64,000 nucleotides of DNA from an uncultured Dehalococcoidia bacterium. GTDB taxonomy: Bacteria; Chloroflexota; Dehalococcoidia; Lucifugimonadales; G958296245. A model generated the notes under the pieces. The model saw only the letters and a program-made list of their open reading frames with translations. It was not told the DNA's origin and searched no databases. Position 1 is the first letter of the stretch; every line of letters begins with the position of its first letter. The stretch spans positions 434,001-498,000 of the forward strand of contig OY282458.1 in assembly GCA_958296245.1 (NCBI GenBank). The letters are read 5' to 3'. Made by a program: the position numbers and the translations under genes. Shown piece after piece: positions 1 to 64,000 of the stretch.

Positions 1-1
1 C

Positions 2-529
2 CTCATGCACATGCACATCCACTCGCTGGACATGGTCTCGTACCTCATCGGCGACCCTGGCGTAGCTTCCGTTAGAGGCGAGCTGATGCCCAGGAGCACG
101 AGGGTGGAGGGGAACAGGCTTGAGAAAGACCCGCGCGCGACGTACCACGCCAGGTTCGCCAACGGCGTCGAGGCCTGGGCCCTGCCCGCAGGCCCCAGGG
201 ATTTCGAGGTGATCGGCGACGAGGGCATGGTGCGGGCGATGAAGTCCGCCGAAACCCTCTCCCGGTGGGAGATTCGCCCCGGCACGGCGTCGAGCGCCGA
301 ATGGTTCCAGATCGACGCCCCCAAGGCGGTCGACGAGAACCTCACGACGCAGACCTGCCTCGAGGACCTGGTCGAGGCATACGAGACCGGCCGCCCCACG
401 CGCGGCAACGTCGACGTCACCCACAACATCACCGAGGCGTGCCTGGCGGTCGCCGAGAGCCACCGCAGAGGCGGCGAATGGGTCGACCTGCCCATGAGCA
501 ACCGCGGCCTCTACGTCTTCCACGTATAG
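2..529 (+). CDS. Gfo/Idh/MocA-family oxidoreductase, C-terminal part (cut by window start)
   Basis: The frame is open from the first bases of the window, so the gene begins upstream and only about 175 codons remain. The N-terminal NAD(P)-binding Rossmann domain is not in view. What is seen is a typical C-terminal alpha/beta domain of the Gfo/Idh/MocA family. An early 'HSLDMVSYLIG' helix is followed by beta strands around 'RATYHARFANGVEAWALPAG'. The end, 'RGNVDVTHNITEACLAVAESH' and a GGEWVDLP tail, fits the usual last helix and strand. Family members oxidise or reduce sugars, inositols or related alcohols with NAD(P). The substrate cannot be inferred from this fragment. The stop at 527-529 lies 17 bp before the next start, so the two genes may share a transcript. 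Confidence 0.7.
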   Translation, partial: LMHMHIHSLDMVSYLIGDPGVASVRGELMPRSTRVEGNRLEKDPRATYHARFANGVEAWALPAGPRDFEVIGDEGMVRAMKSAETLSRWEIRPGTASSAEWFQIDAPKAVDENLTTQTCLEDLVEAYETGRPTRGNVDVTHNITEACLAVAESHRRGGEWVDLPMSNRGLYVFHV

Positions 530-546
530 CGGCTGATGCGGAAGAC

Positions 547-3123
547 ATGATCCCCATCAGGCTAACCCTCAGGAACTTCATCTGCTACGGGGAAGATGCC
601 CCCACCCTGGACCTCGAGTCCGTACACGTCGCGTGCCTGTCGGGGCAGAACGGCCACGGCAAGTCCGCGCTCCTGGACGCCATAACGTGGGCCGTCTGGG
701 GCAGGGCGCGCGCGCGCACCCAGGAGCTGGTCCACCAGGGCAAGGGCGCGATGAGCGTGGAACTGGAGTTTGACGCCCGAGGCCAACGCTATCGCATCGT
801 ACGGCGCCACTCCAGGCCCGCCGCCGGGCGGCAGGGCCCGGGCACGACGCTGCTCGACCTTCAGGCCTCCTCCGGCAATGGCTTCCGAGCCATAACCGGA
901 GGCACCGTACGCGAGACCGAGGCCCTCATTCGAGGCGTCGTCCACATGGACTACGACACCTTCGTCAACACCGCCTTCCTCCTTCAGGGGCGCGCCGATA
1001 TGTTCACCAGGAGCAAACCCTCAGAGCGGAAGGAGTGCCTGGCGGAGGTGCTCGACCTTTCGTACTACGAGGACCTGGAGGAACGCGCCAAGGCCCAAGG
1101 CAATCTGATACAGGACTCGCTCAAGGATGCCGACGCGGAGATTGCTCAGCTGAGGCGCGGCTTGGAAGCTAGGAGCGAGCATGAAGCCGCGCTGGAGGAC
1201 GCCAGGGCGTCCATAGAGCGCCTTGCCCCGGCTGTCGAGGCCGCCCGGATCCGTCGCGACGCGCAGAGAAGCAAGGTAGATCTCCTGCGGAAAATGGGCC
1301 AGGAGCGCGACGGCCTGCAGGCAAGGATAGCCGCGGGCCGGTCCGAGATGGACGTGTTGGACCGTCAGAAGCGGAACCACGAGAGGCGCGCCGCCGATTA
1401 CCAGGCCCTGATGGAGCGCCGCGCGGAGATCAGGGAGGGCTTCGACGGCCTGGAGCAGGCCCGGAAGAAGTCGGACCGGCTCGCCGACGCTTACGGGCGC
1501 CTGATGAACCTACAGAATCAGATGGCGCCGCTCGACCGGGAGGTCGCCGTGCAGCGTGAGCGGCTGTCCAGTCTCCTGTCCCAACTCGACGGCAATATCG
1601 AGGGCCTGGAGTCTAAGGCTGCGTTGATGGCCCAGATAGATCAGCAGCGCGTCGTCCTTGCGGAGGAAGAAGAGACCCTCGAAGCCGCAAGGAAGGCCCT
1701 TGCTAAGAAGACAGGCGACGCCCTTGATCTGCTGGCTCGGCTCGGTTCTCTCGAGGACGCTAATACCGCCCTGAAGCAGAAGATGGAGGAGACCCGCCAG
1801 AAGTTCGACATCCTCCAGCAGGAGGACGCCGAGTGCCCCGTATGCCGGCAACCCCTGGGGCCCGGGGACAGGGGCCACGTACGCGCTGAGTACGAGAGGC
1901 AGGGGAAGGAGGCCGGACGGCGCTACAGGGACAACGCCTCCGAGCAAGACCGCCTGAGGGAGACCCACTCCAGGCTGGCGGCTGAGGTTTCCAGGCTGGA
2001 TGCGAGCTTGAGTAAGCAGGAACGGGACGTGAGCCAGAACCAGGCTGTGCTTGAGCGCGACCGCCGCGACTCCGTTACGGCGCAGCAGCAGCTCGATCCG
2101 GCGCGGGCCGAGAGGAAAGAGGTGCAAGCCAGACTCGACGGCGAGGCGTTCGCCGAGGCGGAGCGGACCAAGCTATCCGAACTCGACGCCCGGATCGCCG
2201 AGCTGGAATACGACCCCGACGCGCACGATGCCGCGCGGCGGCGAGTAAGGGAGCTTGGCCCGTACGAGGATGCCGACCGCAGGCTGCGGGAGGCGGAGGA
2301 GCGCCTGCCGCAGGTGCAGCAAGACCTCAACGGAGTCGCCGACATTCTGGAGCGGCGCCGGGCCGATGCCGCCGCCGACGAGGAGCGCATCGCCCATCTG
2401 AGCCGAAGCATAGTATCGCTGCCCTCGATGGAAGCAGATCTCCGCGCAATGGAGAAGGCTCTCACGGCAGAGGAGAAGGCGCTCCAAGAGGCGCGCGTCC
2501 GGCAGGGTGTCTCGATAGAGGAACTGGCAAGGCTGGACCGCATGGAGGCCGACGCAAAGGAGCGGGAGAAGAAGCGCGCGGCGCTCGTCGACCAGAAGGG
2601 AATCTACGACGAACTCGCCGTGGCGTTCGGCAAGAACGGGGTACAGGCGCTGATCATCGAGGCGGCTATCCCGCAGCTCGAAAACGACGCGAACCAGTTG
2701 CTATCGCGCCTGACCGATAACCGGATGGCGCTCAGGCTCCAGCTTCAGCAGGGCAGGCGCGAGCGCCGGCTGGGGCTGCCCTCCGAGGAGCTCGACATTC
2801 GCGTAGGCGACGAAATGGGCACCCGAAGCTACGAGACCTTCAGCGGCGGCGAGGCTTTCCGCATCGACTTCTCACTGCGGATCGCCCTTTCCAAGCTGCT
2901 GGCCAGCCGCTCCGGCGCGCCCCTGCCGATCCTGTTCATCGACGAGGGGTTCGGCTCCCAGGACTCCACGGGACAGGAGCGCCTCAAGGAGGCCATCCAG
3001 TCCATCCAGGACGACTTCCGCAAGATCATCGTCATCACCCACGTCGACGAGATCAAGGAGTCGTTCCCCACCCGCGTCGAGGTCACCAAGACCCCCACGG
3101 GCTCGACCTTTGCCCTAGCTTAG
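547..3123 (+). CDS. sbcC: SbcC/Rad50-like DNA repair ATPase
   Basis: About 858 residues. The frame is open from 265, but the protein similarity begins at the ATG at 547 (MIPIRLTLRNFICYGE), the usual SbcC/Rad50 opening. Walker A is GQNGHGKS at residues 33-40. Two long arms rich in Glu, Arg, Ala and Leu are predicted coiled coils. They flank a zinc hook, CPVC at 430-433. The ABC signature FSGGEA starts at 765 and Walker B ends in D799-E800 (ILFIDEG). The family works with the SbcD/Mre11 nuclease in opening and trimming DNA ends and hairpins. No SbcD gene is adjacent: the upstream neighbour is an oxidoreductase and the downstream one an NAD(P)-binding protein. The protein is shorter than E. coli SbcC (about 1050 aa) but near the size of Rad50-like short forms. 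Family assignment is secure; the partner is unknown. Confidence 0.9.
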   Translation: MIPIRLTLRNFICYGEDAPTLDLESVHVACLSGQNGHGKSALLDAITWAVWGRARARTQELVHQGKGAMSVELEFDARGQRYRIVRRHSRPAAGRQGPGTTLLDLQASSGNGFRAITGGTVRETEALIRGVVHMDYDTFVNTAFLLQGRADMFTRSKPSERKECLAEVLDLSYYEDLEERAKAQGNLIQDSLKDADAEIAQLRRGLEARSEHEAALEDARASIERLAPAVEAARIRRDAQRSKVDLLRKMGQERDGLQARIAAGRSEMDVLDRQKRNHERRAADYQALMERRAEIREGFDGLEQARKKSDRLADAYGRLMNLQNQMAPLDREVAVQRERLSSLLSQLDGNIEGLESKAALMAQIDQQRVVLAEEEETLEAARKALAKKTGDALDLLARLGSLEDANTALKQKMEETRQKFDILQQEDAECPVCRQPLGPGDRGHVRAEYERQGKEAGRRYRDNASEQDRLRETHSRLAAEVSRLDASLSKQERDVSQNQAVLERDRRDSVTAQQQLDPARAERKEVQARLDGEAFAEAERTKLSELDARIAELEYDPDAHDAARRRVRELGPYEDADRRLREAEERLPQVQQDLNGVADILERRRADAAADEERIAHLSRSIVSLPSMEADLRAMEKALTAEEKALQEARVRQGVSIEELARLDRMEADAKEREKKRAALVDQKGIYDELAVAFGKNGVQALIIEAAIPQLENDANQLLSRLTDNRMALRLQLQQGRRERRLGLPSEELDIRVGDEMGTRSYETFSGGEAFRIDFSLRIALSKLLASRSGAPLPILFIDEGFGSQDSTGQERLKEAIQSIQDDFRKIIVITHVDEIKESFPTRVEVTKTPTGSTFALA

Positions 3124-3146
3124 CCCTGCCCAGGAGCTCGAATACG

Positions 3147-4073
3147 ATGCACGATCTCGCCTCAGCCGTCGTTACCGGCGCCTTCAGCTACACCGGCAAA
3201 TACATCGCGCAACGCCTGCTCGACCGGGGCGTCACGGTGAAGACCCTGACGGCCCGCCCGGTCAGTCAGGACCCCTTTGGAGGCCGCGTAGAGGCGGCGC
3301 CGCTGGACTTCTCGGACCTGGACGCGTTGCGCAGATCGATGGAGGGCGCGGACGTCCTCTTCAACACCTACTGGGTGCGGTTCGGGCGCGGACGGACCAC
3401 CTTCGACCGAGCCGTGGCCAACTCGCAAGCCCTGTTCGAAGCCGCTGAGAAGGCGGGCGTCGGCAGGATAGTCCACGTCTCCATAACGAACGCATCGGCG
3501 AAGTCCGAGCTGCCCTACTTCAGAGGCAAGGGGCGCGTGGAGGACGCGCTTAAGGGCTGCGGCGTCCCGTACGCCATCGTCAGGCCCACGCTGGTCTTCG
3601 GCGTTGATGACGTGCTCCTCAACAACATGGCTTGGGCCCTGCGGCGCTTCCCCATCTTCCCAATCTTCGGAAGCGGAAACTACCCCGTCCGACCCGTCTT
3701 CGTCGAAGACCTCGCCGCCCTTGCGGTGGATGCCGCCCTCCAGTCCGAGAGCGCCGTCACGGACGCGGTGGGCCCCGAAACCTTTGAGTTCGAATCCCTG
3801 ATGCGCCTGTTGGCCGCGTCGATGGGAGTCCGCAGCGCCTTCGTCCACACCTCCCCGTCTCTGGGCCTGGGGTTGACCAAATTGATCGGCCTGTTGGTGC
3901 GCGACGTAGTACTCATCCGTGACGAGGTCGACGGCTTGATGGCGGGCCTGCTGACGTCCTGCGCCCCGCCGTCCGGCGCGACTAAGTTGAGCGCCTGGCT
4001 CCAAGACAACGCCGCCGGCCTCGGACGCAGCTACGTGCCCGAACTGAGACGCAACTACCGCCGTCCCGATTGA
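3147..4073 (+). CDS. NAD(P)-binding protein, atypical SDR / NmrA-like (NDUFA9-like)
   Basis: 308 residues, starting 23 bp after the SbcC-like gene. The N-terminus 'AVVTGAFSYTGKYIAQRLL' is a Rossmann dinucleotide-binding turn of the TGxxGxxG type, with Ser/Tyr in the middle. Later motifs fit the atypical short-chain dehydrogenase group: 'GADVLFNTYW', 'AGVGRIVHVSITNAS' and 'VPYAIVRPTLVFG'. The canonical YxxxK pair of active SDRs is not obvious: a tyrosine occurs at 'SELPYFRGKGRVED', with a YxxxK spacing (Y-F-R-G-K). Relatives include the NmrA regulators and the complex I accessory subunit NDUFA9. These bind NAD(P)H and may act as reductases, redox sensors or quinone-related factors. The substrate is unknown. 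Co-transcription with the upstream ATPase gene is likely from the spacing. Confidence 0.7.
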   Translation: MHDLASAVVTGAFSYTGKYIAQRLLDRGVTVKTLTARPVSQDPFGGRVEAAPLDFSDLDALRRSMEGADVLFNTYWVRFGRGRTTFDRAVANSQALFEAAEKAGVGRIVHVSITNASAKSELPYFRGKGRVEDALKGCGVPYAIVRPTLVFGVDDVLLNNMAWALRRFPIFPIFGSGNYPVRPVFVEDLAALAVDAALQSESAVTDAVGPETFEFESLMRLLAASMGVRSAFVHTSPSLGLGLTKLIGLLVRDVVLIRDEVDGLMAGLLTSCAPPSGATKLSAWLQDNAAGLGRSYVPELRRNYRRPD

Positions 4074-4094
4074 GACGCTGCCCCGGCGGAGTCT

Positions 4095-4147
4095 GAGGGT
4101 GTCGCTCAGATGCAATTCAGGAAGGATTTCTTCCGCAGCCTGCTAAG
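4095..4147. repeat. Dispersed intergenic repeat, family A/B, copy 1
   Basis: Positions 4095-4117 (GAGGGTGTCGCTCAGATG + CAATT) match 10843-10865 with 3 differences in 23. Positions 4129-4147 (TTCCGCAGCCTGCTAAGG) match 10915-10931 and 50988-51001 in part. The block sits in the 271-bp gap between the NAD(P)-binding gene and carA. The GAGGGTGT start resembles the putative IS5-type terminal sequence at 9115, so these may be decayed IS or MITE ends. That origin is inference. Confidence 0.5.
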
Positions 4148-4180
4148 GCCCTGTTAGCGGGCGGCCCATTTCTGGACGGT

Positions 4181-4260
4181 CGGGCGTGTGGGGATCAAAG
4201 ACGTCTGCTTTATTGGGGCTACGCCGGCCGAAGAGGACCTCACCAAGTCTGAACGGTTAC
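4181..4260. repeat. Dispersed intergenic repeat, family C/D, copy 1
   Basis: Positions 4181-4223 are nearly identical over 43 bp to 36891-36933 (core GGGGATCAAAGACGTCTGCT). The stretch 4202-4260 also aligns with 12943-12999, sharing CGTCTGCT at one end and TCTGAACRGTTAC at the other. Read on the minus strand the element begins GTAACCGTTCAGAC. Termini starting GTAA are known for IS66-type elements, so a mobile-element relic is possible but untested. Confidence 0.55.
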
Positions 4261-4276
4261 CTAAAGGAAGCGAATG

Positions 4277-4306
4277 TTGACCGGGCCGAGGTATCGTAAC
4301 TATCAT
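4277..4306 (+). promoter_or_regulatory. Sigma70-type promoter for carA
   Basis: TTGACC (4277-4282) and TATCAT (4301-4306) are separated by 18 bp and lie just upstream of carA. A start of transcription near 4313 would give a leader of about 30 nt before the ATG at 4345. No pyrimidine attenuator hairpin is visible in that short leader. Confidence 0.65.
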
Positions 4307-4344
4307 GACCGTTGGCCCGCTCACCGGGCGAGTGACGTACCATC

Positions 4345-5457
4345 ATGCACAACGAAACTGAACCCGCATACCTCGTCCTAGAGGACGGCGCCGTGTACGA
4401 GGGGGAACCCTTCGGGGCGAGGGCGTCCGCCTACGGCGAGGTCGTGTTCAACACGTCGATGACGGGGTATCAGGAGATGCTGACCGACCCGTCGTACGCC
4501 GGTCAGATCGTCGTTCCCACGTATCCCCTGATCGGCAACTATGGGATCAACGAAAGGGACTCCGAGTCGTGCAAGATACAGGTCGCGGGGTTCGTGGTGC
4601 GCGAGCACTGCCGCCGCCCGAGCCACGCTATGAGCACGTCCACGCTGGAAGAGTTCATGCAGTCCCAGGGGGTGGTCGGCCTGAGCGGCGCCGACACCCG
4701 CGCCATCACGCGCCGGCTGCGGAGCCAGGGCGTGATGATGGGGGCCATCGCCGTCGGCGAGGCGCCCGAAGAGGCGCTGAAGAGGCTCAAGCAGATGCCG
4801 GCCTATGGCGCCGTCGACTACGTCTCCAGGGTCACGACGCGCAGCCCATACGAATGGACGACGGGGGGCGGCGCCGAGGAGTCAGCCCGGCGGTACCGCG
4901 TCGTCGTGGACGACCTCGGCCTCAAGTACAACATCCTGCGCGCGCTGCGGGCGCGGGGATGCGAGGTGACCGCGGTCCCGGCCGGCACGTCCGCCGAGGA
5001 CGTCCTGTCCATGCGCCCGGACGGGGTGGTGATGTCCCCGGGTCCCGGAGACCCGGACCTGCTCGACTACGCAGTCGAGACCGCGCGGGGCCTGATCGGC
5101 AGGGTCCCCATCCTGGGCATATGCTTGGGCAATCAGGTGCTGGGCCGCGCGTTCGGCGCGGGGACCTACAAGCTAAAGTTCGGCCATCGCGGCGGCAACC
5201 ACCCCGTCCAAGACCTCGCAACCGGCCTGGTGCATATCACGTCGCAGAACCACGGCTACGCGGTGGACCCCGATACGCTGCAAGCGGACGTGGAGGTCAG
5301 CCACGTCAACCTGAACGACCACACCGTGGAGGGGTTGCGCCACAAGTCCCTGCCGGTCATGAGCATCCAGTACCACTCTGAGGCCTCTCCCGGCCCCCTG
5401 GACAACGAGTACATCTTCGACCGGTTCATCGAGATGGTGGAGGGATACAAGGCATGA
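4345..5457 (+). CDS. carA: Carbamoyl-phosphate synthase small subunit
   Basis: 370 residues, full length for CarA. The protein hydrolyses glutamine and passes ammonia to CarB for carbamoyl phosphate, feeding pyrimidine and arginine synthesis. The N-terminal CPSase domain includes 'GEVVFNTSMTGYQEMLTDPSY', the canonical opening. The class I glutamine amidotransferase half starts near 'VVVDDLGLKYNILRAL'. The nucleophile is C260 in GICLGNQ, and the His/Glu pair is H344/E346 in QYHSEASPGP. Most homologues have HPE where this has HSE, a mild variation next to the catalytic His. The start ATG has no clear Shine-Dalgarno. carB is not in the window: the downstream gene is on the other strand, so the two subunits are encoded apart here. 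Confidence 0.95.
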   Translation: MHNETEPAYLVLEDGAVYEGEPFGARASAYGEVVFNTSMTGYQEMLTDPSYAGQIVVPTYPLIGNYGINERDSESCKIQVAGFVVREHCRRPSHAMSTSTLEEFMQSQGVVGLSGADTRAITRRLRSQGVMMGAIAVGEAPEEALKRLKQMPAYGAVDYVSRVTTRSPYEWTTGGGAEESARRYRVVVDDLGLKYNILRALRARGCEVTAVPAGTSAEDVLSMRPDGVVMSPGPGDPDLLDYAVETARGLIGRVPILGICLGNQVLGRAFGAGTYKLKFGHRGGNHPVQDLATGLVHITSQNHGYAVDPDTLQADVEVSHVNLNDHTVEGLRHKSLPVMSIQYHSEASPGPLDNEYIFDRFIEMVEGYKA

Positions 5458-5511
5458 CGGCAACGGGAACCTGTCCCAGCGTTGACCTGAGACGCGCGTC
5501 GTCGAGGCCGG

Positions 5512-6903
5512 TCACCTGCGCACCCACCTGTAGACGCACTTCCTGATCTCCCGCCTGCCGAAGCGGCGCATCTGCTGGCTCGAGTTGCCCTTGCCGCGGG
5601 GCAGCATCCAGATGGCCTCGCACACGAAGCCCGACTGCTCAGCGAAGTCGGACAGTATCAGGTCTACCGGCGCCTCCTCGCCGTGATACTGGACATTGTC
5701 GTTCACCATGATCACGGTTCCGCCGGGGCGGGTTACACGGCCCAACTCGGCGACGACTATCGCCATCTCAAGGAAGTACCCTTCGAGCAACCTGATCACG
5801 TGCCTGTTTCCCAGCTCGCCGGCGTGCTCTCTGAGAATCGCGAGCACTTCGTGGAGGGCTTCCTGTCCCTGGTACATACGGACCGCCTTGGCCGGCAGGC
5901 CCGGGTTCTCGCCATATACCTGCCGCAGCCACGCCAGCTTGGTCTTGTTCTCCACGGTGGCGGACAACATCTGCTGTCTGAGGTCGGCGAATCCGTCCTG
6001 ATCGAAGCCCAGCCAGGCGAGTTCCAATGCGTAGGTACGGGTGTAGTCGTACCTGTTCGCGTAGGGCGGCGACGTGATCACCATGTCGAACCGCGCGTCC
6101 GGCAGCTCTCGCATCAATTCCAGACACGAGCCGGTCATGAACTCGGGATATGCGCCTCCGTATTCCCGTTTGAGTACGTCGACGTCCTGCACCATCTCTA
6201 ACAGCCGTGCCCCGAGAGCGTGCTGGAACGACAAGATGGGCCCCTTGTCCACTCTCGCCCTGAGCGCTCGACCGGACCGATGGTCCCACCGCAGGTACTG
6301 ACCGTCCTTTCGCGTATAGCTCACGTCTTCCAGGATAGTCATACACGCCAGGGTTAGCAGGGTCCGGATGGCATGGTCTTCGATGTCGGATATGAACTGC
6401 CTCGCCTTGGCTATCGCGGCCTCCGTAGGCCCCGGGAAAGCTGCTTCCGTGATGCTGACGTGGGGGAATGCGAATTCCGACGGCGCCGGCTCATCCGACT
6501 CGACCCTGGCGATCAATCCGCTGCCCGCCGCCTCGAGCGCGTCCCTCGATACTCCATTGGCGGCTTGGGCAATCCCGTTGCCCGCCAGTACGCCGACGGG
6601 CATGATCTCGATTCCCGTTGCCGACCTCCCCCTCCCGGCGGCGACCAGGGGCGTGGTGCCGATGCCGGCGAACGGGTCGAGGACGGCTTCCGGCTCGTGT
6701 TCGTCGATGAGGCGTTCGACGAGCGCGCGAGAGAAGCCCTCTTTGTACTTCATCCAACGCAGGCCGGGCACCCCCCGGTTCCCCTGGTAGGACACGGCCT
6801 TGCGGGTGAGCTCCGGGTTGACGTACAGACGGCTGCCGAACCGTTCGTGCAGGGCCTGCCGCCCCTGGACACTGCCTCCGTTGGGAGACGTTACCGGCTC
6901 CAT
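5512..6903 (-). CDS. Orphan site-specific DNA methyltransferase (SPPY-type, N4/N6 amino-MTase)
   Basis: 463 residues. The AdoMet-binding motif I is DPFAGIGTT at residues 76-84. The catalytic motif IV is TSPPY at 277-281, followed by ANRYDYTR. S/TSPPY is the form usual for N4-cytosine enzymes, while DPPY dominates N6-adenine ones, so N4-cytosine is favoured. Motif I precedes IV by about 200 residues, which fits an alpha-like order with a target-recognition region between them. A later 'ELGRVTRPGGTVIMVNDN' fits motif V-VI strands. No restriction endonuclease, specificity subunit or mismatch nuclease lies next to it: carA and an alcohol dehydrogenase are the neighbours. It may be a solitary regulatory methylase or the remains of a restriction-modification system. 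The specificity cannot be read. Confidence 0.8.
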   Translation of the reverse strand: MEPVTSPNGGSVQGRQALHERFGSRLYVNPELTRKAVSYQGNRGVPGLRWMKYKEGFSRALVERLIDEHEPEAVLDPFAGIGTTPLVAAGRGRSATGIEIMPVGVLAGNGIAQAANGVSRDALEAAGSGLIARVESDEPAPSEFAFPHVSITEAAFPGPTEAAIAKARQFISDIEDHAIRTLLTLACMTILEDVSYTRKDGQYLRWDHRSGRALRARVDKGPILSFQHALGARLLEMVQDVDVLKREYGGAYPEFMTGSCLELMRELPDARFDMVITSPPYANRYDYTRTYALELAWLGFDQDGFADLRQQMLSATVENKTKLAWLRQVYGENPGLPAKAVRMYQGQEALHEVLAILREHAGELGNRHVIRLLEGYFLEMAIVVAELGRVTRPGGTVIMVNDNVQYHGEEAPVDLILSDFAEQSGFVCEAIWMLPRGKGNSSQQMRRFGRREIRKCVYRWVRR

Positions 6904-6996
6904 CTACTCAACCCCCGTCGACGGCTGCCGGGAGCCGGTATAGCGTAAATGTTCTCGGGCTTCGGGTGGAGTGCAGCAACCTGCCGGGGCGCGTTC

Positions 6997-8037
6997 TCAT
7001 GGGACCGTGAGGACCAGCTTGCCGAATACCCGACGGCTCTCGAGCGCCTCGTGGGCGCTGGCAGCCTCCTCGAGGCTGAACGTCCTGTCTATTACGCTGC
7101 GTATCGTACCCCGCGAGGCCATCTCCACGATCTGCCTGAGGTCGTCCTTCCTGCCCATGAAGACGCCGAAGACCGTCTGGTTCTTCAAGAATAGCTGCCC
7201 CATCTGCAGTTCGGCCTTATACCCCGACGTGACCCCGCAGATGCCGTAGCGCCCGCCGGGGGCCAGCGACGCGAACGCGTCCGCCCACGGGTCCGCCCCG
7301 ACGTGGTCCACCACCACGTCTACGCCTATGCCGTCGGTCAGCTCCCGCAACCGTTGCCGCACGTCCTCCGACGTGTACCGGATGACGTGATCCGCACCTA
7401 GGGCCGCCGCCATCTCCGCCTTCTCGTCCGTGCTGGTCGTGGCTATCACCGTCGCCCCTACGACGCGCTTGGCCACCTGGATAGCCGCCGTTCCGACGCC
7501 GCTGGACGCCGACAGCACGAGCGCCGTCTCCCACGCCCTCAACCGGGCGCGCCGCATGAACATGCTCCACACGGGCATGAAGACGGTTGGAAGCGCCGCC
7601 GCCTGCTCATAGGACAGCGTGTCGGGTATGGGCATTACGTTGGCCGCGGGCACGGAGACCAGCTCCGCGTAGCCGCCCGGCGTGGTCCTGCCCAGCATGT
7701 CGGGAGACACGCAAAGCTCGTCCTCGGCTGCCAGGCAGTGGCGGCACTGCCCGCAGGTGATCTTGGGGTTCACGACGACGCGGTCGCCGGGCGCGACGCG
7801 GCTCACTTCGGAGCCGACCTCCAGAACGTCGCCCGCCGCGTCGGATCCCAGCACGTGGGGCTCGGTCATGGCGAGCCGCGTGCCCCGTACGCCGAGGCGC
7901 ACGAAGACGTCGAGACGGTTGAGCGCGCAGCATCTGACCCTGACCAGCACGTCGTTGGGCCCGACGCGCGGGTCCGGCAGGTCGCCGTAGGTGAGCTCCT
8001 CCGCCCCCCCGTGCTGCGTTATGTAGGCGGCCTTCAT
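6997..8037 (-). CDS. Zinc-type medium-chain dehydrogenase/reductase, quinone-reductase-like
   Basis: 346 residues. The N-terminus 'MKAAYITQHGGAEELTYGD' and the nucleotide-binding stretch 'ALVLSASSGVGTAAIQVAK' place it in the MDR superfamily, NADPH-dependent. Four cysteines (C95, C98, C101, C109 in CGQCRHCLAAEDELC) form the structural zinc lobe of alcohol dehydrogenases. The catalytic-zinc residues are not conserved. The GHE motif reads VLGSDAAG, and the first-ligand region reads CCALNRLDVF rather than CGxCGTD. It therefore looks like a structural-zinc-only enzyme acting as a quinone/enone reductase. The start codon overlaps the stop of the upstream LLM-class gene by 4 bp (ATGA), so the two are translationally coupled and may act on one substrate. 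Confidence 0.85.
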   Translation of the reverse strand: MKAAYITQHGGAEELTYGDLPDPRVGPNDVLVRVRCCALNRLDVFVRLGVRGTRLAMTEPHVLGSDAAGDVLEVGSEVSRVAPGDRVVVNPKITCGQCRHCLAAEDELCVSPDMLGRTTPGGYAELVSVPAANVMPIPDTLSYEQAAALPTVFMPVWSMFMRRARLRAWETALVLSASSGVGTAAIQVAKRVVGATVIATTSTDEKAEMAAALGADHVIRYTSEDVRQRLRELTDGIGVDVVVDHVGADPWADAFASLAPGGRYGICGVTSGYKAELQMGQLFLKNQTVFGVFMGRKDDLRQIVEMASRGTIRSVIDRTFSLEEAASAHEALESRRVFGKLVLTVP

Positions 8038-8990
8038 GCGGGACCAGGCCCCCGGGCGGTCAGCGGGAACACGCCCTCTGCGAAAGCTTCCATCCGCTCG
8101 ACGCTCTCCTGAACCGTCCCGCCCGTCAGGCCGACCGACAGATGATTCACGCCCAGAGCCTCCAGGTCCGCCAGGTCCGATTCGACCTTGCTCGCGGGCC
8201 CGGCCAGGAGGCGGCCGCTGCTATCCGGCCCGCCGCCGACGGGCCAGCCCACGGCATAGGCGACGTCGAGCGCCGCCGGGTCTCGCCCCGCCTCTTCGGC
8301 GTGCCGCCGCAACCGGTCCACTCCCCGCCGCAACTGCGAGAGCGTCTCCAGCGGATGAGCGGGGTTGGTCCCAATGGGAAACCAGCCGTCTCCCAGAGCC
8401 GCCGCCCTCTTGAGAGCCCGGCGGCTCTCCCCGCCTATCCATATGGGCGGATGGGGCCTCTGCACCGGCCCGGGCTCGAAGACCACGCCTGAGAAGTCGC
8501 AGTAGTCCCCGTGAAACTCGGGGGCGTCCGACGTCCACAGCTCCCGGAAGACCCGGATATACTCGTCCGTCACGGCCCCGCGCTGCTCGAATGGGGGCGT
8601 GTTCAGGGCGTCGAACTCCTCCTGCATCCAACCAACGCCGCAACCCACGGTGAGCCTGCCGCCGGAGAGCACGTCGATCGTCGAAAGCACCTTGGCGGCG
8701 TGTACCGGGTTGCGGTAGGGCAGGACGAGCACACCGGTCACGAGGCGGATTCTGCTGGTGGCGGCGGCCACGAAGCTCAACAGCGTTGGCTGGTCCAGAA
8801 AGGAGCTCGCGCTGCCGAATTCGCCGCTGGCATTGTACGGATACCGCGAGGCAACCCGCCGGGGGACTATCAGATGGTCCCCGGTGCTCAGGAATCCGAA
8901 CCCCAACTCCTCGCCCCTGCGGGCCAGAGACGTGAGCGCGTTGGCCGTAGCCAGCGGGCCGCCGATTGGAAGAGAGAACCCAAACTCCAT
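8034..8990 (-). CDS. LLM-class flavin/F420-dependent oxidoreductase
   Basis: About 318 residues. The start was set at the ATG ending at 8990 (MEFGFSLPIGG), because the upstream in-frame extension lacks family similarity. The luciferase-like TIM barrel shows 'ARRGEELGFGFLSTGDHLIVP' at the N-terminus, then 'RIRLVTGVLVLPYRNPVHAAK', 'LSGGRLTVGCGVGW' and 'RPHPPIWIGGESRRALKRAA'. These are hallmark motifs of F420- or FMN-dependent LLM enzymes. Family reactions include F420-dependent hydride transfer and FMNH2-dependent monooxygenation; cofactor choice cannot be settled from sequence. Such enzymes are strongly expanded in SAR202 Chloroflexota, where a role in oxidising recalcitrant organic matter has been proposed. 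It overlaps the downstream MDR gene by 4 bp. Confidence 0.9.
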   Translation of the reverse strand: MEFGFSLPIGGPLATANALTSLARRGEELGFGFLSTGDHLIVPRRVASRYPYNASGEFGSASSFLDQPTLLSFVAAATSRIRLVTGVLVLPYRNPVHAAKVLSTIDVLSGGRLTVGCGVGWMQEEFDALNTPPFEQRGAVTDEYIRVFRELWTSDAPEFHGDYCDFSGVVFEPGPVQRPHPPIWIGGESRRALKRAAALGDGWFPIGTNPAHPLETLSQLRRGVDRLRRHAEEAGRDPAALDVAYAVGWPVGGGPDSSGRLLAGPASKVESDLADLEALGVNHLSVGLTGGTVQESVERMEAFAEGVFPLTARGPGPA

Positions 8991-9114
8991 CGCACCACCA
9001 ACAAGGCCTCGCTCTGCGGCGTTGCCCTCCCCTTTGCGGGCCTGCGCCAAGCCTACCCTCGCGCCCCGCAGCTTGTCAACGGCGTGGGCGGCGCGGGCTA
9101 ACGGGGCGCCCTCA

Positions 9115-9259
9115 GAGGGTGTTTGCAGAGTCTTGAAGAAGTATAATGATATGCAGACCGTATCCCGGCGGCCTCAACGGCGAACAGTGGGGAATCATCT
9201 CTCCGTTGCTGACGCCAGCCAGCCCCCGGGGGCGGCCGTGCCGCGTGCGAGGCTGGCAT
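9115..9259 (+). pseudogene. IS5-family transposase N-terminal remnant with putative left end
   Basis: The frame at 9146 gives 'MICRPYPGGLNGEQWGIISP', then 'LLTPASPRGRPCRV'. This is the start of IS5/IS427-type (DUF4096) transposases, whose usual form is RPYP.DL..EQW..I.PLLPP...GGRPR. Similarity ends near 9256 and the frame runs into unrelated residues until a stop at 9350. At 9115-9140 lies GAGGGTGTTTGCAGAGTC, about 30 bp before the ATG, as expected for a left inverted repeat; this part is inference. The catalytic DDE domain is gone. The rest of the 441-bp gap between 8991 and 9431 shows no other gene. An AT-rich stretch (9355-9400) before purB probably carries its promoter. Confidence 0.65.
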
Positions 9260-9431
9260 GGGCCGGCGCGGGGGCAGTTATCGGGTTGGGTGCCGGAGAT
9301 AGTGAGGAGACCGAAGAACAGCCATCGGCGCCGCGCTTTGCAACCCCTCTAAACGGGTTGGATTATCCGGTTGTCCAATTGCAACTACATTCAGGTTAGG
9401 GACGTGACACTCCGGTTGTAGGGATGCACTC

Positions 9432-10754
9432 ATGATCGAACGGTATTCCAGGCCTGGAATGAAGCGGGTCTGGGCGGAAGAGAGCAAATACGACAGGTGG
9501 CTTGCCATCGAGTTGGCGGTCTGCGAGGCGTGGGCCGACGAGGGCATGGTCCCCCGCGGCGACGTGGAAAAGCTGCGTGGCGCCTCCTACGACTTGGGCC
9601 GTCTCAGGGAGGTCTTGAAGGAGACGCGCCACGAGATGACGGCGTTCCTGAGCTCCATCACAGGGCGCGTCGGGCCGGAGGGCCGATGGCTCCATCTGGG
9701 GCTTACCACGAGCGACGTTTGGGACACGGCTACGAGCCTCCAGCTCATGGAGGCGCTCGACCTGCTGATCGCTGAGACTGACGGGCTCCTGGAAGCGCTG
9801 CGCGCGAGGGCGGTCGAGCATAGGGACACGTTGATGATGGGGCGCACGCACGGCGTTCACGCCGAGCCCGTCACGTTCGGCCTGAAGCTGGCTCTCTGGT
9901 GGGACGAGACGCGCCGCAACAGGGAGAGGTTGGTCCAGGCCAGAGACGTGATAGCCTACGGCAAGATCTCCGGGCCCGTCGGCACTCACGCCACGGTCCC
10001 CCCCTCCGTCGAGGCGAGGGTATGCGAGCGTCTTGGGCTCAGGCCCGCGCCGGTGTCGAACCAGGTTCTTCAGCGGGACCGCCACGCCCAGGTCGTGACG
10101 ACGCTCGCCATCGCCGCCGCGTCGCTGGAGAAGTTCGCGACGGAGATACGCGGCCTTCAACGCACGGAGGTCGGCGAGGTTGAAGAACCCTTCCCGGAGG
10201 GCCAGGCCGGCTCCTCGTCGATGCCCCACAAGCGCAACCCCGAGCTGTCCGAGCGGGTATGCGGCCTCGCGCGTCTCATCCGGGGCCACGCCGTCACGGC
10301 CTTGGAGAACGTCGCCCTGTGGGGTGAGCGTGACATCAGCCACTCGTCCGCCGAGCGGGTCATCCTGCCCGACGCCTGCTTGGCGCTGGACTACGTCCTG
10401 AACCTGTTTGCCGGCGTTATCGCCGGCCTGAATGTCTACCCGGACCGGATGATGCGGAACGTAGAGTCGACCCGCGGGATCGTATTCTCGCAACGGGTGC
10501 TGCTGGCGCTGATCGAGGCGGGGATGGCGCGCGAGGAAGCATACGGCATCGTACACGACCGCGCGATGCGGAGTTGGGAGAGCGGCGAGGACTTTCGGGA
10601 CATGGTCCGCTCCTCGCCCGAGGTCTCCCAGCGGCTGACGCGAGGCAGCGTAGACGCCCTGTTCGACTACGGATACTATGTCCGGCACGTCGACGAGACG
10701 TTCGAGCGGGCAGGGCTCGCCGGTCCCACGGAAGAAACCGGGGCGTCGCACTGA
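9432..10754 (+). CDS. purB: Adenylosuccinate lyase
   Basis: 440 residues, full length. PurB cleaves SAICAR to AICAR and adenylosuccinate to AMP, both releasing fumarate. It belongs to the fumarase/aspartase superfamily. The signature loop GSSSMPHKRNP lies around M264, with the catalytic serine just before it. The conserved 'MGRTHGVHAEP' places the general-acid/base His at H140, and 'HLGLTTSDVWDT' is the upstream conserved block. The start ATG at 9432 follows a weak AGGGATG ribosome site. purC follows after a terminator and a repeat, so the two purine genes look separately transcribed though adjacent. Confidence 0.96.
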   Translation: MIERYSRPGMKRVWAEESKYDRWLAIELAVCEAWADEGMVPRGDVEKLRGASYDLGRLREVLKETRHEMTAFLSSITGRVGPEGRWLHLGLTTSDVWDTATSLQLMEALDLLIAETDGLLEALRARAVEHRDTLMMGRTHGVHAEPVTFGLKLALWWDETRRNRERLVQARDVIAYGKISGPVGTHATVPPSVEARVCERLGLRPAPVSNQVLQRDRHAQVVTTLAIAAASLEKFATEIRGLQRTEVGEVEEPFPEGQAGSSSMPHKRNPELSERVCGLARLIRGHAVTALENVALWGERDISHSSAERVILPDACLALDYVLNLFAGVIAGLNVYPDRMMRNVESTRGIVFSQRVLLALIEAGMAREEAYGIVHDRAMRSWESGEDFRDMVRSSPEVSQRLTRGSVDALFDYGYYVRHVDETFERAGLAGPTEETGASH

Positions 10755-10800
10755 CGGACTGCGGAAATACGGGTCTTGCATAGGGGCATCGCCGTAACTT

Positions 10801-10838
10801 GGTGAGGAGTGCAGGGAATCGCCCTCACCGTTTTGTTA
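10801..10838 (+). terminator. Probable intrinsic terminator of purB
   Basis: GGTGAGG (10801-10807) pairs with CCTCACC (10823-10829) across a 15-nt loop and is followed by GTTTTGTTAT. The 7-bp stem plus the broken T-run suggest a moderate rho-independent terminator about 45 bp after the purB stop. Confidence 0.55.
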
Positions 10839-10842
10839 TCCT

Positions 10843-10931
10843 GAGGGTGTCTTTCAGATACAATTTGTTCCCCTTCCCGGCTGGGATGGGGGGCTGCAAG
10901 GAAGCGGGGAGCGTTTCCTCAGCCTGTTGAA
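10843..10931. repeat. Dispersed intergenic repeat, family A/B, copy 2
   Basis: Positions 10843-10865 match 4095-4117, and 10915-10931 (TTTCCTCAGCCTGTTGA) resembles 4129-4145. Both blocks occur in the same order, but spacing differs: here a G-rich insert separates them. The copy fills the gap between the purB terminator and purC. Confidence 0.45.
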
Positions 10932-10996
10932 TATGTGAAGATTGTCTTTACATGCACTGGAACCACGGAAACCCTTGTCAGGAGGTTGAATAGACG

Positions 10997-11872
10997 ATGA
11001 ATGTGATCAGGGAATCCCCCCTGCCCAACTTGGTGTATCGGGGAAAGGTGCGTGACACGCACACGCTGGACGGTGGGCTGCTTCTGATGGTTGCCACGGA
11101 CCGGATCTCGGCGTTCGACGTCGTTCTTCCGACCTCGATCCCCGACAAGGGAGCCGTGCTTAGCCAGATGTCCGCGTTCTGGTTCGGCCAGACCGAACAC
11201 GTCGTGCCAAACCACATGGTCGCTATGGCCCACGATCGCCCCGGCGTGGATATACCGCCGGAGCTCGCCCGCAGGGCTATGGTGGTCCGCAGGGCGGAGA
11301 GGATCGACGTCGAATGCGTCGTGAGGGGGTATATCACCGGCTCGGCATGGTCCGAGTATAGGAAGAGCGGCACCGTCTCGGGCCAGCCGATGCCTTCCGG
11401 CCTGAGGGAGGGCGACAGGTTCCCGGACCCGCTATTCACGCCTACGACGAAGGCGGAGGTGGGCCACGACGAGAACCTCACCTTCCCCCAGGTCGTGGAT
11501 ATGGTTGGCCGAGGCACGGCTGACCGACTCCGCGACGTAGCGACGGAGGTATACGTCTTCGCGCACGACTTGGCCAAGGAGAAGGGTATACTGATAGCCG
11601 ACACGAAGATGGAGTTCGGACACGTGGACGGTAAGCTCATTCTGATCGACGAACTGCTGACGCCCGACTCCAGCCGTTTCTGGGACATGTCGGGGTACGG
11701 TCCCGGCAAGTCTCAGCCCAACTTCGACAAGCAGTTCGTGAGGGACTGGCTCGACGCGCAGGGCTGGGACCACGAACCCCCGGCCCCCGAGTTGCCTGAA
11801 GACGTGGTTGCCAGGACGCGGGAACGGTACGTCGAGGCGCACCAGCGATTGACGGGCAGGCCCATCGCTTAG
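10997..11872 (+). CDS. purC: Phosphoribosylaminoimidazole-succinocarboxamide synthase (SAICAR synthetase)
   Basis: 291 residues. PurC joins CAIR and aspartate with ATP to give SAICAR, the substrate of the PurB encoded just upstream. Recognised motifs are 'YRGKVRDTHTLDGGLLLMVATDRISAFDV' near residue 14, 'IDVECVVRGYITGSAW' and 'LADTKMEFG'-type text (here 'IADTKMEFGHVDGKLILIDE'). The region 'LTPDSSRFWD' is the usual end of the catalytic core. The length matches the longer, yeast-like bacterial form rather than the roughly 240-aa E. coli form. A strong AGGAGG ribosome site stands 10 nt before the ATG. DUF3105 and purS genes follow closely, so a purC-purS transcript is likely. Confidence 0.96.
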   Translation: MNVIRESPLPNLVYRGKVRDTHTLDGGLLLMVATDRISAFDVVLPTSIPDKGAVLSQMSAFWFGQTEHVVPNHMVAMAHDRPGVDIPPELARRAMVVRRAERIDVECVVRGYITGSAWSEYRKSGTVSGQPMPSGLREGDRFPDPLFTPTTKAEVGHDENLTFPQVVDMVGRGTADRLRDVATEVYVFAHDLAKEKGILIADTKMEFGHVDGKLILIDELLTPDSSRFWDMSGYGPGKSQPNFDKQFVRDWLDAQGWDHEPPAPELPEDVVARTRERYVEAHQRLTGRPIA

Positions 11873-11910
11873 CACAATGGAAGAAGGGACCGCGCAACGG
11901 CGGAGGTAAG

Positions 11911-12627
11911 ATGTCGTCAACCGCAAATCAACACAGGGACAGGCTCACGCCTACTCAGGCAAGGGCGGCGCGAAGAGACCGCAGGAAGCGGCGCAGGCGG
12001 CTTGTCCGCTGGGGCGGCTTTAGCGCCATCGGCCTGCTGGCCTTCCTGTTCATAGTCGCGCTGTTCGCTCCTTCGCTGCCCATATCCCTCGGCTCGTCCG
12101 GCGCCGGCACCGCGGGAACGAAGATCCCGGATCAGGGCGGGAATCTCCACATGCTGCGCGGGGAAGACCACCCGCCGTATAACTCCGTGCCGGGCACGTC
12201 GGGCTGGCACTACTCGGACGCCAACGCGCCCATCGGCTGGGGAGTCTACAGCGAGTTCATTCCCGATGAGGTGCTGGTGCATAACCTCGAGCACGGGGGC
12301 GTGGGCATACACTACAACTGCCCCGACGGGTGCGACTTCCTGATTCGTCAGCTCGAATCGATGGCCCGGTACGTCGAGGGCAATTGGTTGGACGAGTACA
12401 TCTCCACGCTCGACCCCGATCAGCAAGCTGACGAGTTGAGACGCGCTCGGAACCTGGCGCGCCGCTACAAGGTCGTCATGTCGCCCTACCCGGACATGGA
12501 CTCGAAGATCGCGCTGACGGCGTGGAACTTCCTGGACAAGTTCGAAGAGTACGACGAGCCGAGGGTACAGAGGTTCCTGCTGGACCACGTGAACTCGCCC
12601 AACGCGCCCGAGTACTTCAGCCCGTAG
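11911..12627 (+). CDS. DUF3105 membrane-anchored protein
   Basis: 238 residues. A basic N-terminus (RAARRDRRKRRRR, about residues 14-30) precedes one hydrophobic helix (about 34-55, GFSAIGLLAFLFIVALFAP). This orients the protein with a short cytoplasmic tail and an extracytoplasmic domain. The remainder fits DUF3105: 'DHPPYNSVPGTSGWHY', 'PDEVLVHNLEHGGVGIHYNC' and 'SPYPDMDSKIALTAW'. The family has no established function; conserved His, Glu and Cys in 'HNLEHGG...YNC' could bind metal, which is inference. A GGAGG site precedes the ATG. Its stop is 5 bp from the purS start, so it is probably co-transcribed with purC and purS, but nothing links it to purine synthesis. Confidence 0.8.
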   Translation: MSSTANQHRDRLTPTQARAARRDRRKRRRRLVRWGGFSAIGLLAFLFIVALFAPSLPISLGSSGAGTAGTKIPDQGGNLHMLRGEDHPPYNSVPGTSGWHYSDANAPIGWGVYSEFIPDEVLVHNLEHGGVGIHYNCPDGCDFLIRQLESMARYVEGNWLDEYISTLDPDQQADELRRARNLARRYKVVMSPYPDMDSKIALTAWNFLDKFEEYDEPRVQRFLLDHVNSPNAPEYFSP

Positions 12628-12632
12628 CCTTG

Positions 12633-12884
12633 ATGTACGTCGCCCGGGTCTACGTAACCCTCAGGCCTACGGTCAACGACCCGGAGGGTCTGACGATACG
12701 GAACGGCCTCCACCAACTCGGCTTCGACATGGTGCGGAGCGTCAGGTCGGGCAAGTACATGGAGATCCGCTTGGACCAGGACTCCGAAGAGGCCGCTTCC
12801 GCGAGCGTGTCGGAGATGTGCGGGCAACTCCTAGCCAATCCGGTCATCGAGGACTATCGCTTCGAACTGGAACAGGCCGGATAG
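12633..12884 (+). CDS. purS: Phosphoribosylformylglycinamidine synthase subunit PurS
   Basis: 83 residues. PurS bridges PurQ and PurL in the three-part FGAM synthase that converts FGAR to FGAM. The sequence 'MYVARVYVTLRPTVNDPEGL' followed by 'LHQLGFDMVRSVRSGKYMEI' is typical of the family. The frame is open further upstream, but that region overlaps the DUF3105 gene; the ATG at 12633 gives the normal length. It begins 5 bp after the previous stop with no visible ribosome site, so translation probably depends on re-initiation. In most genomes purQ and purL follow directly. Here they do not, and must be elsewhere. Confidence 0.92.
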   Translation: MYVARVYVTLRPTVNDPEGLTIRNGLHQLGFDMVRSVRSGKYMEIRLDQDSEEAASASVSEMCGQLLANPVIEDYRFELEQAG

Positions 12885-12939
12885 CCGGAAGCCCAGCCGC
12901 ACGGGTCCGACTTCGAAAGGCGCGGCGCGGCAGGGGAGC

Positions 12940-12999
12940 AGCCGTCTGCTCTATTAGGACGGCGTTGGTCGAGAAGCCTCATGAGGTCTGAACAGTTAC
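12940..12999. repeat. Dispersed intergenic repeat, family C/D, copy 2
   Basis: CGTCTGCTCTATTAGGAC at 12943-12960 and GGTCTGAACAGTTAC ending at 12999 align in order with 4202-4260. The middle is diverged and about 2 nt shorter. It lies downstream of purS and upstream of the zinc-ribbon miniprotein. Confidence 0.5.
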
Positions 13000-13099
13000 G
13001 AACGAGCGCGGGCGAGGTTGCGCAGGCAATCTGCCAGTCATATAATTGTGCGGCGCCAGCGGTCCCGAATACCGGATGGCTCCCGGAGGTATTTTCATC

Positions 13100-13240
13100 T
13101 TGGAGGCCTATTGTCTGAAGTGCCGAGCTCATCGAGAAGTCAAAGACCCGGAAGAGGTCTCCCTCAAGAATGGCAGACCTGCTACGCGGGGCAAATGCTC
13201 GGTCTGCGGCCGAATCGTATTCAGGATAGGCAAGGCGTAG
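13100..13240 (+). CDS. DUF5679-type zinc-ribbon miniprotein
   Basis: 46 residues if translation starts at the TTG at 13100: 'LEAYCLKCRAHREVKDPEEV' and onward to 'GKCSVCGRIVFRIGKA'. Two CxxC pairs form a probable zinc ribbon, and the sequence fits the small DUF5679 family, whose members normally begin 'M.AYCVKC'. The TTG start is preferred because a perfect GGAGGT (13084-13089) stands 10 nt upstream. The in-frame ATGs at 13046 and 13076 have no ribosome site and would put that GGAGGT inside the coding region. The function of the family is unknown; a nucleic-acid or ribosome-associated role is a guess. It stands alone between purS and the CADD-like gene. Confidence 0.75.
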   Translation: MEAYCLKCRAHREVKDPEEVSLKNGRPATRGKCSVCGRIVFRIGKA

Positions 13241-13353
13241 GTCTCGCCGAGGTCTGATCTACACCCCGTTTTTCACAGCACTGCGGCGCGGCTTAATTAG
13301 GATCGTCATCAGGCCCGGTCTTGGGGCCGTCGGAATGGCTGGGAGGAAGCTAC

Positions 13354-14010
13354 GTGATCACACCTGTCATCGAAAGCATAGATCGGATAGTCAGGAACAG
13401 GAGCCTATTGACGCACCCCTTCTACCAGGCATGGACGGCGGGAGACCTTCCGGTGGAGTCGTTGAAGGGCTACGCCGCGCAGTACTTCCACTTCGAGAAG
13501 GCATATCCCACCTTCCTGAGCGGCATCCATCACCGGTGCTCGAACCAGTCGGTGCGCCAGCTCCTGCTCGACAACCTGTGGGACGAGGAGCACGGAGAAG
13601 AGAATCACGTCGAGCTGTGGCTGCGTTTCTGCGACGCGCTGGGATTGGAACGCAGCGACGTCCAACAGGGAGAGCCTCTGGACTCCACTAAGGAACTGGT
13701 GGACACCTACAGGGGATTGACTTCAGAGGCGCCTATGGCCGCCGGGGCAGCGGCGCTGTACGCCTACGAGTCCCAGGTGCCGGAGGTGGCGCAGGTCAAA
13801 ATGGACGGGCTGAGGCGCTTCTACGGCATGAAAGGCGACCGCGAAGTGTCGTTCTTCCGTGTCCACCAAGCCATGGACGTCGAGCACTCTGCCGCAGAGA
13901 GAGAAATGGTAACCACTCTGGCCTCCACCGACTCGGAGAAGGAGGCCGCCGTTGCCGCAGCCGACAAGGCCACCGGCGCCCTCTGGAGATTCTTGGACGG
14001 CGTCTATTAG
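13354..14010 (+). CDS. CADD-like di-iron oxygenase, candidate self-sacrificing pABA synthase
   Basis: 218 residues from the GTG at 13354, chosen because GGGAGG stands 7 nt upstream. The TenA/PqqC-like fold matches chlamydial CADD. With a constant offset of 3, every known CADD residue is present. The metal ligands are E78, H85, E139, H171, D175 and H178 (CADD E81, H88, E142, H174, D178, H181). Y24 and K149 correspond to Tyr27 and Lys152. In Chlamydia this protein makes the para-aminobenzoate part of folate from its own tyrosine, with that lysine as amino donor. Motifs are 'WDEEHGEENH', 'YAYESQVPEVAQVK' and 'VHQAMDVEH'. No folate gene is adjacent. The assignment is strong at family level; the pABA role is inferred from residue conservation. 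Confidence 0.85.
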   Translation: MITPVIESIDRIVRNRSLLTHPFYQAWTAGDLPVESLKGYAAQYFHFEKAYPTFLSGIHHRCSNQSVRQLLLDNLWDEEHGEENHVELWLRFCDALGLERSDVQQGEPLDSTKELVDTYRGLTSEAPMAAGAAALYAYESQVPEVAQVKMDGLRRFYGMKGDREVSFFRVHQAMDVEHSAAEREMVTTLASTDSEKEAAVAAADKATGALWRFLDGVY

Positions 14011-14125
14011 GCCGCTGCGGCCGCCGGGCCGGTATGGTAACTCCCGCTCACGTGGGGTTTGGGGTGGAGAGCCGACCCTCTGACCGACGGAGAAGCTCCC
14101 CTCAGGCGGCGCTAGGGATGGGCCG

Positions 14126-15394
14126 ATGCTCGTAGATCTCGCCTACGGCAGGACGGGCCTCACAGTCGATCTGCCCGACGACCGCGCCGCCGTCGTCGAG
14201 CCCGCCCATGCGCCGGGACTGCCCGACGAACGCGGGGCGCTGACCACTGCCCTACGGAACCCCATCGACGCGCCACCGCTCCGCCGCATGGTAAGGCCCC
14301 GGCAGACGGTCGCCGTCTCGGTGTGCGACATTACGCGGCCCATGCCGTCCTCGACGGTGCTTCCGGCGGTGCTGCGAGAGCTTGCCCACGTCCCGAACGA
14401 GAACATCGTCATCCTGATCGCCGCCGGCACACACCGGGCCAACACCCCGGAGGAGCTCGACGACATGCTCGGCCCCGACGTGACGGCCAGCTACCGCGTT
14501 ATCAACCACGACGCGTTCGCGGCGGAGGACCTCGAGTATTGCGGGGAGACGCCGGACGGGATCCCGATATGGCTAAACCGGCACTGGCTGGCCGCTGACT
14601 TCAGGATCACGACGGGTTTCGTGGAGCCGCACTTCTTCGCCGGGTTCAGCGGCGGCCCCAAGATGGTCGCGCCGGGGCTGGCGGGCTTCGACACCACCAT
14701 GAGGCTCCACGACGCCGGCATGATCGGCCATCCCAACGCGGTCTGGGGGGTCACCGAGGGCAACCCGATCCACGACGCGATTCGGAGCATCGCCGCCGCT
14801 ACCGGCGTGGACTTCAGCGTGGACGTGACGATCAACCGCAGCCGCCAGATCACGAGCGTCTACGCGGGCGAGATCTTCGCCGTCCACGGCGCCGCCTGCC
14901 AGGATGCCAGGCGAGCGTCGATGCGCCCGGTCCCGGAGCCATTCGACCTGGTGATCACGACCAACAGCGGCTATCCGCTCGACATGAACTTGTACCAGTC
15001 GGTCAAGGGCATGTCGGCAGCCGCACAGGTCGTGCGGAAGGGAGGGGCGATCGTCTGCGCCGCCGAGTGCAGCGACGGCGTCCCCGACCACGGCGAGTAC
15101 AGGAACCTGCTCGCCATGAGAGACACCCCCTCGGAGCTGCTGGAGATGATCATGGCGCCGGGGTTCAGCCGCCACGATCAATGGCAGGTCCAGATTCAGG
15201 CGCAGATACTGCTCAGGGCCAGGGTGCTTATGAAGTCGTCCTATCTGACTGCGGAGCAGGTCCGGGCGGCGCACCTGGAGCCCGTGGACGACCTGCAGGC
15301 CGCCATTGACGAGCAGGTCAAGCGCATCGGCCCCGGGGGCAGCATATGCGCCATCCCCCAGGGCCCGCAGACGATCCCGTACGTCACGGGCTAG
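14126..15394 (+). CDS. larA: LarA-type nickel-pincer racemase (lactate racemase family, DUF2088)
   Basis: 422 residues. All active-site residues of LarA are visible. H103 is in GTHR; H169 and K179 are in 'EPHFFAGFSGGPK', the lysine that binds the nickel-pincer nucleotide; H195 is in 'MRLHDAG'; Y290 and K294 are in 'NLYQSVKGM'. DITRP at 68-72 is the N-terminal signature. These positions equal those of the Lactobacillus enzyme with a shift of 4-5. The family racemises or epimerises 2-hydroxyacids, and many members do not act on lactate, so the symbol denotes the family only. Cofactor synthesis genes larB, larC and larE are not in the window. A 2-hydroxyacid dehydrogenase (30.8 kb) and a GlcD-like enzyme (62 kb) are potential pathway partners. 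The start ATG has only a weak ribosome site. Confidence 0.88.
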   Translation: MLVDLAYGRTGLTVDLPDDRAAVVEPAHAPGLPDERGALTTALRNPIDAPPLRRMVRPRQTVAVSVCDITRPMPSSTVLPAVLRELAHVPNENIVILIAAGTHRANTPEELDDMLGPDVTASYRVINHDAFAAEDLEYCGETPDGIPIWLNRHWLAADFRITTGFVEPHFFAGFSGGPKMVAPGLAGFDTTMRLHDAGMIGHPNAVWGVTEGNPIHDAIRSIAAATGVDFSVDVTINRSRQITSVYAGEIFAVHGAACQDARRASMRPVPEPFDLVITTNSGYPLDMNLYQSVKGMSAAAQVVRKGGAIVCAAECSDGVPDHGEYRNLLAMRDTPSELLEMIMAPGFSRHDQWQVQIQAQILLRARVLMKSSYLTAEQVRAAHLEPVDDLQAAIDEQVKRIGPGGSICAIPQGPQTIPYVTG

Positions 15395-15468
15395 TCAGGC
15401 TTTGGGAAGCCTTGAACCGCTGACTGAGATGCCGCGGCTCTGGATCCCAGTCATATCAGTCCCTCTAC

Positions 15469-16341
15469 CTATCGGACTGTATAGGCATCGTGCGCCTTGC
15501 CGATAAGTTTAATGAAGACATCTTCATGGTCGTCAACGTCACTTTGACGAACATGCATACGATAATATCTGGATCTGGTATCGTATGCAACGATCTCCAG
15601 TCCGGTTTTATTCAGCCACGAGGTCAGCTCTTCGTCTTGTGGGATTCTGAACCCTGTCAGGACATAAGCTTTTCTGGGACTAAATGTTACGAAATTCCGT
15701 GCCACGCCGCCGGACGCGAGGCCGATGTGATGTTTTTTGTAATTCGGGATCAGCTCTGGCTGAACCTTGTTTATCAACTCGACCAGCCGATCCATTATCT
15801 GCAAAGAGCCCTTGGAGGCTTTTCGCTCCCAATGTGCCCTGTCTACGGTCTCCCCTTCATCCTCTTCCTCCGTTCCCCACGTGGTTAGGTCAACCACGCG
15901 GGTTGCTATCAGCGTGAATGCCCCGTTGACCTCCACACCCTTTATTTGGATGGCGATGAGCGGAATTGCTCCGTTGAGGAGAGTAATCACGTTGAGAAAT
16001 CGGCTGGTCACGTCCTCCGCTACAATGACGGCGGTATGCTCGTACTGCGGATAACGGCGGCGTTCAATATCCCAATACTCGATTGTGCGGATAATGTGGG
16101 ATTCGTCCACTTCGCCGAGCTGAATCTCAACTTCGTACCGTCTTGAGGCTTCAACGTCTTGCAACAGCAGATCTAGCCGTCCCCCACTGGGCTGGCGGCG
16201 CTCGCTGCCGCGTACTTCCAACTCTCCCAGACCGAGCAGTGACGAGTTCTCAACCAAGCGTTCATGAAGCCACCGCTCGTTTAGCGTCGAGTCGTTCTTC
16301 AGGCTAATGATTTTGGGGGTCACCAAGTCAGGGACTGCCAT
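15469..16341 (-). CDS. PD-(D/E)XK nuclease-like protein with DUF5655-like C-terminus
   Basis: 290 residues. The ATG ending at 16341 is preferred over one 21 bp upstream because AAGGAG lies 5 nt before it. A core of 'GGRLDLLL' (D57) followed by 'RYEVEIQLG' (E72, Q74) gives the D...ExQ variant of the PD-(D/E)XK nuclease motif, with a supporting 'HIIRTIEYWD' helix. The C-terminal third, 'NFVTFSPRKAYVLTGFRIP', resembles the DUF5655 domain often fused to such nucleases. Function is unknown; DNA cleavage or binding is inferred. The gene is clearly less GC-rich than its surroundings (25 of 60 bases at 15541-15600, 31 of 60 at 15601-15660, versus about 70% in larA). This suggests horizontal acquisition. 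No partner gene is adjacent. Confidence 0.7.
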   Translation of the reverse strand: MAVPDLVTPKIISLKNDSTLNERWLHERLVENSSLLGLGELEVRGSERRQPSGGRLDLLLQDVEASRRYEVEIQLGEVDESHIIRTIEYWDIERRRYPQYEHTAVIVAEDVTSRFLNVITLLNGAIPLIAIQIKGVEVNGAFTLIATRVVDLTTWGTEEEDEGETVDRAHWERKASKGSLQIMDRLVELINKVQPELIPNYKKHHIGLASGGVARNFVTFSPRKAYVLTGFRIPQDEELTSWLNKTGLEIVAYDTRSRYYRMHVRQSDVDDHEDVFIKLIGKAHDAYTVR

Positions 16342-16450
16342 ATGCTCTCCTTCACTCTCCACGTATGGGTTGACTTACCATGCGGAATCAACCAGAAACC
16401 ATGTCCAGATGAAATGTTTGGCGTTTCGGAGTGACGACGAACCCCGTGCG

Positions 16451-18160
16451 CTAGCTGCCCTTTCCTACGTGTAGCCTGACAGGCTCCACGCCGGGGGCGG
16501 GGCCGCAGTACTTCAGGTCCACGGGGATGGCCGACGTGGAAATGTCCTCGCCCTCCCTGCGGACGACGATGTTGCGGAGCCACCTCACGTCGTCGGTGTT
16601 GGGGTAGTCGGTGCGGAAGAAGGCGCCTCTGCTCTCCTTTCTCTCCAGGCTGCACCTGAGCATAAGCTCAGCGGTGAGGAGCATGTTCGGAAGCTCCAAG
16701 GCGCCCTCCCACTCGTAGCCGTCGCGGGCCGCAAGGGTCGAGAACGACGACCTGATACGCTCCACGGCCTCCAGGCCCTCCCGGAGGCCTGCCTCGTCCT
16801 TGAAGACCCAGGCGCACCGGCGCATCGCCTGCCTGAGCTCGTCCTTGAAGGCGTCCGCACGCGCTCCTTCCGTCCCGCTGACCAGCGCGCGGGCGCGGTC
16901 CATGACGCCCTCCGCCTGCGCGTCGTCCAGGGTTGTACCGCCGGCCTCCAGAGCCCTTTGGGCGGCGTAGACGCCGGCCCTGCGCCCGAACACGAGGGTT
17001 ATCATCGACGTATAGCCCTCCGGCCGGGCGTGCCCATAGACGCCGCCGGCGCCTCCGCCCGCGCAGTACAGGCCGGGGACGTTCGTCTCGCAGCGGGTAT
17101 TGACCCTCACTCCTCCGATGGTCGTGTGCATCTGCGGCGTGCTCTGGACCGGCTCCTTCCAGGGGTCTTCTGCGCCGGGCCGTTCCTTATGCTCCCTGGC
17201 AAGCCATACCCACAGATCAGGCGCGCCGTCGTTCAGCGGCTCCGTAAGGTCGATGTAGATTGCGCCCCGTTCGGTTGCTCTGCCCTCCTGGATCTCCATG
17301 CCGATGGCGTAGCAGAGCTCCTCCTTGGTCACGCTGCGCGGGTTGACGATGCCGTACCTTTCGAGGAACTGCTCGCCGCGGGTGTTCAGGAACTTGGAGC
17401 CTGGCGGAAAGCCGATCGACGTGGATACGAACTGGGTGCTCTCCATGTCGATCAGCTCGGCGCCCGCCCGGAAGGCCGCGGCCTGCCCGTCGCCCGTCTC
17501 GAACCGGTCGACGGTGGTGGGCGCGAATATCTGGCTGTAGGTCCCGGTGGCCAATATCGTCGACGACGACTTGATGACGACAAGCTCGTTGCGGGCGCAG
17601 TCCAGGGCGACCGCTCCCACGACGGCGTCCTCGTTGGTAAGCAACTCCACCAGAGTAACGTCGTCCAAGACCCGGATGCCCCTCTTCCTGACCTGGTCTA
17701 TCAGCACGTCCATCATCGCGAATCCGGGCCTCAGGCCGTAGTCGAACTCGACGCCGGGGCGCGGCTTGAAGGCGAGATTCCTGGTGCGGCTGTGGGCCGC
17801 CGTCCAGTGCATGGCGATGCGGCCCTCGTCGTCGCGCTCGAAGTCGATGCCCCACCTCTCCAGGTCCCGCACGCTGTCGGCGGCCTCCTCGACCAGTATC
17901 TTGGCCAGGTCCTGATTGCCCAGAAAGCCCCCGTGGGAGAGCAGGTCCCGCATGGCGCTGTCGGTCGTGTCGTCGGGGTCTCCCCAAGGACCGACCGCCG
18001 CGCTCGTGCCGACGTTGTAGGTGCATCCGCTGTGCCCGAGCCGGCCCTTGACGATCATGACGACGGACGCTCCCCGGTCGTGCGCTTCCACGGCGGCTCG
18101 GCATCCGGCACCTCCGCCGCCAACGACCAGCACGTCCGCCGTATATGCTGCGTGAGTCAC
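16451..18160 (-). CDS. FAD-binding oxidoreductase, fumarate reductase/succinate dehydrogenase flavoprotein family
   Basis: 569 residues. The start is the GTG ending at 18160, with GGAGGT 5 nt upstream; the frame is open beyond it but without similarity. The N-terminus 'ADVLVVGGGGAGCRAAVEA' is the FAD dinucleotide-binding motif. 'GHSGCTYN' occupies the place of the FAD-contacting loop, and 'HTTIGGVRVNTRCETNVPGLYCAGG' with 'GYTSMITLVFGRRAG' are C-terminal flavoprotein hallmarks. These fit the FRD/SDH/L-aspartate oxidase family. The C-terminal helical domain has 'LRCSLERKESRGAFFRTDYP', typical of SdhA-like proteins. No iron-sulfur or membrane subunit gene is adjacent, so a soluble reductase of unknown substrate is more likely than a respiratory complex. 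It is divergent from the isomerase gene at 18363. Confidence 0.8.
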   Translation of the reverse strand: MTHAAYTADVLVVGGGGAGCRAAVEAHDRGASVVMIVKGRLGHSGCTYNVGTSAAVGPWGDPDDTTDSAMRDLLSHGGFLGNQDLAKILVEEAADSVRDLERWGIDFERDDEGRIAMHWTAAHSRTRNLAFKPRPGVEFDYGLRPGFAMMDVLIDQVRKRGIRVLDDVTLVELLTNEDAVVGAVALDCARNELVVIKSSSTILATGTYSQIFAPTTVDRFETGDGQAAAFRAGAELIDMESTQFVSTSIGFPPGSKFLNTRGEQFLERYGIVNPRSVTKEELCYAIGMEIQEGRATERGAIYIDLTEPLNDGAPDLWVWLAREHKERPGAEDPWKEPVQSTPQMHTTIGGVRVNTRCETNVPGLYCAGGGAGGVYGHARPEGYTSMITLVFGRRAGVYAAQRALEAGGTTLDDAQAEGVMDRARALVSGTEGARADAFKDELRQAMRRCAWVFKDEAGLREGLEAVERIRSSFSTLAARDGYEWEGALELPNMLLTAELMLRCSLERKESRGAFFRTDYPNTDDVRWLRNIVVRREGEDISTSAIPVDLKYCGPAPGVEPVRLHVGKGS

Positions 18161-18362
18161 TTCAGACCTCCGTTTACGGGTTGGGGACCACCCTCGGCGT
18201 CCCGCCTGAGTGGGCACATTATGTATCATGGACGTCGGCAAAAGGAAGAGTGTCAGGCCAGCGGGATGTTGTGTTATGAAACATGGCGGCGCTCTCAGGT
18301 AGGATGTCTCTGGGAAGAACATCTTGGGACCGGTTCCGCTCAGCTAGTGCGAAGGAGGCAAC

Positions 18363-19199
18363 GTGATTAACGACATCAGCAGCACGACGTCGGCATTCAG
18401 AGACCGAAGCCTTGAAGCCGCTCTCGACGCCCTCGGTACAGCCGGCTTCCCGCAGGCGGAGATAACGGGAGCCGAGCCCCACGTCGGCTCGACGGGGGAA
18501 AAGGAGCAGGCCCGTATCAGGGGCGTGTTCGAGGCCCACTCCGTCCGCGCTAGGACGATGCACGCCCCGGCAGGCCGGTACATCTTGGCCGCCCTGGACG
18601 AGGACTGGAGAAGGGAAAGCGCCGCCGTCCTGAGCCGGTACGTTCGGCTGGCAGGCGGCCTGGGCCTAACGGAGATGGTCATCCACCCCATCCCGAACCC
18701 GGACCTCGCGCCCGTCGACGACCCCGAGCTGCCCGGACGGATGCGCGAGGCCGTACAACGCTCGCTGGACGACCTCATGCCGACCATCGAGGAGTCGGAG
18801 ATTCGCGTCACGCTGGAAAACCTGCCCTACCCCGGCATGCCCTTGAACAATATGAGGGAGCTGCGAGCCGTGGTAGAACCATACCCAAGCAGTGCCGTGG
18901 GCCTGGTCATCGACACGGGACACGTCGGCGTCTTGGAGTTGGACCCGGTGGACGAGTTGCACGCCGCGGGAGAGCGCCTGTGCGGCACCCACGTCCACGA
19001 CGTCGACTTGCGGGAGGGCCGCGTCGACCACCACTCGCCGACCTTGGGCAACCTGGACTGGGCCGCGATGCGGCAGGCGTTCACGGACATCGGCTACGCG
19101 GGTCCGTGGACCTCGGAGGCCACCAAGCCAAGCCACGGAGAGAGCGCGGAGGAGCTGGCCCGCGAGGTCAGCGGCTGGCTGACCGCCTGGGTGGGTTGA
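18363..19199 (+). CDS. Sugar-phosphate isomerase/epimerase-like TIM-barrel protein
   Basis: 278 residues. The start is a GTG with GGAGG 5 nt upstream. The sequence fits the AP-endonuclease-2/xylose-isomerase-like TIM barrel. 'TMHAPAGRYILAALDE' supplies an early His, 'RVTLENLP' a metal-ligand Glu, 'GLVIDTGHVG' an Asp/His pair, and 'GTHVHDVDLREGRVDHHSPTLG' a His/Asp ligand set. 'GPWTSEAT' supplies the last Glu. Such proteins isomerise sugars or hydrolyse related compounds using two metal ions. The substrate is unknown. The 200-bp region shared with the divergent flavoprotein gene probably holds both promoters, although I found no clear -35/-10 pair. A long perfect hairpin follows the gene and separates it from the converging rRNA unit. 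Confidence 0.75.
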   Translation: MINDISSTTSAFRDRSLEAALDALGTAGFPQAEITGAEPHVGSTGEKEQARIRGVFEAHSVRARTMHAPAGRYILAALDEDWRRESAAVLSRYVRLAGGLGLTEMVIHPIPNPDLAPVDDPELPGRMREAVQRSLDDLMPTIEESEIRVTLENLPYPGMPLNNMRELRAVVEPYPSSAVGLVIDTGHVGVLELDPVDELHAAGERLCGTHVHDVDLREGRVDHHSPTLGNLDWAAMRQAFTDIGYAGPWTSEATKPSHGESAEELAREVSGWLTAWVG

Positions 19200-19225
19200 G
19201 CAGCCGTCGGCCCTCCCGCCATGAC

Positions 19226-19266
19226 GAGAGAGACCCCGGGCGGTATAACCGCCCGGGGCCTCTCTC
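19226..19266. terminator. Bidirectional terminator hairpin between isomerase gene and 23S-tRNA unit
   Basis: An 18-bp stem with a single mismatch (19226-19243 with 19249-19266) encloses the loop TATAA. It stands 27 bp after the stop of the plus-strand isomerase gene and 10 bp after the 3' end of the minus-strand initiator tRNA. A T-run is weak on both sides (TCTCTC ends), but position and symmetry suit a shared terminator. Confidence 0.7.
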
Positions 19267-19276
19267 ACTGTGTACA

Positions 19277-19351
<75 letters not shown>

Positions 19352-19407
19352 ACGTTGCGCGGACCTTACTTACTGAATCCTGCTGCGGAATAGAAGAGCC
19401 CTAATGT

Positions 19408-22577
<3,170 letters not shown>

Positions 22578-22634
22578 CACATTGTGGGCTCTTCTATTCT
22601 ACTTCGCGCAGGATTCAGTTGTTCAAGGTGCAAT

Positions 22635-22661
22635 AAAAAACGGCCGGGCAACCCCCGGCTG
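22635..22661 (-). terminator. Intrinsic-terminator-like hairpin inside the 23S leader
   Basis: On the minus strand GCCGGG (22654-22659) pairs with CCCGGC (22643-22648) around a five-base loop, followed by CGTTTTTTATTG. It fits an intrinsic terminator well. It lies about 75 nt after the expected transcription start of the 23S unit and about 60 nt before mature 23S. No minus-strand gene lies upstream for it to terminate. It may be an attenuator that needs antitermination, or the end of a short leader RNA. Confidence 0.7.
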
Positions 22662-22728
22662 TCGCCGAGTGTCACGCTCTACTGCTATGCTACGTTGCTT
22701 TCTCGCGCATGCCTAGCCGATGCAAGGC

Positions 22729-22757
22729 ATTATAGGAGCGGCCCGCCCACAAGTCAA
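22729..22757 (-). promoter_or_regulatory. Strong sigma70-type promoter of the 23S rRNA unit
   Basis: On the minus strand TTGACT (22752-22757) and TATAAT (22729-22734) are spaced by exactly 17 bp. It is one of the best promoter matches in the window, and it is positioned to give a leader of about 145 nt before mature 23S. Confidence 0.85.
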
Positions 22758-22786
22758 GCCGAATGTGGACGTAGACCTGTCCCAAG

Positions 22787-22847
22787 CGCCTCCTGGGAGC
22801 GCGGGCGTCTCGCCCGCATCACCCTTAAGACTCCGGCCTGCGCCGGG
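22787..22847. repeat. Dispersed palindromic repeat, family E, copy 1
   Basis: The 61-bp block contains the perfect hairpin GCGGGCG-TCT-CGCCCGC (22801-22817). It recurs at 28330-28390 with most positions identical (CGCCTCCTGGGAGCGCGGGC at one end, CCGGCCTGCGCCGGG at the other). It lies between the rRNA promoter and the GNAT gene. The 361-bp gap 22578-22938 thus holds the 23S leader, its promoter and this repeat. Confidence 0.7.
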
Positions 22848-22938
22848 AAGACGGATGAGTGTAGCGCCGTCCTAAATGAAACGACACCGCCCATCTGGGG
22901 CAGGGTGAGGATGGGGGCGAGTGAGTTGACACCCTTGT

Positions 22939-23955
22939 ATGAGCGTCCATATCATCGGGCGGAAGCCCGTGACAGGGGATGAATTGGGATTCGCCAAGCT
23001 CGAAGTGCCGTTGTCCGAGGGCCTAGCGCGAGAGGTCTACGCGTTCTGGGAGCGCATCTTCGGGCCGGGGGATACTCCCATCGAGTTCCTCCTCGGCAGC
23101 GAGCGGCATTGCAACGATGCTTCCGTATACGTGGCGCGGCAGGAAGGCCGTATCGCCGGCACCTGCTTCTCGGTTGTTTCGAGGGCCCTGCCCGCGCTGG
23201 GTGGGTTCGGCGGGGTGGCGACGGAGCCCGCATTGCGGCGCGGCGGGATAGCGACGCGCCTATGCCGGGCGGCGGTGGAGGACTTTCGAGCCGGCGGCGG
23301 CCAGGCCCTCTTTCTGGGTACGGGGAATCCGGACGCGGCGCGCGTCTACCACCGCTTGGGATGGCGGAAGTTGGCGGGGTCCAACGTATGGGCCAACGTT
23401 ACCCAGGACCTGTCACCGGAAGAGTTCCTCGTCGACTACTTCCGCTCCATCGAGCAGCCCATCGAGGCCGCCCCAGCCACGCCGCGCCTGCGCGTCCCGA
23501 TGATCCCCCTAATTGCGACGCCCCACGACTGGCACGTGTTAGACGCCAACCCGGGGGGTATGCTCTCCACGCGATACCGTCTCCAGACCTCGACCATGGG
23601 TCAGTACCCCAAATACCAGGCGGTGGCCGAGGATGGGCGCGGCGCTTGGTTTGCCGCCGGCACGGACGACAGCCGGGCGGTCGGGCTCTCTTCGGCGCGC
23701 CTGGACGAGGAAGGGCGCTGCCGGGTGGACGCCTTCACCCACCGCAGGTTCGGCGTCCACTGGGAAGCGCTGGCTAGGGCGGCGATGGAGTGGGGCGAGG
23801 TGCGGGGCGCATCCGCCTTCCGGGCCCGCGTCTCCGTGGAGGACGAGGAGAAGAGGGGCCTGTTCGAGTCCCTTGGCTTTCGCGCGGCGGGCGCGGGCGA
23901 TGATTTCGAGCTCGATTCCAGGGCCGTAGGGTCGCTCTGGCTGGAGGTGTCATGA
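22939..23955 (+). CDS. GNAT-family acetyltransferase (double GNAT fold)
   Basis: 338 residues. The first half shows the acetyl-CoA-binding pattern 'GVATEPALRRGGIATRLCRAAVEDF' (RRxGxA), followed by 'ALFLGTGNPDAARVYHRLGWRKL'. Both are diagnostic of N-acetyltransferases. The second half, ending 'SVEDEEKRGLFESLGFRAAG', looks like a degenerate second GNAT domain. The substrate is unknown. The ATG at 22939 is uncertain: a TTGACA-18-TATCAT promoter match (22926-22931, 22950-22955) overlaps it. The in-frame GTG at 22969 would then be a near-leaderless start. The stop overlaps the ATG of the TIM-barrel gene by 4 bp (ATGA), so the two are translationally coupled. Confidence 0.8.
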   Translation: MSVHIIGRKPVTGDELGFAKLEVPLSEGLAREVYAFWERIFGPGDTPIEFLLGSERHCNDASVYVARQEGRIAGTCFSVVSRALPALGGFGGVATEPALRRGGIATRLCRAAVEDFRAGGGQALFLGTGNPDAARVYHRLGWRKLAGSNVWANVTQDLSPEEFLVDYFRSIEQPIEAAPATPRLRVPMIPLIATPHDWHVLDANPGGMLSTRYRLQTSTMGQYPKYQAVAEDGRGAWFAAGTDDSRAVGLSSARLDEEGRCRVDAFTHRRFGVHWEALARAAMEWGEVRGASAFRARVSVEDEEKRGLFESLGFRAAGAGDDFELDSRAVGSLWLEVS

Positions 23956-25421
23956 GAAGACGACGGACAATCTACTTCGACGACGCGCGCCACTACTACC
24001 TGTTCGTGTTCGAGCCGCCCATGGCCATGGAGGACGCCTGGTCCCCGGTGGACCAGGTCGTCGGGACGGCGGTGGATACCTTTGCCTACGGCGTGGCGCG
24101 GGGCGACGGGCTATTCTACCCTTCGCGCGTGGGCACACGTTTCGGCGCCGACATACAGCCGTTCGAGCAGGCGGCGTACTGGCGCGTCTGGCACAACATG
24201 CAGAGCCTCATAGACCGCGGCCTCGACCCGCTCCGCGTGCTCGTGGACCGGGCGCACGACAAGGGCCTCGACTTCATCGCCAGCCTGCGCGTGGGCAACT
24301 ACACCCACAAGTACCCGGAGCACGACGTCATGACCGGCGGGCGCGGCTTCGTTCACGAGGAGGTGCGCGGCCATCAACTCGACGTGCTGCGCGAATTGGC
24401 GGTCGAATATCCGGTCGACGGCATCGAGCTCGACATCGCGTCGGCGCCCGGAGGAGGCTCCTTCCTGCTCAGCGACGAGGACGCCCGGGAGCACGCGCCC
24501 GTGATCACAAGCTGGGTGCGTGACGTTGCGTCGATGGCGAGGAGCCGCGGCGGCGCCCCCGCCGTCGTAGGCGCGCGCGTCTACCCGACGGAGGAGATGT
24601 GCCTGCGGAGGGGCATCGACGTGCGCGCCTGGCTGGCGGAGGGCCTCGTCGACTACGTGGTCCCCATGCTGTACGTCGACTTCACGCTGGATCCGGACAT
24701 GCCCATCGACTGGATCGTCGAGGCTGCCCACGAGGCGGACGTATCTGTCTACGCCATGCTGCAACCGTACGTGGCGAGCGAGAACAGCGGAGCTCCCGAA
24801 CGTGTCTACGCCTCCACGGACAATATGCGCGCCGCAGCTTCGAACTTCTGGGGCCGCGGCGTCGACGGGATGTACACTTGGTTCATGCGCTGGCCCCTCG
24901 GCGATTCTCAGCGAAGGACGCTCTCCGATCTGGGCGATCCCGAGTCCGTCAAGCAGGCCCGCAAGCACTACGTCGTGCGGCGGCGGTCCGAGCAGGCGGT
25001 CGACCTTGGCTACGACGCCGCTCTGCCGGTGTACGTCCCCCCCGGGGACGCCGGCCAGCGCCGCCCGGTTAGCTTCTACGTCAGCGACGACTTCGAGGGC
25101 TCGGCTGACCGCATCGTATCGGCGCGTCTCAGGATACGCATACTCGACCTGGTGTCGGCGGACGATCTGAAGATCGAGCTGAACGGCCTCTCCCTGGAAG
25201 GGGAGCGCTGGCGCCGCAGCTATGGGGACGTTATTGCGCCCTACAAGTCGCAGTGGTTGGAGATCGACCTGCACACGGTCCGGCCCAGGAAGGGTTGGAA
25301 CACCTTGGACTTCGTGCTCGTGAGCCGGCCCCCGGACCTGGCGGGCACGCTGGAAGTCGAGGACGTCGAGCTGCTGGTCGAATACGGGCCATACCCATCA
25401 GGGCCGACCAGCCGGGCCTAA
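23952..25421 (+). CDS. Glycoside-hydrolase-like TIM-barrel protein with C-terminal beta domain
   Basis: 489 residues, not assignable to a named enzyme. Residues 1 to about 330 resemble the (beta/alpha)8 family-10-like glycosyl hydrolases (GHL10/DUF4434 type). 'VDRAHDKGLDFIASLRVGNY' is followed by 'YPVDGIELDIAS', where the D/E pair could be catalytic. 'GLVDYVVPMLYVDFTLDPDMPIDWIV' is the characteristic '..D.V.PM.Y' strand, and 'GVDGMYTWFMRWPLGDSQRRTL' is the last strand. The C-terminal 120 residues are beta-rich ('RIVSARLRIRILDLVSADDLKIELNG') and may be a carbohydrate-binding-like sandwich. No signal peptide is seen, so a cytoplasmic location is inferred. It is coupled to the GNAT gene by a 4-bp overlap, suggesting joint action on an amino sugar or its conjugate, which is speculative. 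Confidence 0.65.
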   Translation: MRRRRTIYFDDARHYYLFVFEPPMAMEDAWSPVDQVVGTAVDTFAYGVARGDGLFYPSRVGTRFGADIQPFEQAAYWRVWHNMQSLIDRGLDPLRVLVDRAHDKGLDFIASLRVGNYTHKYPEHDVMTGGRGFVHEEVRGHQLDVLRELAVEYPVDGIELDIASAPGGGSFLLSDEDAREHAPVITSWVRDVASMARSRGGAPAVVGARVYPTEEMCLRRGIDVRAWLAEGLVDYVVPMLYVDFTLDPDMPIDWIVEAAHEADVSVYAMLQPYVASENSGAPERVYASTDNMRAAASNFWGRGVDGMYTWFMRWPLGDSQRRTLSDLGDPESVKQARKHYVVRRRSEQAVDLGYDAALPVYVPPGDAGQRRPVSFYVSDDFEGSADRIVSARLRIRILDLVSADDLKIELNGLSLEGERWRRSYGDVIAPYKSQWLEIDLHTVRPRKGWNTLDFVLVSRPPDLAGTLEVEDVELLVEYGPYPSGPTSRA

Positions 25422-25474
25422 CCGGCCTCCCAATCATCCCAATCACAGTAATCACAGTTGAAGGAGGTTTCGTG

Positions 25475-25969
25475 ATGGGTCCCGCAGCGAGCCCCATACC
25501 CAAGGGGATGAACGTCGTGACCGTCCAGCTCTGGTTCAACGGGCAGGGTCGGGAGGCGATGCAGTTCTACAGGAGGGCGTTCAGCGCCGAGCAGGTCGGC
25601 TATGCCGCGGCGACGCCTGACGGCAAGGGCATCATGCACGCGATGATGCGGATCGGGGACACGAACCTCATGATAGCGGACGCGTGGCCCGGCCAGTGGG
25701 AGCGCGGCCCCACCGATACGGCGACCGCCGGGTTGCAGATCTACACGGAGGATTGCGACTTGCTCTTCAATCGCGCCAGGGAGGAGGGCTGCGAGGTGGT
25801 CTTCCCCGTTACGGACATGTTCTGGGGCGATCGAGTCGGTAAGCTCAAGGACCCCTACGGCCACTGCTGGGTCATATCCACCCACAAGCTCGACTTGACG
25901 GACGAAGAGATCGAGGCCGGTCAGAAGGAGTGGCTCTCCACCCTCCCGCAGACCCACCCTATGACGTAA
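25475..25969 (+). CDS. VOC-fold (PhnB/glyoxalase-like) protein
   Basis: 164 residues from the ATG at 25475, set by AAGGAGGT 7 nt upstream. A longer open frame reaches into the previous gene. The pattern 'VQLWFNGQGREAMQFYRRAF' and 'MHAMMRIGDTNLMIADAWPG', then 'DCDLLFNRAREEGCEVVFPV' and 'WGDRVGKLKDPYGHCWVIS', is that of PhnB/DUF1428-like vicinal-oxygen-chelate proteins. Relatives include the glyoxalase/bleomycin-resistance superfamily and 3-demethylubiquinone methyltransferase-like proteins. Metal-ligand conservation is partial, and function cannot be specified. It sits 50 bp downstream of the TIM-barrel gene and 40 bp upstream of the MetE-like gene, so it may belong to the same transcript. Confidence 0.8.
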   Translation: MGPAASPIPKGMNVVTVQLWFNGQGREAMQFYRRAFSAEQVGYAAATPDGKGIMHAMMRIGDTNLMIADAWPGQWERGPTDTATAGLQIYTEDCDLLFNRAREEGCEVVFPVTDMFWGDRVGKLKDPYGHCWVISTHKLDLTDEEIEAGQKEWLSTLPQTHPMT

Positions 25970-26010
25970 CGCAGCAGACCGGCATAGCTGAGGGGGCGGA
26001 CTCATGAGAT

Positions 26011-27093
26011 ATGCTCGCTGAGGCTCCGATTTTCCCCACCTACGTAGTCGGCAGCCTGCCCCGCGACGAGTGGGTGCTGGACGTGCTGAGGGCGAGGGAC
26101 GCCGGTATCCTCAACCACGCCGACGCCGACCGGATACTGGACGGCGCGGCGCTGTCCGCAATCCGGATGCAGGAACAGGCCGGCCTCGACTACGTCTCGG
26201 ACGGCGAGGTGCGGCGCAACACCTACTTGCACGTGTTCATAGACGCCGTCGACGGCTACGAGCCGGACGTCATCCCGTCCGGCCCGTTCAGTACGTCATC
26301 CATACCCGCCATCGTGTCCCCAATCGTGCAACGGCGTCCCATTTGCGGGAACGCCCCAGAGTACCTGGCGGCGAATGCGGTTTCCCGCACCGTCGCGGCT
26401 CTCCCATCGCCGTACACTCTGGGGGTTACCATGTGGACGGCGGAGAGGTCATCTGCGGCCTACGGCTCGCCCGTGGAGGCCATGCGCGCGTGCGCCCGGA
26501 TCATCAACGCAGAGGTGAAGCGCCTCGCCGCCTCCGGCGTCGACGTGGTCCAGCTCGACGAGCCCTGGCTTGGCGACGTGGTCAACCCCGAATACCGCCG
26601 GGCGCAGGGGATCCCCGACCTGGACCGGGAACTGGCCCTGTACGTCGAGGCCGTTAACAGCTCTTTCGAGGGCGTCGAGGGCGTATCCACGGCCGTGCAC
26701 GTTTGCGGGCACAGTTCGACTACGAGCCCAGGCAGCCGGAGTTGGCCGTATGACATCCTGTTCGAGGCGCTGGGGCGTATGAACGCGGACCGGTTCACCG
26801 TAGCGATGTCGGGCCTCAACACGGACGGCTTCCAAGCCCTAAGACACTACCCCAAGGGCAAGGTCCTGGGGCTCGGCGTCCTGAACACGGCAGAACCGGT
26901 CGTCGATACGCCCGACGAGATAGTAGGGCGTGTAGAGAGGGCGATGGAGCACGCGCCCTTGGAGCAGATCGCCCTCAACCCCGACTGCGGCTTTGCGCCG
27001 TATCGGCGCAATCGCCGCAGCATCGACGACGTCTACCTGAAGCTGAAGGCGATGTGCGGCGCGGCGGAGACTCTGCGCGCCCGATACGGATGA
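26011..27093 (+). CDS. MetE C-terminal-domain-like methyltransferase (core-MetE type)
   Basis: 360 residues, about half the size of full MetE, corresponding to its catalytic C-terminal barrel. The zinc-site residues are visible: H230 and C232 in 'HVCGH', E252 as a candidate third ligand, and C326 in 'NPDCGF'. 'VDVVQLDEPWL' matches the conserved barrel strand that binds homocysteine. Stand-alone proteins of this type ('core-MetE') were shown in Dehalococcoides to make methionine using a methylated corrinoid instead of methyl-folate. Others in the group are methyltransferases of unknown substrate. Here there is no corrinoid protein gene nearby and no cobalamin riboswitch upstream. The ATG at 26011 lies 11 nt after a GGGGGCGGA site. 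Family assignment is solid; the methionine-synthase role is a possibility. Confidence 0.75.
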   Translation: MLAEAPIFPTYVVGSLPRDEWVLDVLRARDAGILNHADADRILDGAALSAIRMQEQAGLDYVSDGEVRRNTYLHVFIDAVDGYEPDVIPSGPFSTSSIPAIVSPIVQRRPICGNAPEYLAANAVSRTVAALPSPYTLGVTMWTAERSSAAYGSPVEAMRACARIINAEVKRLAASGVDVVQLDEPWLGDVVNPEYRRAQGIPDLDRELALYVEAVNSSFEGVEGVSTAVHVCGHSSTTSPGSRSWPYDILFEALGRMNADRFTVAMSGLNTDGFQALRHYPKGKVLGLGVLNTAEPVVDTPDEIVGRVERAMEHAPLEQIALNPDCGFAPYRRNRRSIDDVYLKLKAMCGAAETLRARYG

Positions 27094-27121
27094 CAGCAAG
27101 GCGGGCGGTGGGAGCCGCCGG

Positions 27122-28114
27122 TTAGCGGGAGCTCCAAGCGGACATTTCGCAGCGAACCGCGGGGTCTAGGCGCATCTCGTAAGCCGCGATGGCCTCGTCG
27201 AGCTGCCCAAGGTTGTCGGCGCCCACCAGCATGGCGTCAACGTCGGGGTTCGAGAGCACCCATGCCATGGCCAACCTGGTCATGGGCAACCCCTCCTCGT
27301 CGGCCTTGGCGCGCAGTAGTTCGACGGTCCTGAAGCTGCTTTCGGAGTAATACAGGTCCATGTAGTCGGGCGCGACGTAGAACCGGCTGCCTCTGGGAGC
27401 CCGTGAGCGGTCGGGGGGCACGTTGCCCGCCAGCAGCCCGGCCCCGAGCGGGCTGTAGGTGGACACCGAGACCTCCTCGCGTCGGCACAGTGGGAAGATC
27501 GCGTCCTCAGCGTCCCGGGCGATGAGACTATACGGCGGCTGGATCATTTCGAAGCGATGATACCCGCCCCGGGCGCTTGCCTCCAGGGCCTCCCGCAGTT
27601 CCTCAGCCGAGTAGTTGCTGCACCCTATGGCGCGGACACGCCCGGCCCCTGCCTCCTGGCTGAGGGCGTCCAGGGTCTCGGATATGGGGACGCCGCCGCG
27701 GTTAGGTACGTGCATGTAGTACATGTCCAGATAGTCTGTGCGGAGCCGATCGAGGCTCCTACCGAGCTCGGCCGCCACGTTCTCGGCGCTGCCGCCCGTG
27801 CTCACCTTGGTGCCCAAAGTGACCTCGCCTCGGCAGCCGCGGGAACGCAGCCACCGGCCGACGATCTCCTCGGATGAGTACATCTCCACCGAGACCTCGC
27901 GGCTGTCCTCGAACCCCAGCACCCGCTTGCGGCGCTCGCGCGCCTGCCCGCCGCCGTACTGCTCGGCAGTGTCCAAGGTGGTTACGCCTCGCTCCATGGC
28001 GTGGTCCATGACGCGGTAGGCTTGGTCCTCGTCGATCTCACGACCGAATGTTAGTGTGCCCAGCACCAGCCGGGTAAAGGTTACGCCGCTGCGCCCTACC
28101 TGTCTGCGCTCCAC
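27122..28114 (-). CDS. Aldo/keto reductase
   Basis: 330 residues. The start is the GTG ending at 28114, 8 nt after AGGAGGGG. The frame continues upstream into a tRNA gene and is not coding there. The AKR fold is clear. 'TTLDTAEQYGGG' contains the catalytic D and Y, 'VTLGTKVSTGG' holds the active-site lysine, and 'YLDMYYMHVPNR' the His. The C-terminal 'SNPDVDAMLVGADNLGQLDEAIAAYE' is the NADPH-binding end. Such enzymes reduce aldehydes and ketones with NADPH. The substrate is unknown. An odd 'KRVLGFEDSREVSVEMYSSEE' insertion after the catalytic tyrosine lengthens the loop. It is separated from the converging MetE-like gene by 28 bp. Confidence 0.87.
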   Translation of the reverse strand: MERRQVGRSGVTFTRLVLGTLTFGREIDEDQAYRVMDHAMERGVTTLDTAEQYGGGQARERRKRVLGFEDSREVSVEMYSSEEIVGRWLRSRGCRGEVTLGTKVSTGGSAENVAAELGRSLDRLRTDYLDMYYMHVPNRGGVPISETLDALSQEAGAGRVRAIGCSNYSAEELREALEASARGGYHRFEMIQPPYSLIARDAEDAIFPLCRREEVSVSTYSPLGAGLLAGNVPPDRSRAPRGSRFYVAPDYMDLYYSESSFRTVELLRAKADEEGLPMTRLAMAWVLSNPDVDAMLVGADNLGQLDEAIAAYEMRLDPAVRCEMSAWSSR

Positions 28115-28179
28115 TGATCCCCTCCTGGCATACTGTCCGGCCCGGCGAGGCGGTCCCGGGGTAAGGGAATCCGGTACGA

Positions 28180-28254
28180 TGGAGCGGGTGATGGGATTCG
28201 AACCCACGACATTCTGCTTGGGAAGCAGACACTCTACCCCTGAGTTACACCCGC
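28180..28254 (-). tRNA. tRNA-Gly (CCC)
   Basis: Read on the minus strand: acceptor GCGGGTG / CACCCGC with U73 and an encoded CCA. The anticodon stem TCTGC/GCAGA encloses TTCCCAA, giving anticodon CCC. The T loop is GGGTTCGAATCCC. It lies 65 bp upstream of the aldo/keto reductase start. Confidence 0.93.
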
Positions 28255-28329
28255 CCTGCCTCGTATTCTAACAACGAACCGGTTGGAACCTCAACGGGCG
28301 GGGCCGACACGGACCTGTTCCGGATTGGA

Positions 28330-28390
28330 CGCCTCCTGGGAGCGCGGGCGTCTCGCCGCGCCATCCTAAAGATTCCGGCCTGCGCCGGGG
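28330..28390. repeat. Dispersed palindromic repeat, family E, copy 2
   Basis: This is a 61-bp copy of the repeat at 22787-22847. It retains the two outer blocks but has a small change that breaks one arm of the central hairpin (TCTCGCCGCG instead of TCTCGCCCGC). It lies between tRNA-Gly and the MBL-fold gene. Confidence 0.7.
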
Positions 28391-28424
28391 TTCTTCCCGT
28401 CCATCGTTGCGCTTCTTGCCTTGA

Positions 28425-29153
28425 TCAAGCCCGGACCGGGCCATTAGCAGCGATCCTATGACACAGACGAGAAAGCGCCTCCTTGGCGCCGCCTCGGAGC
28501 GGTCGGAAGTGACCGAAGCAGATCGTGTCGAAGTCGAAGTCGGACAGCTTTCGGATCGACTCCTCCGCCTGTCGCATGTCCTGAGTGACCAGCCTCGAGG
28601 GAGGGCGGAGCTTCCCGAACCGGTACTGCAGGGCGTCTCCTGCGATGAGCGTCTTGCTGTCTGCCACGAGCAGGCACGTGCTCCCCCTAGTGTGCCCTGG
28701 GGTGTGGATGGCCTGTACGCGCTGCCCTACCGGCAGCAGGTCGCCGTCGGCCAGCTCTAGGTCCACGGCGCACGGCAGGCCGTACAGCCGGTCGACGACC
28801 GGGCGCGACGCTGCGGCGAGCAGCCGGTTTGGGAAGGGATTGGGGCAGGCCTCCTCCCCGGTGAGGATGCTTGCCTCCTCACTGTGGACGGCGACGGCGG
28901 CGCCCGTGGCCTCGGCCATTCTGTTCAGCGAGCCCGAGTGGTCTGGGTGGTAGTGAGTCAGCACTATGAGCCCGACGTCGTCCGGGGCGAGGCCCAGCGC
29001 CTTCAGGCCGGACTTCAGCATCCCCATGCCGCCCTTCCATCCGGTGTCCACCAGCACAACCTCCCGCCCCCCGGTGATGACTGTGACCCTGGCCCAATGG
29101 GGCCCGATCTGGTGTATGCCCCGCGCCACCTCTACCGGCTGCCAGAGTCTCAA
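28425..29153 (-). CDS. MBL-fold metallo-hydrolase
   Basis: 242 residues from the TTG ending at 29153, chosen for GGAGG 6 nt upstream; a GTG 24 bp further in is an alternative. The zinc motif HxHxDH is 'LTHYHPDHSGSLNRM'. The remaining ligands are in 'AIHTPGHTRGSTCLL', 'LIAGDAL' and 'CFGHFRPL'. These give a dinuclear metallo-beta-lactamase fold of the glyoxalase II-like group. Hydrolysis of a thioester or lactone is the usual activity; the substrate is not known. It has no obvious operon partner: RlmD lies upstream on the same strand after an 80-bp gap. Confidence 0.88.
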   Translation of the reverse strand: MRLWQPVEVARGIHQIGPHWARVTVITGGREVVLVDTGWKGGMGMLKSGLKALGLAPDDVGLIVLTHYHPDHSGSLNRMAEATGAAVAVHSEEASILTGEEACPNPFPNRLLAAASRPVVDRLYGLPCAVDLELADGDLLPVGQRVQAIHTPGHTRGSTCLLVADSKTLIAGDALQYRFGKLRPPSRLVTQDMRQAEESIRKLSDFDFDTICFGHFRPLRGGAKEALSRLCHRIAANGPVRA

Positions 29154-29234
29154 GAGCCGCCTCCGCAAGCAGACTGCGGAAGAACCATTCCCAGCATCCT
29201 ATCCATCTCCCGGGCTGCGCCCCTCTGCACTCCC

Positions 29235-30470
29235 TTATTTCCTTCCGCAACCGCTGGAAAGGGTGACGACGCACTCGACGTGGTGGGTCTGTGGGAACAT
29301 GTCTACCGGCTCCACGCTCTCCACGGCGAGCCCGCCCTCGACCAGTACCCGCAGGTCCCGTGCAAGCGCGTCCGGGTCGCATGATACGTAGACCGTACGA
29401 GACGGACGCATTCTGAGCAGGGCTTTCAGCGCCTCCGGGAGGCATCCCACCCTCGGCGGGTCCAAGATAACCACGTCTGGCCGCTCGGTCATGGCCGCCA
29501 GCACGTCTTCGGTCCGGCCGCGGCGCATCTCGAAGTTGGACAGGCCATGAGCGTTGCCGGCGGCATCCCTGGTTGCCGCCTCCGACTCCTCTATGGCGAT
29601 GACGCGGCGGGCGTACGGCGCGAGCAGAACGCCGAACGTGCCAACGCCGGTGTAGGCGTCGACCAAGACCTCTTCTCCACTCAGCGCGGCCCGGTCGCGC
29701 ACCAGGTCGACAAGCCGCTCAGCCTGGGCGGTGTTCACCTGAAAGAAGGAAGGAGAGGCGACGCGGAACTCCCTGCCCGAGACCCTCTCTCGGTAGTGCG
29801 ATTGACCTGATTCCAGCGGTATTTCGGCGCTCCTCAATCTTGGCTGGATGAGCCAGTCCCCGGTATTGGCTCCGTACCTTACGGATAATTGGCTAGTCTC
29901 GCCGCTCCGGTCTTGCAGAGCGCTCAAGGCCTTGTTGATCCACGGATTCATCAGCATGCATCTGTCGATGCGTACGAAGCGCCGCGTGATGCGGTTGACG
30001 AACCCCAGCACCCCCTGGCGTTTCACCGTGAAGCGCGCGTGGTTCCTGTACCAGTAGGGCTGATCTGCCGGCAACGTGGCCGACGCGCGCAGCCCCCTGA
30101 GCGCGTCGTAAGCGTTCAGCGCACGTTGTACGGCGCGCCGCTTGAGTTCCAGTTGGTGCGCGTAGTCGACGTGCTGCCACTGGCAGCCGCTGCATGGGCC
30201 GAAGTATGGGCAAGAGGGCGTCACCCTATGGGGAGACGGCTCAATTACCTGTTCGACGATGCCCGATACTCGTCGTTCCCGCCTCCTGCGGTACCGCACG
30301 ATGCGGCATCTCACGACCTCGCCGGGGATGCCGCCGAAGACGTTCACCTCCTGCCCGTCCAGGTAAGCGATGCTGTCCCCCAGAGCGCCCATGCTCTCCA
30401 GGGTGAGATCGGCGTACTCCGGCGCGGCCCTATTCGGGTTCTGGTCTACTGCCACGTTCGCTGAGGCCAT
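29235..30470 (-). CDS. rlmD: 23S rRNA (uracil-C5)-methyltransferase, TrmA/RlmD family
   Basis: 411 residues from the ATG ending at 30470. The N-terminal TRAM domain (about 15-75, 'LTLESMGALGDSIAYLDGQEVNVFGGIPGE') is followed by iron-sulfur cysteines C87, C93 and C96 (CPYFGPCSGC). A fourth cysteine is in 'RIDRCMLMNP'. The methyltransferase core has 'DAYTGVGTFGVLLA', 'VILDPPRVG' and the catalytic 'YVSCDPDALARDL'. The cluster pattern Cx5Cx2C fits RlmD/RumA-like enzymes that make m5U in 23S rRNA. RlmCD and TrmA are close relatives, so the exact target uridine is uncertain. No strong ribosome site is seen. tRNA-Arg lies upstream. Confidence 0.88.
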   Translation of the reverse strand: MASANVAVDQNPNRAAPEYADLTLESMGALGDSIAYLDGQEVNVFGGIPGEVVRCRIVRYRRRRERRVSGIVEQVIEPSPHRVTPSCPYFGPCSGCQWQHVDYAHQLELKRRAVQRALNAYDALRGLRASATLPADQPYWYRNHARFTVKRQGVLGFVNRITRRFVRIDRCMLMNPWINKALSALQDRSGETSQLSVRYGANTGDWLIQPRLRSAEIPLESGQSHYRERVSGREFRVASPSFFQVNTAQAERLVDLVRDRAALSGEEVLVDAYTGVGTFGVLLAPYARRVIAIEESEAATRDAAGNAHGLSNFEMRRGRTEDVLAAMTERPDVVILDPPRVGCLPEALKALLRMRPSRTVYVSCDPDALARDLRVLVEGGLAVESVEPVDMFPQTHHVECVVTLSSGCGRK

Positions 30471-30581
30471 CGACTTTGCCTGCGGGACACGGAGTCCCAC
30501 TATCTATAGCATGGGCGGCGCGCCTGGCAGATCTATCATCCGGCGCGGGCGCCGTTCACAGCTTGCACGCCGTTGATAGCT

Positions 30582-30657
30582 TGGCGCCCCTGGCGGGACT
30601 CGAACCCACGACACACGGTTTAGGAAACCGTTGCTCTATCCTCTGAGCTACAGGGGC
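30582..30657 (-). tRNA. tRNA-Arg (CCT)
   Basis: On the minus strand the acceptor GCCCCTG / CAGGGGC carries G73 and an encoded CCA. The anticodon arm GGTTTCCTAAACC gives anticodon CCT, which reads AGG. The D arm has GTAGCTCAGAGGATAGAGC and the T loop GGGTTCGAGTCCC. Confidence 0.94.
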
Positions 30658-30757
30658 ACGCGCCTAAAGGCTAGCCCGGGCGCCGCCTTATCTTAGACCA
30701 TCTGCCTCCTACGGCCAAATCGAGTGTGGCGCCGCCTGAGGGCGCGTCGTTCGAGGT

Positions 30758-30786
30758 TTGACACCGGGGCCGCTCCTCCATAGACT
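30758..30786 (+). promoter_or_regulatory. Sigma70-type promoter of the 2-hydroxyacid dehydrogenase gene
   Basis: TTGACA (30758-30763) and TAGACT (30781-30786) are spaced by 17 bp. They precede a GGGAGG ribosome site and the ATG at 30818, giving a leader of about 25 nt. Confidence 0.65.
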
Positions 30787-30817
30787 GGCCGGCGGGTCAA
30801 CTGGGAGGGACTCGATC

Positions 30818-31798
30818 ATGGGTTTCCGGCTGCTTATCCTGACAACCGGGCTCCGAGGGGAGCGCGGGGGCGTCTACCTTGAGGATGAATGGGTCAGGCG
30901 GCTCGAGGACTCCGTACCCGGCATCGAGATCGACGTCGCCGACACGATACAGGAAGCCGCGTCGCTGATCCCCAAGGCCGACGCCGCGTACGGCTTCGTT
31001 CCGCCCGGGGTGTTCGATCTCGGGACGAATCTCCGGTGGGTGGCCTGCCCGCAAGCCGGCCCGCCTGCCGGGTACTACCATCAGGCTATGATCGACAGCG
31101 CCGTCGTGGTCACCAACACGCGGGAGATATACAACGACCATATCAGCGCCCACGTCATGTCCTTCGTGCTGGCGTTCGCCAGGGGCCTGCACGTCTATAT
31201 CCCGCGCCAGCTCCGCGGCGAATGGAGGCCGGGGTACGACACCACGTACCTACCGGAGTCCACGGCGGTCATCGTTGGGGTGGGAGGCATCGGCGGCGAG
31301 ACGGCGAGGATCTGCTCTCAGCTCGGCATGACGGTGATCGGCGTCGACCCTCGCCTCGCGGACCTGCCCGAATGGGTGACGGCGCTCCACAGGCCGGACG
31401 CGCTGGACGGGGTCCTGCCGAAGGGGGACTTCGTAATCGTGACGGTACCGGAGACGCCGGAGACGCAGGGGTTATTCACGGCAGCCAGATTCAAGCTGAT
31501 GAAATCCACTGCATTCTTCATCAACATCGGAAGGGGGGCGACGGTGGACCTGGACGACCTCGACTCAGCCCTCCGGAGCGGGGAGGTCGCCGGGGCGGCC
31601 TTGGACGTGTTCGAGGTCGAGCCTCTCCCTGCGGGCCATCCGCTCTGGACCGCTCCCAACTTCCTGATGACGCCCCACGTGGCTGCGGACGGGCCGTACT
31701 TGGACGACCGGCGAATCGGCTTGCTGGTGGAGAACTGTCGGCGTTTCAACGAGGGTCGGCCGCTCAAGAACGTCGTAGACAAGGCGATGTGGTTCTAG
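30818..31798 (+). CDS. D-isomer-specific 2-hydroxyacid dehydrogenase family protein
   Basis: 326 residues from the ATG at 30818, with GGGAGG 12 nt upstream. The NAD-binding domain has 'AVIVGVGGIGGETARICSQLGMTVIGVD' (GxGxxG) and the family signature region 'MKSTAFFINIGRGATVDLDDL'. The catalytic Arg, Glu and His are seen in 'INIGRG', 'DVFEVEPLP' and 'MTPHVA'. These enzymes reduce 2-oxoacids to D-2-hydroxyacids with NAD(P)H. This one may be paired metabolically with the LarA family member or the GlcD-like oxidase in this window, but nothing in the sequence fixes the substrate. It has its own promoter and stands alone between two tRNAs on the opposite strand. Confidence 0.88.
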   Translation: MGFRLLILTTGLRGERGGVYLEDEWVRRLEDSVPGIEIDVADTIQEAASLIPKADAAYGFVPPGVFDLGTNLRWVACPQAGPPAGYYHQAMIDSAVVVTNTREIYNDHISAHVMSFVLAFARGLHVYIPRQLRGEWRPGYDTTYLPESTAVIVGVGGIGGETARICSQLGMTVIGVDPRLADLPEWVTALHRPDALDGVLPKGDFVIVTVPETPETQGLFTAARFKLMKSTAFFINIGRGATVDLDDLDSALRSGEVAGAALDVFEVEPLPAGHPLWTAPNFLMTPHVAADGPYLDDRRIGLLVENCRRFNEGRPLKNVVDKAMWF

Positions 31799-31814
31799 CA
31801 GGCTACTGGCAGAG

Positions 31815-31886
31815 CGCCCCCGGCGGGACTCGAACCCACGCGCCCGGCTCCGGAGGCCGGTGCTCTATCCGCTGAGCTACGGGGGC
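31815..31886 (-). tRNA. tRNA-Arg (CCG)
   Basis: On the minus strand the acceptor GCCCCCG / CGGGGGC carries G73. The anticodon arm CGGCCTCCGGAGCCG gives anticodon CCG. The three bases after the discriminator are CTC, so CCA is not encoded, unlike the other tRNAs in the window. It lies 16 bp from the stop of the converging dehydrogenase gene. Confidence 0.93.
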
Positions 31887-31994
31887 AGCTTAGCTTAGGT
31901 TAACACAGTTGCCGCGGCCCCTGTCTTAAGAGTATTGCCGAGCGGACCTAATAGAACTAGGGCTGGATTCTCCGTCTTAGAGTGCGCCAAGGGG

Positions 31995-32023
31995 TTGACA
32001 ACCCCGTTCGGCGTGCATATGAT
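31995..32023 (+). promoter_or_regulatory. Strong sigma70-type promoter of the collagen-like lipoprotein
   Basis: TTGACA (31995-32000) and TATGAT (32018-32023) are spaced by exactly 17 bp. The leader before the ATG at 32146 would be about 115 nt, long enough for a structured 5' UTR. A G-rich ribosome site (GGGGGG) lies just before the ATG. Confidence 0.8.
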
Positions 32024-32145
32024 AAGGCCGCCGTATAGGTGGGGTCGTCGGGTTTCCGGCGAGGCCTTTGTGTGTGGAACGCAAGCTACAAGCCCTGCTG
32101 CGTGCGGCTAGAGTCACAGAACGGGAGCGTTAAACGGGGGGTTAA

Positions 32146-33006
32146 ATGAGTAAGTATCTTCCTCCACGTGCATTCACACTCGTGGTACTCATGTCGGTTT
32201 TTTCGGTGCTGCTCCTGGTAGCTTGCAGGGGTCCCCAAGGCTCCCAAGGGCTACAGGGCCCTCAAGGCCCGCAGGGTCAGACTGGTGAACAGGGTGTTCC
32301 GGGTCTGCCGGGGCCTCAGGGTCCCCGAGGCGAGACCGGAGCTCAAGGCGTTCAGGGTGATCAGGGCGTGGAGGGGCCGAGCGGCCCCCAGGGTCCGTCC
32401 GGCCCGCAGGGCATTCAAGGCATTCCAGGAGCGCAGGGTATCCAAGGTCTGCCAGGCTCCACGGGCGCCACAGGCCCTCAAGGCCCGCCGGGAGTTCGTG
32501 GACCGGTAGGCCCTCTAGGTGATACAGGCCCACGCGGCGCAGCAGGACCGGCAGGCGGGGCAGGCCCGGCAGGGCCAGCAGGACCGGCAGGCGAGGCGGG
32601 ACCGGCAGGGCCAGCAGGACCGGCAGGCGAGGCGGGGCCAGCAGGGCCGGTAGGACCGGTAGGTCGGGACGGGGGCCTTACGACCATCACAACCGGGTAT
32701 CTCTCGGGTGGTGGGTTCGCACCCTCCGTGCTGCCCAGCGGCGGCGCCGAGCTTGTCATCATTGGCGTCGGCTTCGATGCCAGTGAGGACGTAACTATCA
32801 CCGTGTCCGGCAGAGAAGCACTCTCATCCCCTGGAGGAGGGACGTCACTCTTGGCGCCCTTCGAGACACGGATAGGCGTAGCCCAGTCCGATGGCAACGG
32901 CTTCGTCAACGGCGCATTTGACCTCGAACTGTCCGCCGGCGTCTACGCCGTGACGGCAACCGGGAACGGCGGCAAAGTCGCGGTATCTCCGTTGATGGTC
33001 AAGTAG
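32146..33006 (+). CDS. Collagen-like repeat lipoprotein
   Basis: 286 residues. A lipoprotein signal (residues 1-26, lipobox LLVAC with C27) is followed by 49 uninterrupted Gly-X-Y triplets from about residue 29 to 175. Triplets such as GPQ, GPA, GIQ, GEA and GLP predominate. Bacterial Gly-X-Y tracts form stable triple helices without hydroxyproline, so a surface-anchored trimeric stalk is expected. The C-terminal 110 residues form a beta-rich domain ('[23 protein letters not shown]', '[22 protein letters not shown]') that may be the binding head. It resembles IPT/Ig-like repeats, but I do not recognise a named family. A consensus promoter lies upstream and a terminator downstream. A related shorter gene follows. 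The role (adhesion, cell contact, sheath) is inference. Confidence 0.88.
32545..32652 (+). repeat. Three tandem 36-bp repeats inside the collagen-like gene
   Basis: Three head-to-tail 36-bp units (32545-32580, 32581-32616, 32617-32652) encode 12-residue [12 protein letters not shown]-like blocks. A partial fourth follows. Units differ at a few positions. Such in-frame DNA repeats can change copy number by slippage and so vary stalk length. Confidence 0.85.
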
Positions 33007-33030
33007 TACAAGTCCTACAGCCAGGCTGAA

Positions 33031-33775
<745 letters not shown>

Positions 33776-33906
33776 AGGTTGGCATCCTTTACCCAGCCAA
33801 CGAGGTTGGCCACCGGACGGCTGGAGTCAGGAAAGACGCTTGGCCGGGCATTGGCTGGCCCAACTAAGTACAGGGGGGCCTTCCTAACGGGTGGGGAGTA
33901 TTCTCC

Positions 33907-35163
33907 CTAGTTTGTGTCTGGCAGCTTCGATTTCGTGACCCTCAGTCGCTTCGGGCGGCGGCCGAGTGTGGAGACAACCTCGATTCTGATGCCGTCGTAG
34001 TCGATGGTGTCGCCGGTACTGGGTATCTTCCCCAAGCGTTGGTATACGAAGCCGCCAACGGTGTCGAAGCCGTCGTTCTCGATCTCCGCGTCGAGCAGGT
34101 CGTGCAGATACTCTATGCTGACGCGCGCGTCCATCAGGGTCACGTCGGGGCTGACCTGCTCGATCTCCGGGGTCCCCTTGTCGAACTCGTCGCTTATCTC
34201 ACCGACGATCTCCTCCAGCAGATCCTCGATGGTGACCAGCCCTGCTACGCCGCCATACTCGTCCACGACGACCGCCACACTTACGCGCTCCTCCTGGAAC
34301 TGGCTGAGGAGATCCTCAAGGGTCTTCGACTCGGGGATGAAGAGTGCGGGCCTGATCGTGGCCTCTGTCACGCTTTGGCTAGTGTCCTCGCTGAGCGCGG
34401 CGAGTAGGTCCCGTGCGTAAGCGATGCCGCTGATGTTGTCCAGACTTTCCTTATAGACGGGGATCCGGCTATGACCGGACTGCACCATACCATCGGTCAG
34501 GTCGCGGATCGGGGTGCCTTCTTCGACTGCTGTAATGTCCACCCTCGGGACCATGATCTCGCGGGCAGTGGTCCTGTCCAGCCGGACGACGCCCCGAATC
34601 ATGCGCACTTCGTGTTCGTCCAGCGGCTGTCCGCCAGTGTCAAGCCGCAGGCCCATGCCGGTGGGCAGAGTCTCGCCCTCAGCGTCTGACTCTTTCCCAT
34701 TGGGCCAGGTCCCATCCACCCGTCCGGCGATCGATAGGATAGGGGCGAGGGGCCACGCCAAGACTCGCACGAGAGGGGCTGCTTTCAGCGCCAGCGCCAC
34801 ACCGGCCCTCGATCCCAGCCAGCGCCCAGCCAGGTGCAGTGTTCCGATGCACGCCAGGGTGACGAAGGATGCCGAGGCAATGAGCATCCAGTCGATGCTC
34901 CTGTACGAGACGACTACGGCAGCTGCGCTAAGCATTCCTGACGCCAAGGACATGTACCGAAGGATCGGAAGAAGGGAGACCGGGCCGGGCCTGCCGGTGA
35001 AGAGAGCTTCGAGATGCCGGGATCCCGGGGCGCCTCTCGCGAGAAGCAGCCGAGAGCTGTCGGCGCGGACGCTGGCTAGGCTAGCCTCGACCGCGGAGGC
35101 GGCGCAGAACAGGAGGAGCGAGACACCAAGTGCGAGCCACGATAATGAGCTGTCGGTTTCCAT
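33907..35163 (-). CDS. CNNM/CorC-HlyC family membrane protein (CBS domains)
   Basis: 418 residues. The N-terminal part (about 1-140) has several hydrophobic segments, a DUF21/CNNM transmembrane domain in slightly atypical form. It is followed by 'EVRMIRGVVRLDRTTAREIMVPRVD', the canonical opening of the cytoplasmic region. Two CBS domains span roughly 190-320, with 'SRIPVYKESLDNISGIAYARDLL' and 'VVDEYGGVAGLVTIEDLLEEIVGEI'. A CorC_HlyC domain ends the protein ('VGGFVYQRLGKIPSTGDTIDYDGIRIEV'). The family is linked to Mg2+/Co2+ export and is often misnamed hemolysin. The gene follows glmU on the same strand after 44 bp. A near-perfect palindrome occupies that gap. Confidence 0.88.
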   Translation of the reverse strand: METDSSLSWLALGVSLLLFCAASAVEASLASVRADSSRLLLARGAPGSRHLEALFTGRPGPVSLLPILRYMSLASGMLSAAAVVVSYRSIDWMLIASASFVTLACIGTLHLAGRWLGSRAGVALALKAAPLVRVLAWPLAPILSIAGRVDGTWPNGKESDAEGETLPTGMGLRLDTGGQPLDEHEVRMIRGVVRLDRTTAREIMVPRVDITAVEEGTPIRDLTDGMVQSGHSRIPVYKESLDNISGIAYARDLLAALSEDTSQSVTEATIRPALFIPESKTLEDLLSQFQEERVSVAVVVDEYGGVAGLVTIEDLLEEIVGEISDEFDKGTPEIEQVSPDVTLMDARVSIEYLHDLLDAEIENDGFDTVGGFVYQRLGKIPSTGDTIDYDGIRIEVVSTLGRRPKRLRVTKSKLPDTN

Positions 35164-35174
35164 TTTTTATTGTT

Positions 35175-35193
35175 GCGCCGAATGATTCGGCGC
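35175..35193. promoter_or_regulatory. Palindrome in the 5' leader of the CNNM gene
   Basis: GCGCCGAAT-G-ATTCGGCGC is a 9-bp inverted repeat around one base, 12 bp upstream of the CNNM start. With a one-base centre it suits a dimeric protein operator better than an RNA hairpin. No T-run follows on the minus strand, which argues against a glmU terminator. Confidence 0.5.
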
Positions 35194-35207
35194 CCTTGCA
35201 GGCGCCC

Positions 35208-36584
35208 TTATCTTGCCGGCGCGCCTCCTTCACTCCCTTTGTGCGGCAGTCTGCAAGGCCGGAGCCGCGCCGGCACTCCGACGGCCAGAGCGTCGGGCGG
35301 TACGTCCCGAGTCACGACAGCGCCGGCGCCGGTCGACGCACGCGCCCCGATTCTGATAGGGGCGACCAGCATAGAGCCTGACCCTATCAGAGCGCCATCT
35401 TCGATGCGGGTATGGTGCTTCTCAAGCCCATCGTAGTTGCACGTAACGGTCCCGGCGCCGATATTGACGTCGGCTCCTATCTGAGCGTCGCCTATGTAGC
35501 AGAAGTGGCCCGACCGGGTCCTTCGTCCTAGCCTGCTGGCTTTGATCTCGGCGTGGCTGCCTATGGAGACCTCGGCTTGGAGGTGGGTCCCTTGGCGGAG
35601 GTGGGCAAACGGCCCCACGGTAACGCCGTCTTCCAGGTTGGCGCCCCGCACCACCGAAGCCTCCACACGGCACCGGTTCCCTATTACGGAGGCGTCGACT
35701 ATGGTGTTGGGGCCGATCTCGCAGCCTTCGCCGACTGTGGAGGGCCCCGTTATATGGGTGTTGGGATAGATCGTGGTGTCCATCCCTATGCTGACCCCCT
35801 GGTCGACGTAGGTCGTAGCCGGGTCCGTGATGGCGGCGCCGGACATCATCAACTGCTCGTTGATGCGCTGGCGCATGACGGCCTCGGCCCGGGAGAGCTC
35901 CGAGCGTGTGTTTACCCCGACTATCTGGTCTGGCCGGTCAATCGGCATGGCGGCGACCCGCCGCCCCTGCAATGCGGCTGCAGCGACCAGGTCCGTGATG
36001 TATATCTCCCCGCTGGCTGAAGGAGTGAGCGCCCTCAGGTTCTCCCACAGCCACGAGGCATCGAAGCAGTACAGCCCGACGTTCACCTCGCGGATGCATC
36101 GGGCCGCGTCGTCATCGGCCGCCTTCTCGACAATCGCTGATACGCGGCCCGATCTGTCCCGGACCACTCGCCCAAGATCGCCCGGGGCGTCGAGGGTGGC
36201 GGTGGTGATGGTGGCGACGGCGCCTTGGGTTAGGTGCTCCCTCGTCAGGGCAGCGAGCGTTGCCGGCTCCAAGAGCGGGACGTCGCCGTTGAGGACGAGG
36301 ATGTTGCCTGTAGCCGGGAGGAGATCGGCTGCCTGAAGCAAGGCGTGACCCGTGCCGAGCTGAACGTCCTGTACGGCGTAGTTTACGGTGTCGCCGAGGA
36401 TACGATGGATCCCGTTCGACTCCCTGGCCACTACCACCGTGGTTTGGAACCCAGCCGCGCGCACGGCGTCGACGACGATACCAATCATCTCCCGCCCGCA
36501 GATCCTGTGAAGGACCTTCGGGATCCGGGACTTCATTCGGACGCCTTGGCCCGCCGCCAAGACGACGGCCACATTGTCGAGCAT
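35208..36584 (-). CDS. glmU: Bifunctional N-acetylglucosamine-1-phosphate uridyltransferase / glucosamine-1-phosphate acetyltransferase
   Basis: 458 residues from the ATG ending at 36584 (MLDNVAVVLAAGQG). A GTG 21 bp upstream is an alternative. The N-terminal pyrophosphorylase domain has the nucleotide-binding loop 'LAAGQGVRMKSRIPKVLH' and 'LNGDVPLL'. The C-terminal left-handed beta-helix shows hexapeptide repeats ('VSIGMDTTIYPNTHITG', 'VNIGAGTVTCNYDG'). The protein makes UDP-GlcNAc for peptidoglycan or cell-surface glycans. Dehalococcoidia themselves lack peptidoglycan; its presence here fits a relative that still makes UDP-GlcNAc for glycans. The tail (GSEGGAPAR) is a short unstructured extension. 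It probably shares a transcript with the CNNM gene. Confidence 0.94.
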   Translation of the reverse strand: MLDNVAVVLAAGQGVRMKSRIPKVLHRICGREMIGIVVDAVRAAGFQTTVVVARESNGIHRILGDTVNYAVQDVQLGTGHALLQAADLLPATGNILVLNGDVPLLEPATLAALTREHLTQGAVATITTATLDAPGDLGRVVRDRSGRVSAIVEKAADDDAARCIREVNVGLYCFDASWLWENLRALTPSASGEIYITDLVAAAALQGRRVAAMPIDRPDQIVGVNTRSELSRAEAVMRQRINEQLMMSGAAITDPATTYVDQGVSIGMDTTIYPNTHITGPSTVGEGCEIGPNTIVDASVIGNRCRVEASVVRGANLEDGVTVGPFAHLRQGTHLQAEVSIGSHAEIKASRLGRRTRSGHFCYIGDAQIGADVNIGAGTVTCNYDGLEKHHTRIEDGALIGSGSMLVAPIRIGARASTGAGAVVTRDVPPDALAVGVPARLRPCRLPHKGSEGGAPAR

Positions 36585-36735
36585 TGGAAAAGAAGCAGCG
36601 CCCACCAGGATGAGGCCGCAGCCCCCAGGATAGGCGCCTAGTTCTAAAAACTACCTATGTACGCGCAGGATCAACCACTTGACAAGCTTCATGGTAGCAG
36701 CGCCGAGGATGCGATGTCAATATAATGTAGGCGTC

Positions 36736-36950
36736 GTAACTGTTCAGGCTCTGTGAGACCTGAAGGGGGAAGGCCAAGAGGTTCTCCCCTCTGGCAGGGG
36801 GTCTGGGAGGCCCGCCACCTTTCCCGCAGGACGAGGGCGGTTCTCCCCTCTGGCAGGGGGTCTGGGGACTGTGCCCCAGTTACTAAGGGGCGGGCGGGTG
36901 GGGATCAAAGACGTCTGCTTTATCGAGGCTACGTTCAGGCTCCATGAGTT
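36736..36950. repeat. Composite repeat block (families C/D plus a 59-bp direct repeat)
   Basis: The block lies in the 485-bp gap 36585-37069, which has no gene. It opens with GTAACTGTTCAGG (36736-36748), the inverse of the family D core. It contains a 28-bp sequence twice at a 59-bp period (36780-36807 and 36839-36866). It ends with the 43-bp family C core at 36891-36933, directly followed by another GTTCAGGCTC-TGAG motif (36932-36950). The paired GTTCAGGCTC motifs bound about 190 bp in direct orientation. The remainder of the gap, 36585-36735, shows a TATAAT (36721) but no obvious product. Confidence 0.6.
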
Positions 36951-37069
36951 GAATCGTGAGGGCCTTTCCGAATCGTCATTCCGAACACAGGGCTAGAGGA
37001 GTGAGGACGCAAGGCTTGCCCTTGGGAGAGCCTCGCGCCGGGACCTTTGGATATGGACGGAGGGATTTG

Positions 37070-37909
37070 ATGCGCGCCATCGACATGCACGTTCACGTAC
37101 CGAGACAGCCGGGCCTGCCGGAGATGTCCATCGAGCCAGGCCTCCGTCGGTACTTCAAGGTAAGGTCGGCGCCCGAGAGGGGCGCCGACCTGGCAGCCGC
37201 GTACGCGGGATGGGACATAGTCGGGGTCGTCTTTTCCGTGGACGCCGAGACCACCACCGGCGAGCGGCCCGATACCAACGATTACGTCGCCGGCATCGTC
37301 AACGACCACCCCGGCAGGCTTGTCGGCTTTGCCACCGTGGACCCCTGGAAGATGGAGGAGGCCGTCGAGGAGGTCGAGCGGGCGGTGACCCGCCTGGGCT
37401 TGAGGGGCCTGAAGCTCCACCCCGTCCACCAAGCCTTCCATCCCAACGACGAGCGTTTCTATCCCCTGTACCGGAAGTGCGTTGACCTTGGCGTACCCGT
37501 GCTCATACACTCGGGCTTCGCCGCCGCGGGCCTTGGTATGCCGGGAGGCGGCGGCCTCAAGCTCAAGTACGGGGCGCCGATCCCAGGCATTGACGACGTG
37601 GCCGCCGACTTCCCCGGTCTGACCGTAGTCATGGCCCACCCGGCGTGGCCCTGGGTGGAAGAGCAGATAGCCGTGGCGCTCCACAAGCCCAACGTATATA
37701 TAGACCTGTCCGGCTGGGCGCCTCGGTTCATACCGGATGCCCTGGTGCGCGAGACGAACACCCGCTTGCAGGACAAGGTGCTGTTCGGCTCCGACTTCCC
37801 GTACCTGACCCCGGACCGCTGGCTCAAGGGGTTCGAGGACCTCCCCATCGACGACGAGGTGCGCGCCAAGGTGCTCGTGGACAACGCGCGCCGCGTTCTG
37901 GGGTTGTGA
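37070..37909 (+). CDS. Amidohydrolase-2 family metal-dependent hydrolase
   Basis: 279 residues from the ATG at 37070, 8 nt after GGAGGG; an upstream open frame lacks similarity. The metal-binding HxH is 'DMHVHVP' (H7, H9). Other ligands are in 'GLKLHPVHQ', 'PVLIHSGFA', 'VVMAHPAWPW' and the aspartate of 'VLFGSDFPY'. This is the TIM-barrel amidohydrolase-2 group that includes aminocarboxymuconate-semialdehyde and gamma-resorcylate decarboxylases. Decarboxylation or hydrolysis of an aromatic or lactone substrate is possible, but no specific substrate can be stated. It stands alone before the pdxS operon. Confidence 0.85.
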   Translation: MRAIDMHVHVPRQPGLPEMSIEPGLRRYFKVRSAPERGADLAAAYAGWDIVGVVFSVDAETTTGERPDTNDYVAGIVNDHPGRLVGFATVDPWKMEEAVEEVERAVTRLGLRGLKLHPVHQAFHPNDERFYPLYRKCVDLGVPVLIHSGFAAAGLGMPGGGGLKLKYGAPIPGIDDVAADFPGLTVVMAHPAWPWVEEQIAVALHKPNVYIDLSGWAPRFIPDALVRETNTRLQDKVLFGSDFPYLTPDRWLKGFEDLPIDDEVRAKVLVDNARRVLGL

Positions 37910-38020
37910 CCGGCTCTGGCCCCCTCTAGTCCCGAGCGGGTACTCCCCTAAGAAGCCCGGGGGTATAGTATGATATGCTCGACTACACCCCCTTAAGACG
38001 GTATTCGGAGGGTTGCTGAC

Positions 38021-38909
<889 letters not shown>

Positions 38910-38920
<11 letters not shown>

Positions 38921-39503
38921 CGCGGCCAGGATCGGGGTGCTGGCCGTTCAGGGCGACTTCCTGGAGCACAAGCACGCCCTGGGCAGGCTGGGCGTGGATG
39001 CGCCGGAGGTGCGGCTGCCGGAGCAGCTGGAGGGGCTCGAGGGCCTGATAATCCCAGGCGGCGAGAGCACCACCATGGTGCATCTGATAGACACCTACGG
39101 GCTCAGGGGTCCCCTGAGGGAAAAAGCGGCGTCCGGGATGCCGGTCTGGGGGACTTGCGCCGGGATGATCCTCTTGGCCGACGGCCTCACGGACAGCCGA
39201 CCGGAACCGCTCGGGCTCATGGATATAGAGGTCAGCCGCAACGCGTTCGGCCGCCAGATCGACAGCTTCGAGGAGAGGATCGACTTCGAGGGGGTGGAGG
39301 GCCCTCCCGTCGTGGCGGTCTTCATTCGGGCGCCGGTCGTCAACCGCACCGGCGAGGCGGCGCGGGTGCTGGCCAGAGTCTCCGACGGGCGCGCCGTGGC
39401 GGTTCGGCAGGGCCTTATGCTGGCGACGTCCTTCCATCCTGAGTTGACGGGAGATCTGCGGGTACACGAGCTCTTCTTGAGAATGGTAAAGGGCTTGGCC
39501 TAG
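38910..39503 (+). CDS. pdxT: Pyridoxal 5'-phosphate synthase glutaminase subunit PdxT
   Basis: 197 residues from the GTG at 38910, inside the end of pdxS; a GAGGAG site lies upstream. PdxT hydrolyses glutamine and channels ammonia to PdxS. Class I amidotransferase residues are C83 in '[10 protein letters not shown]' and H176/E178 in 'FHPELTGD'. 'GGESTTM' near residue 50 is the second conserved block. The N-terminus '[13 protein letters not shown]' is canonical. A GNAT gene begins 8 bp after the stop, with a ribosome site that overlaps the pdxT stop codon, so the operon continues. Confidence 0.96.
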
Positions 39504-39511
39504 GAGCAAAA

Positions 39512-40447
39512 GTGTCTTACATAAGACGCCTCCAGCCCTCCGACTTCCTCCGGTACACCACCCTCGGCGCTCTGGAAAGGGGTAATCTCGCGTACACGAT
39601 GGACCGTGTGGGAAAAGCTCCCGGGGCCCGCGTGTCCGTCCTAGATGCCGCGCGGCTGAGCCTGTTGACCCAGGGCAGATGGACCTTGGCCTATTGCGCC
39701 GGGGAGGGCGCGAGGATCACGGCCGTCTCGGCCGCTAGGCGGCGCTCGGGGCCGCGGGTGTGGGAGCTTTCGCACCTGTATCTAAGGTCGGATTCCCACA
39801 GCGTGGGTGAAGACCTCCTCAGCCGAACGTGCCACGAGGTAGCGCGGCGCGGCGGCGAGCGCGTATTCGTCCGGTTGCGGGAGAACGAGCCGAGCGCCGG
39901 CGCCGTGCGCAGAAGCGGTTTCGTCCGATGCGCCCGCGAGATGCTCTTCACGGGACCAAGACGGCCGGGCGCCAGGGGCGGTGAGCTTATGCTACGCCGG
40001 CGCCGGCCCTACGACGACCATGACCTATTCCGGCTCTACACGTCGGCTTTCCCCACCGAGGCCAGGTTCCTCTACGGCGTCACGTTCGACCAGTGGTCGG
40101 CGGCGCTCGAACGGAATAGAAGGGGCACTCACGAGTTCGTCTACGAGATGGACGGCCGGATCAAGGCCTGGGTCAAGACGTCGCGGCGGCTGACCACCGG
40201 CCATCTTTCGATCACGGTTGGCCCCGAAGAAGGCGGCAGTCTCGCGGCGCTGGTCGACTTTGGGATGAACAAGCTCGGCGGCGTCAGCACGGTGGCGTGC
40301 CTAGTCCCGGACCACCAAGCGCTTCTGCAACGGCTTCTCCTCCACCGCGGGCTAGAGATCGCGGCTGAGTACGTGATCATGGCGAAGGCCATGGTGGCCC
40401 CGGTTACGAAAGAAGCCGTGCGGACAGCCGTTCCGACCCCAACTTGA
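39512..40447 (+). CDS. GNAT-superfamily acetyltransferase-like protein
   Basis: 311 residues from the GTG at 39512. The fold assignment rests on 'SIRRLQPSDF'-like text at the start ('YIRRLQPSDFLRYTTLGAL'), 'VWELSHLYLRSDSHSVGEDLLSRTCHEVARRGGERVFVRL' and 'NEPSAGAVRRSGFVRCAREM', the last resembling the acetyl-CoA-site helix and strand. The second half looks like a degenerate copy. Motif A lacks the full RxxGxG/A pattern, so catalytic activity is doubtful. It sits between pdxT and the ATPase gene, within one probable operon (8 bp and 29 bp gaps). The role is unknown. Confidence 0.6.
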   Translation: MSYIRRLQPSDFLRYTTLGALERGNLAYTMDRVGKAPGARVSVLDAARLSLLTQGRWTLAYCAGEGARITAVSAARRRSGPRVWELSHLYLRSDSHSVGEDLLSRTCHEVARRGGERVFVRLRENEPSAGAVRRSGFVRCAREMLFTGPRRPGARGGELMLRRRRPYDDHDLFRLYTSAFPTEARFLYGVTFDQWSAALERNRRGTHEFVYEMDGRIKAWVKTSRRLTTGHLSITVGPEEGGSLAALVDFGMNKLGGVSTVACLVPDHQALLQRLLLHRGLEIAAEYVIMAKAMVAPVTKEAVRTAVPTPT

Positions 40448-40476
40448 CCGCCTGAGGGAGGAAGCCACTGCACCAG

Positions 40477-42099
40477 ATGCAGCAGACTACGGACGCAGAC
40501 CTCGACGCGCTGATAGGAAAGCTCCCACCCAGAATCATGGAGCCTCTGGTTCAGCGCGGCGACAATACGGAACTGCTGGAGGTGATTCTGGACCTGGGTA
40601 GGCAGCCGGAAGCCAGGTACTTGAATGAGAGTCAACTGCTGAGCGGCTGTGAGGTAGTCGAAAGCGACATCCTGCACGTCGTGAGTGGGATCGGGCTTTT
40701 CGGGGGAGACAACCGAGCCGGTATCGAGCGCACGCTCCACCGCATATCCGCGATGCGCAACCGCAGCGGCAAGATCGTGGGGTTGACGTTGAGGGTGGGG
40801 CGCGCGGTATACGGGACCATCCGGATCATTGAAGACCTGGTGTTGACCGGCAAGAGCATCCTCTTGCTGGGCAAGCCGGGCGTGGGCAAGACGACGATGT
40901 TGCGAGAGGTGGCGCGGGTCCTTGCCGACGACGCCCGGAAGCGCGTGGTCGTCGTCGATACGTCTAATGAGATCGCCGGCGACGGAGATATACCGCATCC
41001 GGGCATCGGGCGCGCCCGCCGTATGCAGGTACCCTCCCCGGCCCAGCAGCACGCCGTAATGATCGAGGCCGTGGAGAACCACATGCCCGAGGTGATCATC
41101 ATCGACGAGATCGGGACCGAGCTCGAGGCCGGCGCGGCCCGCACCATCGCCGAGCGCGGGGTGCAGCTCGTTGCCACGGCACACGGCACAACGCTCGAGA
41201 ACTTGGTCCTGAACCCCACCCTCTCGGACCTGATCGGCGGGGTGCAGACCGTGACCCTGGGCGATGAGGAAGCCAGGCGGCGCCGCACACAGAAGACGGT
41301 GCAGGAGAGACGCGCCCCACCAACCTTCGACATCGTAGTGGAGATACAGGGCTGGGACCGGGTGGCAATCCACACCGACGTCGCCGAGGTGGTCGACAAA
41401 CTGCTGCGGGGCTACACGGTTTCACCTGAGCTCCGGGCCATCGGCCCCGACGGCGGGATAGAACGCTCGCGGGCGGAGCCGGTGACGTCTCTGGCAACAC
41501 GTGACCGCCCAGGCAGGTATGAGTACCAACCGACCTTCTACTTCAGACCGTCCCGGGCGCGGCACGCGCCCGGGACGCCGGCGGGCCCCGATGGCCCCGA
41601 TGCAGCCGTAGAGGAGACCGGCGCCGATGAGCCCGTGAGGGTGACACGGATACTCCCCTACGGGGTGAACAAGGGCAAGTTGCAACAGGCGGTGCAGGGA
41701 TCGCGCGCTCCGATCGAGCTCGTGGGCAGCCTTGCCGAAGCTGACCTGCTCCTTACGACCAAGAACTTCTACCGGCGTAGGACACAGGCCTTACAGGAAG
41801 CGGAGGAGGCCGGCAGGCCCGTTTACGTGCTGCGGCGGAACACCGAGCCTCAGATACGGCAGTTCCTGAGGTCCTTGGCCCGGTCCGACCAGGGCGAGAG
41901 GTCACAGCAGGTGCAGATCGCCATCAAGGAGGCGGAAGCGGCTGCCGAAAAGGTCAGCAGCGGCGGCTCGCAGGAAGAGCTAAGCCCCCGGGGGGCCTAC
42001 ATCCGGCGCATCCAGCACCAGATCGCAGAGCAACGCGGCCTGTCCTCGCTGAGCACCGGACGCGAGCCAAGCCGCCGCGTCGTGATGTACCGCACCTAG
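40477..42099 (+). CDS. Ycf45/SpoIIIAA-like AAA ATPase with C-terminal nucleic-acid-binding region
   Basis: 540 residues. The P-loop 'GKPGVGKTT' (132-140) and Walker B 'IIIDEIG' (D210-E211) belong to the Ycf45/SpoIIIAA branch of the secretion-ATPase-like AAA proteins. 'VTLRVGRAVYG' and 'VDTSNEIAGDGDIPHPGIGRARRM' are specific hallmarks. 'LVATAHGTTLENLVLNPTLSDLIGGV' is the sensor region. The C-terminal 190 residues, beyond a Pro/Gly/Asp-rich linker, match the R3H-type region seen in the plastid/cyanobacterial homologues. The function of this group is unsettled; a role in RNA or nucleotide signalling has been suggested. The ATG follows GGGAGGAAG. A thymidylate kinase gene follows within 77 bp. 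Confidence 0.8.
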   Translation: MQQTTDADLDALIGKLPPRIMEPLVQRGDNTELLEVILDLGRQPEARYLNESQLLSGCEVVESDILHVVSGIGLFGGDNRAGIERTLHRISAMRNRSGKIVGLTLRVGRAVYGTIRIIEDLVLTGKSILLLGKPGVGKTTMLREVARVLADDARKRVVVVDTSNEIAGDGDIPHPGIGRARRMQVPSPAQQHAVMIEAVENHMPEVIIIDEIGTELEAGAARTIAERGVQLVATAHGTTLENLVLNPTLSDLIGGVQTVTLGDEEARRRRTQKTVQERRAPPTFDIVVEIQGWDRVAIHTDVAEVVDKLLRGYTVSPELRAIGPDGGIERSRAEPVTSLATRDRPGRYEYQPTFYFRPSRARHAPGTPAGPDGPDAAVEETGADEPVRVTRILPYGVNKGKLQQAVQGSRAPIELVGSLAEADLLLTTKNFYRRRTQALQEAEEAGRPVYVLRRNTEPQIRQFLRSLARSDQGERSQQVQIAIKEAEAAAEKVSSGGSQEELSPRGAYIRRIQHQIAEQRGLSSLSTGREPSRRVVMYRT

Positions 42100-42176
42100 A
42101 AACTGTTCCTGAGCGGTGTTGCGTGGAGCCTTACCCAAAGATAGAATCACCTAAAGCAGTTCGTCAGGAGAACGCA

Positions 42177-42929
42177 GTGGCCCTTTTCATCTCCTTCGAA
42201 GGCGGTGAAGGCAGTGGCAAGTCGACGCAGGCGCAACTGTTGGAAGAGCGGTTGCGTCGGCTCGGGGCGCCGGTGGTCTCCGTTCACGAGCCTGGAACCA
42301 CGCATCTGGGCCTGTACCTCAGAAAGTGGCTAAAGCAGGGGAGGCCGTTCGACTCGGAGCTAGCCGAGTTTCTCCTGTTCGCGTCTGCTCGGGCCGAGCT
42401 TGTCAGTCAGATCGTGCAGCCTTCCTTGAACCAGGGGACGATCGTGTTGGCCGACCGCTTCAGCGACTCCTCCGTAGCCTACCAGGGCTATGGGAGAGGG
42501 CTTCCGATCAAGCTCATAGACGAGATCAACACTGAAGCCACCGGCGGCATAACGCCTGACATTACGTTTCTCCTAGACTGCCCCCCGAAGGTTGGTCTAA
42601 CGCGAGTAGGGGCTTCATTCCAATTGAAGCTGTTCGACTCCCCAGGGTCGGCGAAGCCGGTCAGGGAGTCGGAGGGGACCAGGTTCGAACAGGAGCCAAT
42701 CCACTTTCACGAGAATGTCCGTTCAGGATTTCGGATCCTCGCGGAGAAGGCGCCGGAACGTTGGAGGGTTGTCGACGCGACCCTACAAGCCGGTGAAATC
42801 AGCGACATCGTGTGGGAAGACGTAGAAGCCGCCTTGGGGCGGCCTGCAGAGGAGAACGGCCACGGACCCCGCAATGGGATACTGCCCGGTATATCGACTC
42901 AGAGCGCGCTTCACGCGCATACGGTGTGA
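42177..42929 (+). CDS. tmk: Thymidylate kinase
   Basis: 250 residues from the GTG at 42177, 8 nt after AGGAG; an upstream in-frame ATG at 42123 has no ribosome site. Tmk phosphorylates dTMP to dTDP. The P-loop is 'GGEGSGKST' (9-17). 'EPGTTHLG', 'FLLFASARAELVSQIVQPSL' and 'VLADRFSDSSVAYQGYGRGL' are typical. The LID region is unusual: between 'LLDCPPKVGL' and 'FHENVRSGF' the usual short 'R..DR.E' segment is expanded by about 20 residues ('FQLKLFDSPGSAKPVRESEG'). The C-terminus also carries a non-conserved tail of about 30 residues. It ends just before a PPOX-type gene. Confidence 0.92.
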   Translation: MALFISFEGGEGSGKSTQAQLLEERLRRLGAPVVSVHEPGTTHLGLYLRKWLKQGRPFDSELAEFLLFASARAELVSQIVQPSLNQGTIVLADRFSDSSVAYQGYGRGLPIKLIDEINTEATGGITPDITFLLDCPPKVGLTRVGASFQLKLFDSPGSAKPVRESEGTRFEQEPIHFHENVRSGFRILAEKAPERWRVVDATLQAGEISDIVWEDVEAALGRPAEENGHGPRNGILPGISTQSALHAHTV

Positions 42930-42931
42930 CT

Positions 42932-43345
42932 ATGGCGCGCATGACCCCGGATGAGATCGAAGCCATCCTGCGGACGCCCTTGATCGCGTCCATAGCGACG
43001 ATCAAGCCCGACGGCTCGCCCCACGTCACGCCGGTCTGGTTTCTCTACGACGACGCCGCGGTGCAGGTCGCCGTTAGCAGCACGTCGGTCAAGGCGCGCA
43101 ACGTCAGGAGCAATCCGCAGGTGTCGCTCAGCATCCTCGACGGCGGCGACCACTCAAGATGGGTCCAGGTCAACGGCCCGGCGGCGCTGACGAAGGAGGG
43201 GGTCTCCGACGTGGTGCGGGCCATGTGGAGGAGCTATACGGAAGGGGATGGGTGGGAGGAGTCAGCGGAGAAGGTGCTGAGGGACATAGACTTCATCCTG
43301 ATTTCGGTGACGCCGGTCAATGTACTCGGAATCATCGGGGAGTAG
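42932..43345 (+). CDS. PPOX-class F420/FMN-binding oxidoreductase
   Basis: 137 residues. The small split-barrel fold of pyridoxamine-phosphate-oxidase-like proteins is evident from 'LIASIATIKPDGSPHVTPVWFLYDD' and 'SSTSVKARNVRSNPQVSLSI'. A TIGR03618-like F420-dependent type is the best fit. The ATG at 42932 lies 2 bp after the tmk stop; a GTG at 42926 overlaps the stop region. F420-linked proteins of this kind reduce or protect quinones, biliverdin and similar compounds. The substrate is unknown. Its presence beside an LLM-class enzyme in this window supports use of coenzyme F420 or FMN redox chemistry. Confidence 0.82.
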   Translation: MARMTPDEIEAILRTPLIASIATIKPDGSPHVTPVWFLYDDAAVQVAVSSTSVKARNVRSNPQVSLSILDGGDHSRWVQVNGPAALTKEGVSDVVRAMWRSYTEGDGWEESAEKVLRDIDFILISVTPVNVLGIIGE

Positions 43346-43448
43346 GGGATACCCCGCAGTCGTCATACCTGTGGAAGTCCGGTATCCCGTTCGCGTTAGC
43401 AGTCAAGGAAGCATTCCGGCGCCCCATCCAAATTGGCGGGCGAATGGG

Positions 43449-44573
43449 CTAACCGTGTCGGAGTCCGTGGGTGGGGAAGATCAGACGCTGGACGTTTGCC
43501 ACACTATTCTCGGCGAACGTACGCGCGTCGCGGAGCACCTGACCGGGCACCGAAGGGTCTCCTGGGTCGCGTAGAGTGGCTATGCCGTGCCGTTCGCGGT
43601 ACTCGGCGGGCAGCGTGTCTTCGAGTTGCCGGTCTGACATGATCCCGTAAGCGGCAGCCCACGCGCGAGCCACGGCTTGGAGGTCGTAGCCTCCGCCTCC
43701 CAAAGCTAACCACTTGGGGGCAATGCCCCTGAATGCCCCGACCGCCTCCGCGAAGCCCTGCACGGTCAGGGCGAGATGGGTGATCGGGTCGCGGAAGTGT
43801 GAGTCGATGCCAAGCTGGGTCACCAGCACGTCCGGGGCGAACGCCTCGAGGAGCGGCAGCGCCGCTTCACGAAATGCCCATAAGTAGGTGTCGTCCGTCG
43901 TATACGGGTAGAGCGGTACGTTGACGGAGTAACCCTTTCCCTTGCCTGCGCCGACCTCCTCCACGTGGCCGGTGCCCGGGAATATAAACCTCCCGGACTC
44001 GTGCATCGAGATGGTCAACACTTCGTCGGTGTCGTAGAAGGCGTGCTGGACCCCGTCTCCGTGGTGGCAGTCTATGTCCACGTAGGCCACCCGCAGCCCT
44101 CGCAGCAGTAGGGGCATGATGGCTATCACCGGGTCGTTGAAGACGCAGAAACCGGACGCGTAGCCGGGCATGGCGTGGTGCAGGCCGCCGGATATGCTGA
44201 AGGCGGCGTCCGCCTCATCCGCGAGCAGTACCTCCACGGCCCGCAGGGACGCGCCCGTGGACCACAGGGCCGCGTCGTACATCCCGGGGTAGGCCGGATT
44301 GTCCGGGGTGCCGAGGTTGAACCCCTGCTGGGCTACCGATTCGTCACCGCTTCCGATCCTCTTCACCGCGTCGACGTACGACGGGGTGTGAAACCGTAGC
44401 AACTCTTCCTCGTCGGCCCGCCTTGGCGCGGTCAGCGCCGCGCCGGGCGCTTCCAGAGCGCCGTAGGCCCGAAGCAGCTCGTACGTATAGCGAAGCCGGA
44501 CAGGCTTCAACGGGTGTGCCCCGCTCAGGGAGTGCCTGGAGAGCAGGTCGTCATAGACAAATGCGGCGGACAT
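43449..44573 (-). CDS. acuC: Histone deacetylase/AcuC-family protein
   Basis: 374 residues. The arginase-like deacetylase fold shows 'GGLHHAMPGYASGFCVFND', the metal-binding 'DIDCHHGDGVQHAFYDTDEV', 'ISMHESGRFIFPGTG' and 'LVTQLGIDSHFRDPI'. These give the zinc ligands (Asp, His, Asp) and the HH active-site pair. AcuC-like proteins deacetylate acetyl-CoA synthetase or small molecules such as acetylpolyamines. No acetyl-CoA synthetase gene is adjacent, so the symbol reflects family only. It is transcribed convergently with the PPOX gene. A GGGATACC...GGTATCCC inverted repeat (43346-43390) lies in the gap. Confidence 0.85.
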   Translation of the reverse strand: MSAAFVYDDLLSRHSLSGAHPLKPVRLRYTYELLRAYGALEAPGAALTAPRRADEEELLRFHTPSYVDAVKRIGSGDESVAQQGFNLGTPDNPAYPGMYDAALWSTGASLRAVEVLLADEADAAFSISGGLHHAMPGYASGFCVFNDPVIAIMPLLLRGLRVAYVDIDCHHGDGVQHAFYDTDEVLTISMHESGRFIFPGTGHVEEVGAGKGKGYSVNVPLYPYTTDDTYLWAFREAALPLLEAFAPDVLVTQLGIDSHFRDPITHLALTVQGFAEAVGAFRGIAPKWLALGGGGYDLQAVARAWAAAYGIMSDRQLEDTLPAEYRERHGIATLRDPGDPSVPGQVLRDARTFAENSVANVQRLIFPTHGLRHG

Positions 44574-44702
44574 CAGCCCATACCAGAACGTCGACCCGGG
44601 CGATGCTTCATGATCTGCCGCCTCCTACTTTGAGAACGAAGAGTAGGATACTCTTCGGACCAACGATTCCCATAAGAACGATGCCGTCCGGTGCCCGCGC
44701 GC

Positions 44703-45881
44703 CTAAGGGCCGCCGGGGGATAGGCGGAACCGGACCAGGGCGACGACTAGAAAGGCCAGGCCGAAGGCGGCCAGCGCCGCCATCTCCACCAGCACGTCGC
44801 CCCCTTCGGCCCCGAAGAGCATCAGCTTGTTGAATGCCGTGTTGGCCCATCCGTGGGGCGTCAGCTTTGCCAGCGACTGCATCCACTCCGGGGTTATGAA
44901 GAGCGGCCACCAGCAGCCGCCGATGGGGGCGAGGAGCAGCGACGCCAAGACCGCCGCTGAGGATGCGCTTGCCTCCGTGTGCACCAGGGAGGCAAGCATC
45001 ACCCCGAAGGCAGCCGAGGTCAGCACCATCAGCGCTGAGACGACTATGACGGCGGCCGGGGAGACGCCCAAGTGTATGCCGAAGGCCAGCAACCCGGCTC
45101 CCCACAGCACCGCAAGCTGAATCGCGCCGAGGTACAGGGCGCCCAAGTACTTCCCGGCCACCACGGATTCGCGCCTGGCGCCGTTGGACATCAGGCGCTC
45201 CAGGGTATAGTTTACACGCTCCCGCATGATGGCCCTGGCGCCCATCGCTGCTGCAAAGAATACGTACATGGTCAGGTAGCCGGGCACCGTGAAGTTGGCG
45301 GCGTTGAATGCCTCCACCGGTCCTACCTGCTCGGTCTCGAAACTTAGGAGACTCCCGCCCCGTCCGAATGACGCCGCGTCACGCGGCAACGCCGCCGGGC
45401 CGGCTATCTGCGCGATGGCCGCGAGGGCTATCCTCGTGTTGGAGGAGGAGGAGGCCACGGACCGCGCGAATCCCATAAGCGCGGCTTCCAGTTCAGGGTC
45501 CCCGGCTCGGGCGACGACCTCCAGCTTAGTGGGCCGCCCCTCGGTCAGGCCGGAGGTGAAGTCGGCAGGGAATGCCACGAAGCCCCCTATCTCCTCTTCC
45601 TCCACCGCCCGCACGGCTGCATCGTATGGCATGACAACCGCGCCAAGCAGTTCGTCCTCCGTCAGGAGATTGATGATCCGGTGGCTGAGGCCCTCCTGCT
45701 CGCGGGTTGCTACGGTTATCGCAAGCTGCTCGTCTTCGGGTGCTATGTTCCGCAGCGCTAGGGAGAAGCCCAATATGAACATCAGGGGGAAGAGCAGTGC
45801 GAACGCGACGCCGAACGGGTCCTTCAGGAACACCTTCGTGTCCTTAGCGGCTATCAAGAGCGTCTGTCTGAGTACCAGCAT
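44703..45881 (-). CDS. ABC-2-type transport permease
   Basis: 392 residues. A first transmembrane segment ('FGVAFALLFPLMFILGFSLAL') is followed by a roughly 170-residue extracytoplasmic loop, and then about five hydrophobic helices ('TVPGYLTMYVFFAAAMGARAIM', 'LGALYLGAIQLAVLWGAGLLAF', 'VIVVSALMVLTSAAFGVMLASL', 'VLASLLLAPIGGCWWPLFI', 'ALAAFGLAFLVVALVRF'). 'RERVNYTLERLMSNGARRES' is the coupling segment that touches the ATPase. This is the ABC-2 exporter layout of drug and linearmycin-type systems. It is the third gene of a unit with another permease and an ATPase. The two permeases probably form a heterodimer. The cargo is unknown. Confidence 0.85.
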   Translation of the reverse strand: MLVLRQTLLIAAKDTKVFLKDPFGVAFALLFPLMFILGFSLALRNIAPEDEQLAITVATREQEGLSHRIINLLTEDELLGAVVMPYDAAVRAVEEEEIGGFVAFPADFTSGLTEGRPTKLEVVARAGDPELEAALMGFARSVASSSSNTRIALAAIAQIAGPAALPRDAASFGRGGSLLSFETEQVGPVEAFNAANFTVPGYLTMYVFFAAAMGARAIMRERVNYTLERLMSNGARRESVVAGKYLGALYLGAIQLAVLWGAGLLAFGIHLGVSPAAVIVVSALMVLTSAAFGVMLASLVHTEASASSAAVLASLLLAPIGGCWWPLFITPEWMQSLAKLTPHGWANTAFNKLMLFGAEGGDVLVEMAALAAFGLAFLVVALVRFRLSPGGP

Positions 45882-45909
45882 TTGTTGCGGAAGGACCCTT
45901 CAGGCCTCT

Positions 45910-47079
45910 TCATTCACCTTTCTGCGCCGTTCGGAACACGACCCGAGCCACTATGAACCCGGCGACGGTGATGCCGGCTAGGATGGCCGCCTCCGGCCCC
46001 TGGCCTGCCAGCCCGGCGTTGCCGGACGTGATGCCGTGTAGGCCGTCCATCGCGTACTTGTTCAGGGTGAGCTTGCTCAGGAACGCAAGCGGCCCGGTCT
46101 CTCCCACGCTGATGAATGCTCCGCTGAATACGGTCATGGACATTGACAAGAATACCGCTCCCCAAGTCGCCTGCTCCGAGGTCCGGGCCGCGCCGGCGAC
46201 GACCAAGCCCAACGCACTGATGGCCGCGGCGATCAGCAGGCTGAAGGCCACGACCTGCGCGAACGCGGCCGCGTCGGCTACCCTGAGGATCGCAAACGCT
46301 AAGGAGAGAAGGATCAGGGCCTGCACCATGGCCCTGCCCACGCTCGCAAGGAACTTCCCTAGGAATAGCTGGTTCACTGTAAGCCTCGTCGTGAGGAGCC
46401 GCTCCAACGTCCCCATCCTGCGCTCGTCGACGATCGAGGAGGCCGACAGAGTTACCGCAAGCATCAGGAACATCGTCAGCACGCCGGGTATGAGCCTACC
46501 CGCGGGGGCCTCTTCCTCGCCGACGGTTCGCCGTTCGACGGCAACCGCACGGGCCTCGTCCAACAGCGGCGTCATCGTCTGCTCGATCCGGGCCTCAGGG
46601 ACGCCTCTACCGGCGAGGCCGTCGCGCGCCAGCTTGCGGGCCTCGAATTCGCCGGCGATGTCCTGCGCGACGCCCTGCACGATATGGGAGACGATCTGAC
46701 CCGTCTCGCCCCCGGAGCCGCGCCGCTTGAATAGGATGGACACGGGCTCGCCGGATTGGAGACCTTCAGAAAAGCCGGTTGGGATGACCACGGCGGTCAG
46801 GATGCGGGATCGGTCTAGGGCGCGGTCGGCCTCCGCTTCGGTCATGAGATCCACCCGAAGCCCCTCGACTGCCTCGAGGCGGTCGAGCAACTCGCCTGCA
46901 AGAGGGCCGCCGTCGAGGTCCACCATACTTGCCGCCGCGCTGAACGACGCCCCCCGGCCAAAGACGCCGTACATCAGCGCGAAGAGGGCAATCGGTAGGG
47001 CAATGCTGAAAGCGATGGCGCCCCGGTCCGTGCCGAAGCGCTTCAGCTCGATCCAGGCGATGAGCAGCGGGCGGAGCAT
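45910..47079 (-). CDS. ABC-2-type transport permease
   Basis: 389 residues, homologous to the permease at 44703 but divergent. An N-terminal helix ('GAIAFSIALPIALFALMYGVFG') precedes a large periplasmic loop and C-terminal helices ('GVLTMFLMLAVTLSASSIV', 'MVQALILLSLAFAILRV', 'VVAFSLLIAAAISALGLVVAG'). 'ERRMGTLERLLTTRLTVNQLF' is the coupling helix region. The ATPase gene ends at 47081 and this gene's ATG occupies 47077-47079, so translation is tightly linked. A 28-bp gap precedes the next permease gene. Confidence 0.85.
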   Translation of the reverse strand: MLRPLLIAWIELKRFGTDRGAIAFSIALPIALFALMYGVFGRGASFSAAASMVDLDGGPLAGELLDRLEAVEGLRVDLMTEAEADRALDRSRILTAVVIPTGFSEGLQSGEPVSILFKRRGSGGETGQIVSHIVQGVAQDIAGEFEARKLARDGLAGRGVPEARIEQTMTPLLDEARAVAVERRTVGEEEAPAGRLIPGVLTMFLMLAVTLSASSIVDERRMGTLERLLTTRLTVNQLFLGKFLASVGRAMVQALILLSLAFAILRVADAAAFAQVVAFSLLIAAAISALGLVVAGAARTSEQATWGAVFLSMSMTVFSGAFISVGETGPLAFLSKLTLNKYAMDGLHGITSGNAGLAGQGPEAAILAGITVAGFIVARVVFRTAQKGE

Positions 47080-47080
47080 G

Positions 47081-47830
47081 TCAGTCGCGCAGGTTTCGGC
47101 CCGTGAGATTCAGGAAGACCTGCTCCAAAGTGACCTCGTCGGGGGGGCCGATGGCGGACTTCAACTCGGCGGGCGTGCCGAGCGAGATGAGGCGGCCGTG
47201 GTCGATGACGCCGATACGGCTGCATAGCCGGTCGGCCTCCTCCATGTAGTGGGTTGTGTAGAGCACGGACATGCCCTCGCTGCGGAGCCTGAGAATGGTC
47301 TCGAAGATATGGTTGCGAGACTGTGGGTCGATCCCCACGGTGGGTTCGTCCAGGAACAGGAGGTGCGGCCTGCTCATCAGGGCCGCCGCGAGGTTTACCC
47401 GGCGCTTCATGCCGCCGGAGAACTTCCGCACCGCGTCCTTTGCCCGGTCCAGCAATCCCACCAGTTCCAGGTTCTCCGCTGCGGCTTCCTTCGCCTGACG
47501 GGAGCCGAGTCCGGCCATGCGCCCGAAGAAGACGAGGTTATCCCTAGCGGACAACTCCGGGTACAACGCCAATTCCTGAGGGCATACGCCGATGAGAGCG
47601 CGTACGCCCACGCTATCCTCGGCCACGGAGCGCCCCCCGATCTCGATGCCGCCGGCGTCTGGTTCCAGCGTGGTGGAGAGCATGCGTATGATGGTGGTCT
47701 TACCGGCTCCGTTCGGCCCAAGCAGCCCGAAGATCTCCTGGCGTCTAATAGTGAATGAGACGCCGTCCACCGCCGGGACGTCCCCGAACCGCTTTCGCAG
47801 GTCCTTGGCCACCAGAAACTCTTCGGTCAT
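47081..47830 (-). CDS. ABC transporter ATP-binding protein (exporter, DrrA-like)
   Basis: 249 residues. Walker A is 'GLLGPNGAGKTT', the Q-loop 'GVCPQELALYPELSARDNL', the signature 'FSGGMKRRVNLA' and Walker B 'LLFLDEPTVGID', with the H-loop His in 'YTTHYMEEADRL'. The 'DAGGIEIGG' and 'GLLDRAKDAVRKFSGG' text is typical of DrrA/CcmA-type exporters. It starts the operon with two permease genes. Drug or lipid export is the usual role of such systems; cargo is unknown. The 210-bp gap to hisB contains no clear promoter beyond an ATTATA-like stretch near the start. Confidence 0.92.
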   Translation of the reverse strand: MTEEFLVAKDLRKRFGDVPAVDGVSFTIRRQEIFGLLGPNGAGKTTIIRMLSTTLEPDAGGIEIGGRSVAEDSVGVRALIGVCPQELALYPELSARDNLVFFGRMAGLGSRQAKEAAAENLELVGLLDRAKDAVRKFSGGMKRRVNLAAALMSRPHLLFLDEPTVGIDPQSRNHIFETILRLRSEGMSVLYTTHYMEEADRLCSRIGVIDHGRLISLGTPAELKSAIGPPDEVTLEQVFLNLTGRNLRD

Positions 47831-48041
47831 GGCTATAATCCTAACCGCATTCCCCGAATGCCGGACGGGCTCAGCGCGTCCCGGTCTTCAGCCTTCCAGC
47901 GCTCCCAATCGTCGCAGAACGGGGCCCGTTGCGCTCGATTCGCCTCTACCATCCGCTCGCCTTCCGCACGCGCCGAGCCGGTGAAGCTCCCGGAACTTCA
48001 TCCCTACACGACAAAGGTCGTGTCCGGCTCACGACGACGCC

Positions 48042-48641
48042 CTAACCTTCGATGGTGCCCTTGGTGCTGGGCACGCCGCCGCGGCGCCTCTCGTCGACCG
48101 TCGCCGCGGCCCTCAGAGCTCGCGCCAGCGCCTTGAAGAGCGCCTCCGCCTTGTGGTGGTTGTTGGTTCCGGCCAGCACCTTGGCGTGGAGGTTGAATCC
48201 TCCTTCGCGCGACAGCGTTTCGAGGAAGTGAGTCACCAGAGACGCGGGAAGGGCGCCGAGGTCGGTATCGGTCAGCTTCGTGTCGATGACCGGGTAGCCC
48301 CTGCCGCTGAGGTCGATGGCCGCCAGGGCCAGCGTCTCGTCCAACGGCGCCAGGGCGTGCGCCATCCTGACGATGCCGGATCCGTCGCCGACGGCCTGTC
48401 TGAGCGCGCGCCCGAGCACTATCCCGACGTCCTCGACCAGATGGTGCCAGCCCACGTCGAGATCGCCGGCAGCCGAGATCTCCACGTCGATCAGGCCATG
48501 GCGGGAGAGTTGCGCCAGCAGGTGATCGAACATGCCGTTGCCGGTGCTTATGCTGTACTCGCCCGTCCCGTCCAGGTCTACCTTGACCGATATGTCGGTC
48601 TCGCCGGTCTTTCTGCTTATCTGGGCCGTGCGTCCTGTCAC
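48042..48641 (-). CDS. hisB: Imidazoleglycerol-phosphate dehydratase
   Basis: 199 residues, the single-domain form (no phosphatase fused). HisB dehydrates imidazole-glycerol phosphate with Mn2+. The metal-binding motifs are 'WHHLVEDVGIVLG' and 'NNHHKAEALFKA', both with paired His and Glu. The usual 'DxHHTVED' here is 'GWHHLVED', a small local change. 'GMFDHLLAQLSRHGLIDVEI' is the typical N-terminal block. The start overlaps the upstream small-subunit gene by 4 bp (ATGA). Its terminator is probably the ACACGAC-GTCGTGT hairpin at 48006-48023, which lacks a T-run. The phosphatase partner of this pathway is not fused and must be another protein. Confidence 0.94.
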   Translation of the reverse strand: MTGRTAQISRKTGETDISVKVDLDGTGEYSISTGNGMFDHLLAQLSRHGLIDVEISAAGDLDVGWHHLVEDVGIVLGRALRQAVGDGSGIVRMAHALAPLDETLALAAIDLSGRGYPVIDTKLTDTDLGALPASLVTHFLETLSREGGFNLHAKVLAGTNNHHKAEALFKALARALRAAATVDERRRGGVPSTKGTIEG

Positions 48642-49099
48642 TGGCTGACATCCTTGTATATCTTGCCGCGCTTTCTGGCCTTATCGAGCAGCGCGAAGTC
48701 GAAGGGCTCCAGGACGTATCCTGTAGGCTGAGGCGGCGCCGGGTCGAGTCCCAGGGCTTCTACGGCGCCGTGGTTGGAGTAGTATCCGGCGTAGGTCTCG
48801 CGCACCAGGGCCGTGAAGAAATCGGGGTGCGCGGCCTCTACGTCATGCAGCAGAGAAACCTTCTCGTCCGTGGTCAGAGACAGGAAGGGCTTGGCCCCCC
48901 TGTCCAGAGCGGCTAGGCCCGATAAGAAGGTGTACCTGAGCCCGGGGTTACGCCCGAGTACGTCGTCGACGTGGTCCGCCACGCCTACTTCACCCGCCCC
49001 CGGGTGTTTGCCTTCGCGGGGGATGATCCGGTCGAGCACGTCGGCCAGCAAGCTCCGCTGTTCGGAGGAGAGGACCCCGGGGCCTTTGCCATCGTTCAT
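48638..49099 (-). CDS. Gluconate 2-dehydrogenase subunit 3-like protein
   Basis: 153 residues. The ATG ending at 49099 has GAGGT 6 nt upstream; an ATG 6 bp earlier would sit directly on that site. 'RSLLADVLDRIIPREGKHPGAGEVGVADHVDD' and 'TYAGYYSNHGAVEALGLD' fit the small gamma subunit family of FAD-dependent gluconate dehydrogenase. Those subunits stabilise and export a GMC-type flavoprotein, often via a Tat signal. Here no signal is seen. It lies 16 bp downstream of the GMC gene and overlaps hisB. So these two genes form one complex embedded in the his cluster. Confidence 0.8.
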   Translation of the reverse strand: MNDGKGPGVLSSEQRSLLADVLDRIIPREGKHPGAGEVGVADHVDDVLGRNPGLRYTFLSGLAALDRGAKPFLSLTTDEKVSLLHDVEAAHPDFFTALVRETYAGYYSNHGAVEALGLDPAPPQPTGYVLEPFDFALLDKARKRGKIYKDVSQ

Positions 49100-49115
49100 A
49101 TGCATACCTCGATGT

Positions 49116-50726
49116 CTACTGCGAGCGGGCGTTCTGCCGGATCCGCGCGGCTATGTACAGCGCCAGCGCCTGGATCGTTGAGGTCGGGTTCACCGCGCCT
49201 CCCGTGGTGAGGATGCTGCCGTCGATCACGTACAGGTTCTCGACTTGGTGGCTTCTGCCGTTGCGGTCCACCACTGACTTTTCAGGGTCGGTCCCCATTC
49301 TGGCGGTGCCCATCAGATGCCACCCGGCCCTGCGCAGGAGCGGATTCACGAGTACCTGCCGGGCCCCTGCCGCTTCGAGGGCCTCACGGCTGCGCGCTAT
49401 TGCATGGTCCAGAAGCCTGCGGCTGTTTTCCGCAAGGGTGTAGCTGATCTTGGGGGCAGGCAGTCCGTCGCTGTCCGTAAGCTCGGGGTCCAGGGTGACC
49501 CGGTTATGGGACTCGGGGAGGTCGTCCCCTATAATGCAGAGAGTTGCCGTGTGTCCGAGCCGCTCCGCGAGGGCCTTGTGATGGTCGGCGCCCCACGGGA
49601 TGACGTCGTGAGCGCCGAGGCCGCCGAGGGCAGCGCTCAGCGGGCCGGTGCTCCGGGCCACTTGCAAGGTGTAGCCTCGGATGAAGCCCCGGCTGGTGTC
49701 CGTTTCGTAGAACTCCTGGCTCATGATGGTGCAGCCCAAGGGGCCCTTGTGGCCGTCCAGTTGTTCGTCGAAGACGCCGGTCACTATGGCGTAGGGGTGA
49801 AACATCAGATGAGTGCCGACCAAGCCGTTGTCGTTCGCCAGCCCGTTGGGGAACCGCCCCGACTGTGAGCTGAGGAGGATGCGCGGCGTGCCCACGCCGT
49901 TGCAGGCCATGACGACTATGCGGGCTTTCTGCTCGTGGAGGACGCCGCCGCGGTCGTAGTAAACGGCGCCGCGCGCCAGGCCGCCGCGATCGACCGTGAT
50001 CTCCCGTACTCTGGCCCCCGTCTTGAGGACTGCTCCCTTAGCTATGGCTTTGGGCCAGTAGCTGACGTCGCTGCTGGCCTTTGCCCTACGGTAGCATCCT
50101 AGTTCGCACGGCCCGCAGTTGTTGCAGGGGGCTCTGCCATCGTATGGCGCGGTGAGTACGGCGCTGTCGGAAGGCCACCAGTGCCAGCCAAGGTTGTCGA
50201 AGCCTTCAATGACCTTCTCGCCCAGCCTGCCCACGGGCACCGGCGGGGTCTGGCGCGGGGACCTTGGCGGGTTGGCCGGGTCGCCGTTGGTCCCGGCCAC
50301 GCCGATCATCCGGTCGTTCAAGTCGAAGTAGGGTTCCAGGTCGTAGTAGGAGAGCGGCCAGTCGTCGGCGACACCGTCAAGGGACCGGACGCGGAAGTCC
50401 GAAGGGCGGAATCGGGGGAAGTGGGCGCTCCAGTGGATCGTACTCCCCCCGACGGCGTTATACATGAGGGGGGCGATGGGGGAGTCCTGGTTGTTCACCG
50501 GGTAGTCCTGCGGCTGTGCCCTGACGTTGGGGTCTGCGCTGAAGTCGGTCAGCCGGTGGACCTCCCAATCTTGGAGGGTGGACGTGTACGTCTTGGGGTC
50601 TACCCAGTCCCCTTGCTCCAGGCACATCACGTCGAATCCGGCGCTGGCAAGGCTCCAGGCGAACGCGCCTCCGGACGCGCCCGCCCCGATTACCAGGGCG
50701 TCTACGGTCCCGTCGTTGCTGCCCAT
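49116..50726 (-). CDS. GMC-family FAD oxidoreductase (gluconate dehydrogenase large-subunit-like)
   Basis: 536 residues. The FAD-binding 'ALVIGAGASGGAFAWSLASAGF' (about 10-31) opens the protein. The C-terminal active-site His is in 'GWHLMGTARMG', and Asn/His-equivalents in 'GGAVNPTSTIQALALYIA'. A cysteine cluster 'CNNCGPCELGCYR' near residue 200 is unusual for classical GMC enzymes, but is found in the dehydrogenase subgroup and could hold an iron-sulfur centre. It would oxidise a sugar or alcohol. A cytochrome c subunit that normally accepts the electrons is absent. It lies between hisC and hisB on the same strand. This is either a mere insertion into the cluster or an operon fusion. Confidence 0.85.
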   Translation of the reverse strand: MGSNDGTVDALVIGAGASGGAFAWSLASAGFDVMCLEQGDWVDPKTYTSTLQDWEVHRLTDFSADPNVRAQPQDYPVNNQDSPIAPLMYNAVGGSTIHWSAHFPRFRPSDFRVRSLDGVADDWPLSYYDLEPYFDLNDRMIGVAGTNGDPANPPRSPRQTPPVPVGRLGEKVIEGFDNLGWHWWPSDSAVLTAPYDGRAPCNNCGPCELGCYRRAKASSDVSYWPKAIAKGAVLKTGARVREITVDRGGLARGAVYYDRGGVLHEQKARIVVMACNGVGTPRILLSSQSGRFPNGLANDNGLVGTHLMFHPYAIVTGVFDEQLDGHKGPLGCTIMSQEFYETDTSRGFIRGYTLQVARSTGPLSAALGGLGAHDVIPWGADHHKALAERLGHTATLCIIGDDLPESHNRVTLDPELTDSDGLPAPKISYTLAENSRRLLDHAIARSREALEAAGARQVLVNPLLRRAGWHLMGTARMGTDPEKSVVDRNGRSHQVENLYVIDGSILTTGGAVNPTSTIQALALYIAARIRQNARSQ

Positions 50727-50928
50727 ACTTAGCTTCTCCTGTTCGCCGGCCTGCTAACCGGAATTTCGACCCTCTGTTCGACGATCATTCCTCAGTGTAT
50801 TCACCGGCCAATGAGCGGCGGGGACAAATTATATCAGAGGGTCACCTTCAGGCCCGTAGGGGTCCTTTCATCCGGCAAATCCTCGCGGTGCGGTCCATCA
50901 TCCTCATGCAGGCGCCGGTCATCCCCCG

Positions 50929-50987
50929 GCAGGGCTGCGGAATACGGGGTGTGCAGCCCTGCCCCCTTGCAGAGTCTGAACAGTTAC
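50929..50987. repeat. Inverted repeat plus family D core downstream of hisC
   Basis: GGCAGGGCTGC (50929-50939) is inverted at 50953-50963 (13-bp loop), and TCTGAACAGTTAC at 50975-50987 is the family D core. The gap 50727-50998 (272 bp) otherwise shows no gene. A purine-rich TATATCAG stretch (50828) may belong to the promoter of the GMC gene. No terminator T-run follows the inverted repeat on the minus strand. Confidence 0.5.
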
Positions 50988-50998
50988 TCCGCAGCCTG

Positions 50999-52087
50999 TT
51001 AGACCAGCTCTGCCAAGGCGGTTAGGAAGGCGTCGTTCTGCTCCGGGGTCCCTATGGAGACTCTGAAGCAGTCCTTGAGTCGTTCGTGGCCGAACTTCCG
51101 CACGAATATGCCCCTGCGGGCCAGGCCCTCGTAGACCTTTCCGGCCCGGCCATCCTCGACCTGGCAGAGTATGAAGTTGGCGCGGGAGGGCCACGGCTTC
51201 AGGCCGGGGAGCTTCTCCAGCTCCGCAAAGAGCCGCTTCTGATCGTCGATGAGGCGGTCCACCTGCGCGAGGAGGACGTCGGAGTCCGCCAGAGAGGCGA
51301 GCAGCGCCGCCTCCGCCGCGACGCTCACGTTGTAGGGAGGCTTGATGTCGATGACGTGGTCGACGAGCCGAGCGCCCATGAATCCGTAACCGATGCGGAG
51401 GCCCGCCAGGCCGGCCCACTTGCTCAGCGTTCTCAGCACGACCAGATTCTCGTACTCGGCGACGAGCCCTGCCATGGTCTCCCGGGCGAACTCGTGGTAG
51501 GCCTCGTCGACCACCACGACCGGCCCGGTCTCCAGAAGCTCCCTGACGTCGGCTTCGGAGATGAGGTTGCCGGTGGGGTTGTTCGGGGAGCTGACGAACA
51601 TGATCTTGGTGTGCTCGTCAATGGCTTCCTTGACGGCGGGCATGTCGATCTCGAAGGCGTCGTCGCGGGGGACCAGCTTTATATCGGCGCCCGCCACCCT
51701 GGCGCAGAAGCCGTACATGCCGAACGTCGGGTCGCAGTCCAGCACCGTATCGCCGGGCGAGATGAACAGCCTGAGCAGAAGGTCGATCAGCTCGTCGCTG
51801 CCCGCCCCGGCGATTATGTTGCTCTGGTCGAACCCCGTGTGCGCGGCGAGGGCTGCCCTGACGTTCCGTTGCAGCGGGTCGGGGTAGACGTGGATGGGGG
51901 CATTGGCCAGGGCCTCCGCCACCTTCGGCGAGCCGCCGTAGGGGTTCTCGTTTCCGTTCAGCTTGACGATCTTCTCCTCGGGCACGCCGGCGCGCTTTGC
52001 CAGCACGTCGGGAGGGTCGATAGGGTCGTAGGTCTTTATGTCGACGAGATGCGGGCGCACCAGGTCGTGGATCGGCTTGGTCATCAC
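50999..52087 (-). CDS. hisC: Histidinol-phosphate aminotransferase
   Basis: 362 residues, full length. HisC transaminates imidazole-acetol phosphate with glutamate using PLP. The aminotransferase fold I signature 'LRTLSKWAGLAGLRIGYGF' contains the PLP lysine. 'KLNGNENPYGGSPKV' (N-terminal), 'AGAGSDELIDLLLRLF' and 'VSSPNNPTGNLIS' are typical of the HisC branch. The start overlaps the upstream hisD end by 4 bp (ATGA). Its product is dephosphorylated in the next step by a histidinol phosphatase that I could not identify among named genes here. Confidence 0.95.
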   Translation of the reverse strand: MMTKPIHDLVRPHLVDIKTYDPIDPPDVLAKRAGVPEEKIVKLNGNENPYGGSPKVAEALANAPIHVYPDPLQRNVRAALAAHTGFDQSNIIAGAGSDELIDLLLRLFISPGDTVLDCDPTFGMYGFCARVAGADIKLVPRDDAFEIDMPAVKEAIDEHTKIMFVSSPNNPTGNLISEADVRELLETGPVVVVDEAYHEFARETMAGLVAEYENLVVLRTLSKWAGLAGLRIGYGFMGARLVDHVIDIKPPYNVSVAAEAALLASLADSDVLLAQVDRLIDDQKRLFAELEKLPGLKPWPSRANFILCQVEDGRAGKVYEGLARRGIFVRKFGHERLKDCFRVSIGTPEQNDAFLTALAELV

Positions 52088-53427
52088 CGGGACTCCGTAT
52101 TCTGCGGGATCTCCGCGCGTATCTCCGCCGCCTCGGCGTGGGCGGTAAGGCCCTCCGCCCGGCCGAGCACCGACGCGGCCTTGGCGAGCGGCGCGGAGGC
52201 GGCCTCGTCGAGGTCCACGTAGGGGATCGTCTTGAGGAAGGTGCGGACGTTGACCCCGGAGTTGAACCTGGCCGTTCCGCCTGTGGGCATGACGTGGCTT
52301 GGCCCCGCCACGTAGTCCCCCAAGACCTCGTGGGAATACTCCCCAAGGAACAGCGCTCCCGCGTTCCGCACACTGCCCATCAGCGCTCTTGGCTCCTCTA
52401 CCATTAGGCTCAGGTGCTCCGGCGCGTATGCGTTGGCAAGCTCAATCGCCTCGTCCAAGCTGTCGACGACGGCGGCGACTCCCCTGTTGCGCACCGACGC
52501 AATGATGGTAGCCGCCCTGTCAAGTCGGCTCGTGCGGACCTCGATCTCCTTGACCACGGACCGGGCCACCTCCTCGGAGGTCGTGATGAGCACGGGGGTC
52601 GCCATCTCGTCGTGCTCGGCTTGAGCAATGAGATCCGCGGCGCACGTCGTCGGATTGGCCGTCTCGTCGGCTACCAGCACGGTTTCCGTGGGGCCGTAGA
52701 GACCGTCTATGCCCACTTCTCCGAACAGCAACTTCTTCGCCAGGGTGGTGAAGATGTTCCCTGGCCCGCATACCACGTCCACCCTGGGGACGGTCTCCGT
52801 GCCGTATGCCATGGCAGCTATGGCCTGGGCGCCTCCTATGCGGAAGACCCTGTCGGCGCCGGCCACGTCCGCCGCCGCCAGCACCACCGGGTCGGGGTAG
52901 CCCGACTCGCCGCCGGGGGTCGCCACTATCACCTCGTCCACTCCGGCCACTCTGGCGGGAACGACGGTCATCAAGACCGTGGAAGGATACTTCGCGGTGC
53001 CGCCGGGTACGTACGCGCCCACACGGGAAAACGGCGTCATCATCTCGCCGTAGCCGTTGGAGGGGTCATGCCAGCTCTTGGGCAAGCCGGATTCGTGGAA
53101 GCGGCGGACCCTGCCCGCAGCGAGTCGGAGCGCGCCTGCCACGTCCTCGGGGATAGAGGCGCTGGCTTGCGCGATGGCCGAGGGCGGCACCTCCAAGCCG
53201 GTTAACTCTCCGCCCCCAAGCCGGCGCGTAATGTCCCTTACGGCGGCGTCGCCTTCTTCACGGACGCGGCGCAATATCTCAGCGGCGACTGCCGCCGGCG
53301 TCATGGCTGCGCCGAACGCCTCGGCGGTCTTCCGGGCCACATGGGGGGGGAGGGAGTCGTCGAGGTGCAGACCCCGGTTGTGGGTGAGGCTCTTCGTGGC
53401 TTCCGCCAGTCCTCTGACGATTCTCAA
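52084..53427 (-). CDS. hisD: Histidinol dehydrogenase
   Basis: 447 residues from the TTG ending at 53427, 10 nt after GGAGG. The TTG overlaps the upstream stop codon (TTGA), so coupling is tight. HisD oxidises histidinol to histidine in two NAD-dependent steps with zinc. 'GGTAKYPSTVLMTVVPARVAGV', 'DVVCGPGNIFTTLAKKLLFG' and 'EHDEMATPVLITTSEE' are canonical. 'GPSHVMPTGGTARFNSGV' holds the zinc/catalytic His region. The C-terminus 'EAAEIRAEIPQ' ends as usual. It follows the unassigned gene and precedes hisC. Confidence 0.95.
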   Translation of the reverse strand: MRIVRGLAEATKSLTHNRGLHLDDSLPPHVARKTAEAFGAAMTPAAVAAEILRRVREEGDAAVRDITRRLGGGELTGLEVPPSAIAQASASIPEDVAGALRLAAGRVRRFHESGLPKSWHDPSNGYGEMMTPFSRVGAYVPGGTAKYPSTVLMTVVPARVAGVDEVIVATPGGESGYPDPVVLAAADVAGADRVFRIGGAQAIAAMAYGTETVPRVDVVCGPGNIFTTLAKKLLFGEVGIDGLYGPTETVLVADETANPTTCAADLIAQAEHDEMATPVLITTSEEVARSVVKEIEVRTSRLDRAATIIASVRNRGVAAVVDSLDEAIELANAYAPEHLSLMVEEPRALMGSVRNAGALFLGEYSHEVLGDYVAGPSHVMPTGGTARFNSGVNVRTFLKTIPYVDLDEAASAPLAKAASVLGRAEGLTAHAEAAEIRAEIPQNTESR

Positions 53428-54170
53428 GACAGGTAGTCCTCCACCCGGGCCGACGCCGTTTCGAGCGCGCCGGCCTTGAACCGCGATACCTGGTCGGGGT
53501 CGATGAGGCGGTAAAGCTCTTGGATGCTTCCGGGTAGGCCTTCCAGGAAGTCGTCTGCCGCCTTGAGGGCGGGCTGTTCGTCGCCGCCCGCCGCGGCCCG
53601 CCGGGCCATGAAGCTCAGGCGGTCCCACGAGAACCCTCGCCCAACGAAGTCGACCACCCAGACGCGCCAACGGGCGAGCGTTTCAGCCGGCAGAAACGCG
53701 ACGTCAAGGTCTTCCGTCGCGCCGGCGAGGGCCGGGAGCGACGCCTGAACCGCCTCCTGGGCCTGGCGGTCCAGATCGAGCTGGAGGGCGCGGTCGAGTA
53801 CCTTGCCCTCTATCTCTTCGGGGAATAGGCCGGCGTTACCGAAGTAAGGCCTGAACATCTCGACTATCCAGGCCTCGTCGTATATGAGATGGGTTATGTA
53901 TCCGGCGACGAAGGAGCCGGTGGGGCCGCCCCGGACCGAGGCTGCGCGAAGCTCCGGGTGGGCGTCGAGCATCCCGTCCACGCCTGCGCCTATCGACTCG
54001 AAGCTCAGCGGCGCAAAGTGGTAGCTCTGCCGGTCGGCCTTGGTGATTGCGCGAATGTCAGGCGACGTGGAGCCCAGCAGGAAATAGCCCAGGTTCCCGT
54101 CGAGCGTCGGGATCCCCAGCCGCTCTGCGACCATGCCGGCCAACTCGATATGCGCGGGCAGGTTGGGCAC
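53424..54170 (-). CDS. Unassigned alpha-helical protein, zinc-dependent phospholipase C-like, inside his operon
   Basis: 248 residues, no confident named function. It looks like the zinc-dependent phospholipase C/S1-P1-like helical group. 'LPAHIELAGMVAERLG' supplies an early His, 'YFLLGSTSPDIRAI' an Asp, 'YHFAPLSFE' a His, and 'AGYITHLIYDEAW' a His/Asp cluster. These are arranged as zinc ligands in that family. It lies between hisG (3 bp gap) and hisD (4 bp overlap), so it is translated with the histidine enzymes. The histidinol-phosphatase step is otherwise unassigned in this cluster, so this protein is a candidate. That is inference from position; no phosphatase motif is proven. Confidence 0.55.
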   Translation of the reverse strand: MPNLPAHIELAGMVAERLGIPTLDGNLGYFLLGSTSPDIRAITKADRQSYHFAPLSFESIGAGVDGMLDAHPELRAASVRGGPTGSFVAGYITHLIYDEAWIVEMFRPYFGNAGLFPEEIEGKVLDRALQLDLDRQAQEAVQASLPALAGATEDLDVAFLPAETLARWRVWVVDFVGRGFSWDRLSFMARRAAAGGDEQPALKAADDFLEGLPGSIQELYRLIDPDQVSRFKAGALETASARVEDYLS

Positions 54171-54173
54171 GGC

Positions 54174-55163
54174 TCACCCGCCGTCGACTAGCCGCGCGAC
54201 CGCCTTCGACCGCGACCTGAAAACGTAGTCGGGCTGCGATACGGTGAGGCTGCTCGCGCCTATCTCTCTGAACCGCTTCACGGCTTCCATCATCCTGCCG
54301 CGCTCGACCAGGACGGTGACGGCGAACCAGCCATCCCCTTCCGGCGAGTACACCTTGGATATGGTGGGCCCGCGGAGCCCCGAGATGTCCCCGTGGCCCA
54401 GCACCATGACGGCGACCCCCTCGGCCGTTTCGCCGCGCAGGTTGGCGGTTACGCTGTAGAGGTCCTTTGCTTCCAGGCGGGCCTCGATTCGCTCCAGCAG
54501 GGCCGTAGCTATCCGGAGCTTTTCCGCCGAGGAGACGACCTGCCGCCGATTTGCGGCCAGGCAGGCCTCCGAGCTCATAATGACGCCGCCCCGGATCATC
54601 TTGAGCCGGTTTTCCCTGAGCGTCGTCCCGCTCGTGGTGATGTCGGCTATGATGTCGGCGTATCCTATGGTCGGCGCCACTTCGAGGGTCCCGCTGGACG
54701 GCACGAGGGAGAAGTAGTTGATGCCGCTGCGGAGCAGGAACCGTTCAACCGACCTCGGGTACTTGGTGGCGACTTGGAGGTCGCGCCCTTCTTCTCTGAA
54801 CTCCATGGCCAGTTCCGCCAGATCCGAGACCGACTCCACGTCTATCCAGGAGTCGGGCACGCCGAGGACGAGCTTTGCGTGTCCGAAGTCGAGTCCCTCG
54901 ATGATGACTGCGGCCTCGCCGCCTTCGCGGCGAGTCTCCAGGTACTTATCATAGCCTAGGACTCCCAGGTCTGCCGTGCCCTCCTCGACCTCTAGGCCAA
55001 TGTCGGCGCTGCGTTGGAAGTGTACCGTCACACCTGGAAGCGACGGCATCTCAGCCGTGTACCTGCGCTGATTCGATCGACGTACGTCGAGGCCGCAGGA
55101 CGTCAGGAATCGCAGCGTCGGTTCATGGAGGGCGCCGTCGCTAGGGACCGCCAGCCGAAGCAA
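54174..55163 (-). CDS. hisG: ATP phosphoribosyltransferase, long form
   Basis: 329 residues. HisG starts histidine synthesis by joining ATP and PRPP. The catalytic domain has 'LRLAVPSDGALHEPTLRFL', 'DLGVLGYDKYLE' and the PRPP loop 'ADIIADITTSGTTLRENRL'. Residues from about 220 onward ('LLERIEARLEAKDLYSVTAN', 'LRGPTISKVYSPEGDGWFAVTVLVE', 'REIGASSLTVSQPDYVF') match the C-terminal HisG_C regulatory domain. This is therefore the long, histidine-inhibited form. Long HisG normally works without HisZ, yet a HisZ-like gene overlaps its start by 23 bp. The start is TTG (ending 55163), with AAGGA immediately before it; this start is less certain. Confidence 0.92.
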   Translation of the reverse strand: MLRLAVPSDGALHEPTLRFLTSCGLDVRRSNQRRYTAEMPSLPGVTVHFQRSADIGLEVEEGTADLGVLGYDKYLETRREGGEAAVIIEGLDFGHAKLVLGVPDSWIDVESVSDLAELAMEFREEGRDLQVATKYPRSVERFLLRSGINYFSLVPSSGTLEVAPTIGYADIIADITTSGTTLRENRLKMIRGGVIMSSEACLAANRRQVVSSAEKLRIATALLERIEARLEAKDLYSVTANLRGETAEGVAVMVLGHGDISGLRGPTISKVYSPEGDGWFAVTVLVERGRMMEAVKRFREIGASSLTVSQPDYVFRSRSKAVARLVDGG

Positions 55164-56403
55164 TCCTTCCCCCCTTGGCGAGAGTAGCGGCGCCGGTGTT
55201 GTTCCCGTTCAGCGCGGCCACGACGTGCTCGGTAGTGAATGCGAAGCCGAGCGCCGGGACGTCGTCTCCGCCCAGCGCCCTCACCAAGCCGTCGTAACGC
55301 CCGCCCCCTCCGAGGGGGGCGGCATTGCCGCGGGGAGACGCTCCGGTCAACTCGAACGTGATCCCGCTGTAGTACGCGATACCCCTGGCCAGCCCCAAGT
55401 CGAGTACGACGTCGGGGGAGCGCGTCTGACTTCGTTCCAGCGCTTCGAATAGCCCCTCCAGTTCGTTCAGCGAGGCCGCTTCGAGCCCATACGAGGCGGC
55501 AATGGAGCGAGCCTGTTCGATAGCCGCGCCGGGCGGGCCGTCGACGCGCGCCAACCGGCTCGTGAGCTCGAAGGCCCTTTCCAGACCGCCGGGCCGGTCA
55601 ACCTCATGGGCCTTGCGCACCAGTCTACGTACGATCTGCCTGCCTGAACGCCGCCCGAACGTAGAGGACATCGCCGCGGCAAGGGCGTCGTGTATGGATT
55701 CCCCAGCCGCGTCGGTAGTACGCCTGCCGGGTTGCCCTACGGCTCCGGCCGGCTCCTCGCCAAGAAGTCCCAACTCTCTAGCTTCCTCCATCAGACGGGT
55801 CGTTCCCGTGCGTCCCAGCTTCAGGCTTGGCATACTGCTGACGGCCATCATTCGGGCACGGCCGGACACATCCATTCCGGTAAGGAGCTCATTCAGTACA
55901 CCGATGTGGCCTATACGTACGGCTGCATCCTGGACCCCTGCGGCCTCCAGGCACGCGCAGGCAAGGCTCACGGCTTCAGTGTCTGCCTCGGCGCCGCTCG
56001 CTCCCACTATCTCGGCGCCTACCTGCGTGAACTGGCGGCATGAGGTCTCCTCGTCGTACCGGAAGACGGGTCCGGCGTAGTACCACCGCGCGGGCAGGCC
56101 GGAGGGGCTGCCGTCCTCGACGAACCGCCGTATGATGGATGACGTGAATTCGGGCCGAAGGCTGACGCGGTTTCCGCCGGGGTCGGTGAAGGAGTAGAGC
56201 TTGCTGGTGAGCTCACCCCCCGACTTCCTGATGAAGAGGTCCGTCCGTTCGAGGAGTGGGGCGCCGACGAATTCGAAGCCGTTGTCTTCCAGACACCGGG
56301 AGATGCGGTCAGAGGCGTCTTGGAGGCGGCGATGGTCTCTCCCGGACACGTCGTACATCCCCGGGAGCCGGCTGACTCTGTACCCGCTCGTGTCCTTATC
56401 CAT
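55141..56403 (-). CDS. hisZ: HisZ-like ATP phosphoribosyltransferase regulatory subunit
   Basis: 420 residues. The protein has the class II aminoacyl-tRNA synthetase core of HisRS: 'VSLRPEFTSSIIRRFVED', 'RWYYAGPVFRYDEETSCRQFTQVGAEIVG', 'LGLARGIAYYSGITFEL' and 'GGGRYDGLVRALGGDDVPALGFAF'. The C-terminal anticodon-binding domain of HisRS is missing; the protein ends soon after the catalytic core. That and its location mark it as HisZ rather than a tRNA synthetase. HisZ forms a hetero-octamer with short HisG and senses histidine. Here the HisG is the long form. The alternative, a degenerate HisRS paralogue with another role, cannot be excluded. It is the first gene of the operon. Confidence 0.88.
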   Translation of the reverse strand: MDKDTSGYRVSRLPGMYDVSGRDHRRLQDASDRISRCLEDNGFEFVGAPLLERTDLFIRKSGGELTSKLYSFTDPGGNRVSLRPEFTSSIIRRFVEDGSPSGLPARWYYAGPVFRYDEETSCRQFTQVGAEIVGASGAEADTEAVSLACACLEAAGVQDAAVRIGHIGVLNELLTGMDVSGRARMMAVSSMPSLKLGRTGTTRLMEEARELGLLGEEPAGAVGQPGRRTTDAAGESIHDALAAAMSSTFGRRSGRQIVRRLVRKAHEVDRPGGLERAFELTSRLARVDGPPGAAIEQARSIAASYGLEAASLNELEGLFEALERSQTRSPDVVLDLGLARGIAYYSGITFELTGASPRGNAAPLGGGGRYDGLVRALGGDDVPALGFAFTTEHVVAALNGNNTGAATLAKGGRIASAGGP

Positions 56404-56594
56404 GCCGATTTGCGGCCCATTCTACACCAGCGCCAAGGCGTCATCAACGAGTTACGTATTCGCAGGGACCGTTCCAGCGGCGTTGAGAACCCTTCGGGAC
56501 GTGGGAATTGAAATTGCGATTGCCCCTGTGTGTGTGGAGGCGGATGTTCGGTACGTCTCGTATATGTCTACCAGCCTGCTAGAATCTACTGGCG

Positions 56595-57893
56595 ATGGCT
56601 GAGGCGACGGTTCCGATCTCGTACCGCAAGACCGTATTGGACAACGGCCTCCGGGTGGTTACCTGCCGGATGCCTCACACCCCGTCGGCCAGCATCTGCG
56701 TCTTCGTGGGAGTAGGCTCCCGGCACGAGACGCCGGAGATGGCGGGGGCGTCGCACCTGGTCGAGCATCTCTTGTTCAAAGGCACCTCAAAACGCCCCGC
56801 GCCGGGCGAGATAAGCGGCGTCGTGGAGGGCGTCGGCGGGGAGGTCAACGCGGCCACGGAGCAGGAGCTGACCGTCTACTGGTGCAAGGCCGCGCGGTCC
56901 TACGTGGAGGAGTGCTTGGACCTGCTCATCGACATGGCGAGGGGATCTATCTTCGATCCCGAGGAGGTCGAGCGTGAGCGCATGGTCGTTCTCGAAGAGC
57001 AGAACCAGATCAACGATTACCCCAACAACAGAGTCGAAGTCATGCTCGACAGCCTGCTCTGGCCCGATCACCCCCTGGGCCGCGACGTCAGCGGAACGAG
57101 AGAATCCATCTCCGAGATGACCCGCGACATGATGATGGAACACTACCGCCGGGCGTACTCGCCGGTCAACGTGGTGGTCAGCGCGGCAGGCTCGTTGAGC
57201 CACGACGCCGTTCTGCGGCAGATAGACTCTCTGACTCGCGGCTGGCCCGCAGGCGAACGGCCCGGAGGGCCGCCGTTTCGTGACGAACAGCACGAGCCCC
57301 GGCTCGCCATCGAGTACCGACGCACCGAGCAGGCCCACCTCTCCATCGGACTGCCCGGCCTCCCGCTGACGCACCCGGACCGGTACGCGCTGGACCTCCT
57401 CAGCATGGTGCTGGGAGACGGGATGAGCAGCCGCCTCTTCATGGAGGTCAGAGAGAAACGGGGTCTCGCTTACGACGTACACAGCAGCATCGTCTCCTTC
57501 ACCGATTGCGGGGCACTGACCATCGGCGCCGGCGTCGACCCGAAGAAGCTGCACACGGCCGCCGAGACCATACTCTCCGAGCTGCGTAAGCTGCGTGACG
57601 GCATCCCGCAGGACGAGTTGGAGAAAGCGAAGCGGCGGATGGGCGGACGCCTGCTGCTGCGTATGGAGGACAGCCGCGCCGTCGCGGCCTGGGCCGGCTC
57701 ACAGGAGGCCCAGCTCGGGGAGGTCGTCGAGGTCGATGAGGTGATGGGTATGATTGCGGCGGTCTCCCCCGACGACGTAAAGCGAGCGGCCAACCGGCTC
57801 GCGGCCTCCGAGAAGCTGAACATCGCCGTAGTGGGGCCGATCAGAGGCCGACGACGCCTCGAACGGACGATGGCCGACGCTTTCGTTCCATAG
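56595..57893 (+). CDS. M16-family zinc peptidase
   Basis: 432 residues. The inverse zinc motif HxxEH is 'HLVEH' at residues 54-58, within 'MAGASHLVEHLLFKGTSKR'. The third ligand Glu lies downstream in the 'VLEEQNQINDYPNN' stretch. The second half ('ALDLLSMVLGDGMSSRLFMEVREKRGLAYDVHSS') is the partner M16 domain typical of YmxG/PqqL-like single-chain proteases. Targets are small or unfolded peptides. No signal peptide is seen, so it is probably cytoplasmic. It is divergent from hisZ across a 191-bp region. A TAGAAT at 56580 directly before the ATG hints at a short-leader or leaderless transcript. Confidence 0.9.
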   Translation: MAEATVPISYRKTVLDNGLRVVTCRMPHTPSASICVFVGVGSRHETPEMAGASHLVEHLLFKGTSKRPAPGEISGVVEGVGGEVNAATEQELTVYWCKAARSYVEECLDLLIDMARGSIFDPEEVERERMVVLEEQNQINDYPNNRVEVMLDSLLWPDHPLGRDVSGTRESISEMTRDMMMEHYRRAYSPVNVVVSAAGSLSHDAVLRQIDSLTRGWPAGERPGGPPFRDEQHEPRLAIEYRRTEQAHLSIGLPGLPLTHPDRYALDLLSMVLGDGMSSRLFMEVREKRGLAYDVHSSIVSFTDCGALTIGAGVDPKKLHTAAETILSELRKLRDGIPQDELEKAKRRMGGRLLLRMEDSRAVAAWAGSQEAQLGEVVEVDEVMGMIAAVSPDDVKRAANRLAASEKLNIAVVGPIRGRRRLERTMADAFVP

Positions 57894-57969
57894 AGGTATC
57901 CTCCGAGCGCGCACTGGGCTATAATGCGAGCCAAAATCCGGGGTTGCGCCCCGACAGAGTTGGTAGGCC

Positions 57970-58185
57970 GTGAAGAAACAGAATGACGACCGTGGGCAGG
58001 GAGAGGATTCCGGACGCTCCCGCAGAGAGTTCCTGAAGAAGGCGCCGCTGTTCATAGCCGGAGGGATGGCCCTTGGGGTAATCGCCGGCAGGCTGGCGCT
58101 GTCGAGGATGGGCCGACGACGGCCTCCGGTGGTGCCTGAGGGGTCTATCTTCACCCCGGCGGGAAACCCGGAGGACAGCGCGTAG
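57970..58185 (+). CDS. Small Tat-signal membrane-anchored protein
   Basis: 71 residues from the GTG at 57970. A twin-arginine motif is visible ('SRREFLKKAPLF'), followed by a hydrophobic stretch ('IAGGMALGVIAGRLALS') and a short polar tail ('RRRPPVVPEGSIFTPAGNPEDSA'). No further domain exists, so the protein is a Tat-type signal anchor with a tiny exposed tail, or a truncated gene. It sits between the M16 peptidase and bioY, with a 28-bp gap to bioY. No ribosome site is evident. Function unknown. Confidence 0.6.
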   Translation: MKKQNDDRGQGEDSGRSRREFLKKAPLFIAGGMALGVIAGRLALSRMGRRRPPVVPEGSIFTPAGNPEDSA

Positions 58186-58213
58186 CCGCCTGATACTACG
58201 GAGGAGCGGATAG

Positions 58214-58921
58214 ATGCAAGCCACCGTGCAGCATAGGGTCTTGGCGGACGCGCTCACAGCCAATCTCGCCGCTAGGGTCAACCGGCTGGCCCTCGATGCG
58301 GCCCTGGTAGCGGGCGGCGTATTGCTCGTGGCCCTGTGCGCCCAGATCGCGGTTAAGATTCCGACCACCACCGTGCCCATCACGGGGCAGACATTCGGCG
58401 TGCTCCTGACCGGCGGCGCGCTGGGCAGCAGGCGGGGCGGTCTGAGCATGGCGGTCTACATGCTGCTTGGGATGCTTTCGGTCCCCGTGTTCGCCCCTGG
58501 CTCGGGGGTCCTGTCCGAGCAGACCTTCTTCTTCCTTCTGCCGTGGTCCGGAAGCGACGGGCTCGTGTGGAGCATGACGAGCGGGGGCTACATAGTGGGG
58601 TTCATCCTGGCGGCCTACCTGGTGGGCCTGCTGGCCGAGCGCGGTTGGGACCGCAGGTCCACCGTGCCCTTCGCGATGCTCCTGGGCAACGTCGTCATCT
58701 ACTTGGTCGGGCTCCCGTGGCTTGCGGTCCATATCGCCAACAACGAGGGGCTGTACGCCTACTTCCAGTCTCAGGGCGGGGCGAACGTCTTGGACATGAC
58801 TCTGCGGGGCGGGTTGTACCCGTTCATCGGCGGCGACGCCATCAAGCTAATTTTGGCCGCCATGGCCGTGCCGGGAGCCTGGGCGTTGATCGACCGGCTC
58901 AAGCGCCGGGGGACAGGGTAG
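58214..58921 (+). CDS. bioY: BioY-family biotin transporter S-component
   Basis: 235 residues. Several hydrophobic helices and the BioY hallmark 'KIPTTTVPITGQTFGVLLTGGALGSRRGGLSMAVYMLLGML' identify the substrate-binding component of an ECF transporter. The usual 'GP.GGY..GF...A' element appears as 'TSGGYIVGFILAAYLVG'. 'FIGGDAIKLILAAM' is the C-terminal helix pair. EcfA and EcfT energising subunits are not in the window; BioY can work with shared modules or on its own. A GGAGGA ribosome site precedes the ATG. An unusual roughly 30-residue N-terminal extension precedes the first helix, and the loop 'NNEGLYAYFQSQGGANVLDM' is longer than usual. Confidence 0.9.
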   Translation: MQATVQHRVLADALTANLAARVNRLALDAALVAGGVLLVALCAQIAVKIPTTTVPITGQTFGVLLTGGALGSRRGGLSMAVYMLLGMLSVPVFAPGSGVLSEQTFFFLLPWSGSDGLVWSMTSGGYIVGFILAAYLVGLLAERGWDRRSTVPFAMLLGNVVIYLVGLPWLAVHIANNEGLYAYFQSQGGANVLDMTLRGGLYPFIGGDAIKLILAAMAVPGAWALIDRLKRRGTG

Positions 58922-59062
58922 AACAGGGAATCCGCCGCCGCCGCCCCTCTCGTAGATTATAGTAGCCGGCCCGATCCCCGAGCACGGCGAACGTCACCGT
59001 CCGAATTGCGGCAACCGATACCTTCACCACGACCCAGAGGGCCGCTGCCCAGGGAGTCCCCA

Positions 59063-60361
59063 ATGAACAACACAGGGAAACTACTTTCCATCATCGTATC
59101 TGCGCTGGCGCTCTCCCTATTCGCCGCCGCCTGCGGGAGCGGCGCGCCCGCCGCCACGGAGCCTGCGGCCACCACGGTTCCCCAAGCCGAGGAGACTGTC
59201 CCCGCAGAGCCGGCCACCCCTGAACCGGCCACCCCTGAGCCGCCCGCTCCCGAGCCGACCGAAACGCCCCCGGAGGACGCCGCCAATGGGACCGGCCGCA
59301 TCGGCAACGAGCCCTTGGCGCCCGAGCTGACAGGGGTGTTCAGCTGGATCAACTCGGAGCCGCTCACGCTGGAGGCCCTGCGCGGCGACGTCGTGCTCAT
59401 CGACTTCTGGACGTACACCTGCATCAACTGCATCCGTACATTTCCCTACCTGAAGGACTGGCATGAGAAGTACTCCGACCGTGGCCTCACCATCATCGGC
59501 GTTCACACGCCTGAGTTCGACTTCGAGAAGAAGAGAGAGAACGTCGTCGACGCCGTGGCGGAGTACGGCCTGAAGTACCCCATCGTCCAGGACAACGACT
59601 TCGGCACTTGGCGCGCGTACAGCAACCGCTATTGGCCCGCGAAGTACCTGATAGACAAGGACGGCTACGTAAGGTACACCCACTTCGGAGAGGGCGCTTA
59701 TCAGGAGACCGAAGAGAAGATCCGCGAGCTGCTGATGGAGACGGCCAGCAGCGTCGAGGACGTGGCCCTGAACGTCAGGCCAGGCCCCGAGGTCGATACC
59801 GCCGCATACGCCGCCTCAGGGGCCGCGACCAGCCCTACCAGAGAGCTGTACGCAGGCTACGAGCGCAACTACGGCACCCTACAGTTCGGACCGGGGCCCC
59901 CCTACGTGCTGCCCGACGTCTACCCGGAATACTACACCCAGCCCGATGGCATTGCCGAGTACATGGACCCCGGGGAGCACCACAACCACTTCTTGTACCT
60001 CGAGGGACTCTGGCGCAACGGCAGGGAGAGCCTGAGGCACGCCAGGGTCACCTCGGACTATGAAGACTACATGGCGCTCCGCTTCTACGCGACGAGCGTC
60101 AACGTAGTCGTCAGCCCTGAAGGGGACGACCCCTACGAGATCAGAGTGACCCTGGACGACAAGCCGTTAACTCAGGAGCAGAGCGGCTCCGACATCATGT
60201 ATGATGCCGAAGGCAACAGCTACGTCATGGTGAACGAGCCCCGGATGTACAGACTGGTCAGCCTCCCGAGGTACAGCGGCCACGAGTTGAAGCTGAGCTC
60301 CAACTCCGACGCCTTCTCCGTCTTTGCCTTCACGTTCGGCGCTTACACTGACGGCTCCTAG
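59063..60361 (+). CDS. Thioredoxin-fold lipoprotein, DipZ-like C-terminal extension
   Basis: 432 residues. A lipoprotein-like signal (residues 1-24, LFAAAC) is followed by a Pro/Glu/Ala/Thr-rich linker (25-80), then a TlpA-type thioredoxin domain. Its redox motif is CINC (C120, C123) in 'WTYTCINCIRTFPYLKDW'. 'LTIIGVHTPEFDFEKKRENV' and 'DNDFGTWRAYSNRYWPAKYLIDKDGYVRY' follow. This CINC form is shared with DipZ/AhpC-TSA redoxins. The C-terminal 170 residues are a beta-sandwich as in DipZ, which in relatives binds carbohydrate. The DsbD/CcdA membrane half of DipZ is absent. It probably reduces or oxidises extracellular disulfides. The ATG follows AGGGAG. Confidence 0.85.
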   Translation: MNNTGKLLSIIVSALALSLFAAACGSGAPAATEPAATTVPQAEETVPAEPATPEPATPEPPAPEPTETPPEDAANGTGRIGNEPLAPELTGVFSWINSEPLTLEALRGDVVLIDFWTYTCINCIRTFPYLKDWHEKYSDRGLTIIGVHTPEFDFEKKRENVVDAVAEYGLKYPIVQDNDFGTWRAYSNRYWPAKYLIDKDGYVRYTHFGEGAYQETEEKIRELLMETASSVEDVALNVRPGPEVDTAAYAASGAATSPTRELYAGYERNYGTLQFGPGPPYVLPDVYPEYYTQPDGIAEYMDPGEHHNHFLYLEGLWRNGRESLRHARVTSDYEDYMALRFYATSVNVVVSPEGDDPYEIRVTLDDKPLTQEQSGSDIMYDAEGNSYVMVNEPRMYRLVSLPRYSGHELKLSSNSDAFSVFAFTFGAYTDGS

Positions 60362-60403
60362 GCGGCGCAGCCGGTTAACAGCATATACAAGAGCCTGACT
60401 GCC

Positions 60404-61369
60404 ATGTCTCCAGCCAGACTGCGCCTCGCCTCGTTCGCGGCTGCGATCCTACTCTCCGCCTGTGGCGGCGCTCCTCCTGAGACGCCCGGGGGCGGCGGCG
60501 CAGCGCAGGTCGAGACGCAGGCCGCCGTCGCCGCACCAATGGACGAGGCGGCCCGCCCGGACCGGCGGCCACTGATCACCGGCCCGCGCTCCGACGACGG
60601 CCTCCAAGCCATCCTGGGGACCGGCGACTTGGCGGTCGGCGTCAACCGCGTGGGCTTCGTCCTGACCTCCCTGGACGGCATCGTAACCGGCCCGGTCACC
60701 GTGACCTCAAGCTACGCCGGCCCGGAGGGCGAGGCGGCGGGGCAGACGGCGGAGATGGTCTTCCAGCCGTGGCCCTACGGGATACGAGGACTGCACACCT
60801 CGAACCTGACCTTCGATCGGCCAGGGCGTTGGAAGTTGGACATCTCGGCCGCCGCGCAGGACGGATCAGCCGGTAGGGCCGAACTGTCCTTCGACATCGC
60901 AAAGGTCACCGCCGCGCCGGCCAACGGCGCGGCGGCCCCACTCAGCAGAAGCAAGACGATAGACGACGTCGCGTCGCTGGACGAGATTACGACAGCCTCC
61001 CTGCAGGACCCCGACCTCTACCGGGTGAGCCTCGACGACGCCTTGAGGAACGGCCTGCCGACGGTTGTGGTCTTTGCCAGCCCGGCCTTCTGCGCCAACG
61101 CCGTCTGCGGACCCCAGGTCGAGGTGCTCGCCCAACTCAAGGACAAGTACTCCGGGCGCGCCAACTTCGTTCACGTTGACTTCTACGACAACCCCGCCGA
61201 GATACAGGGAGACCTCGATAAGGGAGTACTCTCCCCTACCGTCATCGAGTGGGGCCTGCCGAGTATTGAATGGACCTTCGTCGTTGACCGAGAGGGCATC
61301 GTCGCGGCTCGTTTCGAGGCTTTCGCCACACTCGATGAGGTGGAAGCAGCCTTGTTGGACATGCTCTAA
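60404..61369 (+). CDS. Second thioredoxin-like lipoprotein with CxxxxC motif
   Basis: 321 residues, downstream of the first by 42 bp. The signal peptide ends at C20 (LLSAC). A Gly/Ala/Pro-rich linker and an Ig-like beta region ('GPVTVTSSYAGPEGE', 'RWKLDISAAAQDGSAG') lead to a thioredoxin-like domain. Its redox pair is C230 and C235 in 'FCANAVCGPQVE', a CX4C instead of CXXC. The rest, 'VIEWGLPSIEWTFVVDREGIVAARFEAFATLDEVEAALLDML', fits the last thioredoxin strands. Function is unknown; a partner of the upstream redoxin is plausible, since both are lipoproteins in one apparent operon. The ATG has no strong ribosome site. Confidence 0.75.
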   Translation: MSPARLRLASFAAAILLSACGGAPPETPGGGGAAQVETQAAVAAPMDEAARPDRRPLITGPRSDDGLQAILGTGDLAVGVNRVGFVLTSLDGIVTGPVTVTSSYAGPEGEAAGQTAEMVFQPWPYGIRGLHTSNLTFDRPGRWKLDISAAAQDGSAGRAELSFDIAKVTAAPANGAAAPLSRSKTIDDVASLDEITTASLQDPDLYRVSLDDALRNGLPTVVVFASPAFCANAVCGPQVEVLAQLKDKYSGRANFVHVDFYDNPAEIQGDLDKGVLSPTVIEWGLPSIEWTFVVDREGIVAARFEAFATLDEVEAALLDML

Positions 61370-61561
61370 CGCCGCCGTACGTGCGCCGCATTGACGGAAA
61401 CAACGCCTTACTTCGGTACTGCGGTTTGGACTGCGTGTCCCCTTATAATGTATCGTCAGTTATCGGCTGCCGCCCATGCTTGCCGGAGGGGCCGGGATGG
61501 ACTCGATTACAGGCGGACCGGAGTAGCCTATGCGACAGTGCTCCCTGCGCAACGGCGGACG

Positions 61562-61831
61562 ATGGGTCGGCTCTCAACAATAGCCCGGGCGATTCGAGGT
61601 GCGAGGTCGGCGCTGGCCTCGATGGCTGACGCCTTCCCGCCCTACCAGTACGTCGAAGGCCGCCTCACGGCGAAGGACCAAAGGCCTGACGGCGCCTACT
61701 TTCTCCTCGTCGAAAACGAGGTTGTGGAGGTCGACTGGCTCACGTACGAAACGTTAGCAGTCGGTGAGCCGCTTCGTATCCGCGCAACGCGCACCGGCAG
61801 GGCCGTCAGCATCGACCGCCTCGTACCGTGA
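61562..61831 (+). CDS. Small hypothetical protein
   Basis: 89 residues from the ATG at 61562; an in-frame ATG at 61622 would give 69 residues ('MADAFPPYQYVEGRLTAKDQ'). The region 'DGAYFLLVENEVVEVDWLTYETLAVGEPLRIRATRTGRAVSIDRLVP' looks like a small beta-barrel of the OB or DUF-type, with no recognised family. The frame is open further upstream but is not coding-like there. A TATAAT at 61444 upstream is a possible -10 box without a good -35. It stands alone and converges with the right-edge gene, 90 bp away. Confidence 0.5.
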   Translation: MGRLSTIARAIRGARSALASMADAFPPYQYVEGRLTAKDQRPDGAYFLLVENEVVEVDWLTYETLAVGEPLRIRATRTGRAVSIDRLVP

Positions 61832-61921
61832 GTATCGGCCTGCGGTAGGACCCTTCTCGTTCAGGAAGGACGGCAATTCTGGCCCTCAGCAGCCCAGACG
61901 GCACACAATGGGTTGGCAGGC

Positions 61922-64000
61922 CTAGAGCGCTCCGGCAACCACTTCGACTAGGTGTTTGGCGCCGACCCCGGTTCCGTCAGCGATCTGCTGGCGGCAGGAG
62001 ACGCCGTCGCTGACCACGGTGGCGCCGCCACTGCCGCGTACTGCCGGGAACAGCGTCTGCTCGCCGATTCGCATCGAAACGTCGTAGTGCTCCCGCCCGA
62101 AGCCGAACGAGCCGGCCATGCCACAGCAGCCGGAAGCTATCTCCTCAACCTCACAGCCCGGAATCGAGCCCAGGACGTCCAAGGCCGCGGCTGTGCCGAC
62201 GAGCGCCTTCTGGTGGCAGTGCCCGTGAAGCAGGACACGCCCGGGCGGTTTGGTATAGATCAGCCCCTCGCCCCCCGATTCGGACTCGTGCCGTAGGAAC
62301 TCCTCGAATAGCACCGCGCCCGCGGCGGCGGCGCTGACCTTCCGGTCCCGCGGCAGCAGATCGACGTACTCGTCGCGGAAGCTCAGGATGCAACTGGGCT
62401 CCAGGCCTACGAGCTTGGCGCCGCCCTCCAAGAGGGGATAGACCGCATCGACGTTCGCGCGGGCGTTCCGCCTAGCGGCGTCCATCATGCCCGCCGATAG
62501 CATCGGACGCCCGCAGCATTTCGTCTCCGGCAAGACGACCTCGTACCCAAGGCGCTCGAGGACCGTTGTAGCCGCCTTCCCGATCTCCGGGTGATTGTAG
62601 TTCATGAAGGTGTCTACGAAGAGCACCACCTGCCCTCTGACGGCGGACGCCTGCCGCGGGCCTCTGGCCCTGAACCACTGCCTGAAGGTCTGGCTCGCGA
62701 AGTGGGGCAGCTTCCGGCGCCTGTCAATGGCCGCGTACCGCTCCAGCAGGTCTTCGAATGTCCCGGACCTCAGGACCAGATTGGATACGGGGGCCATGAA
62801 CGACCCAAGCCTGCTGAGGGTAGCTATGTTGCCGAATAGCCTGCTCCTAGTGGAGAACCCGTTGGCCTTGTGGTACCGGTCGAGGAACTCATACTTCAGT
62901 TTGGCCACGTCCACGTTGGAAGGGCACTCGCTCTTGCAACCCTTGCACTCCAAACAGAGGTCCAACACGTCATGGAGACGCCTGCCAGTCAGGGAGCTCA
63001 ATGGCAGCGCGCCTGAAATGGCCGCGCGGAGGGCGTTGGCCCGCCCTCGGGTGGAGTGCTCCTCGTCGCGCGTAACCATGTACGACGGGCACATCGTCCC
63101 CGACGTCACCTTACGGCAGGCGCCCTGTCCGTTGCACATCTCGATCGCGCCCCTGAAACCGCCCTGCCCCGCAAATGAGAGGCCCGTATCCGGTTCCACG
63201 GCGCTGTATGAGGGGTCGATACGCAGGTTCTCGGTCATGGGCGCCGGATCGACGATCTTGCCGGGGTTCATGATCCCGTCCGGATCGAAGGCCTGCTTGG
63301 TCCGGCGAAAGGCCTCGTACAGCTTCGGCCCGAACATCTTCTCGATCCACGGGCTGCGGGCCAGCCCGTCCCCGTGTTCGCCGCTCATGGCGCCGCCGAA
63401 CTCCAGCACGAGGTCGCTGACGTCCGACGCAATGGCGGCCATGCGATCGACCCCCTCCTGGCTCTTGAGGTCGATCAGCGGGCGAATGTGTAGGCAGCCC
63501 ACACTTGCGTGACCGTAATACCCCGCCGTCGTGCCGTGCGAGCGCACTATTTCATCGAACCGCCGGACGTATTCGGGCAGTCTCTCGGGATCGACTGCGG
63601 TGTCCTCGACGAACGGGAGGGGTTTCGCACTCCCGGGAACGTTCATCATCAGACCGAGACCGGCTTTGCGCACCGCCCACACCTGCGCCTGCGCGCTCTC
63701 CTCCATCACACGCCGCGCCGCGTACCCCATCCGCGAGCGCTCCAGGCTGCGCTCCAAGGCGTCGAGCTTCGACACGACCTCGGCCTGGGAGTCTCCCGTC
63801 AGTTCCACCAGCAAGACCGCCTCGGGGTCTCCTTCCAGGAAGCCCATCTTCCGCGAGTATTCGAGGTTGGAGCGCGCCTGCCTGAGGATCATCGAGTCGA
63901 CCAGCTCCACCGACGCCGGGCCGACTTCCAGGATGGGCACGGTCGCCTCGACCGATTCCACCATCTCGTTGAAGTGGATGACCGAGAGCGCCTTGTGGTT
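61922..64000 (-). CDS. GlcD/YdiJ-like FAD-linked oxidoreductase with iron-sulfur and CCG domains (cut by window end)
   Basis: The open frame continues to the window edge, so the N-terminus and its FAD-binding domain are missing; 692 residues are seen. Order from the cut end: the FAD-oxidase C-terminal domain, with 'GHASVGCLHIRPLIDL', 'GGAMSGEHGDGLARS' and 'KQAFDPDGIMNPGKIV'; a ferredoxin-like segment 'DLCLECKGCKSECPSNVDVAKLKYEF' (CxxCxxCxxxC); then heterodisulfide-reductase-like CCG domains ('ETKCCGRPMLSAGM', 'LHGHCHQKALVG', 'IASGCCGMAG'). This matches YdiJ-like D-2-hydroxyacid (2-hydroxyglutarate or lactate) dehydrogenases. The electron acceptor is a membrane quinone or another iron-sulfur protein. 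A tie to the LarA and 2-hydroxyacid dehydrogenase genes is plausible but untested. Confidence 0.88.
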   Translation of the reverse strand, partial: NHKALSVIHFNEMVESVEATVPILEVGPASVELVDSMILRQARSNLEYSRKMGFLEGDPEAVLLVELTGDSQAEVVSKLDALERSLERSRMGYAARRVMEESAQAQVWAVRKAGLGLMMNVPGSAKPLPFVEDTAVDPERLPEYVRRFDEIVRSHGTTAGYYGHASVGCLHIRPLIDLKSQEGVDRMAAIASDVSDLVLEFGGAMSGEHGDGLARSPWIEKMFGPKLYEAFRRTKQAFDPDGIMNPGKIVDPAPMTENLRIDPSYSAVEPDTGLSFAGQGGFRGAIEMCNGQGACRKVTSGTMCPSYMVTRDEEHSTRGRANALRAAISGALPLSSLTGRRLHDVLDLCLECKGCKSECPSNVDVAKLKYEFLDRYHKANGFSTRSRLFGNIATLSRLGSFMAPVSNLVLRSGTFEDLLERYAAIDRRRKLPHFASQTFRQWFRARGPRQASAVRGQVVLFVDTFMNYNHPEIGKAATTVLERLGYEVVLPETKCCGRPMLSAGMMDAARRNARANVDAVYPLLEGGAKLVGLEPSCILSFRDEYVDLLPRDRKVSAAAAGAVLFEEFLRHESESGGEGLIYTKPPGRVLLHGHCHQKALVGTAAALDVLGSIPGCEVEEIASGCCGMAGSFGFGREHYDVSMRIGEQTLFPAVRGSGGATVVSDGVSCRQQIADGTGVGAKHLVEVVAGAL

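Follow-up and report, generated by a model that had tools for sequence, protein, structure and literature searches.

The closest described systems are two self-sacrificing para-aminobenzoate (pABA) synthases, CADD (CT610) of Chlamydia trachomatis and NePabS (NE1434) of Nitrosomonas europaea. An E. coli strain lacking pabABC is complemented by NE1434; NePabS itself cannot do without Tyr25, Tyr41 or Lys159, and Tyr45 and Trp99 are important to it (PMC11965152). Beside the metals, CADD carries Tyr141 and Tyr170 and prefers Mn/Fe, and NePabS carries Phe148 and Phe177 and prefers Fe/Fe; the F148Y mutant of NePabS functions equally with both metal sets (PMC11965152). The wider HDO/heme-oxygenase-like superfamily includes PqqC, TenA, BesC and UndA, whose substrates are external and which have in common with the protein described here a seven-helix heme-oxygenase-like bundle.

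The window analyzed is a stretch of 64,000 nucleotides from an uncultured Dehalococcoidia bacterium, and it contains a CADD/PabS-family gene on the plus strand at 13354..14010 (218 amino acids, GTG start, TAG stop). The assignment uses the TIGR04305 family model, the best PDB sequences, the Z score of a structural model, and conservation among 110 sequences. We put at roughly 0.92 the probability that this gene encodes a self-sacrificing pABA synthase of the CADD/PabS family (TIGR04305) that replaces PabA, PabB and PabC.

Immediately 5' of the GTG (13354) lies GGGAGGAAGCTAC, in which a Shine-Dalgarno-like GGAGG (13342..13346, plus strand, read from the sequence) stands 7 bases ahead of the start. 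An alternative TTG at 13321 would lengthen the reading frame, but relatives begin near the GTG instead. The good ribosome site claimed in an earlier note on this DNA is borne out by this spacing and by the starts of the relatives, and the eight residues that it listed (Y24, E78, H85, E139, K149, H171, D175 and H178) are all found as numbered. The constant shift of 3 relative to CADD, also claimed there, is right because the phmmer alignment to the CADD structure 1rcw is free of gaps to about residue 197, with residue n of the query matching residue n+3.

Against the NCBIfam model TIGR04305 (CADD family; curated cut-off 200 bits), the protein scores 265.6 bits (E 2.8e-79), and neither this match nor those to the structures below can be put down to chance. 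Among solved structures, the top sequence match is 9pj4, a 4-aminobenzoate synthase (E 2.8e-54) that, on our reading of its sequence and peptides, is NePabS. CADD (PDB 1rcw, 8va9 and 8vag) follows at E 1.5e-49 (1rcw) and 1.8e-49, and the next match, PqqC, reaches only 4e-13; the two best relatives of solved structure, from Nitrosomonas and Chlamydia, are thus both proven synthases of this kind. The AlphaFold2 model of the protein, for which 19 class members served as input, has a mean pLDDT of 94.8. It superposes on CADD with TM 0.95-0.97 and rmsd 1.0-1.2 A (for 1rcw, VIA Z 34.2 and rmsd 1.0 Å across 213 residues), far better than on PqqC (VIA Z 26.1, 2.0 Å, TM on the query at most 0.87), so that the structural alignment suggested earlier as a check gives a predicted model with the CADD fold. 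From the TIGR04305 score, the PDB ranking and the fit of the model to CADD, we conclude that the pABA synthases are orthologues of the window protein, which is no generic member of the TenA/PqqC group. Placement in a TenA/PqqC clade that never conserves Tyr and Lys, which the earlier note had named as a refutation, was not what we found.

The same comparisons bear on the possibility that the substrate is a free small molecule, the enzyme being of the TenA, PqqC or another HDO type and its Tyr and Lys coincidental. The fold and the matched Pfam superfamilies (TENA_THI-4 and Haem_oxygenas_2) are held in common, the PqqC and BesC models match weakly, and their structures fit at lower Z. However, the scores are far below the cut-offs (59.6 bits versus 240 for the PqqC model TIGR02111, and 55.8 versus 500 for the BesC model), sequence and structure similarity to PqqC, TenA, BesC and UndA is lower than to the synthases, and PqqC lacks the sacrificial pair, its sequence alignment showing His and Arg opposite Y24 and K149.

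In the window protein, Y24 (the sacrificial Tyr) and K149 (the amine donor) stand at the CADD positions 27 and 152. The predicted metal ligands are three His and three carboxylates (E78, H85, E139, H171, D175 and H178), and the relay aromatics Y40, Y44 and W89 correspond to Tyr41, Tyr45 and Trp99 of NePabS, which thus shares both the sacrificial pair and the relay with the window protein but carries an additional loop segment of about 10 residues. Y24, K149, Y40, Y44, W89 and the six ligands are unchanged in 110 of 110 family members, a set composed of Dehalococcoidia class members and named genomes from about 20 phyla. For comparison, we used ten class paralogues that score below the TIGR04305 cut-off. 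Tyr and Lys are both aligned in only three of them (L143, L144 and L147), and in none of the ten are Tyr, Lys, the aromatics and the ligands all kept. Three others (L140-L142) keep every ligand, but Phe and Arg replace the sacrificial Tyr and Lys, as should be the case in a metal-only HDO. With these paralogues added to the evidence above, we consider an HDO-type role for the window protein very improbable.

Two of the paralogues, L143:534-1118 and L147 (class family f30), are short divergent CADD-like proteins of about 194 amino acids (91.6 bits). They keep Tyr24 and Lys149, but some 20 residues in the region of the E78 ligand have disappeared, as has the His178 ligand, and they are perhaps a degenerate or repurposed paralogue.

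The chemistry predicted for the window protein is that described for CADD and NePabS in PMC11965152 and the work it cites. The heme-oxygenase-like helical bundle would bind two metals through the six ligands, and the reduced dimetal site would activate O2. A radical would be relayed via Y44, W89 and possibly Y138 to Y24, whose Calpha-Cbeta bond would be cleaved to leave a glycine; the carboxylate would be formed by further O2 chemistry, and the amino group would be donated by K149. Each protein molecule would yield at most one pABA. FolP (dihydropteroate synthase) would couple this pABA to the pterin from FolE and FolK, and the enzyme would take the place of PabA, PabB and PabC in an aerobic, SAR202-like Chloroflexota bacterium. 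The earlier proposal of this chemistry in preference to a TenA role, which carries over from the characterized enzymes, is supported by orthology, by the conservation of the Tyr, the Lys and the aromatics, by the fit to CADD, and by the folate genes without PabB and the folate-gene neighbours of homologues described below.

Beside the metals, the window protein has Tyr138 and Phe167. The former agrees with CADD (Tyr141) and differs from NePabS (Phe148), and the latter agrees with NePabS (Phe177) and differs from CADD, which has Tyr170 and uses Mn/Fe. Since this is the arrangement of the NePabS F148Y mutant, the window enzyme is predicted, from that one mutant, to work with either Fe/Fe or Mn/Fe. 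Among 110 relatives, we counted 97 Tyr/Phe, 7 Tyr/Tyr, 5 Phe/Phe and 1 Phe/Tyr pairs, in a sample biased toward Tyr/Phe, since its members were ordered by similarity to query sequences of that kind. The three closest relatives of the window protein are Phe/Phe, so even tightly grouped proteins differ in the pair. Among named proteins, the nearest (55-61% identity) belong to SAR202 and Dehalococcoidia assemblies, and three of them form a fully supported group with the window protein (100/99). The Tyr/Phe pair is possibly a new feature. The natural YF, FF and YY series, of which YF and FF both occur within a single tight SAR202 clade, makes the Fe/Fe versus Mn/Fe rule testable on wild-type proteins; SAR202 OSU_TB36 has an FF sister of the window enzyme.

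The host genome is a single contig of 2.69 Mb (98.4% complete), in which family searches found no PabB. It encodes one chorismate-binding enzyme, which passes the TrpE model (568.5, cut-off 517.7) and falls below the cut-off of the PabB model (304.5 versus 328.4); the trpE gene comes after trpS, which was identified by eye. There are four class-IV aminotransferases, one of them IlvE, and none of the four reaches a PabC cut-off, although sequence distinguishes these enzymes poorly. Tandem class-IV aminotransferases at G000:C1:262733-264349 (L006 and L007) are both below the IlvE, DAT and PabC cut-offs. The downstream folate genes covered were folE, folP, folK and folC; all are present, and folP adjoins folK. 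The genome therefore shows the combination looked for in a replacement, namely downstream folate genes and no PabB. It also encodes a haem-copper oxidase subunit I (COX1), which makes the O2 needed for the pABA chemistry plausible.

In a survey of 294 genomes of the class, a TIGR04305-type enzyme over the cut-off was found in 42 and a TIGR00553-type PabB in 89. The two occur together in 3 genomes versus 12.7 expected (Fisher p 2e-4, kinship ignored); within the four mixed families, 3 co-occurrences compare with about 6 expected by hand count, a weak effect. Only 4 of the 14 control genomes reach the TIGR00553 cut-off, which confines the anticorrelation to one type of PabB. Thirty-nine of the 42 CADD-bearing genomes have folP, and the other three are 72-77% complete. 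In the class as a whole, folP is present in 247 genomes, and 128 genomes have CADD or a TIGR00553 PabB; at least 119 of the 294 therefore have folP without either, and their pABA may come from other PabB types, salvage or some further source. Because of these genomes, the absence of PabB alone proves little, and, the TIGR00553 cut-off being strict, we set it aside as proof. The search for pabABC that the earlier note had proposed favors the idea in this genome, with no PabB and no PabC over a cut-off, but by itself it is weak evidence.

These numerous genomes imply another pABA source in the class, and in this they favor the explanation that the window protein belongs to the family but has a second or main job besides pABA supply, its pABA being salvaged or otherwise made. 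A host-cell role has been claimed for CADD of Chlamydia. Gene positions give this explanation some further support, since in class family f43 the gene lies in a trp operon and elsewhere it is beside a hydrolase of the metallo-beta-lactamase (MBL) fold. Against it, a sacrificial pair invariant in 110 proteins is hard to explain without sacrificial chemistry, and homologues elsewhere have folate genes as neighbours: in Magasanikbacteria (L073 and L085), a planctomycete (L068) and Oligoflexia (L108), they adjoin dihydropteroate synthase, FolK or FolC, and each of these homologues has the full residue set. We therefore regard another job in place of, or beside, pABA synthesis as highly unlikely.

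The tryptophan cluster of family f43 and its relatives contains the CADD gene beside trpB-like, trpS and trpE genes (L037-L041, L054, L055, L077, L084, L105, L116, L122 and L124), so that the genes for CADD and the chorismate-using TrpE stand side by side. In eight other loci (L046, L047, L048, L049, L051, L053, L066 and L093), the CADD gene directly adjoins a gene for the MBL-fold hydrolase (about 244 amino acids, Pfam Lactamase_B_2), which is possibly a partner of CADD.

The CADD gene of Chlamydia is in a folate gene cluster, whereas the window gene lies outside folate genes, with purB, purC, DUF3105 and purS upstream and a larA-like gene downstream. This context is not conserved in 99 homologous loci, and for that reason we rejected it as functional evidence. 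The DUF3105 protein (11911-12627, plus strand) is encoded between purC and purS in the purine run, and a 297-residue reading frame (15469-16362, minus strand) has no Pfam match. When 8000-18000 was searched with Rfam for riboswitches close to the gene, no hit exceeded the gathering score.

Beyond the class, the family is also found in Acidobacteriota, Ignavibacteria, Marinimicrobia, Myxococcota, Cyanobacteria, Planctomycetota, Actinomycetota and CPR bacteria, and in two archaeal assemblies; any single assembly could be misbinned. Of 48 named genomes that carry CADD and span many phyla, only 1 passes TIGR00553, a count that is consistent with replacement but limited by the strict cut-off and by incomplete assemblies. 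The description "outside Chlamydia" in the earlier note is true of this protein but is not new, since NePabS of Nitrosomonas is characterized and Chloroflexi are already listed among the holders of putative self-sacrificing pABA synthases (PMC11965152). The kind is already known, both as an NCBI family model and as a published occurrence in Chloroflexi, and the window gene is a clear new member. Our literature search found no paper naming both SAR202 and p-aminobenzoate.

We think it an even call whether the window protein represents an uncharacterized majority type, with the Tyr/Phe pair and the use of either metal set, of which CADD and NePabS would be the rarer extremes, and whether this pABA route would then be a widespread, aerobic one across many phyla, CPR bacteria and archaea among them, rather than an oddity of a few lineages. 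By its predicted function, the window enzyme gives a free-living SAR202-like bacterium without PabB a way to make pABA, and it suggests that a one-shot, protein-consuming route feeds folate in many uncultured lineages.
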